Shown one piece after another: positions 1 through 64,000 of a DNA stretch of 64,000 nucleotides. A program made the translations under genes and the position numbers. The DNA is taken from positions 1-64,000 of the forward strand of contig VFZE01000024.1 in the NCBI GenBank assembly GCA_016871315.1, in the 5' to 3' direction. Each line of letters begins with the position of its first letter. The first letter of the stretch is position 1. The stretch is from Acidimicrobiia bacterium (GTDB lineage: Bacteria; Acidobacteriota; Terriglobia; Bryobacterales; Bryobacteraceae). The notes beneath the pieces were generated by a model. The model was not told the DNA's origin, ran no database searches, and saw only the letters and a program-made list of their open reading frames with translations.

Positions 1-545
1 ATGTTGGACTGGTTGCGGGATGTGAGGCGGGCGGCGGCGGAGCGCGACGTACTGCCGGGATTGGCGGCGATGGCGTACTTGCCGAATCGGCGGACAAGTT
101 CGGCGGCTGGCACGCCGTCCATGGCGACAATCTCATCGCCAATCTGAAACGGGAAACGCGCGACGGGCAGGCGCGTGCGGTTGATGGAATCGATCAGGAC
201 TTTTCCGTCGTAGATATCCACGGTAAAACCCAAACTGCCGGAGTAATTAAAGGGAAATGAGATGCTGACATGGGCGTCGTCGAGTGAGGAAGTGTAATCC
301 ACCAGCAACTCGGCGTACTCAATATCGTTAGCCGTGCGGCGGATGCGGTCCAGCCACGGCCGGAGGTCGCCCGGATTGAAGCCCACGGCGTCGCGTTTCC
401 AGTGATAGGGGCCATACTGGACGGCATAGGAATCCGCGATGTACAGGAAGTCGGTGATCTTTTGTTCGGTGGTGAGCTGGCCGAAGGCCGGAGAGAAGAA
501 AAGGCAAAGGGCAAGCGGCGAAAGCACGGCAATTCTAGAGGGCAT
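1..545 (-). CDS. S41-type peptidase/PDZ protein, C-terminus beyond window edge
   Basis: The protein is read from the ATG at 545 leftward and runs off the window after about 181 codons without a stop. It opens with a signal peptide (hydrophobic core LSPLALCLFF, then SPAFGQ). A helical/mixed region containing YAVQYGPYHWKR follows. Residues about 110-170 resemble a PDZ-like domain (LGFTVDIYDGKVLIDSI, then PFQIGDEIVAMDGVPA). This matches the N-terminal part of exported tail-specific (S41) proteases; the catalytic Ser/Lys part would lie outside the window, so peptidase activity is inferred. It is the last visible gene of a minus-strand run, 40 bp after bshA. Confidence 0.7.
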   Translation of the reverse strand, partial: MPSRIAVLSPLALCLFFSPAFGQLTTEQKITDFLYIADSYAVQYGPYHWKRDAVGFNPGDLRPWLDRIRRTANDIEYAELLVDYTSSLDDAHVSISFPFNYSGSLGFTVDIYDGKVLIDSINRTRLPVARFPFQIGDEIVAMDGVPAAELVRRFGKYAIAANPGSTSRSAAARLTSRNQSN

Positions 546-585
546 AGAGCTTATGATACGCAGGAAAATTCAGCAGGTTCCATTG

Positions 586-1683
586 TTAATTCACTACCCG
601 CTCATATAGCTCTTCATACCGCGGGATGATCGACTCCGCCGAGAACCGGCTCAGAGCCGTCATCCGCGCCGCTTCCGCCATCCTAGCCCGTAGCGCCGAA
701 TCGGTAAGAAGGCCGAGGACGCGGGCCGCTTGTGCCTCGACATCGCCCATCGGCTCCAGGTAGCCATCCTCTTCATGGGTGATCAGCTCGTGAACACCAC
801 CGACGCGCGTAGCCACCGGGGGAACGCCGCAGGCCATCGCCTCCAGCGCGGCCAGCCCGAATGCCTCATGTTCGCTTGGAAGCAGCAGCACGTCGGCCTG
901 CGCCAGCAGGCGTTCAATATGATCCTGTTTGCCCAGGAAGCGGACGCTCTTTGCCACGTCAAGCTCATGCGCCAGCCGCTCGACGGCGCCGCGCTCGGGT
1001 CCGTCGCCGGCCATCCACAACTCGGCGCCGGTGTGTTTGCGCACGGCGGCCAGGATGCGGATGCAATCCTGCGGGCGCTTTACCGGCCGGAAGTTCGAGA
1101 TGTGCACCAGCCGGTTGCCGGGGCTGTTGCGCCTGGCCGGAGTGTAGCGGTCGCAGTTGACGAAGTTATGAATCACGTCAATGGAGTTGCCGACCCCGAA
1201 GACTTCCTGGGTACGCTGCTTGAGATAGCCGCTCACGGTGGTGGCCGCGGTGGAGCGTTCAATGGAAAAACGAGTGATGTCGAAGTAGGAGGGCTCGGCT
1301 CCCACCAGCGTGATGTCGGTTCCGTGCAGGGTAGTGACAAACGGCAGGCGCCGGGTGGATTCCAACATCTGCTGCGCCAGCAGAGCGGAGATGGAATGCG
1401 GAATGGCGTAGTGGACGTGGAGCAGGTCCAGCTGATAGCGTTCCGCGACCTCCGCCATGCGCGCGGCCAGCGCCAGGCAGTAGGGAGGGTAGGCAAACAG
1501 CGGGTAATTGGCTACGTCGACCTCGTGATAATGCACTCCTTCGATCCCGGAATCCAGACGAATCGGGTGCGCGTAGCTGATGAAGTGGATCTGGTGGCCG
1601 CGCATGGCCAGTTCCATGCCAAGTTCAGTCGCGACAATGCCGCTGCCTCCATACGTTGGGTAGCAGGTGATGCCGATTCTCAC
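586..1683 (-). CDS. bshA: N-acetyl-alpha-D-glucosaminyl L-malate synthase-like GT4 glycosyltransferase (BshA)
   Basis: A 365-aa GT-B fold glycosyltransferase. The N-terminus (RIGITCYPTYGGSGIVATELG) and the motif LLHVHYAIPHS are characteristic of BshA, which joins GlcNAc from UDP-GlcNAc to L-malate in the first step of bacillithiol synthesis in the cytoplasm. The C-terminal half carries the GT4 donor-site signature EHEAFGLAALEAMACG, with the E-x7-E spacing. The start is a GTG at 1683 that overlaps the stop of the upstream lipoprotein gene (GTGA), so translation is probably coupled. No bshB or bshC is seen nearby, so bacillithiol production is inferred from this gene alone. Another GT4 role cannot be fully excluded. 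Confidence 0.85.
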   Translation of the reverse strand: MRIGITCYPTYGGSGIVATELGMELAMRGHQIHFISYAHPIRLDSGIEGVHYHEVDVANYPLFAYPPYCLALAARMAEVAERYQLDLLHVHYAIPHSISALLAQQMLESTRRLPFVTTLHGTDITLVGAEPSYFDITRFSIERSTAATTVSGYLKQRTQEVFGVGNSIDVIHNFVNCDRYTPARRNSPGNRLVHISNFRPVKRPQDCIRILAAVRKHTGAELWMAGDGPERGAVERLAHELDVAKSVRFLGKQDHIERLLAQADVLLLPSEHEAFGLAALEAMACGVPPVATRVGGVHELITHEEDGYLEPMGDVEAQAARVLGLLTDSALRARMAEAARMTALSRFSAESIIPRYEELYERVVN

Positions 1684-2675
1684 TTCTTCTCCAGGGTAAG
1701 CGTCGCCAAGCCGATCTGTCCGTGGATGTTCTCCGCCGGATGGGCGATGTCACCGCCTCCGAACCAGACGCGGAAGTGTCCCTCTCCCGCTTCCACCGTT
1801 GGATCGCACATCACCTTGCTGTTCCAGGCGTGGGGGCCGGTGAGGACGGTCTCCTCGGGCGCACGCTGCCAGCGGACCCCGTCCGGGGAGGAGGCCAAGC
1901 CCAGTCTGCGGGCTTCGCGCTGGTCGCGCCCCGTGTAGATCATCCAATAGCGCCCGTGGGCGGTGAACACGGCGGGCTCGCCGAGCCCGTTTTCATCGAA
2001 CGCGCCGGGCTGGCCGAGTTCCAGTACTGGGTTGGCGAGCAGCTTCCACCACCTGATGCCGTCCCGCGAGCGCGCCACGCCAAGGCGCTGACGCCGTGCC
2101 CGGTCTTCACCCAAATAGAACATGTACAGTTCCTCGCCTGATTGGATGACGTAAGGATCCGCCGCGGCTCGTTCATCCCAGCTGCCGCGGGGGCCAAGAT
2201 CGATTACAGGCTCCGGATGTTTTTGGAAACGGGCGCCGTCACGGCTCCGGGCCAGGCCGATGCGTGGAGGATTGCCGGCCTGGTACCAGTAATAGATCTC
2301 GTCCTTGAACACCAGCGCTGCGCCGTTGGCGGCGATGTAGCCGGCCTCCCAGCCCGCGGGCTCCGGCGACAGCCTCTTGCCTTGTTTCTCCCACCCGATG
2401 CCATCCGCGGAACGGGCCATGCCGGTGTGCCAGAGCCGGCCGTCGAATCCGGAGTAGAGATTCAGCAACTGGTTTTGCCAGCGGATGACGGAGGGATTGA
2501 GCACATCGACGGAGTCCCACTCGCCAGCAGCGCCACGGCCGAGAACCGGTTCAGGGCGCACCTGCCAGCGCGGAGTGATTTCGGCGTCTTGCCCATCCAC
2601 GGGCGGAAGGGTGAAATCCTCGTAACGGCCGCAGCCACCCAGCAGCACGAACAGGAAGAGAATTGTCCGTCTCAT
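1680..2675 (-). CDS. Lipoprotein with a glycosidase-type (GH32/43/62-like) five-bladed beta-propeller
   Basis: A 331-aa predicted lipoprotein. The start at 2675 gives MRRTILFLFVLLGGC, a signal peptide with a clear lipobox (LLGGC). The open frame extends further upstream, but that part is Gly/Arg-rich and overlaps the kinase gene. The mature protein shows repeating propeller blades: GLARSRDGARFQKHPEPVIDLG, GVARSRDGIRWWKL and GLASSPDGVRWQRAPEE, each preceded by a YxWYQAG or MFYLGED/MIYTGRD strand. This is the pattern of glycosyl-hydrolase-type propellers. I see no assignable catalytic acid set, so a substrate cannot be named. The ATG overlaps the kinase stop by 4 bp and its own stop overlaps bshA. 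Confidence 0.75.
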   Translation of the reverse strand: MRRTILFLFVLLGGCGRYEDFTLPPVDGQDAEITPRWQVRPEPVLGRGAAGEWDSVDVLNPSVIRWQNQLLNLYSGFDGRLWHTGMARSADGIGWEKQGKRLSPEPAGWEAGYIAANGAALVFKDEIYYWYQAGNPPRIGLARSRDGARFQKHPEPVIDLGPRGSWDERAAADPYVIQSGEELYMFYLGEDRARRQRLGVARSRDGIRWWKLLANPVLELGQPGAFDENGLGEPAVFTAHGRYWMIYTGRDQREARRLGLASSPDGVRWQRAPEETVLTGPHAWNSKVMCDPTVEAGEGHFRVWFGGGDIAHPAENIHGQIGLATLTLEKK

Positions 2676-3817
2676 TGGGGAATGCGGATGAGAAGACCCG
2701 AGCCCTTCCCCGGAGCGGACTCCACCACCATCTCCGCGCTCAAGGACCGGGCGCGGCGTTTGATGCTGCCCGGCCCCATGCGCAGCAGCTCCAGCTCCTC
2801 CAGGTGAAACGTTCCGCAAAAGGGGAAACCTTCGCCGTTGTCGTGGATCGAGATCTGCAGGTGGCCGTCCGTGAACTCCACGCCGACCGATACGCTGGTT
2901 GCCTTGGCATGTTTGCGGACGTTGTGCAGCGCCTCGCGAACGATCTGCAGGATCTCGCTCGCCGCTTCCGGCGGAAGCGCGTCGACGGCCGGCGTGCCGG
3001 AAAACGTGACGGAGATGCCGGTCTCTTTCTGGAAGGCCCCGGTGAGCCGGCTGAGAGCGGCCATCAGCTCGCTGGAATCCATTTCGGCGGGGCGCATGCT
3101 TCGCAGAAACGCACGCAGCTCCGCCACTTGAGCCTGCAGCAGATCCTGGAGACCGGTGAGTTCTTTCAGTCCGGAGTCGGGATTCTTCAGCAGCAGCTTC
3201 CGGACCACTTCCAGGCGCATTTGGACGCTCATGAAGGCTTGCAGAGGCCCGTCGTGGAAGTCGCTGGCGATCCGCTCGCGTTCTTCCTGGCGCGCGCGGC
3301 TGGCTTCGGTCTTATGCAGCACACTCTGACGCGAAACGCTGAAGACGCGCTCCACCAGCTGCTGCTTCTGCCAGCATGCCAGCCCGGCCAGAACCGTCGT
3401 TCCGAGAAAGAAAGCCCCGCTCCCATGCCAGTTGGCAGAGGGAGCCGCCAGAATCGCGGCAACGGCCGCGGCCGCGGCAAGCAGCACTTGCCCACGCTGA
3501 TGAAATAGCACCACGGCGATTTGGATGAATCCGAACCATGAGAGATTCAGGTAGACGCCGTGACTGCCGGGCGGCCACAGCGCGGAGACCAGAAACATCG
3601 CAAGATCAGCGCCCAGCAACAGGCCCAGTGCTAGGGAAGTGTAAAGGCTCCCCGTGTAAATAACCCACGCGCCGCCCAACCCGTATAGGGAAGCGGCCGC
3701 GAGAGCCGCCGCGGGAACCGGTTCCACCCAGCCGAGGGCAAGGTATCCGGCGGCAAAGCCGATGCGCAGGAGACCGAGAGATCTCCTCCAGGCGGACGAT
3801 ACCAGCAGATGCTCCAT
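2672..3817 (-). CDS. Membrane sensor histidine kinase (HisKA_3/NarL-type)
   Basis: A 381-aa kinase. Residues about 10-165 hold four to six hydrophobic membrane segments with no obvious extracytoplasmic sensor domain. The dimerisation/phosphoacceptor motif ERERIASDFHDGPLQAFMSVQ follows near residue 190 and contains the phosphorylated His; the usual DGVGQ is here DGPLQ. The HATPase_c domain has the N box (ALHNVRKHAKA) and G1 box (IHDNGEGFPF), ending in GKGSGLLIRIPQ. Kinases of this class normally pair with a LuxR-type regulator, but no response regulator is adjacent. It lies in a tight minus-strand run with the methyltransferase upstream and the lipoprotein downstream (4-bp overlap). The signal it senses is unknown. 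Confidence 0.88.
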   Translation of the reverse strand: MEHLLVSSAWRRSLGLLRIGFAAGYLALGWVEPVPAAALAAASLYGLGGAWVIYTGSLYTSLALGLLLGADLAMFLVSALWPPGSHGVYLNLSWFGFIQIAVVLFHQRGQVLLAAAAAVAAILAAPSANWHGSGAFFLGTTVLAGLACWQKQQLVERVFSVSRQSVLHKTEASRARQEERERIASDFHDGPLQAFMSVQMRLEVVRKLLLKNPDSGLKELTGLQDLLQAQVAELRAFLRSMRPAEMDSSELMAALSRLTGAFQKETGISVTFSGTPAVDALPPEAASEILQIVREALHNVRKHAKATSVSVGVEFTDGHLQISIHDNGEGFPFCGTFHLEELELLRMGPGSIKRRARSLSAEMVVESAPGKGSGLLIRIPQ

Positions 3818-3870
3818 GCTTGCGCCTACGGCGCCGGTTGGGGCAGTGGTTGTGCCGGTCGATTCACAAG

Positions 3871-4413
3871 CTAGCGGCGGTACAGATAGAGCGTATGCGA
3901 GCGGCCTTCGCCGTCGTCGTCAATGCTCTCCACCTTCTCCGCCGTCCAACCGGAAAACTCAAAGTCATGCGACACGATGCGGGCGCCCTTCTTGAGCTGC
4001 TTTTCCAGCATCGGCCGGATCTTGTCGTTGGAGCTCGGCAGCAGATAAACCGTCACCAGATCGGCGCCGCTGAAGTCCTGCTTCATGATGTCGCCGTTAA
4101 TGATGCGTGCGATCTTGTCCAAGCCCAGCTTACGGATCTTATCGCTGCTCTGCTTATAGAGATCCTCATCCAGTTCCACACCGGCTGCCGTCGCCTTGAA
4201 TTTCTCCGCGGCCATGATGACGATTCGCCCGTCGCCGCTGCCGAGATCGAACATCTTCTCGCCACCCTTCAACTCGCCGAGGCGCAGCATCCGGTCCACC
4301 ACCGATTCCGGCGTTGGGTAATACGGCGCAAGCTTCTCCGTGGCATTCTGCGCGGACAGGACGGCGGCCATCCCAGCCACCACCATCCCAAGGATTTGTT
4401 TTCGAGAATGCAT
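3871..4413 (-). CDS. Exported SAM-dependent methyltransferase-fold protein
   Basis: A 180-aa protein started at the ATG at 4413, which has a good ribosome-binding site (AAAGGGAG); a longer open frame upstream has no such site. The N-terminus MHSRKQILGMVVAGMAAVLSAQ looks like a signal peptide or anchor. A class I methyltransferase fold follows: motif I is DLGSGDGRIV, preceded by YYPTPESVVDRML, and a later acidic strand (INGDIMKQDF) fits the usual order. Export is unusual for a SAM enzyme because SAM is cytosolic, so the N-terminus may be a membrane anchor instead. The target is unknown. It is the first gene of the minus-strand run and has a recognisable promoter at 4447-4476. Confidence 0.75.
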   Translation of the reverse strand: MHSRKQILGMVVAGMAAVLSAQNATEKLAPYYPTPESVVDRMLRLGELKGGEKMFDLGSGDGRIVIMAAEKFKATAAGVELDEDLYKQSSDKIRKLGLDKIARIINGDIMKQDFSGADLVTVYLLPSSNDKIRPMLEKQLKKGARIVSHDFEFSGWTAEKVESIDDDGEGRSHTLYLYRR

Positions 4414-4446
4414 AGCTATCTCCCTTTGACCTCCCGACCCTAGTAG

Positions 4447-4476
4447 TTTATAGCAGTCCGCTGGAACATGCGTCAC
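4447..4476 (-). promoter_or_regulatory. Predicted sigma70-type promoter for the methyltransferase/kinase/bshA run
   Basis: Read on the minus strand, GTGACG (4476-4471) is followed after 18 bases by TATAAA (4452-4447). These match the -35 and -10 consensus well except at the first and last bases of the -35. A transcript would start near 4440, leaving a leader of about 27 bases with the AAAGGGAG ribosome-binding site before the ATG at 4413. The prediction rests on sequence match and spacing only. Confidence 0.5.
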
Positions 4477-4529
4477 CCCCTGTCCGGCGCCCGCCCGGCG
4501 GGGAATCGGCACAATGATATGCTTAGGGC

Positions 4530-6197
4530 GTGTTGAAGCTGTTTTCGTTGTTTTTGCTTGTTACGGGCGGATCTTTCGCCCAAAGCCCGCTGCTGGGTCT
4601 TTTGAGCGAGGAACTCCATCGCAATTTCCAGGTGCTGTCGCGGAAGGCGGACCCGCCCGCCTATTACATTGCCTACGCGGTGACCGATCAGGAAACCGCC
4701 AATGTTTCCGCGACCCTCGGCGTGATCACAGGGAACGACCGGCGGAAGATGCGGGTACTGGACGTGACGGTCCGCGTGGGAACGCCGGCGCTGGACAACT
4801 ACCACACGATCCGCGGTGAGATGGGACATTTCACGGCGGGCATTCCCATCGCCCTCGATGATTCCCCTGACGCGATCAAGCTCAAACTGTGGTCGGAAAC
4901 CGACCGCTGCTACCGTTTGGCGGCACAAAGGTTGATCAACATACGGACGAATAAGGAAGTCCGGGTGGCCGATAAGGAGGATTCCCACGATTTCTCGCGC
5001 GAGCAGCCGGAGAAGTTCGCCGCGGAAGCGCCCAGATTGCTCTTCGACGATGCCGCCTGGGCGGCCCGGATGCGGAAACTCTCCGCGCCGTTCGCCAAGT
5101 ATCCGTCGATTCTCAACTCCGGTTTGGCCGTGACGGCGCAACGTGAAGTGAAGTACCTGGTCAACACGGAAGGGACGCGTGTGAGCCACGGACAGCCCTT
5201 TTCCAGGGTGACCATTCAGGCCCAGGCGAAAGCATCCGACGGGATGGACCTGGCAACCTTTGATGCATTTACCGCCGCCGATCCGGCCAATTTGCCGAAG
5301 GATGCCGAGATCGCCGCGGCTGTCGACAAGGTGGCATCCGATCTGAATCAGTTGCTCGATGCGCCTCTGGTCGATCCATTTGTCGGTCCGGCCATCTTGT
5401 CGGGACGTGCGGCGGGAGTATTTTTCCACGAAATCTTCGGCCATCGCGTGGAAGGCCACCGTTTGAAAGACGAATCCGACGGCCAGACCTTCGCCAAAAG
5501 CGTGGGCTCCCCCGTGCTGCCGGAGTTCATTTCCGTCACCTTTGATCCGACACTGCGCCAGGCGGCGGGCGAAGACCTGAACGGGTTCTACGCTTTCGAC
5601 GACGAAGGCGTGAAGGCCCGGCGCGTCACTCTGGTGGACGGCGGCATCTTGAAGACATTTCTCATGTCGCGAACACCCGTGCCCGGTTTTGAAAGCTCCA
5701 ACGGCCACGGGCGGCGGCAACCCGGAGCGGAAGTCGTCGCGCGCCAGTCCAACCTGCTGGTGGAATCCACCAAGCAGGTTCCCGAGGCGCGCCTGAAAGA
5801 GATGCTGCTCGAGGAGATCAAGCGCCAGAACAAGCCCTACGGATTCTACTTTCAAGAAATCACCGGCGGCTTCACCAACACGGGCCGCCGCGGAATCCAA
5901 GCATTCAAGGTGATCCCGCTGGTGGTGTACCGCGTCTATGCGGACGGTAAACAGGAACTCGTGCGCGGCGCCGATATCGTCGGCACGCCGCTGGCCAGCT
6001 TTAACAAGATCATCGCGACCGGCCAGAAGCTGGAAGTCTTCAACGGCTATTGCGGAGCCGAGTCCGGCAACGTGCCGGTTTCCGCCGTCTCTCCGTCCAT
6101 CCTGGTGTCGGAGTTGGAGGTGCAGAAAAAGGAAAGCTCGCGCGACCGCCCGCCCCTGCTTTCCCCGCCGGTCATCTCCACGGGGGCTTCCAAATGA
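4530..6197 (+). CDS. Exported TldD-like zinc metalloprotease subunit (TldD/PmbA superfamily)
   Basis: A 555-aa protein of the TldD/PmbA (U62) superfamily, started at the GTG at 4530. The N-terminus LKLFSLFLLVTGGSFAQ is a probable signal peptide, unlike the cytosolic E. coli proteins. The metal-binding motif HEIFGHRVEGH (HExxxH) is intact near residue 300, and the C-terminal region keeps the conserved Cys in GYCGAESGNVPV. In the known family TldD is the active partner of a TldD-TldE heterodimer that cleaves unfolded peptides. The next gene overlaps by 4 bp and encodes a paralogue without the metal motif, so the two probably form such a heterodimer outside the cytoplasm. The substrate is unknown. 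Confidence 0.85.
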   Translation: MLKLFSLFLLVTGGSFAQSPLLGLLSEELHRNFQVLSRKADPPAYYIAYAVTDQETANVSATLGVITGNDRRKMRVLDVTVRVGTPALDNYHTIRGEMGHFTAGIPIALDDSPDAIKLKLWSETDRCYRLAAQRLINIRTNKEVRVADKEDSHDFSREQPEKFAAEAPRLLFDDAAWAARMRKLSAPFAKYPSILNSGLAVTAQREVKYLVNTEGTRVSHGQPFSRVTIQAQAKASDGMDLATFDAFTAADPANLPKDAEIAAAVDKVASDLNQLLDAPLVDPFVGPAILSGRAAGVFFHEIFGHRVEGHRLKDESDGQTFAKSVGSPVLPEFISVTFDPTLRQAAGEDLNGFYAFDDEGVKARRVTLVDGGILKTFLMSRTPVPGFESSNGHGRRQPGAEVVARQSNLLVESTKQVPEARLKEMLLEEIKRQNKPYGFYFQEITGGFTNTGRRGIQAFKVIPLVVYRVYADGKQELVRGADIVGTPLASFNKIIATGQKLEVFNGYCGAESGNVPVSAVSPSILVSELEVQKKESSRDRPPLLSPPVISTGASK

Positions 6198-7957
6198 GAG
6201 GACTCGTTCTGTTGATAGCCGGCGCGTTAGCGCTGGGAGCCCAGAACAATGCCGCCACGGAAAAGGAGCAAGGACCGATCCTCCGCGCGCTGGCCGAGGA
6301 GTTGGACCGGTCCCGCACGCTCCAACTGGCCGGCGTCGAGACCCCCTATTTCATCGAATACTCGTTGGACGACCTGCACGGCTTCGCCGCCGTGGCCTCG
6401 CATGGCGCCATCATCAGCTCCAACGCCACCAGGCTCCGGCTTCCCCGTGTCCAGGTGCGTGTCGGTGACTACGGCTTTGACAACACAAACTACATCTTCT
6501 CCGATTTCTTCGGCCGCATCGGCGGAGCGCGCCTGCCGCTGGAAGACGACTATGGCGTCCTCCGCCATCACTACTGGCTGCTCACTGACCGCGCCTTCAA
6601 GGGCGCGGTGGAGGCGATCGCAAGGAAGCGCTCGGCGCTGCGCAACGTCACCGTCACGGAGGAAGTAAACGACTATGCGAAGGCCAAGCCGGAAGCGCTG
6701 GTGCAGGACCTGCGGCCCATCTCCATGCGCGAGGGAACCTGGACTAGCCTGGCGCGCGAATTGTCTGCGCTGTTCTGTCACTACCCGGCTCTAACCGGTT
6801 CACAAGTGGAAGTGGAGTCCTCCTTTTCCAACACCTACTATCTGAACACCGAAGGCACGCGCGTTCGCTATCCCGACGACTTGTTCACCGTGCGTATCCG
6901 TGCCGGTGCGCAGGCGCCGGACGGCATGCCCGTCCGCGATTCCATGGGTGTGCACGCGCGCACCCCGGGAGCCATACCCCCGCAACCGGCGCTGGAACGC
7001 TTGGTGCGCGAGCTCGCGTCGAATCTCACCAGCCTGCTCACCGCTCCGGCGGGCGAAGACTACTCCGGTCCGGTGCTGGTGGAAGAGGCGGCATCGCCCC
7101 AGCTCTTTGCGCAACTCATCGGCGCCAATCTTGGCCTTACGCGCAAACCTGTCGCCGAACCCGGCCGCACGCCCCCCGTGCCGTCAAGCGAACTGGAAGG
7201 GCGCATGGGCGCCCGGATTCTGCCCGACTGGATGGACATCGTCGACGACCCCACGCAAGGCGAGTACCGCGGCCACCAATTGCTGGGCTACTTTCCCATC
7301 GACCTGGAAGGCGTCGTCCCGCGGCCTCTGACGGTCATCGAAAAGGGCTCTGTCAAAAACTTTCTACTCACGCGTCAGCCGGTGCGGGGTTTTGAAGGCT
7401 CCAATGGCCGCGCGCGGCTTCCCGGCGCTTTCGGAGCCAAGGCGCCCGTCTTCAGCAACCTCTTCGTCAAAGCACGCGAAACGAAATCGGCGCAGGAGTT
7501 GAAAAAGAACCTGCTCGATATGGTGACCCAGCGCGGCAAACCGTACGGACTAATCATCCGCAAGCTCGACTTCCCCACCATGGCGACTCCCGATGAACTG
7601 CGGCGGCTCAGCGCCGCCTCCGGCCAGCGCGGCGGCGCGACGCGCCTCACCGCCACTCCCATGCTTGTCTTCCGTGTTTATCCGGACGGCAAGGAAGAAC
7701 TCGTGCGCGGAATGCGCTTCCGCGGCCTGAACGTCCGCAGCCTCCGCGACATCATCGCCGCTTCCGACACCGACAACATCTTCGATTTCATCGGAAACGG
7801 ATCCCCGCTTCCCCCGGCGGGCGTGGCCGGTTACGTCTCCGGACATACCGTGGTTGCGCCGTCCGTCCTGTTTGAGGATCTGGAACTTGACCGCATCGAG
7901 GAGGATTGGCCAAAGCTGCCTGTGGTTCCGGCGCCGGCTTTGGCCAGCTGCAAGTAG
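6194..7957 (+). CDS. Exported TldE/PmbA-like partner lacking the zinc motif
   Basis: A 587-aa paralogue of the preceding TldD-like protein, started at the ATG at 6194 overlapping the upstream stop (ATGA). It has its own signal peptide (MRGLVLLIAGALALGAQ). It aligns along its length, for example YYLNTEGTRVRYPDDLFTVRI against YLVNTEGTRVSHGQPFSRVTI, and PVRGFEGSNGRARLPGA against PVPGFESSNGHGRRQPG. Where TldD has HEIFGH, this protein has AQLIGA, so all three metal/catalytic positions are lost, and the C-terminal Cys is also absent. This is how the inactive TldE subunit differs from TldD. A structural partner role is inferred. lptFG follows after 6 bp. Confidence 0.82.
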   Translation: MRGLVLLIAGALALGAQNNAATEKEQGPILRALAEELDRSRTLQLAGVETPYFIEYSLDDLHGFAAVASHGAIISSNATRLRLPRVQVRVGDYGFDNTNYIFSDFFGRIGGARLPLEDDYGVLRHHYWLLTDRAFKGAVEAIARKRSALRNVTVTEEVNDYAKAKPEALVQDLRPISMREGTWTSLARELSALFCHYPALTGSQVEVESSFSNTYYLNTEGTRVRYPDDLFTVRIRAGAQAPDGMPVRDSMGVHARTPGAIPPQPALERLVRELASNLTSLLTAPAGEDYSGPVLVEEAASPQLFAQLIGANLGLTRKPVAEPGRTPPVPSSELEGRMGARILPDWMDIVDDPTQGEYRGHQLLGYFPIDLEGVVPRPLTVIEKGSVKNFLLTRQPVRGFEGSNGRARLPGAFGAKAPVFSNLFVKARETKSAQELKKNLLDMVTQRGKPYGLIIRKLDFPTMATPDELRRLSAASGQRGGATRLTATPMLVFRVYPDGKEELVRGMRFRGLNVRSLRDIIAASDTDNIFDFIGNGSPLPPAGVAGYVSGHTVVAPSVLFEDLELDRIEEDWPKLPVVPAPALASCK

Positions 7958-7963
7958 TCCGCT

Positions 7964-10297
7964 ATGCGCATTCTGTCGCGCGCCATCTTTGGCGAGATAT
8001 GCAAGTCGGCGCTGCTGGGCACAGTGCTGTTCACTTTCGTGCTGTTTCTTCAAAAGCTGGGCAGCGGCAAGCAGTTCGAGATTCTCGTGCGCGGCTCGGC
8101 TCCGCCGTCCACGGCAGGCTACCTGGTGGCGCTGCTGCTGCCGCCGACGCTGATCTTCGCGTTGCCCGTGGGAACACTGGTTGGCGTGCTCATCGGGCTT
8201 GGACGGATGTCCGCCGACGGGGAGATCACGGCGATGCGTGCCTGCGGGGTTCCCAGCCGCCGCATGGCCGCTCCAGTACTCGCCTTCGCGCTTCTGGCCA
8301 CCGCCGTAACCGCGTCGGCGTCACTGTGGTTTGCTCCGCTGTCGATCCGCGAAACCTACCGCGTCCTGAACCAGGTGATCGCGCAGCAACTGACAGCCGA
8401 GATTCAGCCGCGCGTGTTCGAGGAGCAGTTCACCAATACGAACAATATCCTCTACGTGGGTGACGTGATCCCCTCGGCCGACTCCGCCGTGCAGTGGCGC
8501 AACGTCTTCATCGCCGACCTCACTCCGGCGGAGGTGCGCAGCAGGCCTGGCCGCGAATACGGCGACGCCCCCAGCATCACGGTGGCATCGGAAGCTTTCG
8601 CGATTCCGGACGCGGCCAGCAACCGCATTCAGCTCCATATGAAAGGCGTCTCGACGCATGAGCTTGGCGCCGACCCGGCCATTTACTACAACACGGCAGC
8701 CCCCAAGCAGGACCAGGTACTCGCGGCCAGGTCGCGATCAGAGGCCAGCGCCAAGGCCTACATTTCCATGGACACGCGCCCGCTGTTCCAGGAGCAGAGC
8801 GTCGAGGCCCGCATTGAACTCCATCAGCGTTTCGCGCTGCCGGTGGCCTGCGTGCTGCTGGCGATGGTCGGCATTCCGCTCGGGGCCAGTTCGCGCAAAT
8901 CGGGCAAGTCGGGCGCGTTCGTGCTCACCGTGCTGCTTGCGTTCCTCTATTACATGGGACTTGTCAGCATGATCCGGCTGGCGCAGCAGGGCAAGCTTCC
9001 GCCCGCGCTGGCCGTCTGGACGCCAAACCTCATCTTCACTCTGTTCGGGCTGGCGCTGCTCATCGGGCTGGAAAAGCCGGGCGACCGTGATCTCGTCTCG
9101 CGCCTCCGCCGCCTATTCGACAATGCTTGGGCGTTTGTCCGGTCCCTGCTGACCTCGGCCGGCAACGGCCGCGCGTCGCTCGCCCCGCGCGTTCCACGGC
9201 TGCCGATCCTGCCCGGCGTCGTCGACACCTACGTGCTCTCGAGCTTCCTCTTCTATTTCGCCGTTCTGCTCGCCAGCTTCGTCATGATGGCGCACGTGTT
9301 CATCTTCTTCGAGCTGCTCGGCGATGTCTTCGCCAACAGCATCCCCCTGCACCGCGTCCTCACCTACCACATCAACCTGACGCCCAAGCTGATCTACGAC
9401 TCAGCTCCGATGGGTGTTCTGGTCGCCGTGCTGGTCGCCTTCGGGATCCTGGCCAAGAACAACGAAGTCACCGCGATGAAGGCCTGCGGCGTCAGCCTCT
9501 ACCGCCTGAGCGTGCCCGTGCTGGTGGCCAGCTTTCTGCTGAGCGCCGGGCTCTTCGCCTTCGATCATTACTACATCCCTGAAGCCAACAGAATTCAAGA
9601 GAGCATTCTCAACGAGATCAAGAACCGCCCCGCGCAAACCTACTTGCGGCCGGACCGCAAGTGGATCTTCGGCATGGGTTCGCGAATCTACTACTACAAG
9701 CATTTCGATTCGGCGCAGAACGTCATGGTTGGCGTCAACGTCTATGAGCTGCATCCGGAGACGTTCCGGCTGCTGCGCCACATTCACGCGGAAACGGCGC
9801 GATGGGAGCCGTCGCTCGAAAAATGGATCTTTCAAAACGGCTGGAGCCGCGACATACAGGGCGTATCGGCCGGCTATCAGCCGTTTCAGGCAACCACCTT
9901 CCCGGAACTCGAGGAGCCGCCCTCCTGGTTCCTGCGCGAGATGAAGCAGGAAAAGCAGCTCAACTTCCTCGAGCTGGACGGCTACATCGCGGAGCTGCAG
10001 CAGAGCGGCTTTGACACCGTGCGCCTGAAGGTGCAGTTCCACAAGAAATTCTCCGTGCCCGCATTCGCTGTCATCATGGCGTTGCTTTCCATTCCGTTCA
10101 GCTTTCTCACCGGCAATCGCGGCGCCATGGCCGGCGTCGGCGTCAGCTTCGGCATCGCCATCGCCTACTGGGCCGTCAGCAAGCTGTTCGAGGAGATCGG
10201 TAACGTGAATCAACTCCCCGCCTTCATTGCCGCATGGTCGCCCGATGCACTGTTCTCCATGGCAGGCATGTACCTGTTCACGCGGATGCGGAGTTGA
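7964..10297 (+). CDS. LptF-LptG fused lipopolysaccharide export permease
   Basis: A 777-aa protein made of two tandem YjgP/YjgQ permease domains. Domain 1 (about 1-375) has the family pattern ITAMRACGVPSRRMAAPVL and a C-terminal membrane bundle containing VLLAMVGIPLGASSRKSGKSG. Domain 2 (about 405-777) repeats it with EVTAMKACGVSLYRLSVPVL and FSVPAFAVIMALLSIPFSF. Each half has a large periplasmic beta-jellyroll region between membrane segments. In most Gram-negative bacteria LptF and LptG are separate proteins that dimerise and, with LptB, extract LPS from the inner membrane. Here both are one chain. lptB and lptC are not in the window. It is co-directional with the TldD/TldE-like genes. Confidence 0.9.
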   Translation: MRILSRAIFGEICKSALLGTVLFTFVLFLQKLGSGKQFEILVRGSAPPSTAGYLVALLLPPTLIFALPVGTLVGVLIGLGRMSADGEITAMRACGVPSRRMAAPVLAFALLATAVTASASLWFAPLSIRETYRVLNQVIAQQLTAEIQPRVFEEQFTNTNNILYVGDVIPSADSAVQWRNVFIADLTPAEVRSRPGREYGDAPSITVASEAFAIPDAASNRIQLHMKGVSTHELGADPAIYYNTAAPKQDQVLAARSRSEASAKAYISMDTRPLFQEQSVEARIELHQRFALPVACVLLAMVGIPLGASSRKSGKSGAFVLTVLLAFLYYMGLVSMIRLAQQGKLPPALAVWTPNLIFTLFGLALLIGLEKPGDRDLVSRLRRLFDNAWAFVRSLLTSAGNGRASLAPRVPRLPILPGVVDTYVLSSFLFYFAVLLASFVMMAHVFIFFELLGDVFANSIPLHRVLTYHINLTPKLIYDSAPMGVLVAVLVAFGILAKNNEVTAMKACGVSLYRLSVPVLVASFLLSAGLFAFDHYYIPEANRIQESILNEIKNRPAQTYLRPDRKWIFGMGSRIYYYKHFDSAQNVMVGVNVYELHPETFRLLRHIHAETARWEPSLEKWIFQNGWSRDIQGVSAGYQPFQATTFPELEEPPSWFLREMKQEKQLNFLELDGYIAELQQSGFDTVRLKVQFHKKFSVPAFAVIMALLSIPFSFLTGNRGAMAGVGVSFGIAIAYWAVSKLFEEIGNVNQLPAFIAAWSPDALFSMAGMYLFTRMRS

Positions 10298-10352
10298 ATC
10301 AGGCCTCGTTGGAACGGCCCCGGCCGGAGCTTGCCGCTACAATAGGAGATCC

Positions 10353-12809
10353 ATGAAAAAGCTCCTCCTGGCGCTGGTAGCGCTATCTGTCGCCGCCCTT
10401 CTGGTATCGCAGCCGGCTCCGCCGGTGCGCGTGGGGCCGCTGGCCGGCGGAGGATTCATGCTCAACAGCGGTTGGGTGCTTCGTCCCGCCGGACGCCAGA
10501 TTCCGCTCGACACCTTCCCCATGGCGAGCGCCGTGACGCCGGACGGCAAATACATGCTGGTGTTGCACGGCGGCTACAATCCGCCGTCGATCGCCACCAT
10601 TGATTCGAAAACCGAAAAGGAGATCGCGCGCGTGCCTGTTCCCGACGGCTGGCTCGGCATGGCGCTTGCCACGAACGGCAAGACGCTCTACGTAGGAGGC
10701 GGCAGCCGGGCCGCGGTCTTCGAATTCACCGTCGGCGCCGGCGGAAAGCTGGAAGCGGCACGGACCTTCGACGTGATGGAAGCGGGCAAGCAGCGCACGC
10801 CGCAGGATTTTATCGGCGATGTGGCCCTCAGTCCCGACGGGCGGCTGCTCTATGCGGCGGATCTGTATCACGACCGGATTCTGGTGATCAATCCGCAGTC
10901 CGGCCGCGTGATTGAACGGTTCCAGACCGGTCGGCGGCCGTACCGCATTCTGTTCCACCCCGACGGCAAGAGCTTCTTCGTCACCAGCTGGACCAACGGG
11001 ACGCTATACCAGCATGAGACGGCCAGCGGCGCGGTAATGGGCAATATCAGGCTTGGCCCGCACACCACCGATGCCGTTTGGAGCGGCAAGGGCGGCGAAG
11101 GCAGGATTTTCGTCACCGCTTCCAACACAAACCGCGTTTTCTCCGTGGGGGTCTCGGCGAGCAAAGAGATGAAGCTGCTTGAGACCATCAACGTCGCCAT
11201 GACGCCGCGCCAGCCGCTGGGCATGACGCCGAGCGGGTTGGCCTTGAACGCCGATCAGAGCCGCCTCTATGTCGTCTGTTCGGATGCCAACGCCGTGGCT
11301 GTGGCAGATGTCGGCGAAGAACGCACGCGCGTGCTGGGCTTTGTTCCCGCCGGCTGGTATCCCACGGCGGCGCGCGTTCTCCCCGACGGGCGGCTGGTGA
11401 TCTTGAATGGCCGCGGCGGCGGGAGCCGTGCGAATCCCGGAGGTCCCGTGCCCACACGGCGGCCGTCGCCCGTGCATCAAGGTGTGCGTTCCGATGAATA
11501 TGTCGGACGCATTCAGCCGGGCACCGCGTCGGTGGTCGATCCCTTCCATGAAGAAACTCTGCTGGCTTACACAAGGACGGTGCTGACCAGCACGCCGTAC
11601 CAGGACGAACTGCTCGACGGCCTGCAAATCCCCGCGGGCAATCCCGTGCCGGCCAGGCCCGGCGCGCCGACGCCGATTGAACACGTCATCTACATCGTGA
11701 AGGAGAACCGCACCTACGACCAGGTGCTCGGCGACCTGGGCAAAGGCAACGGAGACCCCAGCCTGACCCTGTTCGGGGAGCAGATCTCGCCGAACCATCA
11801 CAAGCTGGCGCGCGAGTTCGCGCTGTTCGATAACTTCTACGTCAGCGCCGATGTGAGCGCCGACGGCCATAGCTGGTCCACCGCGGCCATCGCGCCGGAC
11901 TACGTCCAGAGAATGTGGCCCAACAGCTACGCGGGCCGCAGGCGGCTGTATGACTACGAAGGCCAGGAGCCGACCGCTCTGCCTCCGGCCGGGTACCTCT
12001 GGACGCAAGTGCTGGCGCGAGGCTTGACGATGCGGAACTACGGCTACTTTGCCACCAATCATCCGAAGGGGCTTCCCGACGGCACCGAGATTCAAGCGGT
12101 GCGCGACACGGCCCTGGCGCCGGTGACGAACATGAAATACCGTGCATTCGACATGGATTATCCGGACGTCAAGCGCGCGCAGGTTTTCCTGGATGACCTG
12201 GCCGGGTTTGAGAAGAGCGGCAATATGCCGCGGTTTCTCATTCTGCGGCTGGGCAACGATCATACCTCAGGGACAACGGCGGGAAAAATCGCGCCGCGGA
12301 GCGCGATGGCCGATAACGACTATGCGCTGGGCATGATCGTCGAGGCGTGTTCAAAGAGCAGGTTCTGGGCGAAGACGGCGATCTTTGTGCTGGAGGATGA
12401 TGCGCAGAACGGTCCTGACCACATCGACAGCCACCGCGCGCCGGCCTACATATTGTCGCCCTACACACGAACGGGCGCGATTGACAGCACGCTCTACAAC
12501 ACGACTTCGATGCTCCGTACGATGGAACTGCTGCTGGGGCTGCGGCCGATGACGCACTTCGACGCGGGTTCGCGGCCGATGTGGGCGGCCTTCACCTCGA
12601 AGCCCGATCTGCGCGCGTATGAGGCGGAAAAACCGCGCATTTCACTCGAGGAGCGCAACCCGCAAACATCGGCGACGGCGGCGCGGTCTGCGGCGCTGGA
12701 CTTCACAGAAGCCGACATGATCGACGATGATGAATTGAACGACATTTTGTGGCGCGCGCTGCGCAACAGCACGCCGCCTGCTCCTGTCAGGAGCTTTTTC
12801 TCACGATAG
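10353..12809 (+). CDS. Exported beta-propeller/phosphoesterase (alkaline phosphatase superfamily)
   Basis: An 818-aa exported protein. The start at 10353 has a TAGGAGAT ribosome-binding site and a signal peptide (MKKLLLALVALSVAALLVSQ). Residues about 40-400 form a YncE/lactonase-like beta-propeller with repeats such as AVTPDGKYMLVLHGG, ALATNGKTLYVGGG, ALSPDGRLLYAAD and LFHPDGKSFFVTSW. Residues about 440-760 are a phosphoesterase domain of the phospholipase C/acid phosphatase type, with ENRTYD near 450, ADGHSW near 502, GNDHTSG near 634 and EDDAQNGPDHIDSHR near 681, the last being the likely metal cluster. The substrate cannot be told from sequence. The GH57 gene follows after 7 bp. Confidence 0.85.
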   Translation: MKKLLLALVALSVAALLVSQPAPPVRVGPLAGGGFMLNSGWVLRPAGRQIPLDTFPMASAVTPDGKYMLVLHGGYNPPSIATIDSKTEKEIARVPVPDGWLGMALATNGKTLYVGGGSRAAVFEFTVGAGGKLEAARTFDVMEAGKQRTPQDFIGDVALSPDGRLLYAADLYHDRILVINPQSGRVIERFQTGRRPYRILFHPDGKSFFVTSWTNGTLYQHETASGAVMGNIRLGPHTTDAVWSGKGGEGRIFVTASNTNRVFSVGVSASKEMKLLETINVAMTPRQPLGMTPSGLALNADQSRLYVVCSDANAVAVADVGEERTRVLGFVPAGWYPTAARVLPDGRLVILNGRGGGSRANPGGPVPTRRPSPVHQGVRSDEYVGRIQPGTASVVDPFHEETLLAYTRTVLTSTPYQDELLDGLQIPAGNPVPARPGAPTPIEHVIYIVKENRTYDQVLGDLGKGNGDPSLTLFGEQISPNHHKLAREFALFDNFYVSADVSADGHSWSTAAIAPDYVQRMWPNSYAGRRRLYDYEGQEPTALPPAGYLWTQVLARGLTMRNYGYFATNHPKGLPDGTEIQAVRDTALAPVTNMKYRAFDMDYPDVKRAQVFLDDLAGFEKSGNMPRFLILRLGNDHTSGTTAGKIAPRSAMADNDYALGMIVEACSKSRFWAKTAIFVLEDDAQNGPDHIDSHRAPAYILSPYTRTGAIDSTLYNTTSMLRTMELLLGLRPMTHFDAGSRPMWAAFTSKPDLRAYEAEKPRISLEERNPQTSATAARSAALDFTEADMIDDDELNDILWRALRNSTPPAPVRSFFSR

Positions 12810-12816
12810 CTGGGTA

Positions 12817-14907
12817 ATGGCAAGAATCTATCTTTGTTTTGTATGGCACATGCATCAGCCTTTTTATAAGGATCTGATGACGGGGGAGTACAAACTGCCT
12901 TGGACGCGGCTGCATGCGTTGAAGGATTACTACGGCATGGTGCAGGTGCTCGACGCTTTCCCCGAGGTGCGCCAGACCTTCAATCTCGTCCCTTCCATGC
13001 TTGTGCAGATCAAGGAGTACGCCGAGGCCAAGGCGGCCGATCCGTTTCTGCGCGCGGCGTTGAAGCCGGCCGAAGAGTTGGATGAGCAGGAGCGCGCCTT
13101 CATCCTGCGCTACTTTTTTCAGGCGCATCCCGGACGCCTCATCCGGCGCTATCCCCGCTATGGCGAGCTTTACGACGGCTGGCAGGCGGCCGACCGCGAC
13201 GCGCGGCGTGCACGCCATTTCTTCAATGGGCAGACCATGCGCGATCTGCAGGTGCTTTCGCAGGTCGCCTGGTTCGATGAAGAATTTCTGGAGAAGGATG
13301 AGGAAATCCGCGAGCTCGTGAACAAAGGCCGCGATTACACACTGGCCGATCAGGAGTTGATGGGGCGCAAGCAGATCGGGATCCTGGGCCATGTCGTGAA
13401 GGTCTACCAGGAGTTCGCGGCCAACGGCCGGATCGAGGTCACGACGACTCCTTTCTATCACCCGATCCTGCCGCTGCTGTGCGATTCCAACATCGCCGCT
13501 GTGTCGCACCCTTACGTGCCGTTGCCGCCGCCATTCCGCTATCCCGAAGACGCACGGCATCAATTGAAGACCGCGCGGCAGTACATGGAGCAGGAGATCG
13601 GCATCAAGCCGCGGGGCTTGTGGCCTTCGGAAGGCTCCGTATCGGACGAGGTATTCACCATCGCCGCCGACGAAGGTTTCCACTGGGCGGCCACCGATAA
13701 CGGCGTGCTGGGTAAAACACTACACCATGTCGCCGATGTCACCGCAACCTACCGGCCCTATGTATGGAAGCGCGACGGCCGTGAAATGCGCGTGATCTTC
13801 CGCGACCATTACTTGAGCGACCTTGTCGGCTTTGTCTACTCGCGTATGGGTTCGGCGGACGCGGCCACTCATCTGCTGGACCGCATTCGCGAGAACTGCG
13901 CCCACATTCTCGGATCCGGCCGCGATGCCCTGGTGCCGGTGATACTCGACGGCGAAAACGCCTGGGAGCACTATGAGCTCAATGGCCGCCCCTTTCTCAA
14001 GGAGCTGTACCGGCGCATCCAGCAGGATCCCACTATTGAGGCAGTCACGGTGTCGGAGGCCCTGGAGAAGGTGGAGCCTCAGGTGCTCAGCAACATCTTC
14101 CCCGGTTCCTGGATCAACGCCAACTTCGACATCTGGATCGGGGCCGAGGAGGACAACAAGGCGTGGGAATACCTGCTGCGCGCGCGCCAGGCTTATGAAG
14201 CCGCGCTCGGGGACTCCTCCCTCAGTGAAGCGAACCGCAAGCTGGCCTTTGAGGAACTGTTGATCGCCGAAGGCAGCGACTGGTGCTGGTGGTACGGTCC
14301 GGAGCACTTCTCCGACAATCGGGAGGAGTTCGATCACCTGTACCGTTCGCACTTGGCCAACGTCTACGTCGCGCTTGGCCAAGAGCCCCCGGATGAGCTT
14401 TCCAGACCCATTCTGCGCACTCATGTGACGGCTCAACATCATGAGCCCACCGCGCCCGTGCGTCCGGTGATCGACGGCGAAGTCACCTCTTACTTCGAAT
14501 GGATGGGAGCAGGTCTATACACCGTCGACGACCGCTCCGGCGCCATGCACGGCCACCGCTACCTGATCCAGGAGGTGCACTACGGCTGCGACGGCATGAA
14601 CCTCTATCTGCGTGTCGATTTTCCCGTGCCCGAATCCGCCATCCAGGTGAACCTGCATTTTGAGAAAGCAAGCTGGAGCATCGAGGTCGAGGAAGGCGGC
14701 GCGAAGCTGCTGCAGGAATCTCCGCTGGAGGTTGCCTACCGCCGCGTGCTGGAGATCAAGACGCCGCTTGCGGCCATCGGCGTGGCGCGCGGGGAACCGG
14801 CGCGCGTGCGGCTTTCCATTTGGCAGGGATCCCTGCCGGTGGATGCGGCGCCGCGCGAAGGCTGGCTATCGCTGCCGACCGCCGAGCCGGGCGATTGGCC
14901 GCTGTAA
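12817..14907 (+). CDS. Glycoside hydrolase family 57 alpha-glucan-acting enzyme
   Basis: A 696-aa cytoplasmic-type GH57 enzyme without a signal peptide. The family signatures are WHMHQP at residues 10-15, WPSEGSVSDE at about 269-278 (the Glu is the expected nucleophile) and the DGENAWEH region near 378 (the Asp is the expected acid/base). A C-terminal beta-rich domain begins after about residue 545. GH57 enzymes act on alpha-1,4/1,6-glucans as amylases, 4-alpha-glucanotransferases or branching enzymes, and sequence alone does not separate these here. It follows the phosphoesterase closely and may be co-transcribed. A role in glycogen or trehalose metabolism is inferred only. Confidence 0.88.
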   Translation: MARIYLCFVWHMHQPFYKDLMTGEYKLPWTRLHALKDYYGMVQVLDAFPEVRQTFNLVPSMLVQIKEYAEAKAADPFLRAALKPAEELDEQERAFILRYFFQAHPGRLIRRYPRYGELYDGWQAADRDARRARHFFNGQTMRDLQVLSQVAWFDEEFLEKDEEIRELVNKGRDYTLADQELMGRKQIGILGHVVKVYQEFAANGRIEVTTTPFYHPILPLLCDSNIAAVSHPYVPLPPPFRYPEDARHQLKTARQYMEQEIGIKPRGLWPSEGSVSDEVFTIAADEGFHWAATDNGVLGKTLHHVADVTATYRPYVWKRDGREMRVIFRDHYLSDLVGFVYSRMGSADAATHLLDRIRENCAHILGSGRDALVPVILDGENAWEHYELNGRPFLKELYRRIQQDPTIEAVTVSEALEKVEPQVLSNIFPGSWINANFDIWIGAEEDNKAWEYLLRARQAYEAALGDSSLSEANRKLAFEELLIAEGSDWCWWYGPEHFSDNREEFDHLYRSHLANVYVALGQEPPDELSRPILRTHVTAQHHEPTAPVRPVIDGEVTSYFEWMGAGLYTVDDRSGAMHGHRYLIQEVHYGCDGMNLYLRVDFPVPESAIQVNLHFEKASWSIEVEEGGAKLLQESPLEVAYRRVLEIKTPLAAIGVARGEPARVRLSIWQGSLPVDAAPREGWLSLPTAEPGDWPL

Positions 14908-14915
14908 GGCGAGTG

Positions 14916-15836
14916 CTACTTCTTCAAATGCAAATCGAACCACTCGATGGCAAGCTTCTGCGCCTGTTCACGCGCTTCAAAGTAGATCCCGTAGTGCTTG
15001 ATGCCGGGAATGGAGATGAGGCGCTTCGGGCCGCGCGCTCGCTCGTGAGCCTTCACGGCGTGGTCGCGGTTATCGAATAGCTCCTCATTTTCGGCGATCA
15101 CGAACTGCATGGCGCACTGCCCCGCCAGGTGCGCATCTTCCACTGGCGCATAAATGGCGAACTTCGACCGGATCGGCGCGCCGATCAGGTTGCCGATCAC
15201 CTTCGCCCGCGGCGGCGGGTACCCGGCGCTTCCCCGTGCCCGCGCGGTGGACTCCTCATATGTCTTGGCGCGCTCATTGTCATTCGCCGTGACGAAGCGC
15301 GAATCCATCGAGCCGACTTGGGAATGAATCGCCTTCACGCGCGCATCGCGCGCCGCCGCCCACACCACCAGCCCGCCTGACAGGCTGGAGCCCCACAGGC
15401 CGATCCGTGTGCCGTCGCACTGCGGCTCGCCCGCGATCCAGTGAATCGCGTTGAGCCAGTCGATCCCGAAATCGATCGGGTCGACTACTTCGCGCACTTC
15501 GGCGACCTCGGCCGTGAACTTGCCGCCAGTCCGCTCCTTCGGCGCCGGCTCTGTCAGGTAGACGCGCGATTCCGAATTGCCCCAGCCGCGATAGTCGAAC
15601 GCCGCCACAAAGTAGCCCGACTTCGCCAGCACCGCCGCATCGCGCCGCAGCGCCTGCGCGGTTCCACCCCAGCCGTGCGCCATCAGGATGCAGGGCAGCT
15701 TCGCATCGGCCGCCAGATCCGCGGGCGTGTAGATCTCCGCGGCCATGCGCGTCCCTTCGCTCATGATGGTGGCGGTCCGCGTAGGCTGCGCTTGCACAAG
15801 CGCAAGCGGCAAGGCAAAAAGCAAGAAGCGTCTCAT
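14916..15836 (-). CDS. Exported alpha/beta hydrolase
   Basis: A 306-aa protein started at the ATG at 15836, giving the signal peptide MRRFLLFALPLALVQAQ; the frame stays open further upstream, but without a signal sequence at its start. The alpha/beta hydrolase core is clear. The oxyanion-hole strand is ILMAHGWGGTAQ, the nucleophile elbow is GLWGSSLSGG and the C-terminal His lies in IPGIKHYGIYFEAREQA. The overall form resembles dienelactone-hydrolase or X-Pro dipeptidyl-peptidase-type serine hydrolases. The substrate is unknown. It converges with the GH57 gene and is divergent from the VOC gene at 15899. Confidence 0.8.
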   Translation of the reverse strand: MRRFLLFALPLALVQAQPTRTATIMSEGTRMAAEIYTPADLAADAKLPCILMAHGWGGTAQALRRDAAVLAKSGYFVAAFDYRGWGNSESRVYLTEPAPKERTGGKFTAEVAEVREVVDPIDFGIDWLNAIHWIAGEPQCDGTRIGLWGSSLSGGLVVWAAARDARVKAIHSQVGSMDSRFVTANDNERAKTYEESTARARGSAGYPPPRAKVIGNLIGAPIRSKFAIYAPVEDAHLAGQCAMQFVIAENEELFDNRDHAVKAHERARGPKRLISIPGIKHYGIYFEAREQAQKLAIEWFDLHLKK

Positions 15837-15898
15837 CGAGCCCCAGTTTACGCTACCGCGAGCTAGAATAGGCGATGCATGGCTGAGGAGGCTTGACA

Positions 15899-16348
15899 AT
15901 GGCTGTAAAGGCAATTCCCGATGGTTTCCACACCGTAACGCCCTACTTGTGCGTGGAAGGCGTGGCGGAGCTGATCGAGTTCATGAAGAAGGCATTCGAC
16001 GCCGTGGAGATCGAACGTCACCCGGGACCCGGTGGGCGCATCATGCACGCGCAGGTTAGAGTGGGCACGTCGATGATCATGATGGGCGAGCCGACGCCGC
16101 AGTTCGGCGCGATTCCCGCATCCATGTACCTCTATGTGCCGAACGTCGATGAGGTTCACAAAGAAGCCGTGGCCGCCGGCGCGACGTCCGTGATGGAGGT
16201 CGGCAACCAGTTCTACGGCGACCGTTCCGGCGGCGTGAAGGACAAGCACGGCAACTACTGGTGGGTCGCGACGCATATTGAAGATGTCGCTCCCGATGAG
16301 ATGGCGCGGCGCGCCGAGGCCGCGATGAAGGGACAAGCGTCGGCCTGA
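15899..16348 (+). CDS. VOC/glyoxalase-fold protein (PhnB-like)
   Basis: A 149-aa protein started at the ATG at 15899, chosen because GAGGAGG lies seven bases upstream (15885-15891). It has paired beta-alpha-beta-beta-beta modules of the vicinal oxygen chelate fold: TPYLCVEGVAELIEFMKKAF, then AQVRVGTSMIMMGEP, then PNVDEVHKEAVAAGATSVMEV and the closing GVKDKHGNYWWVATH. This is the PhnB/YdcJ-like single-chain form, common as resistance-like or epimerase-like proteins, and no substrate can be assigned. Its stop overlaps the ATG of the large glycosyltransferase (TGATG), so the two are probably translated together. Confidence 0.8.
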   Translation: MAVKAIPDGFHTVTPYLCVEGVAELIEFMKKAFDAVEIERHPGPGGRIMHAQVRVGTSMIMMGEPTPQFGAIPASMYLYVPNVDEVHKEAVAAGATSVMEVGNQFYGDRSGGVKDKHGNYWWVATHIEDVAPDEMARRAEAAMKGQASA

Positions 16349-18561
16349 TGGGGGCTGCCGAGCCGTATCTCTCCATCGTTGTCGCCACGCGCAACGATAA
16401 TCACGGCGGAAGCCTGACACGGCGCACGCAGATATTCTTGAATTCGCTGGCGGCGCAGTGCAAGCGGCACAGGCTGCGCGCCGAGCTGATCTTCGTCGAG
16501 TGGAACCCGCCGCGGAACCGCCCTCCGTTGGCGGAATCCCTCGAGTGGCCGGAAGACCGCGAGTGGTGCCAGGTACGCATCGTACGCGTGCCCCGTGAGG
16601 TCCATGCCCGCTACGACCATGGCGAGGCTCTGCCGCTATACCAGATGATCGCCAAGAACGCCGGCATCCGGCGGACGCGCGGCCAGTTCATTCTCGCCAC
16701 CAATATCGACATCATCTTTTCCGATGAAGTCATGCAGTTCCTCGCCAGCGGGCAGATGACAAAGGGCAAGATGTACCGCATTGACCGCCTGGATGCCGGC
16801 TCGGAGGTGCCTATCGATGGCTCCGTGGAGCAGCAATTGGCCTACTGCCGCCAGAATCTGCTGCGCGTGAACAGCCGCGAGTCCACCTTCGTGCTCAATC
16901 GCGACGGGCTGCGCGAGCGGTTCGAGCATGACATCATGCCCACCGGCAGCGGTATCTGGTTTGGCGAAGGCTGGTACTTTCCGGAGCACGAGCAGGAACC
17001 ATTCCGCTGGATCGGCGAACAGGGCGAGATCGTCGTGGAAGCCCGCAGTTGCGAGCGTGAACTGCTGCTGGATCTGGCGCCCAGTCCGCCACTGGCAAGC
17101 TGCGGCTGGTGGCTGGAGTTGGCCGGCGAAAACGGGAAAGTGCTGGAACGAGCGCCGTTGGAAGGCCGCTCGATCGTTGTTTTCCGGATTCCCGCCGGTG
17201 AAAACAAGTACCAGCGGTTCTTTCTGCGGCTTGCGGGCATTGATCCGGACCGCACCTCCAAGATGGCGAACGACAGCCGCTTTTTGAGCCTTTCGGTCTT
17301 CCGCTGCGAATGGTTTCCGGGCGGGGAGCTGCCCGCTCCGCGCGACGTAGTTAAGCCCATAGAAACCCGGCCGGCATGGCGCCGGCTTGTGACGAAGCTT
17401 GCCGGGCGGCATGAGCCTGCATGGGAGCAGGCGCTGCAACTTCCGGAAACCGAGCCGTTCCAGGAATTGTATACTCCGGCAAGATTGGCGCGCGTGAGGC
17501 TGACACGGCCGGCATCGGGCCACTTCGGAATCTGGCTGGACGCCAAATGGTACCCGCTGGAAACCTCCATGAACAGCGTCTTCCGCTGGGCTCAGGATGG
17601 GGCTGGTCTGTTGGTGCGCCCGCCGGAGGGCTGGCCGGAGGATTTCCGGCTCCTGATGGCGCCGGCGTTCGGGTTTCCCGAAAACACGATGGAGCTGGAA
17701 ATCCGCGATCAAGCCGGAAAACCCATTGCGCGCCACACCATTCAGCATTCCGGCTGGGTGAAGATACCCGGCACGGGCGCCAGGAAAGTCTCCCTGCATC
17801 TGGTGAGAGAGCCCGAGCCGGTGAAGATGAAGAACGACCGCCGGAAGCTGAGTTTCCGCATGCTCGATTTCGGCTGGGGGGAGACGGGCGAAACATCAAG
17901 CTTGATGGGCAAAATGATGCCTGAGACTCCACGGCCCGGGCTCTTCCTGCTGGGCCGCGGCTGGACCAGGCGCGGCGATCTTTGGGCAGGCGAGCCGGGC
18001 GCGGAGTTGGTGTTGCGGAGATCGGAGGTATCGGCGGAGCTGGTCTTAAATGGAGACCTGGTCGCGACGGGAATCGGTCCGGGGGAGCTGGGAGTGATCC
18101 GGCTGGATAGGGCAACGGAACTGCGTAGCCTGGCATGGGGCCCTCCGCGGATGGACCCGAAGTTCCGCCCGTTCCTCCATCTGCACACCAACGCTTGCGG
18201 TGACTTCACTTTGCTGCACCGCGACCACTGGTTCGACCTGCGCGGTTACGCCGAATTCGACCTATATTCGATGAATCTGGATTCCCTGTTCTGCTGGTGC
18301 GCTTATTTCGCGGGCATCGACGAGGTGTTGCTGCGGGACCCGATGCGCATTTATCACATCGAGCACGACATGGGCTCCGGCTGGACGCCGGAAGGGCAGA
18401 CGAGGCTGTATGGGCGTCTCGCCGCCAGGGGCGTGGGCTGGCTGACATATCCCGAGGTGCTGCAGTTCGCCTTCGCCATGAACCGCGTACGGTCGACAGT
18501 GATTTTCTGTGGTGAGAACTGGGGCTTGGGCACGGATGAATTGGAAGAAGTCATCCCTTAG
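16348..18561 (+). CDS. GT2-like glycosyltransferase split by repeated beta-rich modules
   Basis: A 737-aa protein. Residues 1-200 start like a GT-A glycosyltransferase (LSIVVATRNDNHGGSLTRRTQ) and carry a DXD-like acidic strand (ATNIDIIFSDE, near 117-127). The typical second half of the same fold, containing HTNACGDFTLLHRDHWFDLRG and FDLYSMNLDSLF, appears only at about 611-650. Between them lie about 400 residues with at least three related modules: FGEGWYFPE...FRWIGEQGEIVVEA (about 205), GIWLDAKWYPLE...FRWAQDGAGLLVRP (about 392) and LLGRGWTRRGDLWAGEPGAELVLRR (about 532). These look like beta-sandwich units, so the catalytic domain seems interrupted by an insertion. Donor and acceptor are unknown. 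Confidence 0.7.
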   Translation: MGAAEPYLSIVVATRNDNHGGSLTRRTQIFLNSLAAQCKRHRLRAELIFVEWNPPRNRPPLAESLEWPEDREWCQVRIVRVPREVHARYDHGEALPLYQMIAKNAGIRRTRGQFILATNIDIIFSDEVMQFLASGQMTKGKMYRIDRLDAGSEVPIDGSVEQQLAYCRQNLLRVNSRESTFVLNRDGLRERFEHDIMPTGSGIWFGEGWYFPEHEQEPFRWIGEQGEIVVEARSCERELLLDLAPSPPLASCGWWLELAGENGKVLERAPLEGRSIVVFRIPAGENKYQRFFLRLAGIDPDRTSKMANDSRFLSLSVFRCEWFPGGELPAPRDVVKPIETRPAWRRLVTKLAGRHEPAWEQALQLPETEPFQELYTPARLARVRLTRPASGHFGIWLDAKWYPLETSMNSVFRWAQDGAGLLVRPPEGWPEDFRLLMAPAFGFPENTMELEIRDQAGKPIARHTIQHSGWVKIPGTGARKVSLHLVREPEPVKMKNDRRKLSFRMLDFGWGETGETSSLMGKMMPETPRPGLFLLGRGWTRRGDLWAGEPGAELVLRRSEVSAELVLNGDLVATGIGPGELGVIRLDRATELRSLAWGPPRMDPKFRPFLHLHTNACGDFTLLHRDHWFDLRGYAEFDLYSMNLDSLFCWCAYFAGIDEVLLRDPMRIYHIEHDMGSGWTPEGQTRLYGRLAARGVGWLTYPEVLQFAFAMNRVRSTVIFCGENWGLGTDELEEVIP

Positions 18562-18787
18562 GCGCGCCAAGCTCTGCTCCGCTTCACCCCTGCGCTGCCG
18601 CTGGTTCCTTCGAAAAACCGGAACGCTATATCTTGCTCATCCGTCACTTGCGTTTTTCACGCTCCTGTTGTGGAGGACCTCCGCCGTGGCGGTTCACAAG
18701 CGCGACACCGAGACGCGGGAACGCAGTTGACTTGGCCGCCGACAACTGCCAGTATTTCCAGGCGACTGCGAGACTTCGAGGTTTGTA
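18562..18787. other. Intergenic stretch, no gene seen
   Basis: This 226-bp gap separates the split glycosyltransferase from the convergent small exported protein. Short open frames exist but none has a plausible start, ribosome-binding site or recognisable protein. I see no terminator with a T-run and no convincing repeat. Confidence 0.5.
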
Positions 18788-19132
18788 CTAATCCTTGTTG
18801 GTATACGGAACTCGCTGAACATCCTCGATCGCGCGCACATGCAGGATCTTCTCGCCCCGTTCGGTCACCATTCGGCCTTTCACCTCGACGTACTCCCCGA
18901 CGAACCGGGCGAAGTTGTCCTTCGAGAAGCCACGCCCACGCAATTCAGCGATCTTCTCCATGTTCTCCGAGTCCGCCAGTACGAACTCCGTAGCTCTCTG
19001 ATCGATGACCCCCCTGTAGGCTCGAACTTCGGCTTTGGCGACCTGCCCCTGTTTCCCTTGCGCGAGAAGGCCAGGGGCCGAAGCCGCGGCGCTCAACATC
19101 AGGACCACAAGCAGTGTCGGCATGGCTGACAT
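18788..19132 (-). CDS. Small exported protein of unknown function, OB-like
   Basis: A 114-aa protein with a signal peptide (PTLLVVLMLSAAASAPGLLAQ). The mature part of about 90 residues has the strand pattern EVRAYRGVIDQRATEFVLAD...YVEVKGRMVTERGEKILHVRAIEDV. This resembles small OB-fold-like exported proteins common in Acidobacteriota. The start may be the ATG at 19132 or at 19123; neither has a strong ribosome-binding site. It is divergent from ccmE. No function can be assigned. Confidence 0.6.
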   Translation of the reverse strand: MSAMPTLLVVLMLSAAASAPGLLAQGKQGQVAKAEVRAYRGVIDQRATEFVLADSENMEKIAELRGRGFSKDNFARFVGEYVEVKGRMVTERGEKILHVRAIEDVQRVPYTNKD

Positions 19133-19262
19133 TTAGATTCTATCGCGGTCGTGATCCCCCGGCGGCAAGAACCGGGAGGCGCGACGGACTGCCCTGGCCC
19201 GCGTGACCAAAGTCACACCCCTCCGCCCTCCCAGGCGCTATACTGCATACAGGAGGCGATTC

Positions 19263-19685
19263 ATGAAACCTTATGTGAAGTTCGGCCTGCTAATCACCGT
19301 CATCCTAGGTACTCTTGCCTGGCTCGCCGCCGGGGGAATCAGCGAAACCAAGACCTACTACAAGACCGTCGCCGAACTGAAGGAAATGGGAGACGACGCG
19401 CACACCAAGCGGCTGCGCGTGGCCGGCGATGTCGCCGAAGGCTCCATCCAGCGCGACGGCCGCCGCGTCAGCTTCGTCCTCAAGCAGGAAGCCCTCACCA
19501 TCCCCGTGATTTACGACAGCATCGAGCCGTTGCCGGACACCTTCCGTGACGGCGCCCAAGCCGTGGCCGACGGCAAGATCGGCGCCGACGGTGTTTTCCA
19601 CGCCTCCAAGATCCAGGCCAAGTGCGCCTCAAAATACGAAGCCAAGCCTGGCGAAGTGAACAAGCAGGTCACCAAAACTACCTAG
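19263..19685 (+). CDS. ccmE: Cytochrome c maturation heme chaperone CcmE, Cys-type
   Basis: A 140-aa membrane-anchored heme chaperone, started at the ATG at 19263 with an AGGAGG ribosome-binding site seven bases upstream. One N-terminal membrane helix is followed by the CcmE OB-fold (KRLRVAGDVAEGSIQRDG, then SFVLKQ and DGVFHASKIQAK). In the common type, heme is bound covalently through the His of HxxxY. Here the site is C121-A-S-K-Y125, so it is the CxxxY (Cys-type) variant known from some archaea, Desulfovibrio and other lineages. It takes heme from CcmABCD and passes it to CcmF/H. It heads the ccm operon. Confidence 0.9.
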   Translation: MKPYVKFGLLITVILGTLAWLAAGGISETKTYYKTVAELKEMGDDAHTKRLRVAGDVAEGSIQRDGRRVSFVLKQEALTIPVIYDSIEPLPDTFRDGAQAVADGKIGADGVFHASKIQAKCASKYEAKPGEVNKQVTKTT

Positions 19686-19736
19686 CAGAGGGGCGGCCCG
19701 CCCGCTGAACCCAGGAACGCATAAAATAGGACCACG

Positions 19737-21752
19737 ATGGAAAATATAGGCGCGCTAGCCCTCATACTCTCCTTCTGTCTTGCCGTCTACAGCGTGCTTG
19801 CCTCACTCATCGGCAAGTGGAAGAAGAAGACCTACCTCGTCGTCAGCGCCGAACGCGCCGTCTACGCCGTCTGGGCGCTGGTCACCTTCGCCAGCGGTCT
19901 GCTGGTCCACGCGCTGCTCACAGGCGGCTTCCAGCTTTCCTACGTCTGGTCGGTTTCCAACAAGGCGATGCCGACGGTCTACAAATTCGCCGCCTGGTGG
20001 GGCGGGCAGGAGGGTTCACTGCTGCTGTGGTCGTGGATCCTGGCCTCATACGCCGCCATCGTCGTCTATCAGAACCGCCGCAAATTCCGCGACATGATGC
20101 CATACGTGACCGCCACGCTGATGGTCACCATGTCTTTCTTCCTGTGCCTCATCACCTTCCCGCTCCACCCGTTTGAAGTCTTCGCCGTCGGCAAGGAGAT
20201 CACGACCATCCCCGACGGCCGTGGGCTGAACCCGCTGCTTCAATACTGGACCATGGCGATTCATCCGCCGATGCTCTACCTAGGCTACGTCGGATTCATC
20301 GTGCCGTTCGCCTTTGCGATGGGTTCGCTGATCACGCGGCAGCCCGGTGATGCCTGGATCCATACGACACGCCGCTGGACGCTGGTCACCTGGCTCTTTC
20401 AAACCTGCGGTGTGCTCTTGGGAGCTGGCTGGGCCTACGCGGTCCTCGGTTGGGGCGGCTACTGGGGCTGGGACCCTGTCGAGAACGCTTCGCTGCTGCC
20501 CTGGATCACCGCTACCGCTTTTCTGCATTCGGTGATGATGCAGGAAAAGAAGGGCATGATGAAGGTCTGGAATATGGTGCTGGTCAGCGCCACCTTTTTC
20601 CTCTGCATCTTCGGCACTATGCTCACGCGCTCCGGCATCGTCAGCTCCGTCCATGCTTTCGCCCAATCTCCCATCGGCAAGTACTTTTCCATCTTTCTCG
20701 CGGTGCACATCGCCGCCGTCGTCTACCTGATTCTCGACCGCCTCGATTACCTGAAATCGGAATCGCAACTGGAAAGCGTCATCTCGCGCGAGTCGAGCTT
20801 CCTGTTCAACAACCTCATCCTGCTGGCCAGCTGCTTCTCCATCCTCTGGGGCACTATGTTCCCGGTGATCTCGGAATGGATCACCGGTGAAAAGATCAGC
20901 GTCGATGCGCCGTTCTTCAACCGTGTGAATATTCCGATCGGGCTGTTCCTGCTGCTGCTCACCGGTGTCGGCCCGCTGATCGCCTGGCGGCGCTCGTCCC
21001 TCGAGAGTCTGAAGAAAGCCTTCCTGTGGCCCACAATTGGCATGTTCGTCACGATGGGCGCGCTCGTGGCGCTGGGCGTCACGCACCTTTACGCGCTGAT
21101 GTCGTTCGGGCTGTGCCTCTTCGTGCTATGGACCATCTTCAGCGAATTCTACAAAGGTTCCTCTGCCATCTCCGCCAAATCAGGAATCAACCTTGCCGCC
21201 GCGATGGTCGAGCTTACCCACCGCAACACGCGCCGCTACGGCGGTTACATCGTGCATCTGGGCATCGTCGCCATCTTCATCGGCTTCACCGGCGCCGCTT
21301 TTAATCAGGACGCTACCGTCGAGGCGAAGATGGGCGACAGCTTTAAGCTGGGCGCCTACCAGATGAAGGTCAGCGAAATCAAGCAGGGCGAAAACGAGAA
21401 CTATTCCTGGGGTCACGCCGTCGTCAATCTGGCGAAAGGCGGCGCCGATCTTGGCGTCCTTACGCCCGAGCAGCGGCTCTATAAGGCAGACCGTCAGCCC
21501 TCCTCTGTGGTTTCCATCCGCCGCCGGCTCAACGAAGATGTCTACCTCAACTTCGCCGGCATGACGGCCGACAACTCAAAAGCCGTCATCCAGGCTTACA
21601 TTTTTCCGCTGGTCAGCTGGATCTGGGTCGGCTTTGCTGTCGTCATCGTCGGCACCCTGATCTGCCTGGTGCCCAGCAAGATCCGTTATCAGTTCGCCAG
21701 AACCAAAGTGCTGGGAGTGGTGGCCAAAGATGCCAAAGTCCGCAAAGCGTAG
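19737..21752 (+). CDS. ccmF: Cytochrome c maturation heme lyase subunit CcmF
   Basis: A 671-aa polytopic membrane protein of the heme-handling family. The WWD-type tryptophan-rich motif is at residues 238-250 (GWGGYWGWDPVEN). Conserved histidines lie in AIHPPML (about 176) and FLHSV, matching expected heme-ligand positions. The C-terminal part has a periplasmic beta domain before the last membrane helix, as in CcmF. With CcmH it attaches heme to apocytochrome CxxCH motifs on the outer face of the inner membrane. It starts 51 bp after ccmE, and its end overlaps ccmH by 23 bp. Its length is normal for the family. Confidence 0.92.
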   Translation: MENIGALALILSFCLAVYSVLASLIGKWKKKTYLVVSAERAVYAVWALVTFASGLLVHALLTGGFQLSYVWSVSNKAMPTVYKFAAWWGGQEGSLLLWSWILASYAAIVVYQNRRKFRDMMPYVTATLMVTMSFFLCLITFPLHPFEVFAVGKEITTIPDGRGLNPLLQYWTMAIHPPMLYLGYVGFIVPFAFAMGSLITRQPGDAWIHTTRRWTLVTWLFQTCGVLLGAGWAYAVLGWGGYWGWDPVENASLLPWITATAFLHSVMMQEKKGMMKVWNMVLVSATFFLCIFGTMLTRSGIVSSVHAFAQSPIGKYFSIFLAVHIAAVVYLILDRLDYLKSESQLESVISRESSFLFNNLILLASCFSILWGTMFPVISEWITGEKISVDAPFFNRVNIPIGLFLLLLTGVGPLIAWRRSSLESLKKAFLWPTIGMFVTMGALVALGVTHLYALMSFGLCLFVLWTIFSEFYKGSSAISAKSGINLAAAMVELTHRNTRRYGGYIVHLGIVAIFIGFTGAAFNQDATVEAKMGDSFKLGAYQMKVSEIKQGENENYSWGHAVVNLAKGGADLGVLTPEQRLYKADRQPSSVVSIRRRLNEDVYLNFAGMTADNSKAVIQAYIFPLVSWIWVGFAVVIVGTLICLVPSKIRYQFARTKVLGVVAKDAKVRKA

Positions 21753-22209
21753 CCGCATCCTCGCCGCCATCCTCCTGCTGGCCGGGCTTTCCGTGGCCCA
21801 GGTCTCCTCCGAGTTCGTCACCGACGATATTCGCCGCGTCGGCTCGCGCCTGGCCTGCCTCTGCGGCTCCTGCAAGAACTCGGTGGGCGACTGCGCGATG
21901 CTCGCCTGTGGCTACTCTTCTCCTGCGCGGCAGAAGATCGCCGCCATGCAGACGCAGAATATTTCCGATGACGCCATCGTCGAGGATTTCGTGAAGCGCG
22001 AAGGCATCCGCGCGCTGGTCACGCCGCCCGCGGAAGGCTTCAACCTGATGGCGTGGCTGATGCCGCCGCTGATGATCGCCTTTGGGCTTGCCATCATCTG
22101 GTGGTTTATCCAACGCATGCGCAAGCCCGCCGCCGTCCCTGAAATAGACCCGAAACTCCTGGAACGCTACAAAGACTCCATAGAAAAGGACCTGGCTAAA
22201 CTCGACTGA
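21730..22209 (+). CDS. ccmH: CcmH-like thiol-redox protein with an atypical cysteine motif
   Basis: A 159-aa protein with a signal peptide, a short cysteine domain, a PPAEGFNLMAWLMPPLMI membrane helix and a cytosolic tail: the CcmH order. Family members normally carry LRCxxC, which handles apocytochrome cysteines. Here the motif is LACLCGSC with Cys at 43, 45 and 48 and more at 55 and 60, giving five cysteines within 18 residues. The start at 21730 lies inside the end of ccmF (23-bp overlap), implying coupled translation, and the stop overlaps the next gene (TGATG). The extra cysteines could bind metal or change the disulfide chemistry; that is inference. Confidence 0.82.
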   Translation: MPKSAKRSRILAAILLLAGLSVAQVSSEFVTDDIRRVGSRLACLCGSCKNSVGDCAMLACGYSSPARQKIAAMQTQNISDDAIVEDFVKREGIRALVTPPAEGFNLMAWLMPPLMIAFGLAIIWWFIQRMRKPAAVPEIDPKLLERYKDSIEKDLAKLD

Positions 22210-22607
22210 TGCTGCTCGCCGGCGCTCTCCTCCTCCTGTTCGCGGTCCTCTTTTTTGTTTTCTGGCTTGGCCCCAAAGACCTGCCAGAGCCGGAGCCGGA
22301 ATCGCCCACCGCGCATCTGGAAGAACGCAAGGCCCGCATCTACGAAGGTCTACGCGACCTGCAATTCGAATTCCGTCTCGGCAAACTCTCCGATGAGGAC
22401 TACCAGCGCACTAAACTGGGCCTGCAGACCGAGCTCGCCGGAGTGCTCGCACAAATCGACAAGCTCACACCGAGACAGGCGCAGCCCAAGCCGGAAGAGC
22501 TCCCCAAGCCCGACCCCAACCAATGCCCCCACTGCAACGCCCGTTTCCCGCAACCGTTGAAGTTCTGCGGCGAATGCGGCAAACCGATGGCCGAGGCCGC
22601 ATCATGA
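22209..22607 (+). CDS. CcmI-like small membrane protein with C-terminal zinc ribbon
   Basis: A 132-aa protein. One N-terminal membrane helix (ALLLLFAVLFFVFWLG) is followed by a helical segment, EERKARIYEGLRDLQFEFRLGKLSDEDYQ, typical of CcmI/CycH N-terminal regions. A proline-rich linker ends in a zinc ribbon with CPHC (106-109) and CGEC (120-123). It sits between ccmH and the next gene with 1-bp and 4-bp overlaps, so it is part of the ccm operon. CcmI normally helps present apocytochrome, and a similar assembly role is inferred. A zinc ribbon is not part of classical CcmI. Confidence 0.75.
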   Translation: MLLAGALLLLFAVLFFVFWLGPKDLPEPEPESPTAHLEERKARIYEGLRDLQFEFRLGKLSDEDYQRTKLGLQTELAGVLAQIDKLTPRQAQPKPEELPKPDPNQCPHCNARFPQPLKFCGECGKPMAEAAS

Positions 22608-23593
22608 ACATCCACGTTCATCCGCGTTTATCAGCGGCCATATTATTGTTCTGCTCCAACGCCGCACTGGCCGCCGTCGACGGCACAGTGATCAACCGCA
22701 CAACAGACAAGCCTCAACAGAACGCCACCGTCACCCTCTACAAGCTCGGCGATGCCGGCATGGATTCGCTCGAGTCGGTCAAGTCGGACGCCGCCGGCCA
22801 GTTCACCATTGATCTTCCCGTGCAGGGCCCGCACCTGATCCAGACCGCGTTTGACGGCGTCACCTACAACCACATGCTGCCGCCCGGCCGCCCCACAACC
22901 GGCCTGACGCTCGAAGTATTCAACGCCTCCTCCCAGCCCGGCGAAGCCAAAGTGGCCACGCACATGATACTGCTCGAGCCGGACGGCTCGACGCTCTCGG
23001 TGAACGAAAGTCTCATCTTCAACAACAACGGCAAGACCGCATTCAACAACCCCGAAGCCGGAACGCTGCACTTCTTCCTTCCCGAAGCCACCGGCGGCAA
23101 GGCGCGCGTGATGTGCTCGGCGCCCGGCGGCATGCCAATTGAGCGCGCGGCCGAAAAGACATCCACAGCCGGCATCTATAAGGTCGATTTCCCGATCAAA
23201 CCCGGCGAGACGCGCTTTGATCTGACCTACTCGCTCCCTCTCGCCGACGGCGGCGCCTTCACTTCCAAGGTGATTCACGATGGCCTCACACGAATCGTGG
23301 CGCCACAAGGAGTGACGCTGGAAAGCCCGGACCTCACCTCACTGGGCCAGGAGCCGACCACACAGGCCACGATATTTGATCTCAAGAACAAGAACTTCAC
23401 CATCGCTGTGCAAGGCTCCGGGGCGCTCCGCGGCCAGGAACAGGCCGGTAACGAGGAAGAGGACAGCGGCCAGGGCGTACAGCGCGTGCGTCCGTTTCTT
23501 TATTCGCGCTTCTATCCCATCCTCGGCCTGACCTTCCTCATTCTGCTGCTCGGCTTTCTGCTTCTCTACCGCAAGCACGCGGGGAGGGCTTGA
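22604..23593 (+). CDS. Exported carboxypeptidase-regulatory-like domain protein with C-terminal anchor
   Basis: A 329-aa protein started at the ATG at 22604, overlapping the upstream stop (ATGA). It has a signal peptide (LSAAILLFCSNAALA). Residues about 25-110 look like a carboxypeptidase regulatory-like (transthyretin-fold) domain (DGTVINRTTDKPQQNATVTLYKL, then DAAGQFTIDLP). A second beta-rich region is followed by one membrane helix near the C-terminus (ILGLTFLILLLGFLLLY) and a short cytosolic tail. It therefore projects outward from the inner membrane. It lies inside the ccm operon directly before ccmA, so a cytochrome-assembly role is plausible but unproven. Confidence 0.7.
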   Translation: MNIHVHPRLSAAILLFCSNAALAAVDGTVINRTTDKPQQNATVTLYKLGDAGMDSLESVKSDAAGQFTIDLPVQGPHLIQTAFDGVTYNHMLPPGRPTTGLTLEVFNASSQPGEAKVATHMILLEPDGSTLSVNESLIFNNNGKTAFNNPEAGTLHFFLPEATGGKARVMCSAPGGMPIERAAEKTSTAGIYKVDFPIKPGETRFDLTYSLPLADGGAFTSKVIHDGLTRIVAPQGVTLESPDLTSLGQEPTTQATIFDLKNKNFTIAVQGSGALRGQEQAGNEEEDSGQGVQRVRPFLYSRFYPILGLTFLILLLGFLLLYRKHAGRA

Positions 23594-24295
23594 GTGCAGG
23601 CCGTCACGGTCGGCCGCCTCTGGAAGTACTTCGGCGACTACGCTGCGCTCCGCGATGTGGATTTCACCATCGCGCCGGGTTCCTGCACCGCGCTGCTGGG
23701 ACGCAACGGAGCAGGCAAGACCACGCTGCTGCGAATCCTCGCCGGGCTGTCGGTTCCTTCCAAAGGAGAAGTGACGCTGCATGGCAAGCCGCCGCGTGAC
23801 GGGGATGCACGCCGCCAGATCGGCATCATCGGCCACGGCATCGCGATCTACGATGAGCTTTCGGCAACGGAGAACCTGCTGCTTTTCGCAAGGCTTTACG
23901 CACTCGCCGATCCGCGTGCCGCGGCGCGGCACTGGCTGGAGAAAACCGGCCTCGATCACGTCGCCAACTCGCTGGTGCGCGAGTTCTCGCGCGGCATGCG
24001 CCAGCGGCTGGCCATCGCGCGCGCCTTCCTGCATTCGCCCACGCTGTTGTTGCTGGATGAGCCGTTCACCTCGCTCGACGACCGCGCCATCGCCTTGCTG
24101 CAACAACTGCTGAACGAGGCCATCGCCCAGGGCTCCACCGTCGTCATGTCCACGCATCAGCTGCGCGAGGCGCTGGAGCTGGCCACCGGCGTCGCTCTCC
24201 TGCATCGCGGCAAGCTGGCCCATGCCGGCCCGCGCACGCCGGAGATGCTGGCCGACACTTCCTATCTCTACCGCACCTACGGCGATGCCTCATGA
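23594..24295 (+). CDS. ccmA: Heme exporter ABC ATPase CcmA
   Basis: A 233-aa ABC ATPase started at the GTG at 23594, directly after the upstream stop. Walker A is GRNGAGKT (36-43), the signature is EFSRGMRQRLAIARA (about 131-145) and Walker B is LLLLDEPF. The size and the neighbouring membrane gene identify it as CcmA, whose ATP hydrolysis with CcmB and CcmC releases holo-CcmE. It overlaps ccmB by 4 bp. Confidence 0.88.
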   Translation: MQAVTVGRLWKYFGDYAALRDVDFTIAPGSCTALLGRNGAGKTTLLRILAGLSVPSKGEVTLHGKPPRDGDARRQIGIIGHGIAIYDELSATENLLLFARLYALADPRAAARHWLEKTGLDHVANSLVREFSRGMRQRLAIARAFLHSPTLLLLDEPFTSLDDRAIALLQQLLNEAIAQGSTVVMSTHQLREALELATGVALLHRGKLAHAGPRTPEMLADTSYLYRTYGDAS

Positions 24296-24972
24296 ACTTC
24301 CTCACGCAAACGCTCTCGGTGGCCGCCAAGGACCTGCGCAGCGAGTTCCGCACCAAGGAATCCTTCAACGCCGCCGCCAGCTTCGCCATCGTCATCCTGC
24401 TGCTGTTCAGCTTCGCCGTCGATCCCACCTCCGACCAGATCCGCGAAATGTCCGGCGGCCTGCTCTGGATCGTCTACTCGTTCTCGGCGGCGCTCATCCT
24501 CAACCGCAGCTTCGCGCGCGAGCTGCCCAATGATTGCCTGGACGCGCTCATCGCCTCGCCCGTCTCCGGCGCCGCTCTGTTTCTCGGCAAGGCGCTGGCC
24601 AGCTTCGTTCTCATTCTGCTGATCGAGGCGCTGTGCCTGCCTGTCTTCGGCATCTTTTATGACCTCAACTGGGCCACGCAGCCCGCGTGGCTGGCGCTGG
24701 TGGTGCTGCTGGCCACCTGGGGCATGACCGTCATCGGGACGATGTTCAGCGCGCTCACCGTCAACCTGCGGCTGCGTGAGATCATGCTGCCGATGCTGGT
24801 TTACCCGATGCTGATCCCCACGCTGATGGCCGCCATGCAACTCACCACGCTCTTGATCGCCGGCCAGGCCATCGCCGGAGACGACTTCGTTTGGCTGAGA
24901 CTGCTGATCGGGGTTGATATAATTTTTACCGCTCTCGCCGTGGCGCTGATTGAAGTCGTGCTCGTAGGTTAA
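24292..24972 (+). CDS. ccmB: Heme exporter membrane subunit CcmB
   Basis: A 226-aa protein with about six membrane helices. The family pattern KDLRSEFRTKESFNA is at the N-terminus, with FARELPNDCLDALIASPVSG before the third helix. CcmB partners CcmA in the inner membrane during heme delivery to CcmE. It starts inside the end of ccmA (ATGA) and is followed 2 bp later by ccmC. Its length is typical. Confidence 0.88.
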   Translation: MNFLTQTLSVAAKDLRSEFRTKESFNAAASFAIVILLLFSFAVDPTSDQIREMSGGLLWIVYSFSAALILNRSFARELPNDCLDALIASPVSGAALFLGKALASFVLILLIEALCLPVFGIFYDLNWATQPAWLALVVLLATWGMTVIGTMFSALTVNLRLREIMLPMLVYPMLIPTLMAAMQLTTLLIAGQAIAGDDFVWLRLLIGVDIIFTALAVALIEVVLVG

Positions 24973-24974
24973 CC

Positions 24975-25661
24975 ATGCGCAACAAAATCCTCTATCTGCT
25001 CGGAATCGCGGGGGTCGCCTGGCTCGCGCGAAACCTGTACATCATCTTCCTGGGCCTGCCCGACGAAGCCGCGCAGGGCGCCATCTACCGCATCATGTAC
25101 TTCCATGTGCCGAGCTGGTGGACCTGCTTTGCCGCCTACTTCGTCTCCGGAGTGGCCGGCGTGATGTACCTGGTCAAGAAGAACCAGGACTACGATGCGC
25201 TGGCCGTGGCCAGCGTCGAGGTCGGCGTTGCGTTCACCTTGATCGGCCTAGCCACCGGCTCCATCTGGGCGCGCATCATTTGGGGCATCTGGTGGACCTG
25301 GGACGCGCGGCTGACTTGGGCGCTGATCACCTGCCTGGTCTACGCCGGCTATCTGATGTTGCGCCGCGCCGTGGATGAGCCAACCACACGCGCGCGCTTC
25401 GCCGCTGTTTTCGGAGCCTTCGCCTTCACCACGGTCGCCATCACCTGGAAATCGATCGAGTGGTGGCGCACACAGCATCCCGGCCCGGTCATCAGCTTCC
25501 GCACCGGCGGCGGCAACATGGACCCGGCGATGGAGAACATGCTGTTCAGCAACTGGGGCGCTGTCGGACTGATCGCCATCGTGCTGATCGCCGTCCGCAT
25601 GCGCCAGGAGCAGCACCTGCGCTTGATTGAAGCGCTGCGCCGGCAGGTGCATACCCTCTAA
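24975..25661 (+). CDS. ccmC: Heme-handling membrane protein CcmC
   Basis: A 228-aa six-helix member of the heme-handling family. The tryptophan-rich WWD motif is WGIWWTWDARLT, starting at residue 103. Flanking histidines that would ligate heme are H44 in YFHVP and H168 in WWRTQHPGP. CcmC loads heme onto CcmE, so it acts directly on the Cys-type CcmE encoded upstream. It follows ccmB by 2 bp and precedes the small ccmD-like gene. Confidence 0.9.
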   Translation: MRNKILYLLGIAGVAWLARNLYIIFLGLPDEAAQGAIYRIMYFHVPSWWTCFAAYFVSGVAGVMYLVKKNQDYDALAVASVEVGVAFTLIGLATGSIWARIIWGIWWTWDARLTWALITCLVYAGYLMLRRAVDEPTTRARFAAVFGAFAFTTVAITWKSIEWWRTQHPGPVISFRTGGGNMDPAMENMLFSNWGAVGLIAIVLIAVRMRQEQHLRLIEALRRQVHTL

Positions 25662-25670
25662 GGAGCCTTC

Positions 25671-25829
25671 ATGGACGAACGCAATTTCACCTACATGTTC
25701 TACGGCTTCGCCGCCGCCTGGGCGATTCTCGCTCTCTATGTGCTGGTCCTGGTGAGCCGGGAAAAGCGCATCGAATCGCAAATCGACAATCTGAAGCGTA
25801 TGCTGGATGCCAAGGAGAACAAATCATGA
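25671..25829 (+). CDS. CcmD-like small membrane protein
   Basis: A 52-aa protein with a strong ribosome-binding site (AAGGAG). It contains one membrane helix (YGFAAAWAILALYVLVLV) followed by a basic, helical tail (SREKRIESQIDNLKRML). CcmD proteins are small, poorly conserved one-helix proteins that hold CcmC to CcmAB, and both topology and position directly after ccmC fit. Assignment rests on that context rather than on sequence identity. Its stop overlaps the next ATG (ATGA). Confidence 0.7.
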   Translation: MDERNFTYMFYGFAAAWAILALYVLVLVSREKRIESQIDNLKRMLDAKENKS

Positions 25830-27169
25830 AACGCCGCGATCTGCTGAAGCTCACTCCCGCCGCTGCGTTGCCGTTCGCCCAGCGCGAAGCGGCGGCGCAG
25901 GAGCGCGTGGCCCGCGCCACGCGCGGCATGCCCTCCCCCGTCATCAAGGACATTCAGGTGATCGCCACCGCGCCCAACGGACTGCGCCTCATCGTGGTGA
26001 AGGTCATCACCGATCAGGACGGCCTCTACGGCTACGGCTGCGGGACCTTTACCCAGCGCGCGGATCTCGTCGTACCGGCGGTGGAGAAATATCTGAAGCC
26101 GCTGCTCGTTGGCCGCCCGGCGGACCGCATTGAGGATCTCTGGCACGCCATGTACAACTCCTCCTACTGGCGCAACGGTCCCGTGCTCAATAACGCGATC
26201 TCCGGCGTTGATCAGGCGCTGTGGGACATCAAGGGCCGCCAGGTCGGCCTGCCGGTTTATCAGCTGCTGGGAGGCAAGTGCCGCGAAGCGGCCGATGTAT
26301 ACCGGCATGCTTCCGGCGCCGAGATTCCTGAGGTGATCGAACAGGCCCGCCGCTACATGTCGGAAGGCGTGCGCCACATTCGCGTGCAAGTGGGTGTTCC
26401 CGGCCAGGCGGGCTATGGTGGCGCGGGCCGTTCCGATGTAAAGGTGGAATCGCTGCATACCGATCCGGTTTTTGAGCCCGCCGCCTATATCCGCCGCGCG
26501 CTGAAACTGTTTGAAGCTTGCCGGACGGAATTGGGCCCGGAGATCGAACTGCTGCACGATGTCCACGAGCGCGTCAGCCCCACGCAAGCCTTCAAGTTCT
26601 GCAAGGACGTCGAGAAGTTCAACCTGTTCTTCTTTGAAGATCCCTTCTCGCCGGAGGATATCGCCTGGTTCCGGCTCACGCGCCAACAGTGCACAACCCC
26701 TATCGCAATGGGCGAGCTGTTCAACAGCCCGCACGAATGGAACCCGCTCATCGCCGAGCGGCTGATCGACTATATCCGCGTCCACGTCTCGCAAGCCGGC
26801 GGCCTCACGCCGTGCCGCAAGATGGCGGTTATGGCCGAGACATTCGGCGTGAAGACCGCCTGGCACGGCCCCGGCGATGTCTCGCCCATCGGCCACATGG
26901 CCAACGTGACGTTGGACCTGGTGAGCTGGAACTTTGGCATCCAGGAGTATTCGCCGTCCAATGAGCGGATCATGGAGGTCTTCTCCGACTACCCGCAACT
27001 GAAAAACGGCTACGCCTACGTCAGCGAAAAGCCCGGCTGGGGCATCGAAGTCAACGAGAAGGCAGCCGCCAAGTATCCGTTTGGAGCCAATACGCGCGGT
27101 GACCGCGGACGTCTGAACGGCGGCTGGGGCATCATCCGCCGCCCCGACGGCACCGTCATCAAGCAGTAA
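25826..27169 (+). CDS. Enolase-superfamily mannonate dehydratase-like (ManD/RspA) protein with Tat-type signal
   Basis: A 447-aa protein. The N-terminus MKRRDLLKLTPAAALPF has a twin-arginine motif, suggesting Tat export. The enolase-superfamily fold follows with capping domain features (GLYGYGCGTFTQRADLV) and barrel metal-ligand regions HDVHERVSP, FFFEDPF and AMGELFN, ending with the conserved WHGPGDVSPIGH loop. This arrangement is that of the ManD/RspA sugar-acid dehydratase subgroup, which removes water from acid sugars using Mg2+. Family members are usually cytosolic, so the Tat signal is notable. The start overlaps the ccmD-like stop (ATGA), placing it at the end of the ccm operon by transcription rather than by function. 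The substrate is uncertain. Confidence 0.8.
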   Translation: MKRRDLLKLTPAAALPFAQREAAAQERVARATRGMPSPVIKDIQVIATAPNGLRLIVVKVITDQDGLYGYGCGTFTQRADLVVPAVEKYLKPLLVGRPADRIEDLWHAMYNSSYWRNGPVLNNAISGVDQALWDIKGRQVGLPVYQLLGGKCREAADVYRHASGAEIPEVIEQARRYMSEGVRHIRVQVGVPGQAGYGGAGRSDVKVESLHTDPVFEPAAYIRRALKLFEACRTELGPEIELLHDVHERVSPTQAFKFCKDVEKFNLFFFEDPFSPEDIAWFRLTRQQCTTPIAMGELFNSPHEWNPLIAERLIDYIRVHVSQAGGLTPCRKMAVMAETFGVKTAWHGPGDVSPIGHMANVTLDLVSWNFGIQEYSPSNERIMEVFSDYPQLKNGYAYVSEKPGWGIEVNEKAAAKYPFGANTRGDRGRLNGGWGIIRRPDGTVIKQ

Positions 27170-27540
27170 TGCGCTTGGCCTTCGGCACGCTCGCCGTCCT
27201 CGCGTTTGCAACAAAGCCGAAGGAAGAGAAGTATTCCTTCAGAGTGGAGCAGCACAACTCCCGCTGGTAGCGTGCACGCCGAAGCACACACCACTTATCC
27301 GGCCTACGAGGGAACTATCTGGATCAACCCCGCCGATGCCCGCGTCGTGCGGCTGGAGATACAGGCCCGCGAGATACCGCAAGAGTTCCCGCTGGACGTG
27401 ATGGAGCTGACGATAGATTAACATTCCGCAAGCACCGGAAATTCGCCGTGGACTCGCACATCGTGACAACTGACTCCCACGTCACCTTTGAAGGCGAGCC
27501 GAAGAAACCCCAAGCGGGGCAAAGCCTGAATAGACATTAA
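27169..27540 (+). pseudogene. Decayed remnant of a small exported protein family
   Basis: Three consecutive fragments in different reading frames read like one protein. The first, from the ATG at 27169, gives MRLAFGTLAVLAFA... and ends in FRVEQHNSRW and a stop. The second (about 27274-27420, another frame) contains YPAYEGTIWINPADARVVRLEIQ and EFPLDVMELTID. The third (27424-27540) gives FRKHRKFAVDSHI and TFEGEP. In intact acidobacterial proteins of this kind, as I remember them, these motifs occur in this order within one open frame. The gene therefore appears broken by at least two frameshifts or small deletions. Function is unknown and family recognition is from memory only. Confidence 0.5.
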
Positions 27541-27614
27541 CGATAAAACTTATTGAATCCCAGGCGCCAACGTGCTAGTTTGAGCAGGTCCAGTCAGTTT
27601 TTGGACATGCTCTT

Positions 27615-28385
27615 ATGATGACGGTGATCCTGGCCGGTGGCTTAGGAACAAGGCTTGGGGACGAGACGCGCGTCCGCCCGAAGCCAATGATCGAGATCGG
27701 CGGAAAGCCGCTGGTCTGGCACATCATGAGCATCTTTGCCTCTTACGGGTATCGGGAGTTCATCCTGGCACTGGGTTATCTGCAAGAGGTCGTCAAAGAG
27801 TATTTTCTCCGCCTCAATCAACTGAACGCCGATCTGGGGATCAATCTGGCTTCCGGAGAAGTCTGCTCCGGGCAGGGCAGGAAGCTCGATTGGGGAGTGC
27901 ATCTTGTTTATACGGGTATGCTGACGGCCACGGGCGGCCGTCTGAAACGGCTGGCGCCGAGGCTGACCGGCTGTGGAGATTTCCTTCTCACCTACGGCGA
28001 CGGTGTCGGCGACATCAATATCGAAGAACTCGTCCGCTTCCACCGCTCCCACGGCAAGCTTGCCACCGTTACCGCCGTCCGCGCGCCGGAACGCTTCGGG
28101 CGCATCAAAATGGACGGCGATCTGGTAGCCGACTTCGAGGAGAAGCCGCCGGAGGGCGGCGACTGGATCAACGGAGGCTTCTTCGTGCTGAACGAAAAGG
28201 CGCTCGATTATATCGGCGGTGACGAAACCAGTTGGGAAACTGAGCCGCTGGAGCGGCTTGTGATGGAAGGCCAACTGGCGGCCTACCGGCATGAGGGGTT
28301 CTGGTCCAGCGTCAACACGCCGGAAGACAAGGCTTACCTGGAGCAATGCTGGAGGGAGAATCGCGCGCAATGGAAAAGCTGGTGA
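27615..28385 (+). CDS. Glucose-1-phosphate cytidylyltransferase (RfbF-like)
   Basis: A 256-aa nucleotidyltransferase. The N-terminus VILAGGLGTRLGDETRVRPKPMIEIGGKP is diagnostic for the sugar-phosphate nucleotidyltransferase fold, and the sequence context (LVWHIMSIFASYGY, then TYGDGVGDINI and FEEKPPEGGDWINGGFF) fits the RfbF/CDP-glucose group more than the dTDP or UDP groups. It would make CDP-glucose from glucose-1-phosphate and CTP for surface-polysaccharide sugars. The start is ATG at 27615 or 27618. It is the first gene of a plus-strand cassette of five; no CDP-glucose 4,6-dehydratase follows. Confidence 0.85.
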   Translation: MMTVILAGGLGTRLGDETRVRPKPMIEIGGKPLVWHIMSIFASYGYREFILALGYLQEVVKEYFLRLNQLNADLGINLASGEVCSGQGRKLDWGVHLVYTGMLTATGGRLKRLAPRLTGCGDFLLTYGDGVGDINIEELVRFHRSHGKLATVTAVRAPERFGRIKMDGDLVADFEEKPPEGGDWINGGFFVLNEKALDYIGGDETSWETEPLERLVMEGQLAAYRHEGFWSSVNTPEDKAYLEQCWRENRAQWKSW

Positions 28386-28401
28386 AAAGGCTGATTCTCT
28401 T

Positions 28402-29454
28402 ATGAAAGTAATGGTGACAGGCTCGGACGGCTACATCGGTTCGGTGCTTGTTCCCTTTCTGCTGGAGAAAGGCTTCGACGTCGCCGGGATGGACACCGGT
28501 TACTATGCCCTCGGCCAGCTCGGATGCAGCTCCCCTTGCCCGGTGAAGGTTAAAGACATTCGCCACGTGGAACCGGCCGATGTGACCGGCTTCGACGCCG
28601 TCGTCCATCTGGCGGAGCTGTCCAATGACCCGCTCGGCCACCTGAGCCCGGAGCTCACCTACCAGATCAATCTCAAAGGCTCCGTGCGTCTTGCCCGTTT
28701 GTGCCGCGAGGCGGGCGTGAAGCGCTTCCTGCACTCGTCTTCCACCAGCGTTTACGGCATCGCCTCCTCGGCGCCGTGCACGGAAACCTCTCCGGTGCAT
28801 CCGCAATCGGAGTATGCGCGCTGCAAGTGGCTCACCGAGCAAGCGCTGGAAGAACTGGCCGCGCCGGGCTTCTCCCCCGTGATCCTGCGCAACGCGACGG
28901 CCTTTGGCCCTTCGCCCAACATGCGGTTCGACCTCGTGCTGAATAATCTGGCCGGCTTGGCCTGGACGCGGGGCGAGATCGCGATGACCAGCGACGGCAC
29001 ACCCTGGAGACCGATGGTTCACGTGATGGATATTTCCCGTGCTGTCGCCACTGCGCTGCTGGCGCCCGTGGAACGGATTCACAACCAGATTTTCAACGTG
29101 GGCGATGACCGCCAGAACCACCAGGTTCGTGAACTGGCGGCCATCGTGGCGGCCGTCTTCCCAGGATGCCGCGTGACCACCGGCCCCGCCTCCGGCGACA
29201 ACCGAAGCTATCGCGTCGACTTCTCCAAGATCGCCGGGCAGCTCGGCTTCCGGTGCCGTAATTCCGTGGAAGACGGGGCACGCCAGCTCCGGGAAATGTT
29301 CACGTGCGTCGGACTCACTCCCGCGGCTTTCAGCATGACTCCCTTCACCCGGCTGCACCAGATCGAGAGCCTGATCCGGTCCGGTAAGCTCGACGCCGAA
29401 CTGTTCTGGCGGACGCCCGCGGTCGCTCCACGATCCGAGGCTGCCACGGTTTGA
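28402..29454 (+). CDS. NAD-dependent epimerase/dehydratase (extended SDR)
   Basis: A 350-aa extended short-chain dehydrogenase. The cofactor motif GSDGYIGS is at residues 7-14, with the catalytic Ser near 114 (HSSSTSVYG) and the Y138-x3-K142 pair in YARCK. The start at 28402 is preferred over an upstream extension that overlaps the cytidylyltransferase. The DGTPWRPMVHVMDIS motif is typical of sugar-nucleotide epimerases/reductases. It probably modifies the nucleotide sugar made by the preceding enzyme, but whether it is a 4,6-dehydratase, epimerase or reductase cannot be settled by reading. Confidence 0.82.
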   Translation: MKVMVTGSDGYIGSVLVPFLLEKGFDVAGMDTGYYALGQLGCSSPCPVKVKDIRHVEPADVTGFDAVVHLAELSNDPLGHLSPELTYQINLKGSVRLARLCREAGVKRFLHSSSTSVYGIASSAPCTETSPVHPQSEYARCKWLTEQALEELAAPGFSPVILRNATAFGPSPNMRFDLVLNNLAGLAWTRGEIAMTSDGTPWRPMVHVMDISRAVATALLAPVERIHNQIFNVGDDRQNHQVRELAAIVAAVFPGCRVTTGPASGDNRSYRVDFSKIAGQLGFRCRNSVEDGARQLREMFTCVGLTPAAFSMTPFTRLHQIESLIRSGKLDAELFWRTPAVAPRSEAATV

Positions 29455-30230
29455 TGCCGCGGCTGTGCCTCTACATCCCCTGCTATAATGCGGCGCGGTT
29501 TCTGGCGGCCACAGTGGGCCGTATCCCGTGGACGGAGTTGCCGGAGGGATTCGACTACCTGGTCCTTTTTGTCGACAATGCCAGCCAGGACGCCACCGGG
29601 GAGCAAGTGAAGGCCGCGCAGGCCGCGCTGGAGGCCGGCGGTGTTTCGACGCACTTCATTCGCCACCCACAAAACCGCGGCTACGGCGGCTCGGTAAAAT
29701 CAGCCATGGACTACTGCGTCCAGAACGGCTTCGCCATCATGGCCGTAGTCCATGCCGACGGACAATATGCGCCGGAGTTGTTGCCGCGGATGATTGGCGA
29801 GTTGCAGCGCCGCCCCGAGAGCGCGCTGCACTTCGGCAGCCGCCTCACCGGCGCACCGCTCAAGGGCGGTATGCCGCTCTACAAATTCATCGGCAACATC
29901 GTCCTCAGCGGCGTGCAGAATCTCTTTCTCGCAACGCGCCTTTCCGAATTCCATTCCGGTTACCGCCTTTATCATGTCCCGTATCTGGCCCGGCTTCCCT
30001 ACCAGCGTTGTTCGGACGGTTTCGTCTTCGACAACCAGATCATCTTTCAGATACACTGCGCTGGCTTCGGCATTTCCGAAAGCCCCATTCCCACTTTTTA
30101 CGGCGAAGAAAAGTCCCACGTCCCCCGCATCGGCACGCCGCTGGCGATTCTGCGCGAGCTTGCCGTTTGCGTGCTTCATCGGTGGGGCCTCCGCCGCTCC
30201 AGGCTATACGATGTCGAGGTTGCACCATGA
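29454..30230 (+). CDS. GT2 family glycosyltransferase
   Basis: A 258-aa GT-A fold enzyme of the dolichol-phosphate-mannose-synthase-like type. The start is the ATG at 29454 in a TGATG overlap with the upstream stop. It has the nucleotide-binding N-terminus LYIPCYNAARFL, the acidic loop VDNASQDAT, RHPQNRGYGGSVKSA, and the VVHADGQY strand with its metal-binding Asp. There are no membrane helices except a possible short re-entrant segment. It likely transfers a sugar to a lipid carrier or growing glycan. The overlaps with both neighbours show an operon. Confidence 0.85.
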   Translation: MPRLCLYIPCYNAARFLAATVGRIPWTELPEGFDYLVLFVDNASQDATGEQVKAAQAALEAGGVSTHFIRHPQNRGYGGSVKSAMDYCVQNGFAIMAVVHADGQYAPELLPRMIGELQRRPESALHFGSRLTGAPLKGGMPLYKFIGNIVLSGVQNLFLATRLSEFHSGYRLYHVPYLARLPYQRCSDGFVFDNQIIFQIHCAGFGISESPIPTFYGEEKSHVPRIGTPLAILRELAVCVLHRWGLRRSRLYDVEVAP

Positions 30231-30772
30231 AATTCACGCCCCTGAATCTTGCACCGGCCCACGTAATTGATCTCGCCGTTCACGCCGATGACCGCGGCTA
30301 CTTCGCCCGCGCCTGGTGCCGCAGTGAGTTCGAGGAGGCCGGCCTAAAAACCGCCTGGGAGCAGACCAATCTTTCCTACACGCGCCGCAAGGGCACGATC
30401 CGTGGCATGCATTACCAGGTGGGTCCGTGGCGCGAAGTGAAACTGGTGCGCTGCCTGCGCGGCTGCATCTACGATGTGATCGCCGACGTGCGGCCGGATT
30501 CGCCCACCTACATGCAGTGGCAGGCCGTGGAACTGGACGCCGCCTCGCTCAAGTGGATCTACGTCCCGGAGGGCTTTGCGCACGGGTTCCAGAGCCTGAC
30601 CGATGAGGTGGAGGTTCTCTACCAGGTTTCACAGTCCTACCATCCGGAAGCCGAACGCGGCTTCCGCCACGACGATGCGCGTTTTCAAATCTCCTGGCCG
30701 CTCGAGGTTTCCCTGATCTCGGCCAAGGACGCCTCCTGGCCGGCTTTCTCCCCGGAGCCGGTGCTGCCATGA
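30227..30772 (+). CDS. dTDP-4-dehydrorhamnose 3,5-epimerase-like cupin (RmlC family)
   Basis: A 181-aa cupin started at the ATG at 30227 (ATGA overlap). RmlC hallmarks are present: RGYFARAW, KGTIRGMHYQ with the catalytic base H62, VIADVRPDSPTYMQW, YVPEGFAHGFQSL and LYQVSQSYHPEAERG, with Tyr132 and Tyr138 as candidates for the catalytic acid. The usual GIRWDD is GFRHDD here. The epimerase acts on nucleotide-linked 4-keto-6-deoxy sugars; with an RfbF-like enzyme upstream the substrate may be a CDP rather than dTDP sugar, which is inference. Length is normal. Confidence 0.85.
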   Translation: MKFTPLNLAPAHVIDLAVHADDRGYFARAWCRSEFEEAGLKTAWEQTNLSYTRRKGTIRGMHYQVGPWREVKLVRCLRGCIYDVIADVRPDSPTYMQWQAVELDAASLKWIYVPEGFAHGFQSLTDEVEVLYQVSQSYHPEAERGFRHDDARFQISWPLEVSLISAKDASWPAFSPEPVLP

Positions 30773-32055
30773 TTCTCGTCGATCGCGCTCTCGAACGGCG
30801 TGAGTCGCGGCCGGTCCGCGTTGGCCTGGTCGGCGCGGGGTTCATGGCCAGCGGGATCGCGCTCCACATCGCCCGTTACGTGAAGGGCATGGCGGTGGCC
30901 GGCATCATCAACCGCACGCCGGAGCGTGCCGTGCGCGTCTGCAATGAGGCTGGCCTGCAATGGCGGGCCGTGGATTCGTCTGCCGCGATGGAGCGGGCGA
31001 TCGAAAACGGCCTCTGCGGCGTCAGTGAAAACTATGCGGACCTCTGCAAGGCGGGTCCGGTCGACGCCATTGTCGAGGTGACCGGAAGCGTGGAGTACGG
31101 CTGCGCCGTGGCGCTGTCTGCAATCGAGAACGGCAAGCACATCGTACTGATGAACGCCGAACTGGACGGCACGCTCGGTCCTCTCCTGAAGCTTCGCGCC
31201 GACAAAGCCGGCGTTGTCTATACGAATTCCGACGGCGACCAGCCCGGCGTCACGATGAACCTCTACCGCTTTGTCCGGGGGATTGGCGTCAACCCCGTGC
31301 TGTGCGGAAATATCAAGGGACTGCACGATCCCAACCGGAACCCGGCCACGCAGGAAGGTTTCGCCAGGAAGTGGGGCCAGAACCCCTACATGGTGACCTC
31401 CTTCGCCGACGGCACCAAGATCAGCTTCGAACAGGCGATTGTCGCCAACGCTACCGGGATGAGCGTCGCCCAACGGGGAATGCTTGGTCCAACCGTTCCC
31501 GCCGGGACTCCGGTTCACGGCGCCGCCTCCTGGTATCCGAAAGAAGCGCTGGAGATCGAAGGCGGAATCGTCGATTACGTTGTGGGCGCCGCTCCAGGCC
31601 CGGGTGTTTTCGTGTTGGGAAAGCACGATCATCCGCGCATGCGCCATTATCTCGACTTGTACAAGATTGAAGGCAGTCCCTACTATTGCTTTCACACTCC
31701 CTATCATCTGTGCCATTTCGAGGTGCCGAACACGGTTGCCCGCGCCGTCCTGTTTGGCGACGCGGCGATTGCCCCGATCGGCGGGCCGCGGGTGGAGGTC
31801 GTGGCCGCTGCGAAAGTGGATCTGGAGGAAGGCACGGCGATTGACGCGCTGGGCGGCTTCACCGCGTACGGGTTGTGCGAGAATTATCCGGAGAGTCGGC
31901 GCCAGGGGTTGTTGCCGATCGGTCTAGCCGAGGGTTGCCGTTTGAAACACCGCATCCGGAAAGGAGAGGTGCTGGCGCTGTTTGACGTGGAGATTCCAGC
32001 CGGACGGCTTTGCGACCGGCTCCGCGCCGAGCAGGACACGCTTTTTCCGGCCTAG
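30769..32055 (+). CDS. Homoserine-dehydrogenase-like NAD(P) oxidoreductase with SAF domain
   Basis: A 428-aa protein. The Rossmann motif VGLVGAGFMASGIA is near residues 17-30. A catalytic-type region (AELDGTLGPLLKLRADKAG, then NSDGDQPG) and a C-terminal SAF-like domain (about 330-428, with KVDLEEGTAIDALGG and LKHRIRKGEVLALFDVEI) follow. This combination occurs in a group of oxidoreductases in sugar and polysaccharide clusters, but its reaction is unassigned. Its ATG overlaps the RmlC-like stop, and its TAG shares CTAG with the stop of cheB on the other strand. Confidence 0.75.
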   Translation: MILVDRALERRESRPVRVGLVGAGFMASGIALHIARYVKGMAVAGIINRTPERAVRVCNEAGLQWRAVDSSAAMERAIENGLCGVSENYADLCKAGPVDAIVEVTGSVEYGCAVALSAIENGKHIVLMNAELDGTLGPLLKLRADKAGVVYTNSDGDQPGVTMNLYRFVRGIGVNPVLCGNIKGLHDPNRNPATQEGFARKWGQNPYMVTSFADGTKISFEQAIVANATGMSVAQRGMLGPTVPAGTPVHGAASWYPKEALEIEGGIVDYVVGAAPGPGVFVLGKHDHPRMRHYLDLYKIEGSPYYCFHTPYHLCHFEVPNTVARAVLFGDAAIAPIGGPRVEVVAAAKVDLEEGTAIDALGGFTAYGLCENYPESRRQGLLPIGLAEGCRLKHRIRKGEVLALFDVEIPAGRLCDRLRAEQDTLFPA

Positions 32056-33113
32056 CGCGCGGGGGCGGGCACACCCGCTTCCACCATGTTCATAATCAGG
32101 CCGGCAATCATGTGTAGTGGCGCCACCTGTTCCACCGCGCCAACGTGGAAGGCTTCCTTCGGCATTCCGTAGACGACGCTGGTTGCCTTGTCCTGGCCAA
32201 TCGTGCGCGCCCCGGAGCGGCGCATCCGGAGCAGTCCCTGCGCGCCGTCGGCTCCCATGCCCGTCAGGATCACTCCGATCGCCTGCTTGCCCAGCACCTG
32301 CGCCACCGATTCAAACAGCACGTCCACCGCCGGCCGCTGGTAGCAGACCAGCGGCCCCTTTTTGACTTCCGCTCTCAGCGCTCCGCCGCCGCGAACAAGC
32401 ATGTGAAAATCCCCGGGGGCAACCAGGGCCAAGCCAGGCTGCAGGTTGACGCCGTCGGCCGCCTCCTCCACCTTCATCGCGCATACGCGGTTCATACGAT
32501 CCGCGAAGGCCTTGGAAAACCCTGCGGGAATGTGCTGCGCGATCACGATGGGAGGGCAATTGGCCGGCATTTTTTCCAGTACGCTGCAAATCGCCTCGGT
32601 GCCTCCCGTGGAGGCTCCGATGGCGATCACCGGCCGCAGCGGCCCCGTGCCCACCGCCTTCGCCTGGTTCACCGTACTCGCGGGCCGCGTGCTGCTGCGC
32701 GCGCCCACCTTCAGATTCGCCTGCGCCGCCGCCCGGATCTTGTTTGCCAGCGTCAGCCCCAGCTCTCCCACCGAAAACTGCCCGGAGGGTTTTGCCAGCA
32801 CTTCCACCGCTCCCGCCTCCAGCGCCTCCATGCAGACTCTCGCCGAGCCTTTCGCCAGCGAACTGATCATGATCACCGGCAGCGGATGATGCTTCATCAG
32901 CTTCCGCAGAAAGCTCAGCCCGTCCAGCCGCGGCATTTCGATATCGAGCGTCAGCACGTCCGGCTTCAGCCGCAGGATCAGGTCGCGCGCGACGTAGGGA
33001 TCGGGCGCCGCGCCCATCACTTCTATGTCGGGCTCGCTCGAAAGCGCGTCGGTAAACACGCGGCGCACCGTGGCTGAATCGTCCACGATGAGAACTTTCA
33101 GCCTCTTTTTCAT
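32052..33113 (-). CDS. cheB: Chemotaxis methylesterase/deamidase CheB
   Basis: A 353-aa protein with an N-terminal receiver (DD at 11-12, phospho-acceptor D57, K108 in LAKPSG) and a C-terminal methylesterase domain. The catalytic triad is S168 (GASTGG), H194 (QHIPAGF) and D289 (GMGADGA). CheB removes methyl groups from receptors to reset adaptation, activated by phosphorylation from CheA. It is the last gene of the minus-strand che operon and its stop shares CTAG with the convergent gene. Confidence 0.95.
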   Translation of the reverse strand: MKKRLKVLIVDDSATVRRVFTDALSSEPDIEVMGAAPDPYVARDLILRLKPDVLTLDIEMPRLDGLSFLRKLMKHHPLPVIMISSLAKGSARVCMEALEAGAVEVLAKPSGQFSVGELGLTLANKIRAAAQANLKVGARSSTRPASTVNQAKAVGTGPLRPVIAIGASTGGTEAICSVLEKMPANCPPIVIAQHIPAGFSKAFADRMNRVCAMKVEEAADGVNLQPGLALVAPGDFHMLVRGGGALRAEVKKGPLVCYQRPAVDVLFESVAQVLGKQAIGVILTGMGADGAQGLLRMRRSGARTIGQDKATSVVYGMPKEAFHVGAVEQVAPLHMIAGLIMNMVEAGVPAPAR

Positions 33114-33118
33114 GCCGC

Positions 33119-34018
33119 TTAGATCCCCGCCACGATCTGCGCTTCCACCAGGCTTAGTTCCACGCTCACACGGATCGCCCCGCCTTCCACCTCGTAGGTC
33201 ATCGTGGAAAAATCCGCTCCCGTCACCATCGGGTCCGGAACAACTTCCGGCATGCCGAGCTCGAAGTGCCCGTCATGTTTGCACCAGCCGAGTACCGATC
33301 CACAAATCACGTTGGCCAGTTCTCCGGCGAAAGACTCCACCTGGTCCGGCTTGATATACTCCGGACCTTCCTCTCCGAAAAAGTTGGCGGTCATCATGGC
33401 CGCGGCTTCGTAGGTCAAGGTAAGCCCCAGCCACCCGATCGCATCTCCGTTGAAGTGCATCTTCACGCTGATAGAGTCCTCGATACCGGGCATCTCGCCC
33501 TCCAGGACGCCGTCCAGCGAGGCAAAACACATCGTTTCCAGCGCATGAGCCGTCACGGAGTTCAGCAGCGGCTCGGCTCCCTTTTCGGTTACCATTACCG
33601 GGCATACCGGCCAGGCCGGATTCTCCGGTTTCCGCGTGTCAGCCAGCACGCGCTCCAGCTCTTGTGACAAGGCTTCTGGTGTCACCGGCTTGGTTACGTA
33701 TCCTCTGGCGCCCAACGCGAACACGCGTGCCCGCCGGCTATCGGTGGCGTCGGTGGAGACGATTACCACCGGAATCTCATTCATCCCCGGCACTGCCCTC
33801 ATGGCACGCAGGAACTGCTCGCCGTTCATTTTCGGCATGTTGATGTCGGAGAGAACCAGATCCACCGGTTCGCTCTGGTTTTGCAGTAAGTCCAGCGCCT
33901 CCTCGCCATCACCTGCCTGCAGAAACTCGCTCACCTCCACGCCGCTCAACTCCACTACCCGGCTGATGAACTTCCGCGTCGCACGGGAATCATCCACAAT
34001 CAAAACTCGCAGTGCCAT
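33119..34018 (-). CDS. CheY-CheX fusion: response regulator with C-terminal CheX/CheC-like phosphatase domain
   Basis: A 299-aa protein. Residues 1-125 are a complete receiver (DD at 9-10, D58 phospho-site, TD/ST region at 88-90, K110). Residues about 135-299 form a CheX/CheC-like domain with the phosphatase motif ExxN at E233/N236 in FAGELANVICG. CheX-type proteins dephosphorylate CheY-P. Having both in one chain suggests self-limiting phosphorylation or dephosphorylation of a partner. It lies between cheD and cheB in the che operon. Confidence 0.85.
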   Translation of the reverse strand: MALRVLIVDDSRATRKFISRVVELSGVEVSEFLQAGDGEEALDLLQNQSEPVDLVLSDINMPKMNGEQFLRAMRAVPGMNEIPVVIVSTDATDSRRARVFALGARGYVTKPVTPEALSQELERVLADTRKPENPAWPVCPVMVTEKGAEPLLNSVTAHALETMCFASLDGVLEGEMPGIEDSISVKMHFNGDAIGWLGLTLTYEAAAMMTANFFGEEGPEYIKPDQVESFAGELANVICGSVLGWCKHDGHFELGMPEVVPDPMVTGADFSTMTYEVEGGAIRVSVELSLVEAQIVAGI

Positions 34019-34540
34019 TCAGATGGTCCTCCGGATCCCAGCCGCGGAAGCCGGGCGGCTGCCAAAATTCCCCACCGGTCCTTCCTGCAACAAGTACTGT
34101 CCACTAGCAATGTGGATGCGGATCGTCCGGTAGCAGGTCCCTCCGATCGCTTCTTCGGTTACCATTACTCCTGCCTTCCACAACAGCTTTTTCAGAATCA
34201 GATAATTCCTCTTGCCGATATCCAGGAATCCGTTGTCGTTCAGTACATGCGCTCCTCCCGCCACGTGCACCTTTAGACGTTTTTTTTCGGCCCCCAGTTG
34301 GTAGGCGCCATGAAACAGTGCGGGAACCCCGGTATCTCCGTACATGTACGGGTTCTTACGCGCCCGCTCCGCGTCGATGGTGGAGTCCGGCAGCATGTAA
34401 TGTAACAGCCCTCCCACTTTCGCCACCGGATCGTAGACCGTGACCGCTATGCAGGAGCCCAGCGCGTAGGTGACCAGCGTCGCGTCCGGGTCCTTGGCCA
34501 GCTTGCAGTCCCCGATACCGACCACAATCTGTGCGCTCAC
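34019..34540 (-). CDS. cheD: Chemoreceptor glutamine deamidase CheD
   Basis: A 173-aa protein with the CheD signature TYALGSCIAVTVYDP, catalytic C30 in GSC, and H47 in LLHYMLPDS. KRLKVHVAGGAHVL and IGKRNYLILKKLL are further family elements. CheD deamidates receptor glutamines and, in other bacteria, interacts with CheC-type phosphatases, which fits the CheX-domain proteins here. It overlaps cheR by 4 bp and abuts the CheY-CheX gene. Confidence 0.93.
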   Translation of the reverse strand: MSAQIVVGIGDCKLAKDPDATLVTYALGSCIAVTVYDPVAKVGGLLHYMLPDSTIDAERARKNPYMYGDTGVPALFHGAYQLGAEKKRLKVHVAGGAHVLNDNGFLDIGKRNYLILKKLLWKAGVMVTEEAIGGTCYRTIRIHIASGQYLLQEGPVGNFGSRPASAAGIRRTI

Positions 34541-35436
34541 CTGCTATTCTCCTGACTCCCGGACATCCTAGGAGTTGGTTCCGATCCATCCGGCTTGCGG
34601 TACACCGCCGGTCTCACATAGGTCAACGGATGGTCGATGCCGTTCAGGCTCTCCGAGTGGCCCACGAACAAGTAGCCGCCCGGCTCCAGCGCGTTCGCCA
34701 TCTTGCACACTACATTGGCCTGCGTCGGCCGGTCAAAGTAGATCATCACATTGCGGCAGAAGATGGCCGGGAAGCGCCAGCTGGCGGGCACTGCGTCCAT
34801 GAGGTTGAACTTCTGGTACCGGACGCGGGACACGAAAGCCGGTTTCACCTGGTAGTGGCCGGCCCACTTGCCTTCCCCGCGCCGGAAATAGCGCTGCAGC
34901 CAGCCCGGCGGCAGCCCGTTCAGCCGATCCTCCGGATAGACCGCCCGCTTTGCTTGCAGAATTACCCGGTCGCTGATATCGGTGGCCAGAATCTCGATCT
35001 CCTGGAGGAGCATGGGGGAAATCGGCCCGCTCCCGCTTCGATGCTCGATCAGGTGGAATAGGATCGTGTACGGCTCCTCGCCGGTAGAACTGGCCGCGCA
35101 CCAGATGCGCAGCCCGCCCTGGTTCAGCATCCAGGGGAAGACCGTCTTGCGCAGGAACTCAAAATGCTCGGGCTCTCGCATGAAGTGCGTGTGGTTGGTA
35201 GTGAGCGCGTCGATCATATTCATCAGCACCGCCCCGGTTCTGTCCTGCTCCAAAAGGCTCAGCAGCTCCCGCACGCTGTTCAAACCGCTGCTGCGGATAT
35301 GCTTTCCGATCCGCATCGCGATCATCTGGTCCTTGCCCTTCCGCAAATCGATCCCGCTGCGTTCGTAGGCAATGCTCTGAATGCGCGCCAATTCACCTGG
35401 TTTTAGAACAAATGCGCCTTGATCATCTCTGTCCAT
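34537..35436 (-). CDS. cheR: Chemotaxis methyltransferase CheR
   Basis: A 299-aa SAM-dependent methyltransferase. The helical N-terminal domain ends in TTNHTHFMREPEHFEFL, followed by the SAM-binding start IWCAASSTGEEPYTI, the acidic strand ILATDIS and the FCRNVMIYFD motif typical of CheR. It methylates receptor glutamates to oppose CheB. It starts 6 bp after cheA and overlaps cheD. Confidence 0.94.
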   Translation of the reverse strand: MDRDDQGAFVLKPGELARIQSIAYERSGIDLRKGKDQMIAMRIGKHIRSSGLNSVRELLSLLEQDRTGAVLMNMIDALTTNHTHFMREPEHFEFLRKTVFPWMLNQGGLRIWCAASSTGEEPYTILFHLIEHRSGSGPISPMLLQEIEILATDISDRVILQAKRAVYPEDRLNGLPPGWLQRYFRRGEGKWAGHYQVKPAFVSRVRYQKFNLMDAVPASWRFPAIFCRNVMIYFDRPTQANVVCKMANALEPGGYLFVGHSESLNGIDHPLTYVRPAVYRKPDGSEPTPRMSGSQENSR

Positions 35437-35442
35437 CTACTC

Positions 35443-37488
35443 CTACTCCTCCCTGCGGGCGCCGAACACACCTTGCATGTCGAGGATCAGGCCGACATGG
35501 CCGTCTCCGAGGATTGCACCGCCGGCGATGCCGGCGACTTCGCGGAAGGTCGGCCCGAGGCCCTTGATGACCACCTCCTGCTTGCCGATCACCTCGTCCA
35601 CCAGCAGCGCCACGTCCTTGCCACCTACATCCGACACCACCAGCACACCGTCCTCCGGCTTGCGCGAGCGTGGTTCCATCGCGAACCGCTCGTGTAGCCG
35701 CACCAGCGGCAACAGATGATCGCGTACCATCACCGCCTCGGCGCAGGCATCCACTTGCGTGATCATTTCCGGCTTCGGCTGCAGCAGCTCACGCACGGCG
35801 AAGATCGGGATGATGAACCGGTCACCTCCCAGCGTGACCAGCAGCCCGTCGATAATGGCCAGTGTCAGCGGCAGCTTCAGAGAGAACGTGGAGCCCTTGC
35901 CCTGCACCGACCGGATGTCGACGCTGCCGCGCAGCTTTTGAATTTGCTTGCGGACGACGTCCAGGCCGACGCCGCGGCCGGAAATATCGCTCAGCACCTC
36001 CGCCGTCGAGAAGCCCGGCTGGAAGATCAGGTTGAGAACCTCTGATTCCGAAAGCGTCGCCGTGGGACCAATGATCCCGTTCCTCCGCGCCCTGGCCAGA
36101 ATCTTGTCATGGTTCAGGCCGCGTCCGTCGTCACTGATCTGAATCACGATCTGTCCGGAGTCGTGCCTGGCGCGAAGCATGATTTTGGCAGTGGAGTCCT
36201 TGCCCGCGGCGGCGCGCTCGGCCGGTGATTCCACGCCATGGTCCAGCGAGTTGCGCACCATGTGCATCAGCGCATCGGACAGTTCTTCCACAATCTGGCG
36301 GTCCACCTGGACGTTCTCGCCTTCGGTCTCCAGCACCACCTGCTTTCCGAATTTCCGCGCCAGGTCGCGCACCAGCCGTGCGTTCTTTTGAAACAACGGG
36401 CCGATTTCCACCATCCGCATTGACATGGCCACCCGCTGCACTTCATTCGTGATCCGCCCCAACTGGTTCAGGTTCCGCGCCAGTCGCGGGCGCGTGTTGG
36501 CCTGCAGATCCGGATCGCAGCTGACCATCGATTGGGCGATCACCATCTCGCCCACCATGTCCACCAGGTAGTCCAGTTTTTCCGTGTCTACCTTGACCGA
36601 TACCGAGCGGCCCGGCCCGCTTTTGGCGATGGCGGGTTCGCTCTTAGCCTGCTGGGATATTTCGGCCGGCAGCGGAGTGGATGGCGGCGGCTGAGGCGGC
36701 GGGGCCGATTCCGCCGTTTTGGGCGGCGCGGGGGCCTCCGCGGCCGGCGCCGGCTCCGCGGGCTCGTTGCCCGGCATGCATGCAAGGATCTGTTTGATGA
36801 GCGTCTGGTTCTCCCACAGCGGCCCGGGGGCTCCGGCGATCCCTCCGCTTTCCAGATGCTTCACCCAGCGCATTAAGTAGTCCGTGCTCGCAAGAATGAC
36901 GTCGTTAATGCCTGGAGTCAGTTTCAGCTTCCCTTCGCGCGCCAGATCCAGCAGCGTCTCCACCTCGTGCGCCACGTCCTTCACCGGATCCAGGTTCAGG
37001 AACCCGGCCAGCCCCTTGATCGTGTGGAAACTGCGGAAGACCGCATGCACCGGCTCGAGATCCTCCGGGTTCTTATCGAGTGCCAGCAGGTGGCCCTCGA
37101 TTGTGTCCAGGTGCTCACGTGCCTCGAGCACAAAGTCGGCAATCAGCTCCGGATCATTGGCGATCGATTGCGCGGCCGGGGTTCCCGAGGCCGACGGGCG
37201 TCTGTCCCCCTCAGCGAGCGCCTTCTGCATCCGCAGCAGGCCCTCCGATAGCGTCTCCAGCGGAGCGCCGCTGCTGCGAGCCTTGGCCACCAATTCGGCA
37301 GCCAGGGCGGCCAACTCCCGCAGGCCCTCCATCTTGGCAACACGGTGTAGCGCGTCCACCTCCTGCACCATGCTCTCCGCCGTTCCGGCATCGTCATTTG
37401 CAAGCACCAGCCGCATTGCCAGGGCATCCACTCTCTGACGGAGAATTTGGCCCATTCCAGCGTCGTGTTTATCCGGCATCTGTCCCAT
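35443..37488 (-). CDS. cheA: Chemotaxis histidine kinase CheA with an extra degenerate Hpt-like N-terminus
   Basis: About 681 aa. The standard Hpt domain holds the phosphorylated His (about H156, FRSFHTIKGLAGF). An Ala/Pro-rich linker leads to the dimerisation and ATPase domains (N box HMVRNSLDHGVE, G1 ISDDGRGL, G2 GRGVGLDVV) and a C-terminal CheW-like coupling domain. Before the Hpt domain are about 95 helical residues containing ALHRVAKMEGLRELA, which resembles a second, degenerate Hpt bundle. The P2 CheY-binding domain is not obvious. The start is ATG at 37488, with GTG at 37491 as an alternative; AGGG lies upstream. Confidence 0.93.
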   Translation of the reverse strand: MGQMPDKHDAGMGQILRQRVDALAMRLVLANDDAGTAESMVQEVDALHRVAKMEGLRELAALAAELVAKARSSGAPLETLSEGLLRMQKALAEGDRRPSASGTPAAQSIANDPELIADFVLEAREHLDTIEGHLLALDKNPEDLEPVHAVFRSFHTIKGLAGFLNLDPVKDVAHEVETLLDLAREGKLKLTPGINDVILASTDYLMRWVKHLESGGIAGAPGPLWENQTLIKQILACMPGNEPAEPAPAAEAPAPPKTAESAPPPQPPPSTPLPAEISQQAKSEPAIAKSGPGRSVSVKVDTEKLDYLVDMVGEMVIAQSMVSCDPDLQANTRPRLARNLNQLGRITNEVQRVAMSMRMVEIGPLFQKNARLVRDLARKFGKQVVLETEGENVQVDRQIVEELSDALMHMVRNSLDHGVESPAERAAAGKDSTAKIMLRARHDSGQIVIQISDDGRGLNHDKILARARRNGIIGPTATLSESEVLNLIFQPGFSTAEVLSDISGRGVGLDVVRKQIQKLRGSVDIRSVQGKGSTFSLKLPLTLAIIDGLLVTLGGDRFIIPIFAVRELLQPKPEMITQVDACAEAVMVRDHLLPLVRLHERFAMEPRSRKPEDGVLVVSDVGGKDVALLVDEVIGKQEVVIKGLGPTFREVAGIAGGAILGDGHVGLILDMQGVFGARREE

Positions 37489-37534
37489 CACTACCCTGGC
37501 TTTGCCAGGAAATCTTGCTGCTTTCCGCCCCGCC

Positions 37535-38056
37535 TTACTGTTTGAACATGCCGGCCAGGCTCTGGATCTCCTGGCTGGTCAGCACGCGGTCGATGTCCAG
37601 AAGGATCTTCACCTTGCCCTTCACCTTCGCCATGCCCAGCAGATGCGGCAGCTCAATCCCGGTTCCAAAGTCCGGTGTCTTCTGAATATCGTTGGCGGTC
37701 AGGTTCAGCACCTCGCTCACCTCGTCCACGATGATGCCCATCTGCGTTCCGCTCTGGCTCAACTGAACGACGATAATGCAGGTGCGCTGCGTGTATTCGG
37801 TCTCCGGCAGTCCGAACTTGATCCGCAGATCGATCACCGGAATCACTTTGCCGCGAAGGTTGATTACGCCTTTGACTTCCGAAGGTGTTTGCGGAACCCG
37901 GGTGATGTGCAGAACTCCCATGATCTCGCGCACCTTAATCACCTCAACGGCATATTCCTCCGTGGCAAGATGAAATGTCAGATACTTGCCGGCCATGGTG
38001 CCAGCCGGCGGCGCCTCGCTACCGGATTCCTTGGCCGCCATTGTTTGCATGGGCAT
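37535..38056 (-). CDS. cheW: Chemotaxis coupling protein CheW
   Basis: A 173-aa protein with the CheW SH3-like fold: YLTFHLATEEYAVEVIKVREIMG, then VPQTPSEVKGVINLRGKVIPVIDLR, and GIIVDEVSEVLNL. It bridges receptors and CheA. The N-terminal 20 residues are low-complexity and the exact start is uncertain; the ATG at 38056 has an AAGGA ribosome-binding site 12 bases upstream. It lies between the CheX-like gene and cheA. Confidence 0.93.
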   Translation of the reverse strand: MPMQTMAAKESGSEAPPAGTMAGKYLTFHLATEEYAVEVIKVREIMGVLHITRVPQTPSEVKGVINLRGKVIPVIDLRIKFGLPETEYTQRTCIIVVQLSQSGTQMGIIVDEVSEVLNLTANDIQKTPDFGTGIELPHLLGMAKVKGKVKILLDIDRVLTSQEIQSLAGMFKQ

Positions 38057-38162
38057 TGCTTTGCTTCGTCCTTTCTTTTTGATTCCTGGCGCCCTGTTTC
38101 AGGGAATTCTATTCCGGTTTCTCCCTTCGGAAACCCTGGCGCAGCCTGTCAGCGCAGACCTT

Positions 38163-38693
38163 TCACACCGCGACGCAACCCGTATGCGGAGAGCCTGCTC
38201 TTACTCCGCTGTCTTCCTTCGGACTCAAGGTGAAGTGCACGATCATCTGGTGTCCGGACCAGGTGAATGGAACAACAACCCATTCCCTGGTGCCAGGCGT
38301 GCGCGAGATGAAATTCCGGCCGAAAATCGCCGTCGGCACCCCCATGCTCAGCGGTCCTATGTGCGCTTCCAAGAGGTGCTTGATACCGCCGATCACCATA
38401 TTGGTTACCTCGGCGAAAGCGTCCAGCACCTCTTCATTCACCGTTTCATACTTGTCCATCAAGAACTGGGAAGCTATATGGCACGCCACGGCGGGCGAAC
38501 AGGAAAGACATCCGGTTCCCACCCATGTTCCAGTAAGGGCGGCGAAAGACAGCACTCCCACCGTTTCGTTTTGCAGGCTGGGTTCGGTCCCGGGAACTCC
38601 ACACTCAAGCTCCGTGCCCAACATCGTGGAGAATACTTCCATCGTGGCCTGTTGAATGCAATCCGCAGTTGTTTGCAAGCTTAGTTGGTCCAT
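38163..38693 (-). CDS. CheX-type CheY-P phosphatase
   Basis: A 176-aa protein started at the ATG at 38693, which has a GGAAAAGG ribosome-binding site; the frame is open further upstream without one. The phosphatase motif ExxN is at E95/N98 (FAEVTNMVIGG), in a CheC/CheX-like domain without a receiver. It heads the che operon and is a second phosphatase-type module beside the CheY-CheX fusion, so CheZ is probably replaced by CheX-type proteins. Confidence 0.78.
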   Translation of the reverse strand: MDQLSLQTTADCIQQATMEVFSTMLGTELECGVPGTEPSLQNETVGVLSFAALTGTWVGTGCLSCSPAVACHIASQFLMDKYETVNEEVLDAFAEVTNMVIGGIKHLLEAHIGPLSMGVPTAIFGRNFISRTPGTREWVVVPFTWSGHQMIVHFTLSPKEDSGVRAGSPHTGCVAV

Positions 38694-38866
38694 GACCTTT
38701 TCCGTATTTGCCACTGAGCGGCTTCGCCACGGACTGGCCATGCGTCTCGAATCCGCACAGCGGCCCATGGCCTGTCATGCTTTCTCATCGGAATTGCACG
38801 GATGAATGTGAGCCCGGGCAGGTGGGAAACGTCAGCCAAGTTATGTGTTAGACAATGAGAATGTTC

Positions 38867-38889
38867 GGTGGGAGAGCTCGCTCTCCACC
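38867..38889. repeat. Imperfect inverted repeat between pfkB and cheX
   Basis: GGTGGGAGAGC (38867-38877) is followed after two bases by GCTCTCCACC (38880-38889), a near-perfect inverted repeat with one bulged base. It lies in the 223-bp gap downstream of the pfkB-like gene on the minus strand. No T-run follows, so it is not a standard rho-independent terminator; a simple hairpin or protein site is possible. Confidence 0.35.
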
Positions 38890-38916
38890 AACGCCTTTGG
38901 ATTCAGTCTCTTGTCG

Positions 38917-39846
38917 CTAGACGAGCTCGCGCAGCTCTACTTTTTCGTAAATCTCCAGCGTTTGCTCCATGCTCGCAAACTGCACCCCCGGCAGCTGCGC
39001 TGACGCCGTGCCCGCTGCCACCGCCCAGCGGACCGCCTCGGCAAAATCGTCCTTCTGCCGCAGCGCCCACACAAAGGCCGCGTTCAGCGCGTCGCCGGCA
39101 CCGATCGGACAGACGGCGTTTATCCGCGGCGGAATGGCTTCCAGCACCAGGCCGTTGCGGGCAGCCAGGGCGCCCCGGCTGCCCAGGCTCAGCACCACCG
39201 ATCCGGCCCCCATTCCCACCATCCGCATCGCGGCGTTACGGATGTGCTGGCGCGTAATCAGCCCCTTGTTCAGTAGCCGGGCCGCCTCGTGCTGGTTTGG
39301 GGTAACCGCGCACGGCCCTTCCAGCAGCGTCTCCTGCAAGACTTCGGCGTCGCAATCCACCAGCGTGTGCACACCACGCCTCTTAGCCTCCCGGATGAGC
39401 CGGCGGTAAAAATCGGCTGGCACCTTAGGCGGCAGACTCCCGCAGACCAGAAGCCACGACGAGCGCTCCAGCTCCGAGACCACTACCTGCTCCACGCGCG
39501 CCAACTCCTCATCGCTCAACTCGGGCCCGGGTTCGTTCAGCTTTACCGTCAACCCCTGTTTATCGGTGATGATCAGATTCGTGCGGATGCTGCTGGCGAT
39601 CGGCACCACCTGAAATGGATACCCGGCCTTCTTCAGGTGCCGTTCCAGGCGCGTCCCGGCGTCGCCGCCAGATGGGCATACCGCTAGCGTCAGCGCCCCG
39701 TAGCTGTGTAGGACGCTGGAGGCGTTCAGGCCCCGGCCGCCGGCCGCCTCGGCGCTGTTGAGAATATAGCCGCGATCCTCAAAAACCAGCCGGTCGACGG
39801 AAACTGTCCGGTCCAGGGCCGGGTTGAGGGTCAGGGTGAGCAGCAA
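38917..39846 (-). CDS. PfkB-family hexose/1-phosphofructokinase-like sugar kinase
   Basis: A 309-aa ribokinase-family protein. The N-terminus LTLTLNPALDRTVSVDRLVFE is typical of the FruK/LacC/PfkB subgroup. AAGGRGLNASSVL and the C-terminal signature PIGAGDALNAAFVWAL, with the catalytic Asp, are present. These enzymes phosphorylate fructose-1-phosphate, fructose-6-phosphate or tagatose-6-phosphate; the exact substrate is not determined here. No PTS gene is nearby. It diverges from tatA. Confidence 0.85.
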   Translation of the reverse strand: MLLTLTLNPALDRTVSVDRLVFEDRGYILNSAEAAGGRGLNASSVLHSYGALTLAVCPSGGDAGTRLERHLKKAGYPFQVVPIASSIRTNLIITDKQGLTVKLNEPGPELSDEELARVEQVVVSELERSSWLLVCGSLPPKVPADFYRRLIREAKRRGVHTLVDCDAEVLQETLLEGPCAVTPNQHEAARLLNKGLITRQHIRNAAMRMVGMGAGSVVLSLGSRGALAARNGLVLEAIPPRINAVCPIGAGDALNAAFVWALRQKDDFAEAVRWAVAAGTASAQLPGVQFASMEQTLEIYEKVELRELV

Positions 39847-39885
39847 GCCCCCATTCTAGCAGGGGGAGGGCCGTCAAACGCCCGG

Positions 39886-39915
39886 TTGACGCTCACCGCC
39901 GCCGGTAGCTATCAT
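39886..39915 (+). promoter_or_regulatory. Predicted sigma70-type promoter upstream of tatA/B
   Basis: TTGACG (39886-39891) and TATCAT (39910-39915) are separated by 18 bases and match the sigma70 consensus at most positions. Transcription would begin near 39922, with AAGGAG at 39940-39945 before the ATG at 39951. The match is by eye only. Confidence 0.5.
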
Positions 39916-39950
39916 GAAGTTGTTCAAAATCGCCTGTTGAAGGAGTAGCT

Positions 39951-40424
39951 ATGGGTCCGTTGGGCTGGCAAGAAACCGTGTTCATCTTCGTCCTTGCCTT
40001 GCTCATTTTCGGCCCTCGAAAACTGCCGGAACTGGGCAAGACCATCGGCAAGGCGATGACGGAATTCCGCCGGGCATCAAGCGAGCTCAAGTCCACTTGG
40101 GATCGCGAAATGGCCTCGGTGGAAAGAGAAACCGAGTCGTTGAAGGACGTCACGGCCACCTATGACCGCCAGATTGCTGGCAGCTATGAGGATGGCTACA
40201 ACTCCTCCTACTACGATTCCAACTACGAGTACGGCTATGATTCCGGAGCCAGCTCTCCGGACTCCTCTGACTCATCCACCGTAGGTGCTTCCGCAACTCA
40301 GGGCGCCGAACAAACGGCCCAGTCCGCCGAGACCGCTTCTCCGGAAGCGGCAACGGCAACCGAGGTGGCTTCGCAGGATGCCACCGCGGAGCTGGCAGGC
40401 GGGCCGGATCCTGTTCGGACCTGA
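39951..40424 (+). CDS. TatA/TatB-like twin-arginine translocase subunit with Tyr-rich tail
   Basis: A 157-aa protein started at the ATG at 39951 with AAGGAG upstream. A single N-terminal membrane helix (ETVFIFVLALLIFGP) is followed by the hinge and amphipathic helix RKLPELGKTIGKAMTEFRRASSELK, the Tat signature. Residues about 75-105 are a Tyr/Asp/Gly/Ser-rich stretch (YNSSYYDSNYEYGYDSG), then an Ala/Thr/Ser/Glu-rich tail. It could act as TatA or TatB. It precedes tatC, whose extra N-terminal extension carries a similar Tyr-rich patch. Confidence 0.87.
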   Translation: MGPLGWQETVFIFVLALLIFGPRKLPELGKTIGKAMTEFRRASSELKSTWDREMASVERETESLKDVTATYDRQIAGSYEDGYNSSYYDSNYEYGYDSGASSPDSSDSSTVGASATQGAEQTAQSAETASPEAATATEVASQDATAELAGGPDPVRT

Positions 40425-40458
40425 ATACGCTCAACTAGCGGAAGCCAATTCGACCCTT

Positions 40459-41631
40459 ATGGACTCAGCTGAAGACAAGCAGAGTGCGCCGGAGCCTCTT
40501 CCCTCCGACGGCGGCTCACAACCCGCGACGCCGCCAGAGGCGGAGCCTCATCCAGAGAGCGCTCCGGCTGGGTCCGAATCGGTCCAGGTCGAACAAACGA
40601 CAGATAATTCAGATACTTATAACTATTACGACGACTACGGCTACGACAACTACGTCCCGGAAACCACCACGCAGACCGCCGTAGCCGAGCCTGCTCCCCC
40701 GGCGCCTCCTCCACCTCCTCCCTCCGGTCCCACCGATGGTGGTGATGAAGACGACGAAGGCATGCTCCGCATGTCTTTCATGGAGCACCTGGAAGAGCTG
40801 CGCGTGCGCATCATCCGGTCTCTCATGGGACTCGGCGTCGCCTTCGCCGTCAGCCTCTATTTCGTCAACGACCTCTGGGCCATTATCAGCGAGCCGGCCG
40901 TGGCCGCCCTGCGCCAGAACGGCGTCGAGAATCCCAGCCTCGCCATGCTCACCCCCACCGAAGCTTTCTCTGTCATCTGGGTGAAACTGCCCATTCTTAC
41001 CGCCATCTTCCTCGCCTCCCCGTGGATTCTCTATCAGGTGTGGTCTTTCATTGCCCCTGGTCTTTACCGAAGCGAAAGAAAGTGGGCCGCTCCGTTCATC
41101 ATCAGCACGGCAGGCCTCTTTATTTGCGGCGGACTGTTTGCCTACTTTGTCGCCTTCCGCCTTGGCCTCGCCTTCCTGCTCGGCATCGGCATCGGGCAGA
41201 ACGTGCAGGCTGTGGTTTCCCTCACCAATTACTTCGATTTGTTTGTCAATGTTACACTCGGCCTCGGCATTGTCTTTGAGCTGCCTGTCCTCATCTTCTT
41301 CCTCTCGCTGCTCCGCATCGTCACGCCGCACTTCCTGATCCGCAACTCCCGCTACGCCATCTTGATCATTGTCATCATCGCCGCTATCATCACCCCGACC
41401 GCCGATGTGGTCAACCTCGTCATCATCTCCGTGCCGATGACCGTGCTCTACTTCTCTGGCGTCTTCGCCAGTTACCTGCTTTACCTGAGCCGTGAAAACA
41501 AGCGCTTCCCCTGGTTGCTGACTTTGTTCCTGCTTGGCTGCCTGACAATTGTGATAGCCAGTGGAGTATACCTGGCCGTGGCAAAGTTCGGCTACAAACT
41601 AGTACTTTCCTGGCCGTTTCTAGTACGCTGA
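40459..41631 (+). CDS. tatC: Twin-arginine translocase subunit TatC with long low-complexity N-terminal extension
   Basis: A 390-aa protein. From about residue 100 it is a standard six-helix TatC: MSFMEHLEELRVRIIRSL at its start, YQVWSFIAPGLYRSERK in the first loop and TPTADVVNLVIISVPM near the fifth helix. The preceding 100 residues are unusual: Pro/Glu/Ser-rich with the Tyr patch TYNYYDDYGYDNY and a poly-Pro stretch. The ATG at 40459 starts the extension; internal starts near the conserved MSFMEHL would remove it. TatC recognises the RR signal peptide and several RR-signal proteins are encoded in this window. Confidence 0.9.
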   Translation: MDSAEDKQSAPEPLPSDGGSQPATPPEAEPHPESAPAGSESVQVEQTTDNSDTYNYYDDYGYDNYVPETTTQTAVAEPAPPAPPPPPPSGPTDGGDEDDEGMLRMSFMEHLEELRVRIIRSLMGLGVAFAVSLYFVNDLWAIISEPAVAALRQNGVENPSLAMLTPTEAFSVIWVKLPILTAIFLASPWILYQVWSFIAPGLYRSERKWAAPFIISTAGLFICGGLFAYFVAFRLGLAFLLGIGIGQNVQAVVSLTNYFDLFVNVTLGLGIVFELPVLIFFLSLLRIVTPHFLIRNSRYAILIIVIIAAIITPTADVVNLVIISVPMTVLYFSGVFASYLLYLSRENKRFPWLLTLFLLGCLTIVIASGVYLAVAKFGYKLVLSWPFLVR

Positions 41632-41724
41632 TCTGACCCCGGATTATAGAATCTTCAGCCCCCCTGAATTACCATTGAATCACCTCCTCCTCTCGCTAGC
41701 TTCATTCACCAAGGGTGTCTTTCA

Positions 41725-41937
41725 ATGGATTTGCTGAAATCGATCAATGAACTAAAAGAAGAAAAAAAGAGAATCGAATACGCGATCGCCGCTTTGGAGG
41801 CTATTCTGTCCGACAGCTCTGTGACAGCCAAACCCGCCAGCCGGCGCGGCCGCAAGAGCATGTCGGAGGAGGAGCGGGCCGAGGTGTCCAAGCGCATGAA
41901 GCAATACTGGCGCAAGAAGCGACAGGACAAACACTGA
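41725..41937 (+). CDS. Small basic helical protein with RGRK motif
   Basis: A 70-aa protein. The first 30 residues are helical (LKSINELKEEKKRIEYAIAALEAIL) and the rest is basic, with RRGRKSMSEEERAEVSKRMKQYWRKKR. Similar small proteins with an RRGRxSMS...MKxYWxxRR pattern are common in Acidobacteriota, as I remember them. The RGRK core recalls AT-hook-type DNA-binding motifs, so a nucleoid or regulatory role is possible but unproven. It stands alone after tatC. Confidence 0.6.
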   Translation: MDLLKSINELKEEKKRIEYAIAALEAILSDSSVTAKPASRRGRKSMSEEERAEVSKRMKQYWRKKRQDKH

Positions 41938-41950
41938 TCCTGACGCGCTT

Positions 41951-42616
41951 TTACTTCTTGAAAAACCAGAGCCAGAAATACTGATCCCCGGCCCCGTGCC
42001 GGTGCCGCGGCTCAAAGCCGCAACGCTCGGCCATCTCCACCGCCTGCGCGTCGGAGAAGGGGACTCCCAGCCAGGTGTCCTCCGGATCCGTTTCGATACT
42101 ATCGTCGCCCTGCACCTGGAACTTGAACAGTCCGCCCGGGCGCAACAGGCGATGCACCTCGCGCACGTAGTTCTCAATCACCTCGCGGCTCGGAATGTGC
42201 TGAAACACGATGCAGGAGAAGGCGAAATCCACCTGAATATCGCCCAGCACGGCCAGGTCGGTCCCGCTATTCTGATCGATGTGAACGTTCGCTAGGTGGG
42301 CCAGAGCCCGCCGCGCCTGCGCCACCATCTCGCCGCTGATATCCACCGCGTAGACCTCTCCAAAGACTTTCGCCAATGCCTGCGTGATGCGGCCGGCGCC
42401 GCAACCGATCTCGAGCACCTTCATCTTGCCGGGGTCGGCCCCCTGGCAGATGTTGGTCATATCATTGAGGATCTGCTCGGATACGGCCCGCTCGCCGGAG
42501 CGGAAAAACTCCTCGTCCGTCCATTCCTCCTGGCCCGTGGCCACGTAATGGCGCGCGTTCTGACGAGCCCGCTCGTCCCATTCCCGCCGCATCCGCTCCA
42601 GCTGCTGGGGTGTCAA
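41951..42616 (-). CDS. Class I SAM-dependent methyltransferase
   Basis: A 221-aa methyltransferase. Motif I is VLEIGCGAGRITQALA, the acidic strand is VYAVDISGEM, and FSCIVFQHIPSREVIENYVREVHRLLRPGGLF is the post-motif region typical of class I enzymes. The start is a TTG at 42616 or the ATG at 42592; the former agrees better with the N-terminal pattern of similar proteins. The substrate is unknown. It lies on the minus strand, divergent from the tRNA-Ala gene. Confidence 0.8.
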   Translation of the reverse strand: MTPQQLERMRREWDERARQNARHYVATGQEEWTDEEFFRSGERAVSEQILNDMTNICQGADPGKMKVLEIGCGAGRITQALAKVFGEVYAVDISGEMVAQARRALAHLANVHIDQNSGTDLAVLGDIQVDFAFSCIVFQHIPSREVIENYVREVHRLLRPGGLFKFQVQGDDSIETDPEDTWLGVPFSDAQAVEMAERCGFEPRHRHGAGDQYFWLWFFKK

Positions 42617-42644
42617 TGAACCCGTACCTCTCTATCGTAAGCCA

Positions 42645-42653
42645 TGGTAAAAT
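42645..42653 (+). promoter_or_regulatory. Extended -10 element for tRNA-Ala
   Basis: TGGTAAAAT (42645-42653) matches an extended -10 (TGnTANNNT-type). It lies about 20 bases before the mature tRNA start at 42673. No clear -35 is present, as is normal for extended -10 promoters. Confidence 0.4.
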
Positions 42654-42672
42654 GAGATCGCGACACTCTTGT

Positions 42673-42748
42673 GGGCGGCTAGCTCAGTTGGGAGAGCACG
42701 GCGTTCGCAACGCCGGGGTCGTGGGTTCGAATCCCATGCCGTCCACCA
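42673..42748 (+). tRNA. tRNA-Ala, anticodon CGC
   Basis: A 76-base tRNA. The acceptor stem GGGCGGC pairs with GCCGTCC and is followed by an encoded ACCA. The D arm is GCTC-AGTTGGGA-GAGC, the anticodon stem CGGCG/CGCCG encloses TTCGCAA (anticodon CGC, reading GCG alanine codons) and the T arm carries TTCGAAT. All stems are intact. Confidence 0.93.
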
Positions 42749-42798
42749 TCCCTAAACTCAGTTCCGCGAACCTCTACGGCCATATTCCCTAACGGCGG

Positions 42799-42875
42799 TG
42801 GTGGGCGGTCACAGGATCGAACTGTGGACCTCCTGCTTGTAAGGCAGGCGCTCTAACCGGCTGAGCTAACCGCCC
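42799..42875 (-). tRNA. tRNA-Val, anticodon TAC
   Basis: A 77-base tRNA on the minus strand. The acceptor GGGCGGT pairs with ACCGCCC before the encoded ACCA, the D arm is GCTC...GAGC and the anticodon stem CCTGC/GCAGG encloses CTTACAA (anticodon TAC). It reads GTA and other GTN valine codons. It is 50 bp from the convergent tRNA-Ala gene. Confidence 0.93.
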
Positions 42876-42918
42876 CCGTGAACGGCCACTCCTCACAGTT
42901 TACCACCCGCCGCTGCCG

Positions 42919-43626
42919 TTAAACGCTCCGCTCGACGGCATGCGTCAGCCGCTCCACGCCCACCAGATACTCGCCAAACAGCGCTCTCGCATCCACCTGT
43001 TTCGCCGATGTCCTGCCTTCCCGCAAGTCCAGCAGCGCGGCGAACGGCTTTATGTCGATCCCGAATCGCTCGGCCATCCGCGCAAGCGCCTCGCGCTTGG
43101 AAACAGGAGACTCCACGCCGGCGATCTCGAGCGCATGGCGGCCGAGGTTGCAGAAGGTCGACACCGAATCGGTCATCAGCCGCAGCAGCAGCACCTTGTC
43201 GTGCAGCACGCCCGGCGCCTTCTGCCTCAGCCGCAGCATCTTCGCGCGCAGCTCATGCTCCAGTTGCGCGCGGTAGTAGCGGTCATCGATCGGCAACTCC
43301 GCCACCACATCCGTGCCGTGAAGGATCCGGTGGCAGCTCCGGATGTCGTGAAACTCGATCGGGAAGCAATCGGTGGATTCGCGCAGCTCTGCCTCCGACA
43401 TCAGCAGCGGCGACGGGTTGCCTTGTTCGCGCCACCAGCGGAAGACCGGCTCGGCCGCCTCCAACTCTCGCACACCGATCTGGCGTAGCACGCACAACAC
43501 GTTCAAGTCCGAGAAGTGTTCATGATGATCGCCTGCCGCCGCTGATCCGTAAAGTACCACAGACACCAGACCCTCCCTGTACGCTTTCTTCAGCTCCGCC
43601 ATCAAATGATCGAGTTTCTTTTGCAT
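42919..43626 (-). CDS. Nucleotidyltransferase-domain protein
   Basis: A 235-aa protein started at the ATG at 43626, which directly follows the TPM-gene stop; a longer open frame overlaps that gene. The nucleotidyltransferase motif is LYGSAAAGDHHEHFSDLN with G27-S28 and D40; the second acidic residue of the usual DxD/DxE is N42. A helical substrate-binding part follows (YYRAQLEHELRAKMLRLRQKA and KVLLLRLMTDSVSTF). Function could be antibiotic-nucleotidyltransferase-like or sugar-related; the position of the second acid makes activity uncertain. It ends the operon with the TPM, DUF4038 and ThuA genes. Confidence 0.7.
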   Translation of the reverse strand: MQKKLDHLMAELKKAYREGLVSVVLYGSAAAGDHHEHFSDLNVLCVLRQIGVRELEAAEPVFRWWREQGNPSPLLMSEAELRESTDCFPIEFHDIRSCHRILHGTDVVAELPIDDRYYRAQLEHELRAKMLRLRQKAPGVLHDKVLLLRLMTDSVSTFCNLGRHALEIAGVESPVSKREALARMAERFGIDIKPFAALLDLREGRTSAKQVDARALFGEYLVGVERLTHAVERSV

Positions 43627-43639
43627 GTTGAGACCCTGC

Positions 43640-44419
43640 CTACCAGTCGCTGGATGCGCCTCCGCCGCCCGCATCGCCGCCGCCGAATCCGCCGAAACGG
43701 TCCGAGGAATCATAGCCGCCGAACCCGCCGCCGGACCAGCCCCCGCCGCGGTGCCCCCAACGGCGCCGCCCGCTCAAATGGCCCAGCAGCAGGGCCAGCA
43801 TGTAGCCGTCCAGCCCGCGCCGGTAGCCGAACCTTCCCCCTACCCCAAGCAAGAACAGCAGCACGACAGCCGCGCCGATCAGCATGCCCCACGGCAGCGA
43901 CTCCGGCTGTCTCTGCCGTTGCGGCGCCGGCGCCTGCTCGCTCACGCCGACGCGCTTGGCCTCCGCAATCCGTTCTCCAATCACCCGCGCCGCTTGAATC
44001 ATCGCATCGCCGTAATGCTGGTCGCGCAGCGCCGGCCGCATTTCGCGCAACACGGAGCCGGCAAAGCCATCGGGAATGATCGGCTCCAGCCCGTAGCCCA
44101 CCTCCAGCCGGCTGCGCCGCTCCCCCACCGCCAGCAGCAGCATGATCCCCTCGTTGGTCTGCTTGGAACCTACGCCCCATTGCCGGAACAACGTGTTCGC
44201 CACATCCTCCACCGGTTCGCCGTCCAGCGTGGGCAGCGTCACCAGTGCGATCTCGGCGCCTGTCGACTCCTTCACCGCCGCGCAGTAGCGTTCCAGCTGC
44301 CGCCGGCTGGCCGGGTCAATTACTCCCGCGAAGTCGCTCACGTGGCCTTGCGGCTTCAGTTGCTGCCAGTCGGCCGCCATCGCCGTCAGCGCCACCAGAA
44401 TTGCCAGCTGCCGTTTCAC
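43640..44419 (-). CDS. TPM-domain (YgcG-like) envelope protein
   Basis: A 259-aa protein started at the GTG at 44419 (GTGA overlap with the upstream stop). A signal sequence (RQLAILVALTAMAA) precedes a TPM domain with VSDFAGVIDPASRRQLERYCAAVKE, GAEIALVTLPTLDG and FRQWGVGSKQTNEGIMLLLA. One membrane helix near residue 180 (WGMLIGAAVVLLFLLGVG) is followed by an Arg/Trp and then Gly-rich tail. TPM proteins are thought to act in envelope protein quality control or assembly; no partner is known here. The Gly-rich C-terminus is common in the family. Confidence 0.82.
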   Translation of the reverse strand: MKRQLAILVALTAMAADWQQLKPQGHVSDFAGVIDPASRRQLERYCAAVKESTGAEIALVTLPTLDGEPVEDVANTLFRQWGVGSKQTNEGIMLLLAVGERRSRLEVGYGLEPIIPDGFAGSVLREMRPALRDQHYGDAMIQAARVIGERIAEAKRVGVSEQAPAPQRQRQPESLPWGMLIGAAVVLLFLLGVGGRFGYRRGLDGYMLALLLGHLSGRRRWGHRGGGWSGGGFGGYDSSDRFGGFGGGDAGGGGASSDW

Positions 44420-45930
44420 CGGATGAGCAGTAACCAGTCCCCGCCGCCTGCGGGCTTCGCCTGACGCGCCCCCGTGCGCGGATCCATCCACTCGAGCGTT
44501 GGCTTCCCCCCGAGTCGCCCCAGGTTCAGCCGCACTTCGGTCGTCGACGGAAAATAGATCAGCGCGAACTTCCCCTTCTCCGACCATGCAGGCATCGGAT
44601 AGGCCTCAAACGCCGGCTCCTCGGCAAGCAGCGTCCGGTCAGGCCGCAGCGTCCACCACTCGAAGCGGTCAAAGATGTCACGCAGCACTTTCATCTGTTG
44701 CGCGCCCGGGTAGTTCAGGCAGACGCGCCAGGGATCGGCCTCGCCGGTCCTGGGATGGTCGAGGGGAACCTCTCGCTTGCGCGCCCACGCCCAAATCCCA
44801 TGCGCGCCGTAGGTGATGCCCGCCGGCGGCCCCGACAGCAGCGAATAATAAACAGCCTTGCGCACCGCGAAATCGTCAATCACCTTCTGCGCCTGGTAGC
44901 TCAGGTGGCCCTCGTAGTTGGGCTCGGCGTCGAGCACCGGCCGCACGGGCTGATACCCGCTCAGCTCCCCCGCGATCGTCGCGTTCCACCGCCACTTCCG
45001 CTCATCGCTGCCGTGCCCGGTCTGGAACGTCAGGTAATCCAGCCACTCTTCGTCCTTCAGATCCGGCCATGGGTTCCGCATTCCGCCCGGATGCAGGCTC
45101 ACTGGGCGCCGAGCGCGGCTCTTGGGAAACACCGCGCGCCCGATCTTGCGCCAACGCTCCGCATTCTCTCCGGCATAGTTGCCGTCGCCGGCCAGCAGCC
45201 ACAGCACATGATGAGCGCCGTACCGCGCCACCATATAGGAAGCCAGCCGCGCCGCGTCCTCGTCCGGTAATACCGCGCCAGGGCTTTCCTTGTCGCGCGA
45301 GGTCAGCGCCCACAACACAACCGCCGCCGCCGCCAGCCCCGCCTCATTGCATTCATCCAGCTTCCGGTCCATCCGCTGAAAGAATCTCGGATTCACCCGC
45401 AGCGGCTTTCCCGGTGTGAAGGCCACCTCGCCGTTCTCATCCTGCCTCCCCGCGCGCCACGGAGCATGCAGAATCAGCTGAATCGCCGTGAACCGCTTCG
45501 CCGCGCGATCGGCCAGGTATTGCTTCCACTCGGTATCGGTCGAAAGAATCGCCGAGTTCCACCCCGTGCAGGCCAGCCAGAACCACGGCGTTCCGTCTGC
45601 TTGCGCGAAATAGCGGCGGTCAGCCGACAGCCGCGGCGCGCCGCGCAAATACAGCGGATTCGAACCCTTGTAATCGACCACGTGAAACCAGCCGGAATGA
45701 CCATCCAAGTCCGCATCGCTCGATTGCGACCGCCACGTCCAGGAGCCGCTTTGCTCCGGCGAGAAGCGGAACTTCCACGTGCGCCCGCCGTCCCAGAACC
45801 CCTCCGCCGTTTGCCGCAGCGAACCGGGTCCGTGGAACTCCACCTTCAGGCTGACCTCCAGCGGATCGGCGTAGTCGCGTGAGGCCGATAGAGCATGTTC
45901 GAACCGGTGATGCCGGAACGTATCGGGCAT
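44416..45930 (-). CDS. DUF5060/DUF4038 apiosidase-like glycoside hydrolase
   Basis: A 504-aa protein. Residues about 1-90 match a DUF5060-type beta domain (VEFHGPGSLRQTAEGFWDGGRTWKFRFSP) and the rest a DUF4038-type TIM barrel (PRLSADRRYFAQADGTPWFWLACTGWNSAI, then HVLWLLAGDGNY and PVLDAEPNYEGH). In related apiosidases and rhamnogalacturonan-acting enzymes, acidic residues in the last two motifs are catalytic. No signal peptide is present on this start, so the enzyme looks cytoplasmic or leaderless. It follows the ThuA gene by a few bases. The substrate is a plant-type or bacterial polysaccharide, not determinable here. Confidence 0.8.
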   Translation of the reverse strand: MPDTFRHHRFEHALSASRDYADPLEVSLKVEFHGPGSLRQTAEGFWDGGRTWKFRFSPEQSGSWTWRSQSSDADLDGHSGWFHVVDYKGSNPLYLRGAPRLSADRRYFAQADGTPWFWLACTGWNSAILSTDTEWKQYLADRAAKRFTAIQLILHAPWRAGRQDENGEVAFTPGKPLRVNPRFFQRMDRKLDECNEAGLAAAAVVLWALTSRDKESPGAVLPDEDAARLASYMVARYGAHHVLWLLAGDGNYAGENAERWRKIGRAVFPKSRARRPVSLHPGGMRNPWPDLKDEEWLDYLTFQTGHGSDERKWRWNATIAGELSGYQPVRPVLDAEPNYEGHLSYQAQKVIDDFAVRKAVYYSLLSGPPAGITYGAHGIWAWARKREVPLDHPRTGEADPWRVCLNYPGAQQMKVLRDIFDRFEWWTLRPDRTLLAEEPAFEAYPMPAWSEKGKFALIYFPSTTEVRLNLGRLGGKPTLEWMDPRTGARQAKPAGGGDWLLLIR

Positions 45931-45934
45931 CGCG

Positions 45935-46741
45935 CTACGGTTTTGGACGCGGCATGGCGTCGGCTTCCGTCATCCCCATCGCCCACTTCACCGCCTCCAG
46001 CCACATCTTCTGCACGTCGGGCCGGTCCCAGCTGTCCTCCCGGTGGCCGAGCGTGGAATAAAAAACCCGCCCGTTGCCGTACTTGCGGATCCAGGCAATG
46101 GCGAAATCGCGGTCCGTGCGCTTCACGCCCTTACGCTGCAGGTCCAGCTTGCTGGCGTCCATTGACAGCAGCACCCGCACGCGGTCGCGCGAATAGTCCT
46201 TCACCTGGTAGATCTCATCCATCACCGAGAAGGCCGGCGGAAAATGCTTCACGATCGGGTTGTTCGGATCCTCCACCACGATCGGCGCCTGGAACTGATT
46301 CCACGGATGCAGGTCGAAGTAGCCCCCCACCATTTCGCCGTATTCGGGCCACTTGTAAAAGGTATCGATCGCCGAATGCACGCCGATGAAGCCCTTCCCA
46401 TCGTCCTTGATAAAGCTCAGCAGGTCGGCCTTCTGCTCCTCGTCCATTTCCAGCTCGCCGGTCGTATAGAACAGCACCGCGTCAAAGAACGGCAGCGTCT
46501 TGGCGTTGCCTGGCAGCTTCTTCTTGGTCAGCAGCTGCGTATCGGTGCGGATGTAGGTGTCCCACAGGCCGGACTCCTGACCCAGCTTCCAGATCGTCGC
46601 CAGCCCGTGCGAGGTGGCGTCATGCTGGAAGCCTTTCACCTGGCCTATGGCCAGCAGCTTCTTCCGGCGCGGCTGCGCCGCTAGAGGCGCGGTCAGGGCA
46701 AGGGAGATTGCCGTAATGATTCCCATGCGGATAAGTTTCAT
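45935..46741 (-). CDS. Exported ThuA-domain protein (trehalose-utilisation type)
   Basis: A 268-aa protein started at the ATG at 46741 with GGAG seven bases upstream; a TTG 12 bases further upstream is also possible. The signal peptide is MKLIRMGIITAISLALTAPLAAQ. ThuA motifs include LAIGQVKGFQHDATSHGLATI, DAVLFYTTGELEMDEEQ, KGFIGVHSAIDTFYKWPEYG and GGYFDLHPWNQ. ThuA proteins bind or process sugars or sugar-phosphates with a glutamine-amidotransferase-like fold. Together with the DUF4038 enzyme this suggests carbohydrate use. The small gap to the divergent gene at 46777 may hold the promoter. Confidence 0.85.
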   Translation of the reverse strand: MKLIRMGIITAISLALTAPLAAQPRRKKLLAIGQVKGFQHDATSHGLATIWKLGQESGLWDTYIRTDTQLLTKKKLPGNAKTLPFFDAVLFYTTGELEMDEEQKADLLSFIKDDGKGFIGVHSAIDTFYKWPEYGEMVGGYFDLHPWNQFQAPIVVEDPNNPIVKHFPPAFSVMDEIYQVKDYSRDRVRVLLSMDASKLDLQRKGVKRTDRDFAIAWIRKYGNGRVFYSTLGHREDSWDRPDVQKMWLEAVKWAMGMTEADAMPRPKP

Positions 46742-46776
46742 GGAGTGCTCCAATTCGGACTCATCATCTCACCGCC

Positions 46777-47583
46777 GTGCGGGAGCTTGCAACGTCGTCG
46801 TCTGGGATAATCGTGTTCGTGACCACGCACGACGACTTGCTGCGCCGCCGCTTGCTGGCGGATCTTCCCGGTCTTCTGCAACTGCCGCCCCTGGAGCAGG
46901 TGAACACGCTACGCAACTGGGCCTTCCGCAATCAGGTGCTTGCTACGCCGTCCACCTGCCTTCCGGAGGAGGCCTGGAAAGGCGGCGGCGGAGCTGGTGA
47001 ACTCTATTACCGTCTCTCGCTCGATGAGGGCGGCCTGTTCTGCGCAGGAGCTGCGCAGGCCTTCCGCCTGCTGTGCGAGTTGTTCGGCTACCGCGCCGGA
47101 GTCTACAACGCCGGCGCGGCCGGCGGGCTTGCTTCCCACGTGGTGACCCTGGTGGAGGTGGAGCATAACGGCCTGCCCGTATGGTGGGTGCAGGATTCCT
47201 ATTTCAACTACGCGCTCGTCGATGAAGAGGGAGCGCCGGTATCCCTCTGGAAGGCTCGCAAGTTTCTCAGCCAGCGCCAGCACCACAAGCTGCACAGGCT
47301 CCCAGGCCCCGACAAGTGCTGCATCTTGATTGCAGACTCTGCGCATGAGAATCTCCATACGCGTCACGAGAGATTCTTTCAGTCCCGCTTCCGCCTGGCG
47401 GAAAAACTCAGCGGCGGCCGCCGGAAAGGGAGCTACCGTTGGGGCCCCGACGTGCTGGAGGACCCTGTCTTCCAGCACTATCCTCAATGGATCGAGAAAC
47501 GGACCGGCCAGCGCGACATGCTCTACCTGTTTCTCTACACGGTCACCTGGGCCGGCCCGACCGATCTTGCGATGCACGTTTGA
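46777..47583 (+). CDS. Transglutaminase-like protein
   Basis: About 268 aa counted from the GTG at 46777; a later GTG at 46813 would shorten it. A Cys-His-Asp triad like that of transglutaminase-fold enzymes is visible: C89 (LFCAGAAQAF), H121 (ASHVVTLVEV) and D140 (WWVQDSYFNY). No signal peptide or membrane helix is evident. The C-terminal region (FFQSRFRLAEKL and PVFQHYPQWIEKRTGQR) is unfamiliar. Such proteins can be peptidases, crosslinkers or amidases; the substrate is unknown. A small exported protein follows. Confidence 0.65.
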   Translation: MRELATSSSGIIVFVTTHDDLLRRRLLADLPGLLQLPPLEQVNTLRNWAFRNQVLATPSTCLPEEAWKGGGGAGELYYRLSLDEGGLFCAGAAQAFRLLCELFGYRAGVYNAGAAGGLASHVVTLVEVEHNGLPVWWVQDSYFNYALVDEEGAPVSLWKARKFLSQRQHHKLHRLPGPDKCCILIADSAHENLHTRHERFFQSRFRLAEKLSGGRRKGSYRWGPDVLEDPVFQHYPQWIEKRTGQRDMLYLFLYTVTWAGPTDLAMHV

Positions 47584-47607
47584 CCCAGTCCCGGCGTCTG
47601 TTCTGGC

Positions 47608-47916
47608 ATGCAACGCACGTGGTTTGTTTTGCCGTTGTTCGCATTGGCCACCCTGTTGCTCCACGGCCAGCGCCAGCGTGAGTTTCCCCTGTGGGAAATG
47701 CGCGCCGTTACTCCCCAGGAAGTCTCCCCGGCCCGCTACAAGCAGGTGGAAAGCTGGGAGCTGGACCGCATGGAGCGCGATGGCTGGGAACTGGTGAGCG
47801 TCGCGCCGTTTGTCCTGCAAAATGAGGAGCGCGGCCCGGAAGGCCGCAAGCTGGTGGTAACTCAGACTTACCCCGCCTACTACTTCAAGCGCCTGAAACC
47901 CGCGCGGGAGCGCTAG
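47608..47916 (+). CDS. Small exported DUF4177-like protein
   Basis: A 102-aa protein with a signal peptide (VLPLFALATLLLHG). The mature part contains RYKQVESWELDRMERDGWELVSVAPFVL, the sequence style of DUF4177-type domains, and ends in a basic segment (YYFKRLKPARER). Function is unknown. It follows the transglutaminase-like gene by 24 bp. Confidence 0.65.
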   Translation: MQRTWFVLPLFALATLLLHGQRQREFPLWEMRAVTPQEVSPARYKQVESWELDRMERDGWELVSVAPFVLQNEERGPEGRKLVVTQTYPAYYFKRLKPARER

Positions 47917-47921
47917 TTAAG

Positions 47922-49274
47922 TTAGCGCATCCGGCTCGGCGAGCCCGGAGACATCGGACTCGCCGGCTGCTGCGGCTGCCCGGGCTGGCCCTGCGGACCG
48001 CTCTGCCCTGGCTGCCCAGGCTGTCCTCCGAATCCCGCCAGATTGCCCGCCTGCCCCGTCGCCGCCGCGCCGGACTTGTCCTTGCGGAAGTCGTAAACGA
48101 ACTCCCACTCCTTGAACTTCTCCCGCTCGTTATAGATCTTGATGCCGACGCCTTCCGCCGTCGATGCCACGCCCGCGACACCGGCGCCCATTCCTTGCGG
48201 CTGCGCCTGCGCGCCGCCCGGCGGCCCGCCCGCGCGCGGCGTGGTCAGTAACCGCTGGATGAGATCGATCGCTTGATTGGATCCCGGCGCCGCTCCCGGC
48301 ACGGCGGCACGCTGCACCGCTCCGCCGGTCTGCGAATTGGCCGGCTGCGTGGGCGCTCCCCCAAACGGGTTGAATGGCTGCGGCGTCAAGCCCGGCTGTC
48401 CGGGAACAACCGGGGTGAAGACTCCCGGCTGCCCAGGTTGTGGCTGCAAAGCGGGAAACGGGAACGGGCTCGGCTGCCCAGGCGGCAGGCCGCCCGGCTG
48501 CTGCGGAAACGGCTGCCCGGGCTGGATCTGAATCGGCTGGCCGGGCTGTTGCGGAAACGGCTGGCCGGGGAACACTGGTTGCCCCGGGAAAGGCTGCTGG
48601 CCCGGCTGCGGCGGCAGCCCCGGATACGGCTGCCCTGGCAGAGGCTGGCCCTCCACCGGCTGCTGATTCGGATCGGTCGGCTGCGGCGGAGGCGGAGGCG
48701 CATTCGGATCGTACGGCTGGTTCGGGTTGTAAGGCGCGTTGGGATCGTAGGGCGGAAACTGCCCCTGCTGCCCCGCTATGATCGCCGGGCGGTCCCCGCC
48801 GCGACGCGCGAACATCGCCGCCGCGTCGTTCTGCGGCCCCGGCAGACCCATCTGCACGCCGAACACGCCCGCCTGCTGCTCGGTCTCCTTCTTCTCCTTG
48901 TCCTTATCACCGCCGAACGGATCCGGCGGCTTCTCCACCAGCGAATTGGTCAGCGCTCCGGCCGCGTCGATATTGATCACCCGCCATTCGTCCTTGCCCG
49001 TCAGCGGGTCCTTGTAGCGGCGGCGCAGGAACCGCATGTCCATCATCTTTTCCAGCTCATCAAGCGATGCCGGGTACTTCTTCTGCGAGCGCACGTAGAG
49101 CTGAATCGCGCGCTTGTACTCCTCGCCGCGGTCGATAAGAAGCTGCTCTTTCTCGCGCTGGCCCTCAAACACAACCCGCGGCATCTCGCGATACAGCAGA
49201 ATCGCCACCGCCGCCGCCATCATGAACACGAACAGCAGCGCGAAGCCTCTCTGCTCTCTGCGGCGGCGTCTCAT
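47922..49274 (-). CDS. Pseudopilin-like protein with a large Pro/Gly/Gln-rich repeat region
   Basis: A 450-aa protein started at the ATG at 49274. Its N-terminus RRRREQRGFALLFVFMMAAAVAILLY resembles a class III prepilin signal (cleavage after the Gly), but the Glu at position +5 is absent, as in some minor pseudopilins. The following region, RGEEYKRAIQLYVRSQKKYPASLDELEKMMDM, then YKDPLTGKDEWRVI, is like GspG-type pseudopilins. Residues about 180-350 are almost pure Pro/Gly/Gln with repeats such as GQPFPGQP and PQQPGQP. It is the last gene of the pilus/secretion operon. Which role the repeat region plays is unknown. Confidence 0.7.
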   Translation of the reverse strand: MRRRRREQRGFALLFVFMMAAAVAILLYREMPRVVFEGQREKEQLLIDRGEEYKRAIQLYVRSQKKYPASLDELEKMMDMRFLRRRYKDPLTGKDEWRVINIDAAGALTNSLVEKPPDPFGGDKDKEKKETEQQAGVFGVQMGLPGPQNDAAAMFARRGGDRPAIIAGQQGQFPPYDPNAPYNPNQPYDPNAPPPPPQPTDPNQQPVEGQPLPGQPYPGLPPQPGQQPFPGQPVFPGQPFPQQPGQPIQIQPGQPFPQQPGGLPPGQPSPFPFPALQPQPGQPGVFTPVVPGQPGLTPQPFNPFGGAPTQPANSQTGGAVQRAAVPGAAPGSNQAIDLIQRLLTTPRAGGPPGGAQAQPQGMGAGVAGVASTAEGVGIKIYNEREKFKEWEFVYDFRKDKSGAAATGQAGNLAGFGGQPGQPGQSGPQGQPGQPQQPASPMSPGSPSRMR

Positions 49275-49275
49275 C

Positions 49276-49989
49276 CTAGAAACTCCCCTGTGGCGGCTCT
49301 TCCAGCCGGATCGTCTGCTGATGCTTGTGCTGGGAATCCTCGACCACCGCCGAGGATAACCCGATGCGCACGATCTTATACCGATTCTGCAGCATCTGCC
49401 CTTCCGCGCCCACCAGGATCTCCTCACCGTTCAGGAAAAACGCCCTCCGCGCGCCGGAGCCCGCGATGAAGCCGTAGAACTTCAACGGAATTGGCGGAGG
49501 CGGCGGCTTGGGCGGATCCTTCGGCGGCGGAGGTTTCTCCTCCGTGCCGTTGCCGGCAGCCTTTGCCACTTCCACCGGCTTGGGCACAATCTTCGGCGCC
49601 TCCACCTTCGGCGCCGGAGGCTGCGAAAACTCAAAAAGGCTGCGATGACCGCCGCCCACTTCCACGTTCTCCAGTTTCGCCAGCAGATCCAGCCGCAGCG
49701 TCGGGTCGATCTTCATCGCGTCCGGCTGCTCCTTATCCGGCCTCGCCTTGAGCGATGGCGTCCACTCCTGCGACACCGCCGCGCGCCGGGTCCGCGGCGT
49801 CGAGGAGGCAACCGAGCGGTTCTCAAACACCGGCGCCGCCACGGGTGTCTCGGACTTCGCCGCCGCTGCCTCGGCCGGCAGGCCGTAAGGGTTCGACGGC
49901 GCGAGAATATTCGTGTACATCAGGTAGCCGGCAACCACCAGCAGCACAGACAGGATGGCCACCTTGCGCGGCTCCGCGCCTAGCTTCAT
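49276..49989 (-). CDS. PilP/GspC-like inner-membrane protein
   Basis: A 237-aa protein. A basic N-terminal segment and one helix (VAILSVLLVVAGYLMYT) are followed by a Pro-rich linker and a C-terminal beta domain (PLKFYGFIAGSGARRAFFLNGEEILVGAEGQMLQNRYKIVRIG). This fold and its position after the PilO-like gene suggest the PilP/GspC role of linking the assembly platform to the secretin. The typical PilP lipobox is absent. It overlaps pilO by 4 bp. Confidence 0.7.
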   Translation of the reverse strand: MKLGAEPRKVAILSVLLVVAGYLMYTNILAPSNPYGLPAEAAAAKSETPVAAPVFENRSVASSTPRTRRAAVSQEWTPSLKARPDKEQPDAMKIDPTLRLDLLAKLENVEVGGGHRSLFEFSQPPAPKVEAPKIVPKPVEVAKAAGNGTEEKPPPPKDPPKPPPPPIPLKFYGFIAGSGARRAFFLNGEEILVGAEGQMLQNRYKIVRIGLSSAVVEDSQHKHQQTIRLEEPPQGSF

Positions 49990-50555
49990 GGCCGCTGCTC
50001 CCTCACAAACGTGTTGATCTTGAACCGCGCGTTCAACATCCCGGCCGTCTGCTGCGGCGCAGCCGTGATGTTGTCGATCATCAGAAACCGCTTCGATTTG
50101 TCCACCTGGTAAACGAACTCCACCAGGTCCGCATAGGAGCCCTCGTAGTTGGCGGTGATCGTCATCAGGCTCAGCGTGTCGCTTCCCTCTATGCCATCGA
50201 TGGTAAAGGCATGCTCGCGCAGCTTCAACCCCGCCTGCTTGGCCGCCGATTCAATCTCGGTCACAATCGTCGAGGAGCTGGTGCGGCGGTCCATGAAATA
50301 GCCGCTCATGAACTCCTCCTGCTGCTTGCGCGCCGTCTCCACTTTCTTCACGATCGTCCGCAGCCGCGTCAGCGCCGCCTGCCGCTGCTGCACCTGCGAC
50401 CGCAACGCCGCCAGCTCCATCTCCAGATCCTCGGCCGACTGGCCCGGCTGCAACAGCCACAATAGCGCCGCCAGGTTCAGCACCGCCAGCGCGATCACCA
50501 CCACGCGCCACCTGCCACGGGCATCGGTTTTCTTCCCGCTAAATCTGCGGAGCAT
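49986..50555 (-). CDS. pilO: PilO-like assembly protein
   Basis: A 189-aa protein with one N-terminal helix (VVVIALAVLNLAALLWLL), a coiled-coil (LEMELAALRSQVQQRQAALTRLRTIVKKVE) and a ferredoxin-like C-terminal domain (LKLREHAFTIDGIEGSDTL and FVYQVDKSKRFLMIDNI). This is the PilO arrangement. It works with PilN in the inner-membrane alignment complex. The gene overlaps both neighbours. Confidence 0.82.
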   Translation of the reverse strand: MLRRFSGKKTDARGRWRVVVIALAVLNLAALLWLLQPGQSAEDLEMELAALRSQVQQRQAALTRLRTIVKKVETARKQQEEFMSGYFMDRRTSSSTIVTEIESAAKQAGLKLREHAFTIDGIEGSDTLSLMTITANYEGSYADLVEFVYQVDKSKRFLMIDNITAAPQQTAGMLNARFKINTFVREQRP

Positions 50556-51111
50556 AGTTCACATTCACCCGGTAGCGGAATAACGGCTCGGCTTGCGACG
50601 GCGGAAGCCACGTCGTCACGGAGGTGGCGCCGAACCGCGGCGAGCTTTCCAGTTTCATCAGCAGATTCACCACCGGCTCGGTGGTTTGCGAGGCCACCGT
50701 CATGTCCAGCCGGATCTGGTTGGTAAGATCCACTTGCGGCCGCACCGCCACCAGCCGCACGTTATGCGGCATCACTGCTTCCAGATCGCTAAAAATGCGC
50801 GTCCAGGAGATGCCCTTCCGCAGCAGCAGCTCGTTCAGGAACAGGCTGTAGTTCAGCGCTTCGGCGTTTTCGGGCAGCCGCAGTGTCGCTTCCAACTTGG
50901 CCTGTTCCGCGGAGATAGTCTGCAACTGCTTCCGCGTCCGCTCCACCGCCGCGCGCGCGTCGGCCGCGTCGCCGCGCTGGATCCAGGCAACCGACACCTG
51001 AAACGCCAGCAGCCCGGCCAGCACCGCCGATGCCGCGATCGCCGCGATCAGAATCGGCCGGTCGCGCCGGAACGGCTGGCTCGAGAGATTGATCGATACC
51101 GCGCTTTTCAT
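50539..51111 (-). CDS. pilN: PilN-like assembly protein
   Basis: A 190-aa protein. The cytoplasmic N-terminal motif INLSSQPFRRDRP, which in PilN binds PilM, precedes one helix, a coiled-coil and a ferredoxin-like periplasmic domain (LVAVRPQVDLTNQIRLDMTV). It starts inside the end of pilM and its end overlaps pilO by 17 bp. Confidence 0.82.
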   Translation of the reverse strand: MKSAVSINLSSQPFRRDRPILIAAIAASAVLAGLLAFQVSVAWIQRGDAADARAAVERTRKQLQTISAEQAKLEATLRLPENAEALNYSLFLNELLLRKGISWTRIFSDLEAVMPHNVRLVAVRPQVDLTNQIRLDMTVASQTTEPVVNLLMKLESSPRFGATSVTTWLPPSQAEPLFRYRVNVNYAPQI

Positions 51112-52022
51112 GCGCCTACCCCCTGCAGGAATCCCAGCAGCCCGGTGTTGTTCTCTCCAGGCTGTCCCCAGGCCGAACGCATCGGCTCCACTTCAAGTCC
51201 CAACTCCCGCTCGCATTCCCTCCGCAGATCCTCCGCCGCCGGTCCAAACCCGGCCGCGTACATCCGCGAAGGCTTCTGCGGCAACTCGTCTTCGGCATAA
51301 GCGACCGTGGGAAACAGCACCGCCATCACCTCGCGCAGGTTCAGCTCCGGCAGCTCCAGGCAGCGCAGGAGCCTGGGAAATCGTCCCTCGCAAACCGCCA
51401 CAGTCAGCGTCTGCCCGGTGAGCTTCGCCGCCATATGCAGCCCCTCGGCCGGCAACAGATCCATCGCCGCCAGCATCGACGTTGTCGTGAATCCCGTCGT
51501 CAGTCCCGCCGCGCGGAACGGCGCTTCATACCGCGCCACAATCTCCATCGCCGCCGCCGCCACCAGCACTTCCACCTTCTTCTCCGTCTTGCTCGGCCGC
51601 GCCTGGTAGCTGACCGCCGCCGCCTCCAGATCAAATGGAACCGTCTTCTTTAAACGGAACCGCACCAGCGAGATCTGCTCGGCCGGCTGCGTGGGGAACG
51701 ATTCAAAATCAAGCAGCGCGACCCTCGCGCAATAGTCGGGCAGGATGAGAGCCGCCTCGCGCGGACGCCGCGCCCCGTTGGGGGGAGCCAGTTCCCGCAC
51801 CATCCGCTCCAGCACATCCGGCCGCAGGACGTTGTCCTTCACCGGCGAAACAGTTACCGCCTCCTCGTCGAACCTAAGGAAACTCAGCTCCGGGGGCTGG
51901 CCTTTCTTCCAAGGCTGCTTCGCCCGCGCAATGCCGTTCGCGGAAATCTCAAACGCGTATAACGGCGGCGGATCCTCCACCAGGTTGCGCAGCGCGTCAA
52001 GTATCGGCATCTTCCGGCTCAT
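51108..52022 (-). CDS. pilM: PilM-like actin-fold assembly protein
   Basis: A 304-aa protein with the PilM pattern: FEISANGIARAK, ALILPDYCARVALLDFESFP, VRFRLKKTVPFDLEAAAVSY and AAAMEIVARYEAPFRAAGL. It is shorter than typical PilM (about 350 aa), mainly in the C-terminal ATP-binding part, so nucleotide binding may be reduced. PilM binds PilN and links the ATPase PilB to the alignment complex. Confidence 0.82.
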   Translation of the reverse strand: MSRKMPILDALRNLVEDPPPLYAFEISANGIARAKQPWKKGQPPELSFLRFDEEAVTVSPVKDNVLRPDVLERMVRELAPPNGARRPREAALILPDYCARVALLDFESFPTQPAEQISLVRFRLKKTVPFDLEAAAVSYQARPSKTEKKVEVLVAAAAMEIVARYEAPFRAAGLTTGFTTTSMLAAMDLLPAEGLHMAAKLTGQTLTVAVCEGRFPRLLRCLELPELNLREVMAVLFPTVAYAEDELPQKPSRMYAAGFGPAAEDLRRECERELGLEVEPMRSAWGQPGENNTGLLGFLQGVGA

Positions 52023-53638
52023 CCTTCTATAAACGTCACCTTGTTGATCTCGCGCAGCGTTGTCATGCCGGACTTCACCTTCTCGAGCGCCGATTCCCGC
52101 AGGAACGTCATCCCCTCATCGCGCGCCTGCCGCCGGATCTCGCTTCCCGCGCGCCGGTCGAGAATCATCTCGCGGATTTTTTCGCTCAGGTCCAGCAATT
52201 CATGAATCGCGGTCCGGCCGTGAAAACCCGTGCCGCCGCACTCGAAACAGCCCGAGCCCTCATGAAATGGAAAATCCCGCCATTCGGCCGCATCCAGCCC
52301 GCTTTCCACCAGATACTCATCGTCGTAGCTGACGCGGTGCTTGCAATGCTCGCAAATGATGCGCACCAGCCGCTGCGCCAGAATGCAGTTCAGCGCCGAA
52401 ACAAAGTTGTACGCCTCGACACCCATGTTCAGGAACCGCCCCAGGACGTCGAACACGTTGTTGGCGTGCACCGTGGTGAAGACCAGGTGTCCGGTAAGCG
52501 CGGCATTGATGGCGATCTGCGCCGTCTCCTGGTCGCGGATTTCTCCCACCATCACCTTGTCCGGATCATGGCGCAGGATCGAGCGCAGCCCGCGCGCGAA
52601 GGTGAGCCCCTTCTTCTCGTTCACCGGAATCTGCGTAATGCCCTTCAGCTGGTATTCGACAGGATCTTCAATCGTGACGATCTTGTCCTCGTCGTTCTTG
52701 ATCTCGCTGATCGCCGCATAAAGCGTGGTGGTCTTGCCCGAGCCGGTCGGCCCTGTCACCAGCACCATCCCGTACGGCTCCTTGATGTAGCGCCGGAACT
52801 TCACCAGGTCGCCTTCGGAGAAGCCCACCACATCCAGGCTGAGCTTGGCGAACTTCTCGCTCATCGACTCCTTATCCAGCACGCGGAGCACCGCATCTTC
52901 GCCGTAAATCGTCGGCATGATCGAGACGCGGAAGTCGATAAGACGGTTCTTGTAGCGCACGCGGAAGCGCCCGTCCTGCGGCACCCGCCGCTCGGCGATA
53001 TCGAGCTCGCTCATCACCTTGATGCGCGAGATGATCATCGAGTGCCAGTCTTTCGCAATCGGCGGCATGGCGTAGTTCAGCACGCCGTCGATGCGGTACT
53101 TGATCACAACTTCGGAATCGCGCGTCTCGATATGAATATCGGAGGCGCGCCGCTCCAGCGCGTTGAAGATGGTCGTGTCCACCAGCTTGATCACCGGCGC
53201 GATGTCGGAATCGGTCGCCGTCAGCTTGTCGATCGACAGAGTCTCGTCGGCGTTTTCCTCGTCCGCCACCACGTCGAGCGCGAAACCCTCGGTCACCTCA
53301 TCCAGCACACGCTGGGACTGTTCGGTCTTTTTGAGCAGATCGGCAATCTGGCTGAGCGTCGCCACCTTGACCCGCAGCTTTTTGTCCAGCAGGATCGACA
53401 GCTCGTCGACAAGGTTCAAGTTGCGCGGGTCGGCCAGCGCGATTTCGAGCGTCCCGTTATGCGCCGCCAGCGGCACAAAGTTGTACCGGAACATCAGGTC
53501 CACCGGCACTGTGTGGAATAGCTCATGATCGATATGCGTTTCCCGCAAATCGACAAACTCACACCGGTACCGCTCCGCCAGCGCCCGCGATGCCTCCTGT
53601 TCAGCCCTTGGATCCGGATTGTTCGCTTTCGTCGCCAT
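52019..53638 (-). CDS. GspE/PilB-type pilus assembly or secretion ATPase
   Basis: A 539-aa ATPase started at the ATG at 53638; the open frame extends upstream into a palindromic repeat. An N-terminal GspE N1-like domain (FVPLAAHNGTLEIALADPRNLN) leads to the ATPase core with Walker A GPTGSGKTT, the Asp box and TIEDPVEYQ, Walker B-type VMVGEIRDQET and the His box TGHLVFTTVHAN. The tetracysteine CM motif (CEHCK...CFECGG) is present, as in PilB/GspE. The N-terminal region fits GspE/MshE. It powers pseudopilin polymerisation. pilM follows with a 4-bp overlap. Confidence 0.92.
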   Translation of the reverse strand: MATKANNPDPRAEQEASRALAERYRCEFVDLRETHIDHELFHTVPVDLMFRYNFVPLAAHNGTLEIALADPRNLNLVDELSILLDKKLRVKVATLSQIADLLKKTEQSQRVLDEVTEGFALDVVADEENADETLSIDKLTATDSDIAPVIKLVDTTIFNALERRASDIHIETRDSEVVIKYRIDGVLNYAMPPIAKDWHSMIISRIKVMSELDIAERRVPQDGRFRVRYKNRLIDFRVSIMPTIYGEDAVLRVLDKESMSEKFAKLSLDVVGFSEGDLVKFRRYIKEPYGMVLVTGPTGSGKTTTLYAAISEIKNDEDKIVTIEDPVEYQLKGITQIPVNEKKGLTFARGLRSILRHDPDKVMVGEIRDQETAQIAINAALTGHLVFTTVHANNVFDVLGRFLNMGVEAYNFVSALNCILAQRLVRIICEHCKHRVSYDDEYLVESGLDAAEWRDFPFHEGSGCFECGGTGFHGRTAIHELLDLSEKIREMILDRRAGSEIRRQARDEGMTFLRESALEKVKSGMTTLREINKVTFIEG

Positions 53639-53665
53639 ATTCGTTAAGCGCAGCACCAACCTAAC

Positions 53666-53690
53666 CGAGCCGCGACCGTCAGGGAGCGGC
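53666..53690. repeat. Short palindromic dispersed repeat (GCCGC...GCGGC)
   Basis: The 25-bp sequence around CGAGCCGCGACCGTCAGGGA and GCGGC has a GCCGC/GCGGC stem. I recall this motif being repeated many times in Solibacter-like genomes. Here it sits immediately upstream of the pilB start. Its translation (LPDGRGSVR) creates spurious open frames, which is why the upstream extension of pilB was rejected. I found no other copy by eye in this window. Confidence 0.55.
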
Positions 53691-53833
53691 TTCTGGCCAA
53701 AAGTAGTAAAAACAAATGGCTTACATTCGCTCCATGCCGCGGACGCAACTCCTTCATAGCCCGGACGGCTCCTATACAACTATGACGCGATCCAAGGGGC
53801 GCGCGTGCAGGTTCCAGCAGGAAATGCCAAGAA

Positions 53834-54034
53834 TCAGTTGATCTCATCCCACTCGGCCGCCTTGGCAAACAGCCCAAGGTGCCGGACGTTGGTCGTCGCA
53901 ATCACAGGCTCGGCTTCCGCCGAGGAGAGCAGGACTGCTTGAGCAGCCAGGATCATATCGGCGTCCAAAGACGCGTCATCGGCCGATTGCCTGCCTAGTT
54001 GGCGGGCCGAGGCCCAGAATTGGGCGGCTCTTAA
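53834..54034 (-). pseudogene. Truncated VapC-like PIN-domain toxin remnant
   Basis: The minus strand encodes a C-terminal PIN-domain pattern: RAAQFWASARQLGRQSADDASLDAD, then ILAAQAVLL and VIATTNVRHLGLFAKAAEWDEIN, ending at the stop at 53834. The frame is blocked by a TGA just upstream (54035-54037), and the start codon overlapping the antitoxin gene leads into a different frame. The N-terminal half with the first catalytic acidic residues is missing. The remnant therefore looks like a deleted and frameshifted VapC toxin; it is too short to be active. Confidence 0.6.
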
Positions 54035-54232
54035 TCATGAAAACAGCTTGTATCCAGGAAGCCGGTCTTCATCGAGCCGTTGCTTTAGCAGCTCAAAGGT
54101 CTCACACTGCTCCTGCTCATCCCCTTGCATCCACTGTTCCAGCAGATTCTCCAATGCACCGGCATCTGACGAGGGCGCACTGGATCGCTCAAGCGGGCGA
54201 TTCGTTTGGTCTGCTTTTGACGTGTTCGGCAT
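54035..54232 (-). CDS. Small antitoxin-like protein of a degraded toxin-antitoxin module
   Basis: A 65-aa protein, DNA-binding-type N-terminus not apparent, with the acidic segment NLLEQWMQGDEQEQCETFELLKQ, ending RLDEDRLPGYKLFS. Its C-terminal pattern resembles short antitoxins that precede PIN toxins in Acidobacteriota, as I recall them. Its stop overlaps the ATG of the toxin remnant (ATGA), the usual gene arrangement. It lies between the pilC and pilB genes. Confidence 0.5.
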   Translation of the reverse strand: MPNTSKADQTNRPLERSSAPSSDAGALENLLEQWMQGDEQEQCETFELLKQRLDEDRLPGYKLFS

Positions 54233-54267
54233 CCCTGTAACTTGATTCTAGCGCAGCGTCGCCTGCG

Positions 54268-55470
54268 CTACCCCAACGTATCGGCCAGCGAAAAGATCGG
54301 CAAATACAGCGCAATCAGCACAAAAGCCACGAAGCCGCCCATGAACAGCATGATGGCCGGCTCGATCAGCGCCAGCGTGGCCGTCATGCGCGTGTTGACG
54401 TCGTCCTCGTAGAACTCCGCCACGCTCGCGAGCATTGCCGGCAGGGCGCCGGTCGATTCGCCGACCTCGATCATATCGATCGACAACGGCGGAAAAATTC
54501 CGGTGGACGCCAGCGCCGTCGACAACGGCTGGCCCTCCTTTACCTTGCGCCGCGCCTGGTCCAGCGCCTTCCTCAAAATGCGAGCCCCCAACGAATCGGC
54601 CCCGGTTTCGAGCGCTTGCACCAGCGGAATGCCGCCCAGCAGCAGCGTCGAAAGCACACGCGCGAACTGCGCCACCTGGTACTTGATCCAGATCTCGCCC
54701 AGAATCGGCGTCCGCAGCCGGATGCGCTCCATACGCTCCGCCCCGCTCTCCGTCTGCGACCACAATCGATAAGCAACCGCCCCGGCCACCAGCGCCGCCG
54801 CCGCCACCAGCACGTGATTGCGCGCTGTGGTTCCGAAGCTGATCAGCAGCACCGTAACCGCGGGCAGCTCCGCCTGCAGCGAGTTATACAGCTCGGCGAA
54901 GTTCGGCACCACGTAGGTGATCATGAACACGATCAGCGCCAGCACCAGGCAGACCAGCACCGCCGGATATAGCAGCGATAGCAGAATCTTCTTGCGCACC
55001 GCCAGCGCCAGTTTCGTATAGGCGATATAGCGCTCAATCACCTCCCCCAGCGAGCCGGACTTTTCCCCCGCCATCACCGACGTCACGTAAATCCCCGGAA
55101 AAACGCGCTGCCGCGCGAAGGCGTCCGACAGCTGCGTGCCCTTTTTCACCTCATCGCGCACCGCCTTGATGTGCTTGGCCAGTTTCGGATCGGTCAGACG
55201 GTCGGCCAACAGGTCCAGGCACTTCAAAATCGGCAGCCCGGCGCGGACCAGCGTCAGAAACTGCTGGTTGAAGATGAGGAACTTCTCCAGGTTCAGCTTC
55301 TGCCGCGAAGGCGCCAGCCGCGCCGCGATGTCGCCGCGCGGGCGGATCGAATAGATCAGGAACCCCTGCTGCGTCAGCTTCTCGCGTAGCTCTTTTTCCG
55401 AATCGGCCTCGGCCACCTTCTGGTGAATCTCGCCGCGCGAGTCGGCGTACTTTAGCAGGAACTCCGGCAT
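54268..55470 (-). CDS. PilC/GspF-like inner-membrane platform protein
   Basis: A 400-aa protein started at the ATG at 55470; a longer open frame overlaps lolA. Two homologous cytosolic domains (LTLVRAGLPILKCLDLLADRL and LSTLLLGGIPLVQALETGADSL) are separated by membrane helices, with the conserved TSVMAGEKSGSLGEVIERYI and IDMIEVGESTGALPAMLASVAEFYE motifs. It anchors the PilB/GspE ATPase in the inner membrane. It follows lolA by one base and is separated from pilB by the toxin-antitoxin remnant. Confidence 0.9.
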   Translation of the reverse strand: MPEFLLKYADSRGEIHQKVAEADSEKELREKLTQQGFLIYSIRPRGDIAARLAPSRQKLNLEKFLIFNQQFLTLVRAGLPILKCLDLLADRLTDPKLAKHIKAVRDEVKKGTQLSDAFARQRVFPGIYVTSVMAGEKSGSLGEVIERYIAYTKLALAVRKKILLSLLYPAVLVCLVLALIVFMITYVVPNFAELYNSLQAELPAVTVLLISFGTTARNHVLVAAAALVAGAVAYRLWSQTESGAERMERIRLRTPILGEIWIKYQVAQFARVLSTLLLGGIPLVQALETGADSLGARILRKALDQARRKVKEGQPLSTALASTGIFPPLSIDMIEVGESTGALPAMLASVAEFYEDDVNTRMTATLALIEPAIMLFMGGFVAFVLIALYLPIFSLADTLG

Positions 55471-55471
55471 G

Positions 55472-56146
55472 CTACTTTCCGCCTCCTTCGGCATCCACCT
55501 CGACCAACTCCGCGCCGGCCGGCATCCGGAACACGAACAGCTTGTCATCAAGCGGCGGGTTCAGTCGTTCGCTCGAAAACTTGAACTGCATCAGCGACCC
55601 GTCATGGCCATGCACCTTCAGCTGCTGTATCTGGTGCGATGCATTCACCAGGAACTCCACCTGCCGGTAGGGGGCTTTGTCCGATTTCGGCACCGCCACC
55701 AGATAGGTCGCCTCACCCTCCGGCTTCGAGCGGAACTCGCGGAAGTCGCGCTGGAAATCCAGCCGCCCCATCAGGAAGGCCAGTGGCGCGCGCAGGTCGT
55801 CGCTCCCCTTCAAAGGCGACTTCTCCACGCGCTTGGACACCGGACTGTAGAAATAGACATCCTTGCCGTCGGCCAGAAACAGCTTGCCTTCAGGCGTATG
55901 ATACTCCCAAAGCATGCGCCCGGGCTTGCGCAGGTAGAGCACGCCCGACTCGCGCTGGCCGATCCTCCCGGCGCCGGTAAGCGACTGCTCGAACAGCACT
56001 TGCATGGTCTTCGGACGGTTGTAGCGCTCCTCCACCCCGCGCAGCAGATCGGTAACGCTGATCTCGGCGAACGCAGCCGAAAGACAGAGCAATCCCAGCA
56101 GGTGCTTCACATTAGCTTTGACGGGCGCGGCAGCCGGAACGTGCAC
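55472..56146 (-). CDS. lolA: Outer-membrane lipoprotein carrier LolA
   Basis: A 224-aa periplasmic carrier. The signal peptide is in HLLGLLCLSAAFAE; the start is uncertain (GTG at 56146 or GTG at 56107). LolA motifs are VEERYNRPKTMQVLFEQSL, SGVLYLRKPGRMLWEYHTPEGKLFLADGKDVYFYSP and PLAFLMGRLDF. LolA carries lipoproteins through the periplasm to the outer membrane. It lies between the antiporter gene and pilC. Lipoprotein genes in the window (for example at 1680) may depend on it. Confidence 0.88.
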   Translation of the reverse strand: MHVPAAAPVKANVKHLLGLLCLSAAFAEISVTDLLRGVEERYNRPKTMQVLFEQSLTGAGRIGQRESGVLYLRKPGRMLWEYHTPEGKLFLADGKDVYFYSPVSKRVEKSPLKGSDDLRAPLAFLMGRLDFQRDFREFRSKPEGEATYLVAVPKSDKAPYRQVEFLVNASHQIQQLKVHGHDGSLMQFKFSSERLNPPLDDKLFVFRMPAGAELVEVDAEGGGK

Positions 56147-56148
56147 AG

Positions 56149-57360
56149 CTAACCAAGGGTAAACCGTTGTTTGGGAGGCCCTTCTTCTCCCCGATAGGCC
56201 CAGCTCAGCAGCGGTGGCGCAATGATCGTCGTCAGCACCGACATAAACACCACCACCCCATAAATGCTCTGCGAAACGGCCCCCAGGCCCAATCCGATCT
56301 GCGCCACCACCATCCCCACTTCACCCCGTGGCACCATCCCGACTCCCACCCGGATCGCATTCACCCGCCCCATTGGCAGCGCGCCCAGGCCGCATCCCAC
56401 CAGTTTCGACACCACCGCCGCCACCAGCACCAGCACGCTCAGGATGATCGTCGCCTTCGCGGTCATCGACGAAAGTTCCAGGTGCAGGCCGATCCCGGCC
56501 AAAAAGAACGGTACCAGCAGCTCCGTGACGCCCTGCGCCAGGTCATGCACGCGGTGCGTGGTCGATTCGGCCAGCGCCACGCCGGCCAAAAACGCCCCGA
56601 CAATCGCCGCCACACCCGCATATACCGCCAGCACGGACAGGCTGAACAACACCACCATCGCCACGCTGAACTGCGCTTCACTGCTGCGAAGCTTGGTCAT
56701 CTGCGGCACTACCTTCTCCATCGTGCGCGTGCCCCAAATCGTCACCAGCACCGTGAACCCGATCGCCAACCCCGCCGTCACGCCGATCTCCACCATGTTC
56801 ACGCTGCCCTTGGCCATGCTGCTTACCACCGCCAGCACCAGCAGCCCCAGCACGTCGTCAATCACCGCGGCCGCCAGAATCGTCTGGCTGGCCACGTGCT
56901 GCAGCAGCCCCTTGCCATCCAGCACGCGCGCCGTGATGCCGACGCTGGTCGCCACCATCGCCGCGCCGAGAAAGATGCATTCAATCTGCGTGCCGCCGAA
57001 AGCGGACAGAATCCCCCATCCCGCGCCGAACGGCAGCAGCACACCCATGATTCCAACCACGGCCGCCGTAGTGCCCACTTTCAGCAACTCCGACGCCTTC
57101 ACCTCAAGGCCCACACGGAACAGCAGGAACATGACTCCCAATTCGGCCAGTGCCGAAAGGAAGTTGTCCGGCTGCACCCAGTTGAGAACACCGGGACCAA
57201 TCAGAATGCCGGCCAGAATCTCCCCAACCAGACCCGGCTGGTGGAACAGCTCGAACAGCTCCGCCAACAACTTGGCCGCTCCAAACACGATTAGCATCGC
57301 GAGTGGAATTCTCAGGGCTTCCGGGCCCCCGGCGAGAAAGAACGCGAATTCAGGCATCAT
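56149..57360 (-). CDS. CPA2-family cation/proton antiporter (KefB-like)
   Basis: A 403-aa membrane protein with about 11-12 helices. CPA2 hallmarks are QPGLVGEILAGILIGPGVL, LAELGVMFLLFRVGLEV, ATSVGITARVLDG, AAVIDDVLGLLVLA (the DD pair is typical of ion-binding) and MVPRGEVGMVVAQIG. There is no C-terminal RCK/TrkA-N domain, so it is a short form. It exchanges Na+ or K+ for protons. lolA starts only a few bases after it. Confidence 0.88.
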   Translation of the reverse strand: MMPEFAFFLAGGPEALRIPLAMLIVFGAAKLLAELFELFHQPGLVGEILAGILIGPGVLNWVQPDNFLSALAELGVMFLLFRVGLEVKASELLKVGTTAAVVGIMGVLLPFGAGWGILSAFGGTQIECIFLGAAMVATSVGITARVLDGKGLLQHVASQTILAAAVIDDVLGLLVLAVVSSMAKGSVNMVEIGVTAGLAIGFTVLVTIWGTRTMEKVVPQMTKLRSSEAQFSVAMVVLFSLSVLAVYAGVAAIVGAFLAGVALAESTTHRVHDLAQGVTELLVPFFLAGIGLHLELSSMTAKATIILSVLVLVAAVVSKLVGCGLGALPMGRVNAIRVGVGMVPRGEVGMVVAQIGLGLGAVSQSIYGVVVFMSVLTTIIAPPLLSWAYRGEEGPPKQRFTLG

Positions 57361-57500
57361 GATGATGAACTTTACTTAGTGTGCCGCAGGAATCCCTTTT
57401 GAATCAAATAATTTGCTATCGACGGAATCATTGAGAATGTTTCCGGTTTCCCTGGACATATTCAATGGCCACAGTTGCGGCCTGTCAACAGGAGGTCCCC

Positions 57501-57977
57501 ATGGTCCAGAAGCCGCTTTCGACGACACCCCGCGCGGGGGAAACGGTGGTTGTATTAACGGTGAGCCCCCTCAAGGAGACGCACGCCAAGCTCCGCGGCA
57601 TCTTCGCTCACACCAACTGGACCATGCTGGAGTCTCAAGACAGCTCCCACGCCATGGAGTTGCTTCGCTCCCACAGCCTGCCGGTCGTGATCTGTGAGCG
57701 CGATCTGGACGACGGCTCATGGTCCGATCTGCTGGAGCAGGTGGCGAAGCTCCCGGCTCCGCCTCTGATCGTGGTCACCGCGGGCGACGCCGACGAGCTG
57801 CTCTGGGGCGAAGTGCTGAACCTCGGCGGCTACGATGTTCTTCCCAAGCCGCTGGAGGCATCCGAGGTCACGCGCGTGGTCAGCCTCGCCTGGATGCACT
57901 GGCGCCAGAAATGGTCCGTCCCGCGCCACGCCGCCGGAGCTGCGGGAGCTTCCACGCTGTTGGCCGCGCTGGCCTAG
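57501..57977 (+). CDS. Pseudo-receiver domain protein lacking the acidic pair
   Basis: A 158-aa protein started at the ATG at 57501, chosen for the AGGAGG at 57490-57495. It has a CheY-like fold order: a first strand (VVVLTVSPLKETHAKL), the phospho-site strand VVICERDLDDGSW, the Thr strand LIVVTAGDADELLW and the Lys strand GGYDVLPKPLEASEV. The acidic pair normally after the first strand (DD) is replaced by TVS, so Mg2+ binding and phosphorylation are doubtful. This LNLGGYDVL-type form is common in Acidobacteriota. It is a single-domain protein without output domain. Confidence 0.7.
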   Translation: MVQKPLSTTPRAGETVVVLTVSPLKETHAKLRGIFAHTNWTMLESQDSSHAMELLRSHSLPVVICERDLDDGSWSDLLEQVAKLPAPPLIVVTAGDADELLWGEVLNLGGYDVLPKPLEASEVTRVVSLAWMHWRQKWSVPRHAAGAAGASTLLAALA

Positions 57978-58117
57978 CGCCCCTTCACAAACACGACGCC
58001 CTGCGGGGAGCCGACGATTAGCCCGCGGGGAGAGCTGGCAACCCCCATCCCGATCCCATGCGGATAAACCTTCTGCTCCTGTGGAGGCCCGCCGCCGCCG
58101 ACCAGACGCGCGTTGAT
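57974..58117 (-). pseudogene. Possible C-terminal fragment of a larger protein
   Basis: A 47-codon minus-strand frame, closed upstream by a stop, ends in NARLVGGGGPPQEQK and VYPHGIGMGVASSPRGLIVG, then GVVFVKGR. The end resembles the final blade of a propeller-like exported protein, but there is no start, ribosome-binding site or upstream partner. Its stop shares CTAG with the pseudo-receiver stop. I regard it as a gene remnant with low confidence. Confidence 0.3.
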
Positions 58118-58125
58118 CTAGATGA

Positions 58126-59445
58126 TTACAGATCGACGAGCCGCTTGTCGGAGTCACCGAAGCGCTCCAGCTCGACGCCCATGCGGTCCATCAGCGACAG
58201 GTAGAAGCTGCAGGCGCGGCGGTTGTCGTCGCCTTTATCCATATAGTCGAGCACGCGCCCTTGCTTGAGGGCGCCGTTGCCGCCGCCGGCCAGGATCATC
58301 GGCATCTGCTCGGCGCTGTGGGCGTCGCCGTCGAACAGGTTCGAGCAGCACAGCAGCATCGAGCTATCGAGCATCGTTTGCCCGCCTTCGTCGATCTCCT
58401 TGAACCGTTTCAGCAGATAGGCGAACTGCCCAATGTGGAACTGATTGGTCTTGAGGTACATCGCCTCCAGCGCCGGGGCCTTGCCGTTATGTGTCAGGTC
58501 CAAATGCAGCGCGCCCTGCACGCCTTCCAGGAACCGGAAGTTCATCTGCGACAGGTCGTTGTTCAGCATCAGCGTGGCGATGCGCGTCTTGTCCATGCGG
58601 AAGGCGAGCACGACCAGGTCAAGCATCAGCTTCATGTGCTCGGGCACATCTTGCGGGAGTTGCTCGGCCGGGCGCAACATGTCCGGTTTATCGATCGACG
58701 GGCGCCAGCCCTCCAGACGCTCCTGCTTACCGGCGCGCTCGATGCGCTTCTCGATGTCGCGGATCGACTCCAGGTATTCATCCAGCTTGCGGCGGTCGCC
58801 GCCGCCGAGCTTCGGCTGCAGGTCGTGCGCTTCCGTGAGCACCGCGTCGAGGATACTCTTGTCGGTGACGCGGCCCTTGCCGTCGCCAACGAGGCGGTCG
58901 AATGCGCGAGCGGGGTAGATCTCCTTGGTTGCCGGCTTGCTGGGCGTGGCCCAGGAGATGGAGGAGCCGTAGATCATCGACAGGCCGTCTTCCAGCCGCA
59001 GCTCGTTCGGTTCGATGCCGAGCACCAGGCTCGGCACGGCGGTGCGCGCGCCGATGCGCTGCGAGAGCACCTGGTCCATGGTGGTGCCGACGCGGATGAC
59101 GCTGGGATCGAGACTGACGGTGGCCCCGGACAGCATGTTCGGCATGCGGCCCAGGTGCGGGCTGGTGGAGACGAAGGCCTGCTGGTGATAGAGGCCGCGG
59201 ATGAAGGTGATGTCCTCGCGGTAAGGCATCATCGGCGCGAGGCCCGGCCCGATCTCCATCGACGCGCCGCTTCCCTTGGCCCACCAGTGGGCCGGCTCGA
59301 CGCCGTTGGAGAAGTAGATCACGGCAAAGCGCGTGGGCGGTTTGCTGGTTTGCTGGGCGATCAGCGGCAGCGATTCCATCCACGGCAGCGCCAGCGCGAC
59401 GCCGGCTCCGCGCAGAAAGTGCCGTCTAGTTGGATGGATATTCAT
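58126..59445 (-). CDS. DUF1552 protein with Tat-type signal
   Basis: A 439-aa protein with the twin-arginine motif [18 protein letters not shown]1552 features include [43 protein letters not shown] and [25 protein letters not shown]. It is the standard partner of the DUF1592-type cytochrome c protein that precedes it in the operon (ATGA overlap). Function is not established; the pair is widespread in Planctomycetes, Verrucomicrobia and Acidobacteriota. Tat export would fit the Tat genes in this window. Confidence 0.88.
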
Positions 59446-62400
59446 CGATTGCGCTCCGTGACTGCCGCCCTCTGACGGGGCGGCTCGGCTTCTTGTTTGC
59501 GGTTCCGGAACTGAGGGCTGGTGACGATGTGCGACGCCAGCGCGGTGAAACCGGCTGCACCGCCGGCCCCTGCCATCTCCTCGATCAACGGCTGGTCCGA
59601 CGGCAGTATGGTGCGGCCCAGCGCATAGCCGACCAGCTTGCGCGAGACCGTGCGCAGAACCTGCTGCTCCTGCGTCTTCAGATACTCGAGCAGACCGTCC
59701 ACGCCTTCGATCTTGCGGTCGCCGGCCAGCACGCCGTAGTCATCCACCGGCTTGCCGTCCGGATACTGGTCGCGCCAGCGGCCCACGGCGTCGTACTTCT
59801 CCAGTGGAAACCCCAGCGGATCGATGCGCACGTGGCAGCCGGCGCAAGTCGGGTTGCGTTTGTGGACTTCCAGCCGCTCGCGCAGGCTCAGGCCGCCGAA
59901 CATCTTCTCGTCGGCGGGAATGGAGCCGGCGTCGGCGGGCGGCGGCGGAACGGCGATGCCCAGGATGCGGCGCAGCAGCCAGTCGCCGCGCTTGACGGGG
60001 CTGGTGCGGAGCGGCGCCGAGGTCGAGGTGAGCACCGCGCCCAGCCGCAGCAGTCCCCCGCGCTGAAACTCGTTCGCGCCTTCCACCATTTCCACCTTGT
60101 CTTTGGAGGTGACTTCCTTCTTGATGCCATAGTGTTTGGCCAACGGCTGGTTGAGGAAGCTGTAATCGGCGTGCAGGATCTCCGTCACCGGACGATCCTT
60201 GCGGACGACGTGCTCAAAGAAGGAGACGGCTTCGTCATACATCGCCGTCTTCACCGCTTCGGTGAACTCGGGGAAACGCGTGGGGTCGACGCCGCGGTAT
60301 TGATCGAAGCGGTAAAAGCCCAGCCACTGCCCGAAGAACTCGGTGGAGAAGCGGCGCGCCTTCTCCTCGGCCAGCATGCGCTTGACCTGGCGATTCAACC
60401 CTTCCGGCTGGTTCAACTCGCCGGCGGCGGCCGCGCGGCGCAGCTCTTCATCAGGAACCGAAGACCACAGGAAGAAGCTCAAGCGGCTGGCCAGTTCCCA
60501 CTCCGATAGGGGCTTGACGCCAGACTGTTGCGAGGCCTGCTCCAGCCGGTAGAGGAAGGACGGCGAAACCAGGATGCGCGCCAGTAGCGCGCGGACCGCT
60601 TTGCGGTGATCCGGATCGGCGCTCATCTGCTGGTCATAGAAGGCGCGCAGGCTCTGCTGTTCCTTTTCCGTGAGCGGGCGGCGCCAGGCGCGGCTGGCGA
60701 TTTCCAGGCAGTCCTTCAAGTGCGACGGCCGGGCGGCGGCCTGCGCCTGCTGCACCGCGGCGTATTCTGTGCGAAGCGGAGCGGCGTAATTGCGCAACTC
60801 GGCGGAGAGGGTGTTGAACGTGGCATCGTCAAGATCGGCGATGCGCTTGCCCTTCAGATCGTATTTGAACTTCTTGGCCAGCAGCGTCAGGTACTCGTCG
60901 TGATAGTCAAAGCTGGCGTAGAGGTCGTTCCAGGCGTGATTGAGCTGGGCGATCGTGGCGGGGTCGAGTAGCTTCTCGACGACGAAGCGGTCATCGCGGA
61001 TGTACTTCACCTTGACGACAAACTCGTCATGCTCGGGAACGTTGTAGGTGTTGTCGAACGGCTCCGGGATCGGGTCCTTGTCGGCGGGGGTAGGCTCGCC
61101 GTGCGAGTTGGGCGGCAGGATGCGCGCGAACTCGAACACGCCCGCTTTCCACGCCGCGTAGCCCGCGCTCTTGGCGTCGCCAACAAGGCCCCAGACGGGC
61201 ACGCCGCGCGTGCCGCCGTCTTCGCGGTCCGAGATAGTGACTCGGAAGACCTGGTCGCGGTCAGCGCCAACTTCACCTTCCACATGCAGTTCAAAGATGG
61301 AGATGCCGTCGGGCAGTTTCACGTCGAACGCCATCGAGCCGTTGCTCGCGAAATCGCCTTCGCCCATCACGGAGCCATCGGGGCTCTGGCCAAAGGCAAG
61401 CTTTTTCGCGGACTCCTCGGTCACCACCGTGTGCAGCGGAACGCGGGGCAGGTTTTCCGGCTCCCTGCGCCGGCTGACAGCCTGATCGTTGGCCGCGCCG
61501 GAGGGATCGGACCGCCGGAAGCCGCCAGGCCGGAAGATGATGGCCGGGTTGCGCCACAGGATGACGGGTTTGGCATTCGGGTTCGGGTTCACCATCGCGG
61601 CGTTGAGATAGATGCGCGCGGTTCCGCCCGGCGGCGGCGGGGCGGCGCGCGGACCGCGGAATCCACGAATGAATCGGAACCTGTGCCGGTCCTGGACCTT
61701 GAGCGAGTTGTCGCTGAACTCGAGCGGGCGCTCATCGCCGGCGCCGCCCGCGGCCACGTCGCCGCGCGCGAACAGCCAGCTGGGCCAGGTGACCAGGTAC
61801 TTCTGAATCTCGGCGCACTGCGCGCGGACTGCCTTCGCGTCGGCCTTGCCGGCGGCGGGAAGATTGCGCCACCGCGCGGCGACCTCCGAAGAGGGGTAGC
61901 TCAGCGAGTTGCGGTTGAGGACGCTCCAGATGTGCTCGGCGAACCGCGCAGTGATGCCTTCGCGCTGCGCCAGATCTTTCAGCGAGAGCTTTGGATCATG
62001 CTTGTGCTGCCAGGCCGCGAAGAGCGCCGCGCCATAGCGATCGAGGCCGTAGGGACGGCCGCCTTCGCCCGACACGGTGCGGAAACCGTACTTGTTGTAG
62101 ATGGCCTGAATGCGGGCGATAGCGGAGAGTTCGAAACCGGTCTTGCCGGGATCGATGTAGAAGCTGACGGGGCCGGAGCCGATGACGGCGTGGTCGGCGA
62201 TGCGCTTGGCCGTTTCCAGGTAGCGCTCCATGCTGGCATCCTGCATGAACTGCACGTCGCCGTAGCTGGTGAAGCCTTCCCCGCCGACTTCGTCGCTGAC
62301 GAAATCGCGCTCGATGTTGAGGTCGAGACCGGTGAGGTCTTCGATGGCGTAGGAGTATTCGCCGCTGGTGAGACGGCGCACGGTAATGCGGCCGGGGTCG

Positions 62401-62738
62401 CCTGCATTCTTCTCGGCGTACTTGGCGATCTCGGAGCGAATCCAGGCTACGGCATGGCCGCGCTCGGCCTCGGCGGGCTGCTTCATCTTCTCCGGCGGCA
62501 TGCGGCGTTCGGCGAGTGCGGCGGCTACCTTTTCCCACTGCGCGTGGTGGTCGGCGATGTTGGGCTGCGCGGTGAGCAGTTCCAGGTTGACGCCGGCCAT
62601 CGCGACACTCTTGCCGTGGCAGTGGAAGCAATGCTGGCGGAACATCGGAACGGCGCGGGCGGTGGAGGTTTCCGCGGCGGCGAGCGGTGCGGCCAGCAGC
62701 AAAGCGCTTAGCCAAATGGTATGGATGCGATCTGACAC
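59442..62738 (-). CDS. DUF1592/DUF1588-type (PSD) cytochrome c protein
   Basis: A 1,098-aa exported protein started at the GTG at 62738 with AGGGA upstream. A signal peptide is followed by a heme-type CxxCH at residues 37-41 (CFHCH). The DUF1587/1592/1588/1585 array follows: [24 protein letters not shown], the region ending [14 protein letters not shown], the [23 protein letters not shown] stretch, and [23 protein letters not shown] with a second CxxCH near 965-969. The last domain has [14 protein letters not shown]. The protein could be a multidomain cytochrome-type enzyme acting in the periplasm; its substrate is unknown. Heme attachment would need the ccm genes seen here. Confidence 0.88.
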
Positions 62739-62769
62739 TATTCCCTGGACTCCGGTGGATTTCAGTTTA

Positions 62770-62967
62770 TCAGACGCGGCGGCGGCGCCAGAGCAGAACG
62801 AGGAAACCGGTGAGAATGACAACCGGCGGGATCACGAGAATGATGATCCCCTGCTGCAAAACCTCGACGCGGGCAGAGTTCTGCGCGGCGGCCGTGCGTC
62901 CGCACATCACGCACTGCGCCCAGGTGGCGCTGGTGATCAGGAGTCCTGCTGCGACTCGCCTTAACAT
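62770..62967 (-). CDS. Small membrane protein with CxxC motif
   Basis: A 65-aa protein with a signal/anchor segment (RRVAAGLLITSATWA), the motif QCVMCGRTAAAQN and one helix (GIIILVIPPVVILTGFLVLLW) ending in RRRRV. Such small CxxC proteins occur near cytochrome genes in Acidobacteriota, as I recall. It lies upstream of the DUF1592 gene in the same direction. Function is unknown; a copper or redox role is speculative. Confidence 0.6.
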   Translation of the reverse strand: MLRRVAAGLLITSATWAQCVMCGRTAAAQNSARVEVLQQGIIILVIPPVVILTGFLVLLWRRRRV

Positions 62968-63260
62968 TGGATTCAGTATACCTCCAGCACCTGACTACCA
63001 GTCGCGCGGCCGATACAATGATAGGGATGGCTTTGATTGTGACTCCGTTCTTTGTGAGGATTTGATGGGCCCAGTCGAGGGAGAGCAGGCCCTCTTTTCT
63101 TTCTGGAGAGCTTTGGCTCCGTTGAGCCAGTTTTGAGGCCATTCCTGTTCCACGGATTGCACGCCTGCGTAAAGTTTGTGAATTTGAGGCGCCGGAGTTC
63201 AAGAAATCGCGTCTGTGTTTTGAGTACCTCTTGAATGAGGCGGCGCCCCACACGGAGGGG
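62968..63260. other. Intergenic stretch, no gene seen
   Basis: This 293-bp gap lies between the small CxxC protein and the SDR gene. A -10-like TATACT on the minus strand (62980-62975) may serve the CxxC gene. Open frames here are short and their products resemble nothing recognisable. Confidence 0.45.
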
Positions 63261-64000
63261 TTAGCGGGCCGTGGCGCCGCCGTCGATGATGAAGGTTTGG
63301 CCGGTGACGAAGCTGGAATCGTCAGAAGCGAGGTAGAGCGCGATGCCGCCGATTTCGTCGGGTTTGCCGACGCGGGGGATGGGTTGGGTTTGCTGTAGGC
63401 GCTCGACGTGTTGGGGGTTCTTCCAGAAGTATTCGCTGAAGTCGGTTTCGATGAGGCCGGGGCAGATGGCGTTGACGCGCACATTGTGGGGGCCGAATTC
63501 GATGGCCCAGACGCGGGTCATCATGATGAGGCCGGCCTTGGTGAAGCTGTACACCAACCCTTGCGGCTGCGGGCGCAAGCCGGCGATGGAGGCGATGTTG
63601 ATGATGGAGCCGCCGCCGCGCTGGATCATTTTGGGGACGGTGAGGCGGATGAGGCGGAGGGCGGCGAGCACGTTGACCTCGGCGGTCTTGAGCAGCGCCT
63701 CGTCAGAGACTTCAAGCGCGGGGCCCTGGCCGATGTTGGTCGCGCTGTTGTTGACGAGGATGTCGACGGGGCCTAGGGTGTCTTCCACCTGCTGGATCAA
63801 GTATTCGAGTTGCTCTTTGCGGCCGACGTGGCAGGCGATGGGGATGGTCTTGCCGGGGAGCTTCGAGAACTCCTTGGCGGTCTCTTCGAGGTTCTCCATC
63901 TTGCGGCTGGCGATAACCACGTGGGCGCCGGCTTCGGCAAGGCGGTGGGCGATCGATTTGCCGATGCCGCGGCCTCCGCCGGTGACGAGTGCTGTTTTTC
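63261..64000 (-). CDS. SDR-family oxidoreductase, N-terminus beyond window edge
   Basis: About 246 residues are visible; the reading frame is still open at the right edge. The cofactor motif TGGGRGIG is near the edge, followed by [10 protein letters not shown], the catalytic Ser in IINIASIAG, the YSFTKAG motif (Tyr and Lys) and the C-terminal IDGGATAR. This is a classical SDR such as a gluconate dehydrogenase or FabG-like enzyme. The substrate is unknown. Only a few N-terminal residues appear to be missing. Confidence 0.88.

Follow-up and report, generated by a model that had tools for sequence, protein, structure and literature searches.

A predicted exported pair of TldD/TldE-like proteins, with an active-looking and a motif-less subunit of its own, beside an LptF-LptG permease in Bryobacteraceae

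The window studied here is the whole stretch of 64,000 nucleotides at the start of contig VFZE01000024.1 of assembly GCA_016871315.1 (Acidobacteriota; Bryobacteraceae). Two overlapping genes, A and B, lie on its forward strand and are followed by a permease gene (Table 1). The initial annotation had described them as an exported protease pair of the TldD/TldE type, and its coordinates (4530-7957) and 4-bp overlap are correct. The GTG at 4530, or the TTG at 4533, is the first usable start of gene A because an in-frame TAG occupies 4524-4526. The overlap suggests coupled translation of A and B; equal production, which had been read from it, is not borne out, as a 4-bp overlap does not show equality. 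The same overlap, with a start codon in the frame of B, is present in 81 of 123 pairs, and a 1-bp overlap in 14 pairs.

Table 1. Features of the A/B locus in the window, with predicted functions.
Feature	Position	Strand	Remarks
Gene A, predicted exported TldD-like catalytic subunit	4530..6197	+	555 aa, GTG start
Predicted Sec-type signal peptide of A, MLKLFSLFLLVTGGSFA	4530..4580	+	hydropathy 2.36; cleavage placed by eye, Q next
HEIFGH zinc motif of A, residues 300-305	5427..5444	+	aligned to E. coli TldD
Cys508 of A	6051..6053	+	aligned with Cys454, the third metal ligand in E. coli TldD
Stop/start overlap of A and B, ATGA	6194..6197	+	4 bp
Gene B, predicted exported TldD-fold subunit without metal site	6194..7957	+	587 aa, ATG start
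Predicted signal peptide of B, MRGLVLLIAGALALGA	6194..6241	+	hydropathy 2.97; cleavage placed by eye, Q next
AQLIGA of B, residues 306-311	7109..7126	+	at the position of HEIFGH in A
Fused LptF-LptG permease	7964..10297	+	777 aa; begins 6 bp past B; both halves in one ORF

Export signals were judged by Kyte-Doolittle hydropathy alone, as the best mean over 11 residues with a cut of 1.8. By this measure the signal peptides noted earlier on both genes are borne out (Table 1); the corresponding values for E. coli TldD and TldE are 1.06 and 1.05. A thinned set of family rows was chosen with higher cut-offs, leaving out the fusion L194 and the split frame L145. Of the 54 A rows, 52 reach the cut and 2 fall below it; of the 56 B rows, 52 reach it and 4 do not. 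The TldD/TldE-type controls reach it in 4 of 47 rows representing 36 distinct proteins, the measures being slightly unlike, with the 45 residues ahead of a conserved position taken for the family and the first 50 residues for the controls. The 4 control rows over the cut stand for 3 proteins, every one with a twin-arginine N-terminus. Hence, unlike E. coli TldD/TldE, A and B both bear predicted signal peptides and are apparently exported. The twin-arginine TldD-like proteins L064 (from the window's genome), L067 and L215 of the same phylum are also apparently exported; unlike A and B they group with TldD/TldE on the tree, and their signals are Tat-like whereas those of A and B are Sec-like. 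On the partner of L064 in that genome, no signal is visible. Literature searches for an exported TldD, covering titles and abstract openings, found nothing relevant, which is not proof of absence.

The TldD/TldE-like character of the pair is borne out by domain PF19289, by fold models and by motifs. The C-terminal Pfam domain PmbA_TldD_3rd (PF19289) is matched by A (9.3e-29, 100.6 bits) and B (3.8e-14, 52.8 bits) against a cut-off of 22 bits. For the N-terminal domain PF01523 neither protein gives a match at E up to 10, in a search whose HMMER filters discard most weak matches; the fold of this part is still present in both models. A matches E. coli TldD by sequence at 8.4e-13, and A and B share 29% identity over 566 columns, at full length. 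The AlphaFold models of A and B have a mean pLDDT of 89.9 each. Compared with 10 TldD/TldE entries, the A model gives Z scores of 25.2-36.2 over residues 16-535 (36.2 with 5nj5_A, at an rmsd of 3.4 and 444 aligned residues) and the B model 22.4-25.5 over residues 22-569 (25.5 with the TldD chain 5njf_C, about 24 with TldE chains). According to these models, A and B have the two-domain TldD/TldE fold of superfamily M103 nearly end to end, and the whole fold of both subunits of E. coli TldD/TldE (PmbA; MEROPS M103, PDB 5NJ5) is common to the pair. Identity to E. coli TldD in the structural alignments is 18-19% for A and 13-14% for B.

The active site is intact in A and lost in B. The HEIFGH and C-terminal Cys seen earlier in the first gene are confirmed, since H300, E301, H305 and C508 of A align with H262, E263, H267 and C454 of E. 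coli TldD, in which Cys454 is the third metal ligand (PMC5810440). H300, E301 and H305 are unchanged in all 54 selected A rows. Among 128 distinct A sequences (ORFs with an A-profile score > 500 and < 900 aa), HE..GH is present in 127 and C[GR]AESG additionally in 124; the four without the latter comprise two contig-end cuts, one broken frame and one degenerate lone copy. In the A rows of the tree, equivalents of H262, H267 and C454 are found in 23/24, and those of E263 and of the brace Arg362 in 24/24. Out of nine TldD positions compared, only the clamp-tethering pair D272-K456 is generally altered in A, being His in 18/24 and Ala in 23/24 rows, respectively; hence the details of substrate binding may differ from those of TldD.

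For B, the AQLIGA and the lack of the Cys, described earlier, hold in the alignment: the window's B has no Cys at the place aligned with C508 of A. Among 120 distinct B sequences (B-profile score > 450), none has HExxxH anywhere or His at both metal sites, and 2 have His at the second site. E. coli TldD/TldE likewise has HExxxH and Cys in one subunit only, TldE being reported to lack the catalytic residues (PMC5810440). The combination of an active-looking and a motif-less subunit is shared with ordinary TldD/TldE; what sets A/B apart is the export signals and the apparent separate origin. B diverges faster than A (mean p-distance 0.64 vs 0.51 in 118 pairs), and the divergence of the two is correlated (Spearman 0.74, 118 pairs, uncorrected for species relatedness). 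A decaying pseudogene is ruled out, as the frame of B is open at most loci and third-position changes prevail against a same-genus copy (0.247/0.163/0.567 by codon position, one comparison). Judged by these substitutions, B is under purifying selection.

The A/B pair is found in MAGs of Acidobacteriota, Planctomycetota, Gemmatimonadota, Cloacimonadota and others, mostly as adjoining genes. B adjoins A at 20/22 loci of the phylum sample, 29/31 of the relatives sample and 75/80 named loci (the best 80 of 589 stretches), the remainder of which include one A-B fusion and two loci at a contig edge; these counts refer to the fetched loci only and not to entire phyla, and the sample sets share some assemblies. 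Where A has room for an adjoining B and lacks it, G051 and G193 have a B at another site (36% over residues 13-569 in G051; 507 residues matched, in a 597-aa frame, in G193), and G393 has a 120-residue piece of B. G033 carries an A-like gene without visible signal (L062), and no separate B was found in that genome at E 0.001. G161 has a degenerate lone A (L121) besides an intact pair.

Of 8 pair-bearing Gemmatimonadota genomes, 5 have A and B joined in a single gene. In the fusions L194 (1152 aa), L236, L238 and L239 a lone signal at the N-terminus precedes the two halves, and the linker is short and, by eye, holds no second signal; a fifth, L237, begins at a contig end and crosses the A/B junction too. 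Such single-signal fusions are strong evidence that both halves act together on the same side of the membrane. Together with the conservation of the pair, they support a probable heterodimer of A and B.

The tree was built on 84 rows thinned by identity, and for B also by random draw, with TldD and TldE rows labelled by the presence or absence of HExxxH. A+B and TldD+TldE lie on opposite sides of a long branch (1.80) with support of 100/100; hence membership in TldD/TldE proper is not supported. The B clade (100/98) and the TldE clade (100/99) are well supported, and A as a single group weakly (50/49). A single B+TldE clade, named for the AU test once the tree had been seen, is rejected (lnL 136 worse, p-AU 3.1e-6), as is the arrangement of A+TldD against B+TldE. 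Since a single origin of B and TldE is rejected and A+B form a separate branch, the active/inactive split seemingly arose twice, and the dead subunit B appears to have evolved independently of TldE. Against a separate origin, the dividing branch is long, and gene conversion between adjoining genes could imitate such an origin.

An ordinary TldD/TldE pair that gained signal peptides in this lineage would share the fold, the active-site residues and the active/inactive division, as A and B do. It has very little probability given the tree, and the equivalog cut-offs are widely missed. The best NCBIfam match of A, archaeal-type TldD (NF040952), covers residues 193-531 and reaches 94.1 bits, far under the curated cut-off of 635 (B scores 20.8 bits); A has 42.9 of the 513 bits required for NF008006, and B 15.5 of the 438 required for the PmbA equivalog NF008268. 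Moreover, contigs C5, C31 and C2 of the window's genome carry further pairs of the TldD/TldE type. On the tree, the AU test and these scores, A as the TldD orthologue and B as the TldE orthologue are rejected. The pair differs from E. coli TldD/TldE in its separate branch, in its own inactive subunit and in the missing PF01523 match.

The next gene had been named as the LPS permease, and this was confirmed; it is the sole LptF/LptG ORF found in the window's genome. Adjacency was scored as a tblastn match starting -60 to +250 bp from the end of B at E 1e-5, and since a single LptFG query was used, a divergent LptF/G could go unnoticed. LptFG directly follows the pair at 17/19 testable loci of the window's own family and at 36/38 testable nearest named loci (L123-L163, among the best 80 of 589 stretches), the border between nearest and other named loci having been set post hoc at a drop in identity and not by taxonomy. 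It follows the pair at 0/10 testable loci of the same order in other families, 0/20 of the remaining phylum sample and 0/32 of the other named loci (L164-L202, among the best 80 of 589), in total 0/62. Untestable loci (< 500 bp left or no B) number 1 in the own family, 0 in the same order, 1 in the phylum sample, and 3 and 7 among nearest and other named loci. Outside the family, where neighbours were clustered and not annotated, no other gene family recurs in more than 10/70 loci.

The link of A/B to the LPS permease is therefore local to the window's family and the nearest named loci. The envelope link proposed earlier holds there as gene adjacency, and a general coupling to LPS export is not supported, with 0/62 elsewhere by the single LptFG query; the comparison of neighbours suggested for Acidobacteriota finds LptFG kept in the family and not in the rest of the order or of the phylum sample. 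A role of the pair in LPS or outer-membrane biogenesis, in which it would share an operon with the LptFG permease and clear peptides or damaged subunits from it, would agree with the 6-bp spacing, the adjacency among close relatives and the presence of no other LptF/LptG ORF in the genome. It is nevertheless unlikely, as adjacency fails at all testable loci farther away and at 2/19 within the family, and outside the family only A and B themselves recur in more than 10/70 loci.

Taking the motifs, modelled folds, pairing, fusions and tree together, A and B probably constitute a periplasmic, self-enclosed metallopeptidase with its own active/dead split, which trims unfolded peptides. Both proteins would be secreted to the periplasm and assemble there. 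A would supply the sole catalytic centre, with His300, His305 and Cys508 binding zinc or iron and Glu301 activating water, and B, catalytically dead and of the same fold, would close the hollow shell. Unfolded peptides would thread in through a narrow pore and be trimmed as in E. coli TldD/E. The active and inactive genes would have come from a duplication specific to the A/B branch, apart from that of TldE. More tentatively, and with somewhat less than even confidence, the pair may, in bacteria of several phyla, be an ATP-independent periplasmic chamber for the general clearance of unfolded peptides from the envelope, a second split from an ancestral TldD-like homodimer, which joined an LPS-export operon in Bryobacteraceae.

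Two other substrates may be considered for such an enzyme. Leader removal is a well-described task of TldD/E (PMC5810440, PMC10885120), and A/B might mature or destroy specific secreted peptides (RiPP leaders, bacteriocins) after export, as TldD/E does with microcin B17. This is quite improbable: no common neighbour family occurs in more than 10/70 loci, although a peptide cluster could escape clustering without annotation, and a general role is suggested by the pair's occurrence beside differing genes in several phyla. Still less probable is an amide hydrolase of small molecules in place of a peptidase; the superfamily is said to include N-deacetylases related to TldD/E (title of Vobruba 2022, cited in PMC10885120), yet the present data give no hint of a small-molecule substrate, and of the nine TldD positions compared D272 and K456 alone are generally changed in A.

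TldD/TldE is widespread and its described jobs are intracellular; an exported sister branch, carried by several phyla that have been little studied, would place a self-compartmentalised protease in the envelope. Should B have an independent origin, the two branches would amount to a natural replicate of active/inactive pairing, and their comparison would show what the dead half must retain and why the homodimer was repeatedly replaced. The single-chain A-B fusions offer a ready construct for studies of structure and activity.

The two genes described in the initial annotation, a TldD-like gene (A) and its partner (B), are real and correctly placed, with ATGA common to the end of A and the start of B. 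At the A-B junctions, the stop of A overlaps an in-frame start codon of B by 4 bp in 81/123 pairs and by 1 bp in 14/123. The motifs ascribed to the two proteins hold as well: HEIFGH and the C-terminal Cys of A line up with the E. coli TldD metal ligands, and B carries AQLIGA without the Cys. Among the A rows of the tree these ligands are kept in 23/24, and the counterparts of E. coli TldD Glu263, Glu270 and Arg362 in 24/24, whereas the positions of Asp272 and Lys456 are mostly changed (to His in 18/24 and to Ala in 23/24, respectively). HExxxH occurs in 0 of 120 distinct B sequences. A and B share 29% identity from end to end; a Pfam profile search recognised the C-terminal TldD/PmbA domain in both and gave no match to the N-terminal domain PF01523 in either.

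Coordinates of the features in the window and in other loci
Feature	Position	Strand	Description
A	4530-6197	+	TldD-like, HEIFGH and C-terminal Cys
B	6194-7957	+	TldD-fold partner, AQLIGA, without Cys
LptFG	7964-10297	+	Fused LptF-LptG ORF, 777 aa, two LptF/LptG domains, 6 bp after B
Methyltransferase-fold protein	3871-4512	-	Divergent, adjoins A
L121 (G161)	3433-5127	-	Lone extra A, HEIFGH changed to AEVLGK, Cys gone
L064 (contig C2, window's own genome)	4402-6042	-	TldD-type, twin-arginine (Tat-like) N-terminus
L067	3003-4535		TldD-type, twin-arginine (Tat-like) N-terminus
L215	1489-3012		TldD-type, twin-arginine (Tat-like) N-terminus
L227	1000-2172		Short TldD-like protein
L228	877-2175		Short TldD-like protein
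L203 (E. coli K-12)	2584-4029 and 4459-6001	-	tldD locus

AlphaFold models built from alignments of 54 (A) and 56 (B) rows (mean pLDDT 89.9 each) match TldD/TldE across almost the full length. The closest match of A is to TldD (5nj5_A; Z 36.2, rmsd 3.4, 444 aligned), and B is roughly equally close to TldD (Z 25.5) and TldE (Z about 24). In structural alignments, identity to ten TldD/TldE entries is 12-19% for A and 11-18% for B. E. coli TldD/E is described as a heterodimer with the metal bound by TldD alone, via the two His of HExxxH and Cys454 (PMC5810440). Unlike that pair, A and B have signal-like hydrophobic N-termini.

These N-termini are short. Signals were called by hydropathy, and at a cut of 1.8 a hydrophobic stretch is present in 52/54 A and 52/56 B rows of the family. 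The TldD/TldE-type controls show it in 4/47 rows, representing 3 proteins, every one with a twin-arginine N-terminus. Judged from sequence, export of A and B is likely and well supported. Twin-arginine motifs occur in 7/56 B N-termini (L143, L147, L136, L142, L156, L157, L124) and 2/54 A N-termini (L139, L165); among the A rows checked, the partners of L124, L156 and L157 have none. The two subunits may thus leave by mixed Sec/Tat routes. Other TldD-type proteins of the phylum (L064, L067, L215) also have twin-arginine N-termini, for example MISRRVFLAA. The TldE-like neighbour of the L064 protein has no visible signal and therefore might be carried out together with its folded TldD-type partner. 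Two genomes of the phylum encode short proteins with HEILWH/HEIFWH (L227, L228), which match TldD queries weakly by BLAST (70.5 and 94 bits) and were left out of the tree.

In the tree of 84 rows (LG+C20, careful search), the branch that separates A+B from TldD+TldE has support 100/100 and is 1.80 long on the A+B side of the drawing root. B (100/98) and TldE (100/99) each form supported groups; A is weak (50/49). That A and B are merely TldD and TldE with added signals is disfavoured by the identities, the tree and the AU test. A topology that unites B with TldE is 136 log-likelihood units worse and is rejected at p-AU 3.1e-6, for a clade chosen after the tree had been seen and across a long separating branch. 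TldE is assumed in the 2017 paper to be a TldD copy with a lost centre (PMC5810440). Read most simply, these results point to two separate duplications of a TldD-like ancestor, each with silencing of one half, with gene conversion between adjoining genes a conceivable alternative to separate origin. The extra A of G161, a genome whose pair is intact elsewhere, apparently marks one more case of metal-site loss.

Close A genes (at least 376 bits) are found in 22/149 genomes of the phylum, own included, with a distant A-like gene in one further genome; B of at least 255 bits is found in 31/41 near relatives, own included. The best 80 of 589 stretches in named genomes are titled as MAGs of Acidobacteria, Planctomycetota, Verrucomicrobiales, Gemmatimonadota, Cloacimonadota, Elusimicrobia, Zixibacteria, WOR-3 and others. 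B adjoins A in 20/22 (phylum sample), 29/31 (near relatives) and 75/80 (best 80 of 589 named). Among the exceptions, A and B are split over separate contigs (G051), B lies about 10 kb off on the same contig (L188), or room is present without an adjacent B and a B piece lies elsewhere in the genome (L123); in G033, which has an A-like gene, a separate B was not found in the genome, and in G161 the exception is the extra A without a metal site. The four remaining cases are cut by contig ends (L122, L144, L155) or fused (L194).

In L194 (Gemmatimonadetes), A and B form a single 1152-aa ORF with a signal at its start only, the signal of B being replaced by a short linker. Of 200 genomes of Gemmatimonadota, 26 have any match and 8 the A/B type, as fusions in five (G189, G376, G387, G269, G276) and separate genes in three. 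The G276 fusion starts at a contig end; HE..GH and the Cys are kept in 4/4 fusions seen from the start. Such fusions argue most strongly for A and B working as one enzyme in one compartment.

The proposed link with the LPS permease stands locally. LptFG, the sole LptF/LptG ORF found in the window's genome, follows A-B in 17/19 testable own-family loci and 36/38 testable nearest named loci (from the best 80 of 589), but among testable loci elsewhere in 0/10 of the same order, 0/20 of the rest of the phylum sample and 0/32 other named loci (best 80 of 589). The operon is lineage-specific, and may reflect convenience or a local function. The LptFG match spans residues 1-777 in most family loci with room. 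A loose parallel is seen in E. coli K-12, where tldD adjoins yhdP, annotated as a phospholipid transport factor, in the same direction. The methyltransferase-fold protein has a signal-peptide-like N-terminus when read from an internal ATG; outside the cytoplasm, SAM-dependent chemistry would be surprising.

The fold and chemistry are already known (M103). The apparently exported sister branch with its separately derived inactive subunit, its spread and the fusions were not found in the titles and abstract openings searched, the main family review lying outside that search. A and B, both likely exported, would assemble into a hollow shell, likely a heterodimer, with one metal site. By homology with E. 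coli TldD/E, for which N-terminal trimming of unfolded peptides has been proposed (PMC5810440), it is fairly likely that this shell trims unfolded peptides in the periplasm, where its substrates could be secreted-protein debris, cleaved signal peptides or food peptides.
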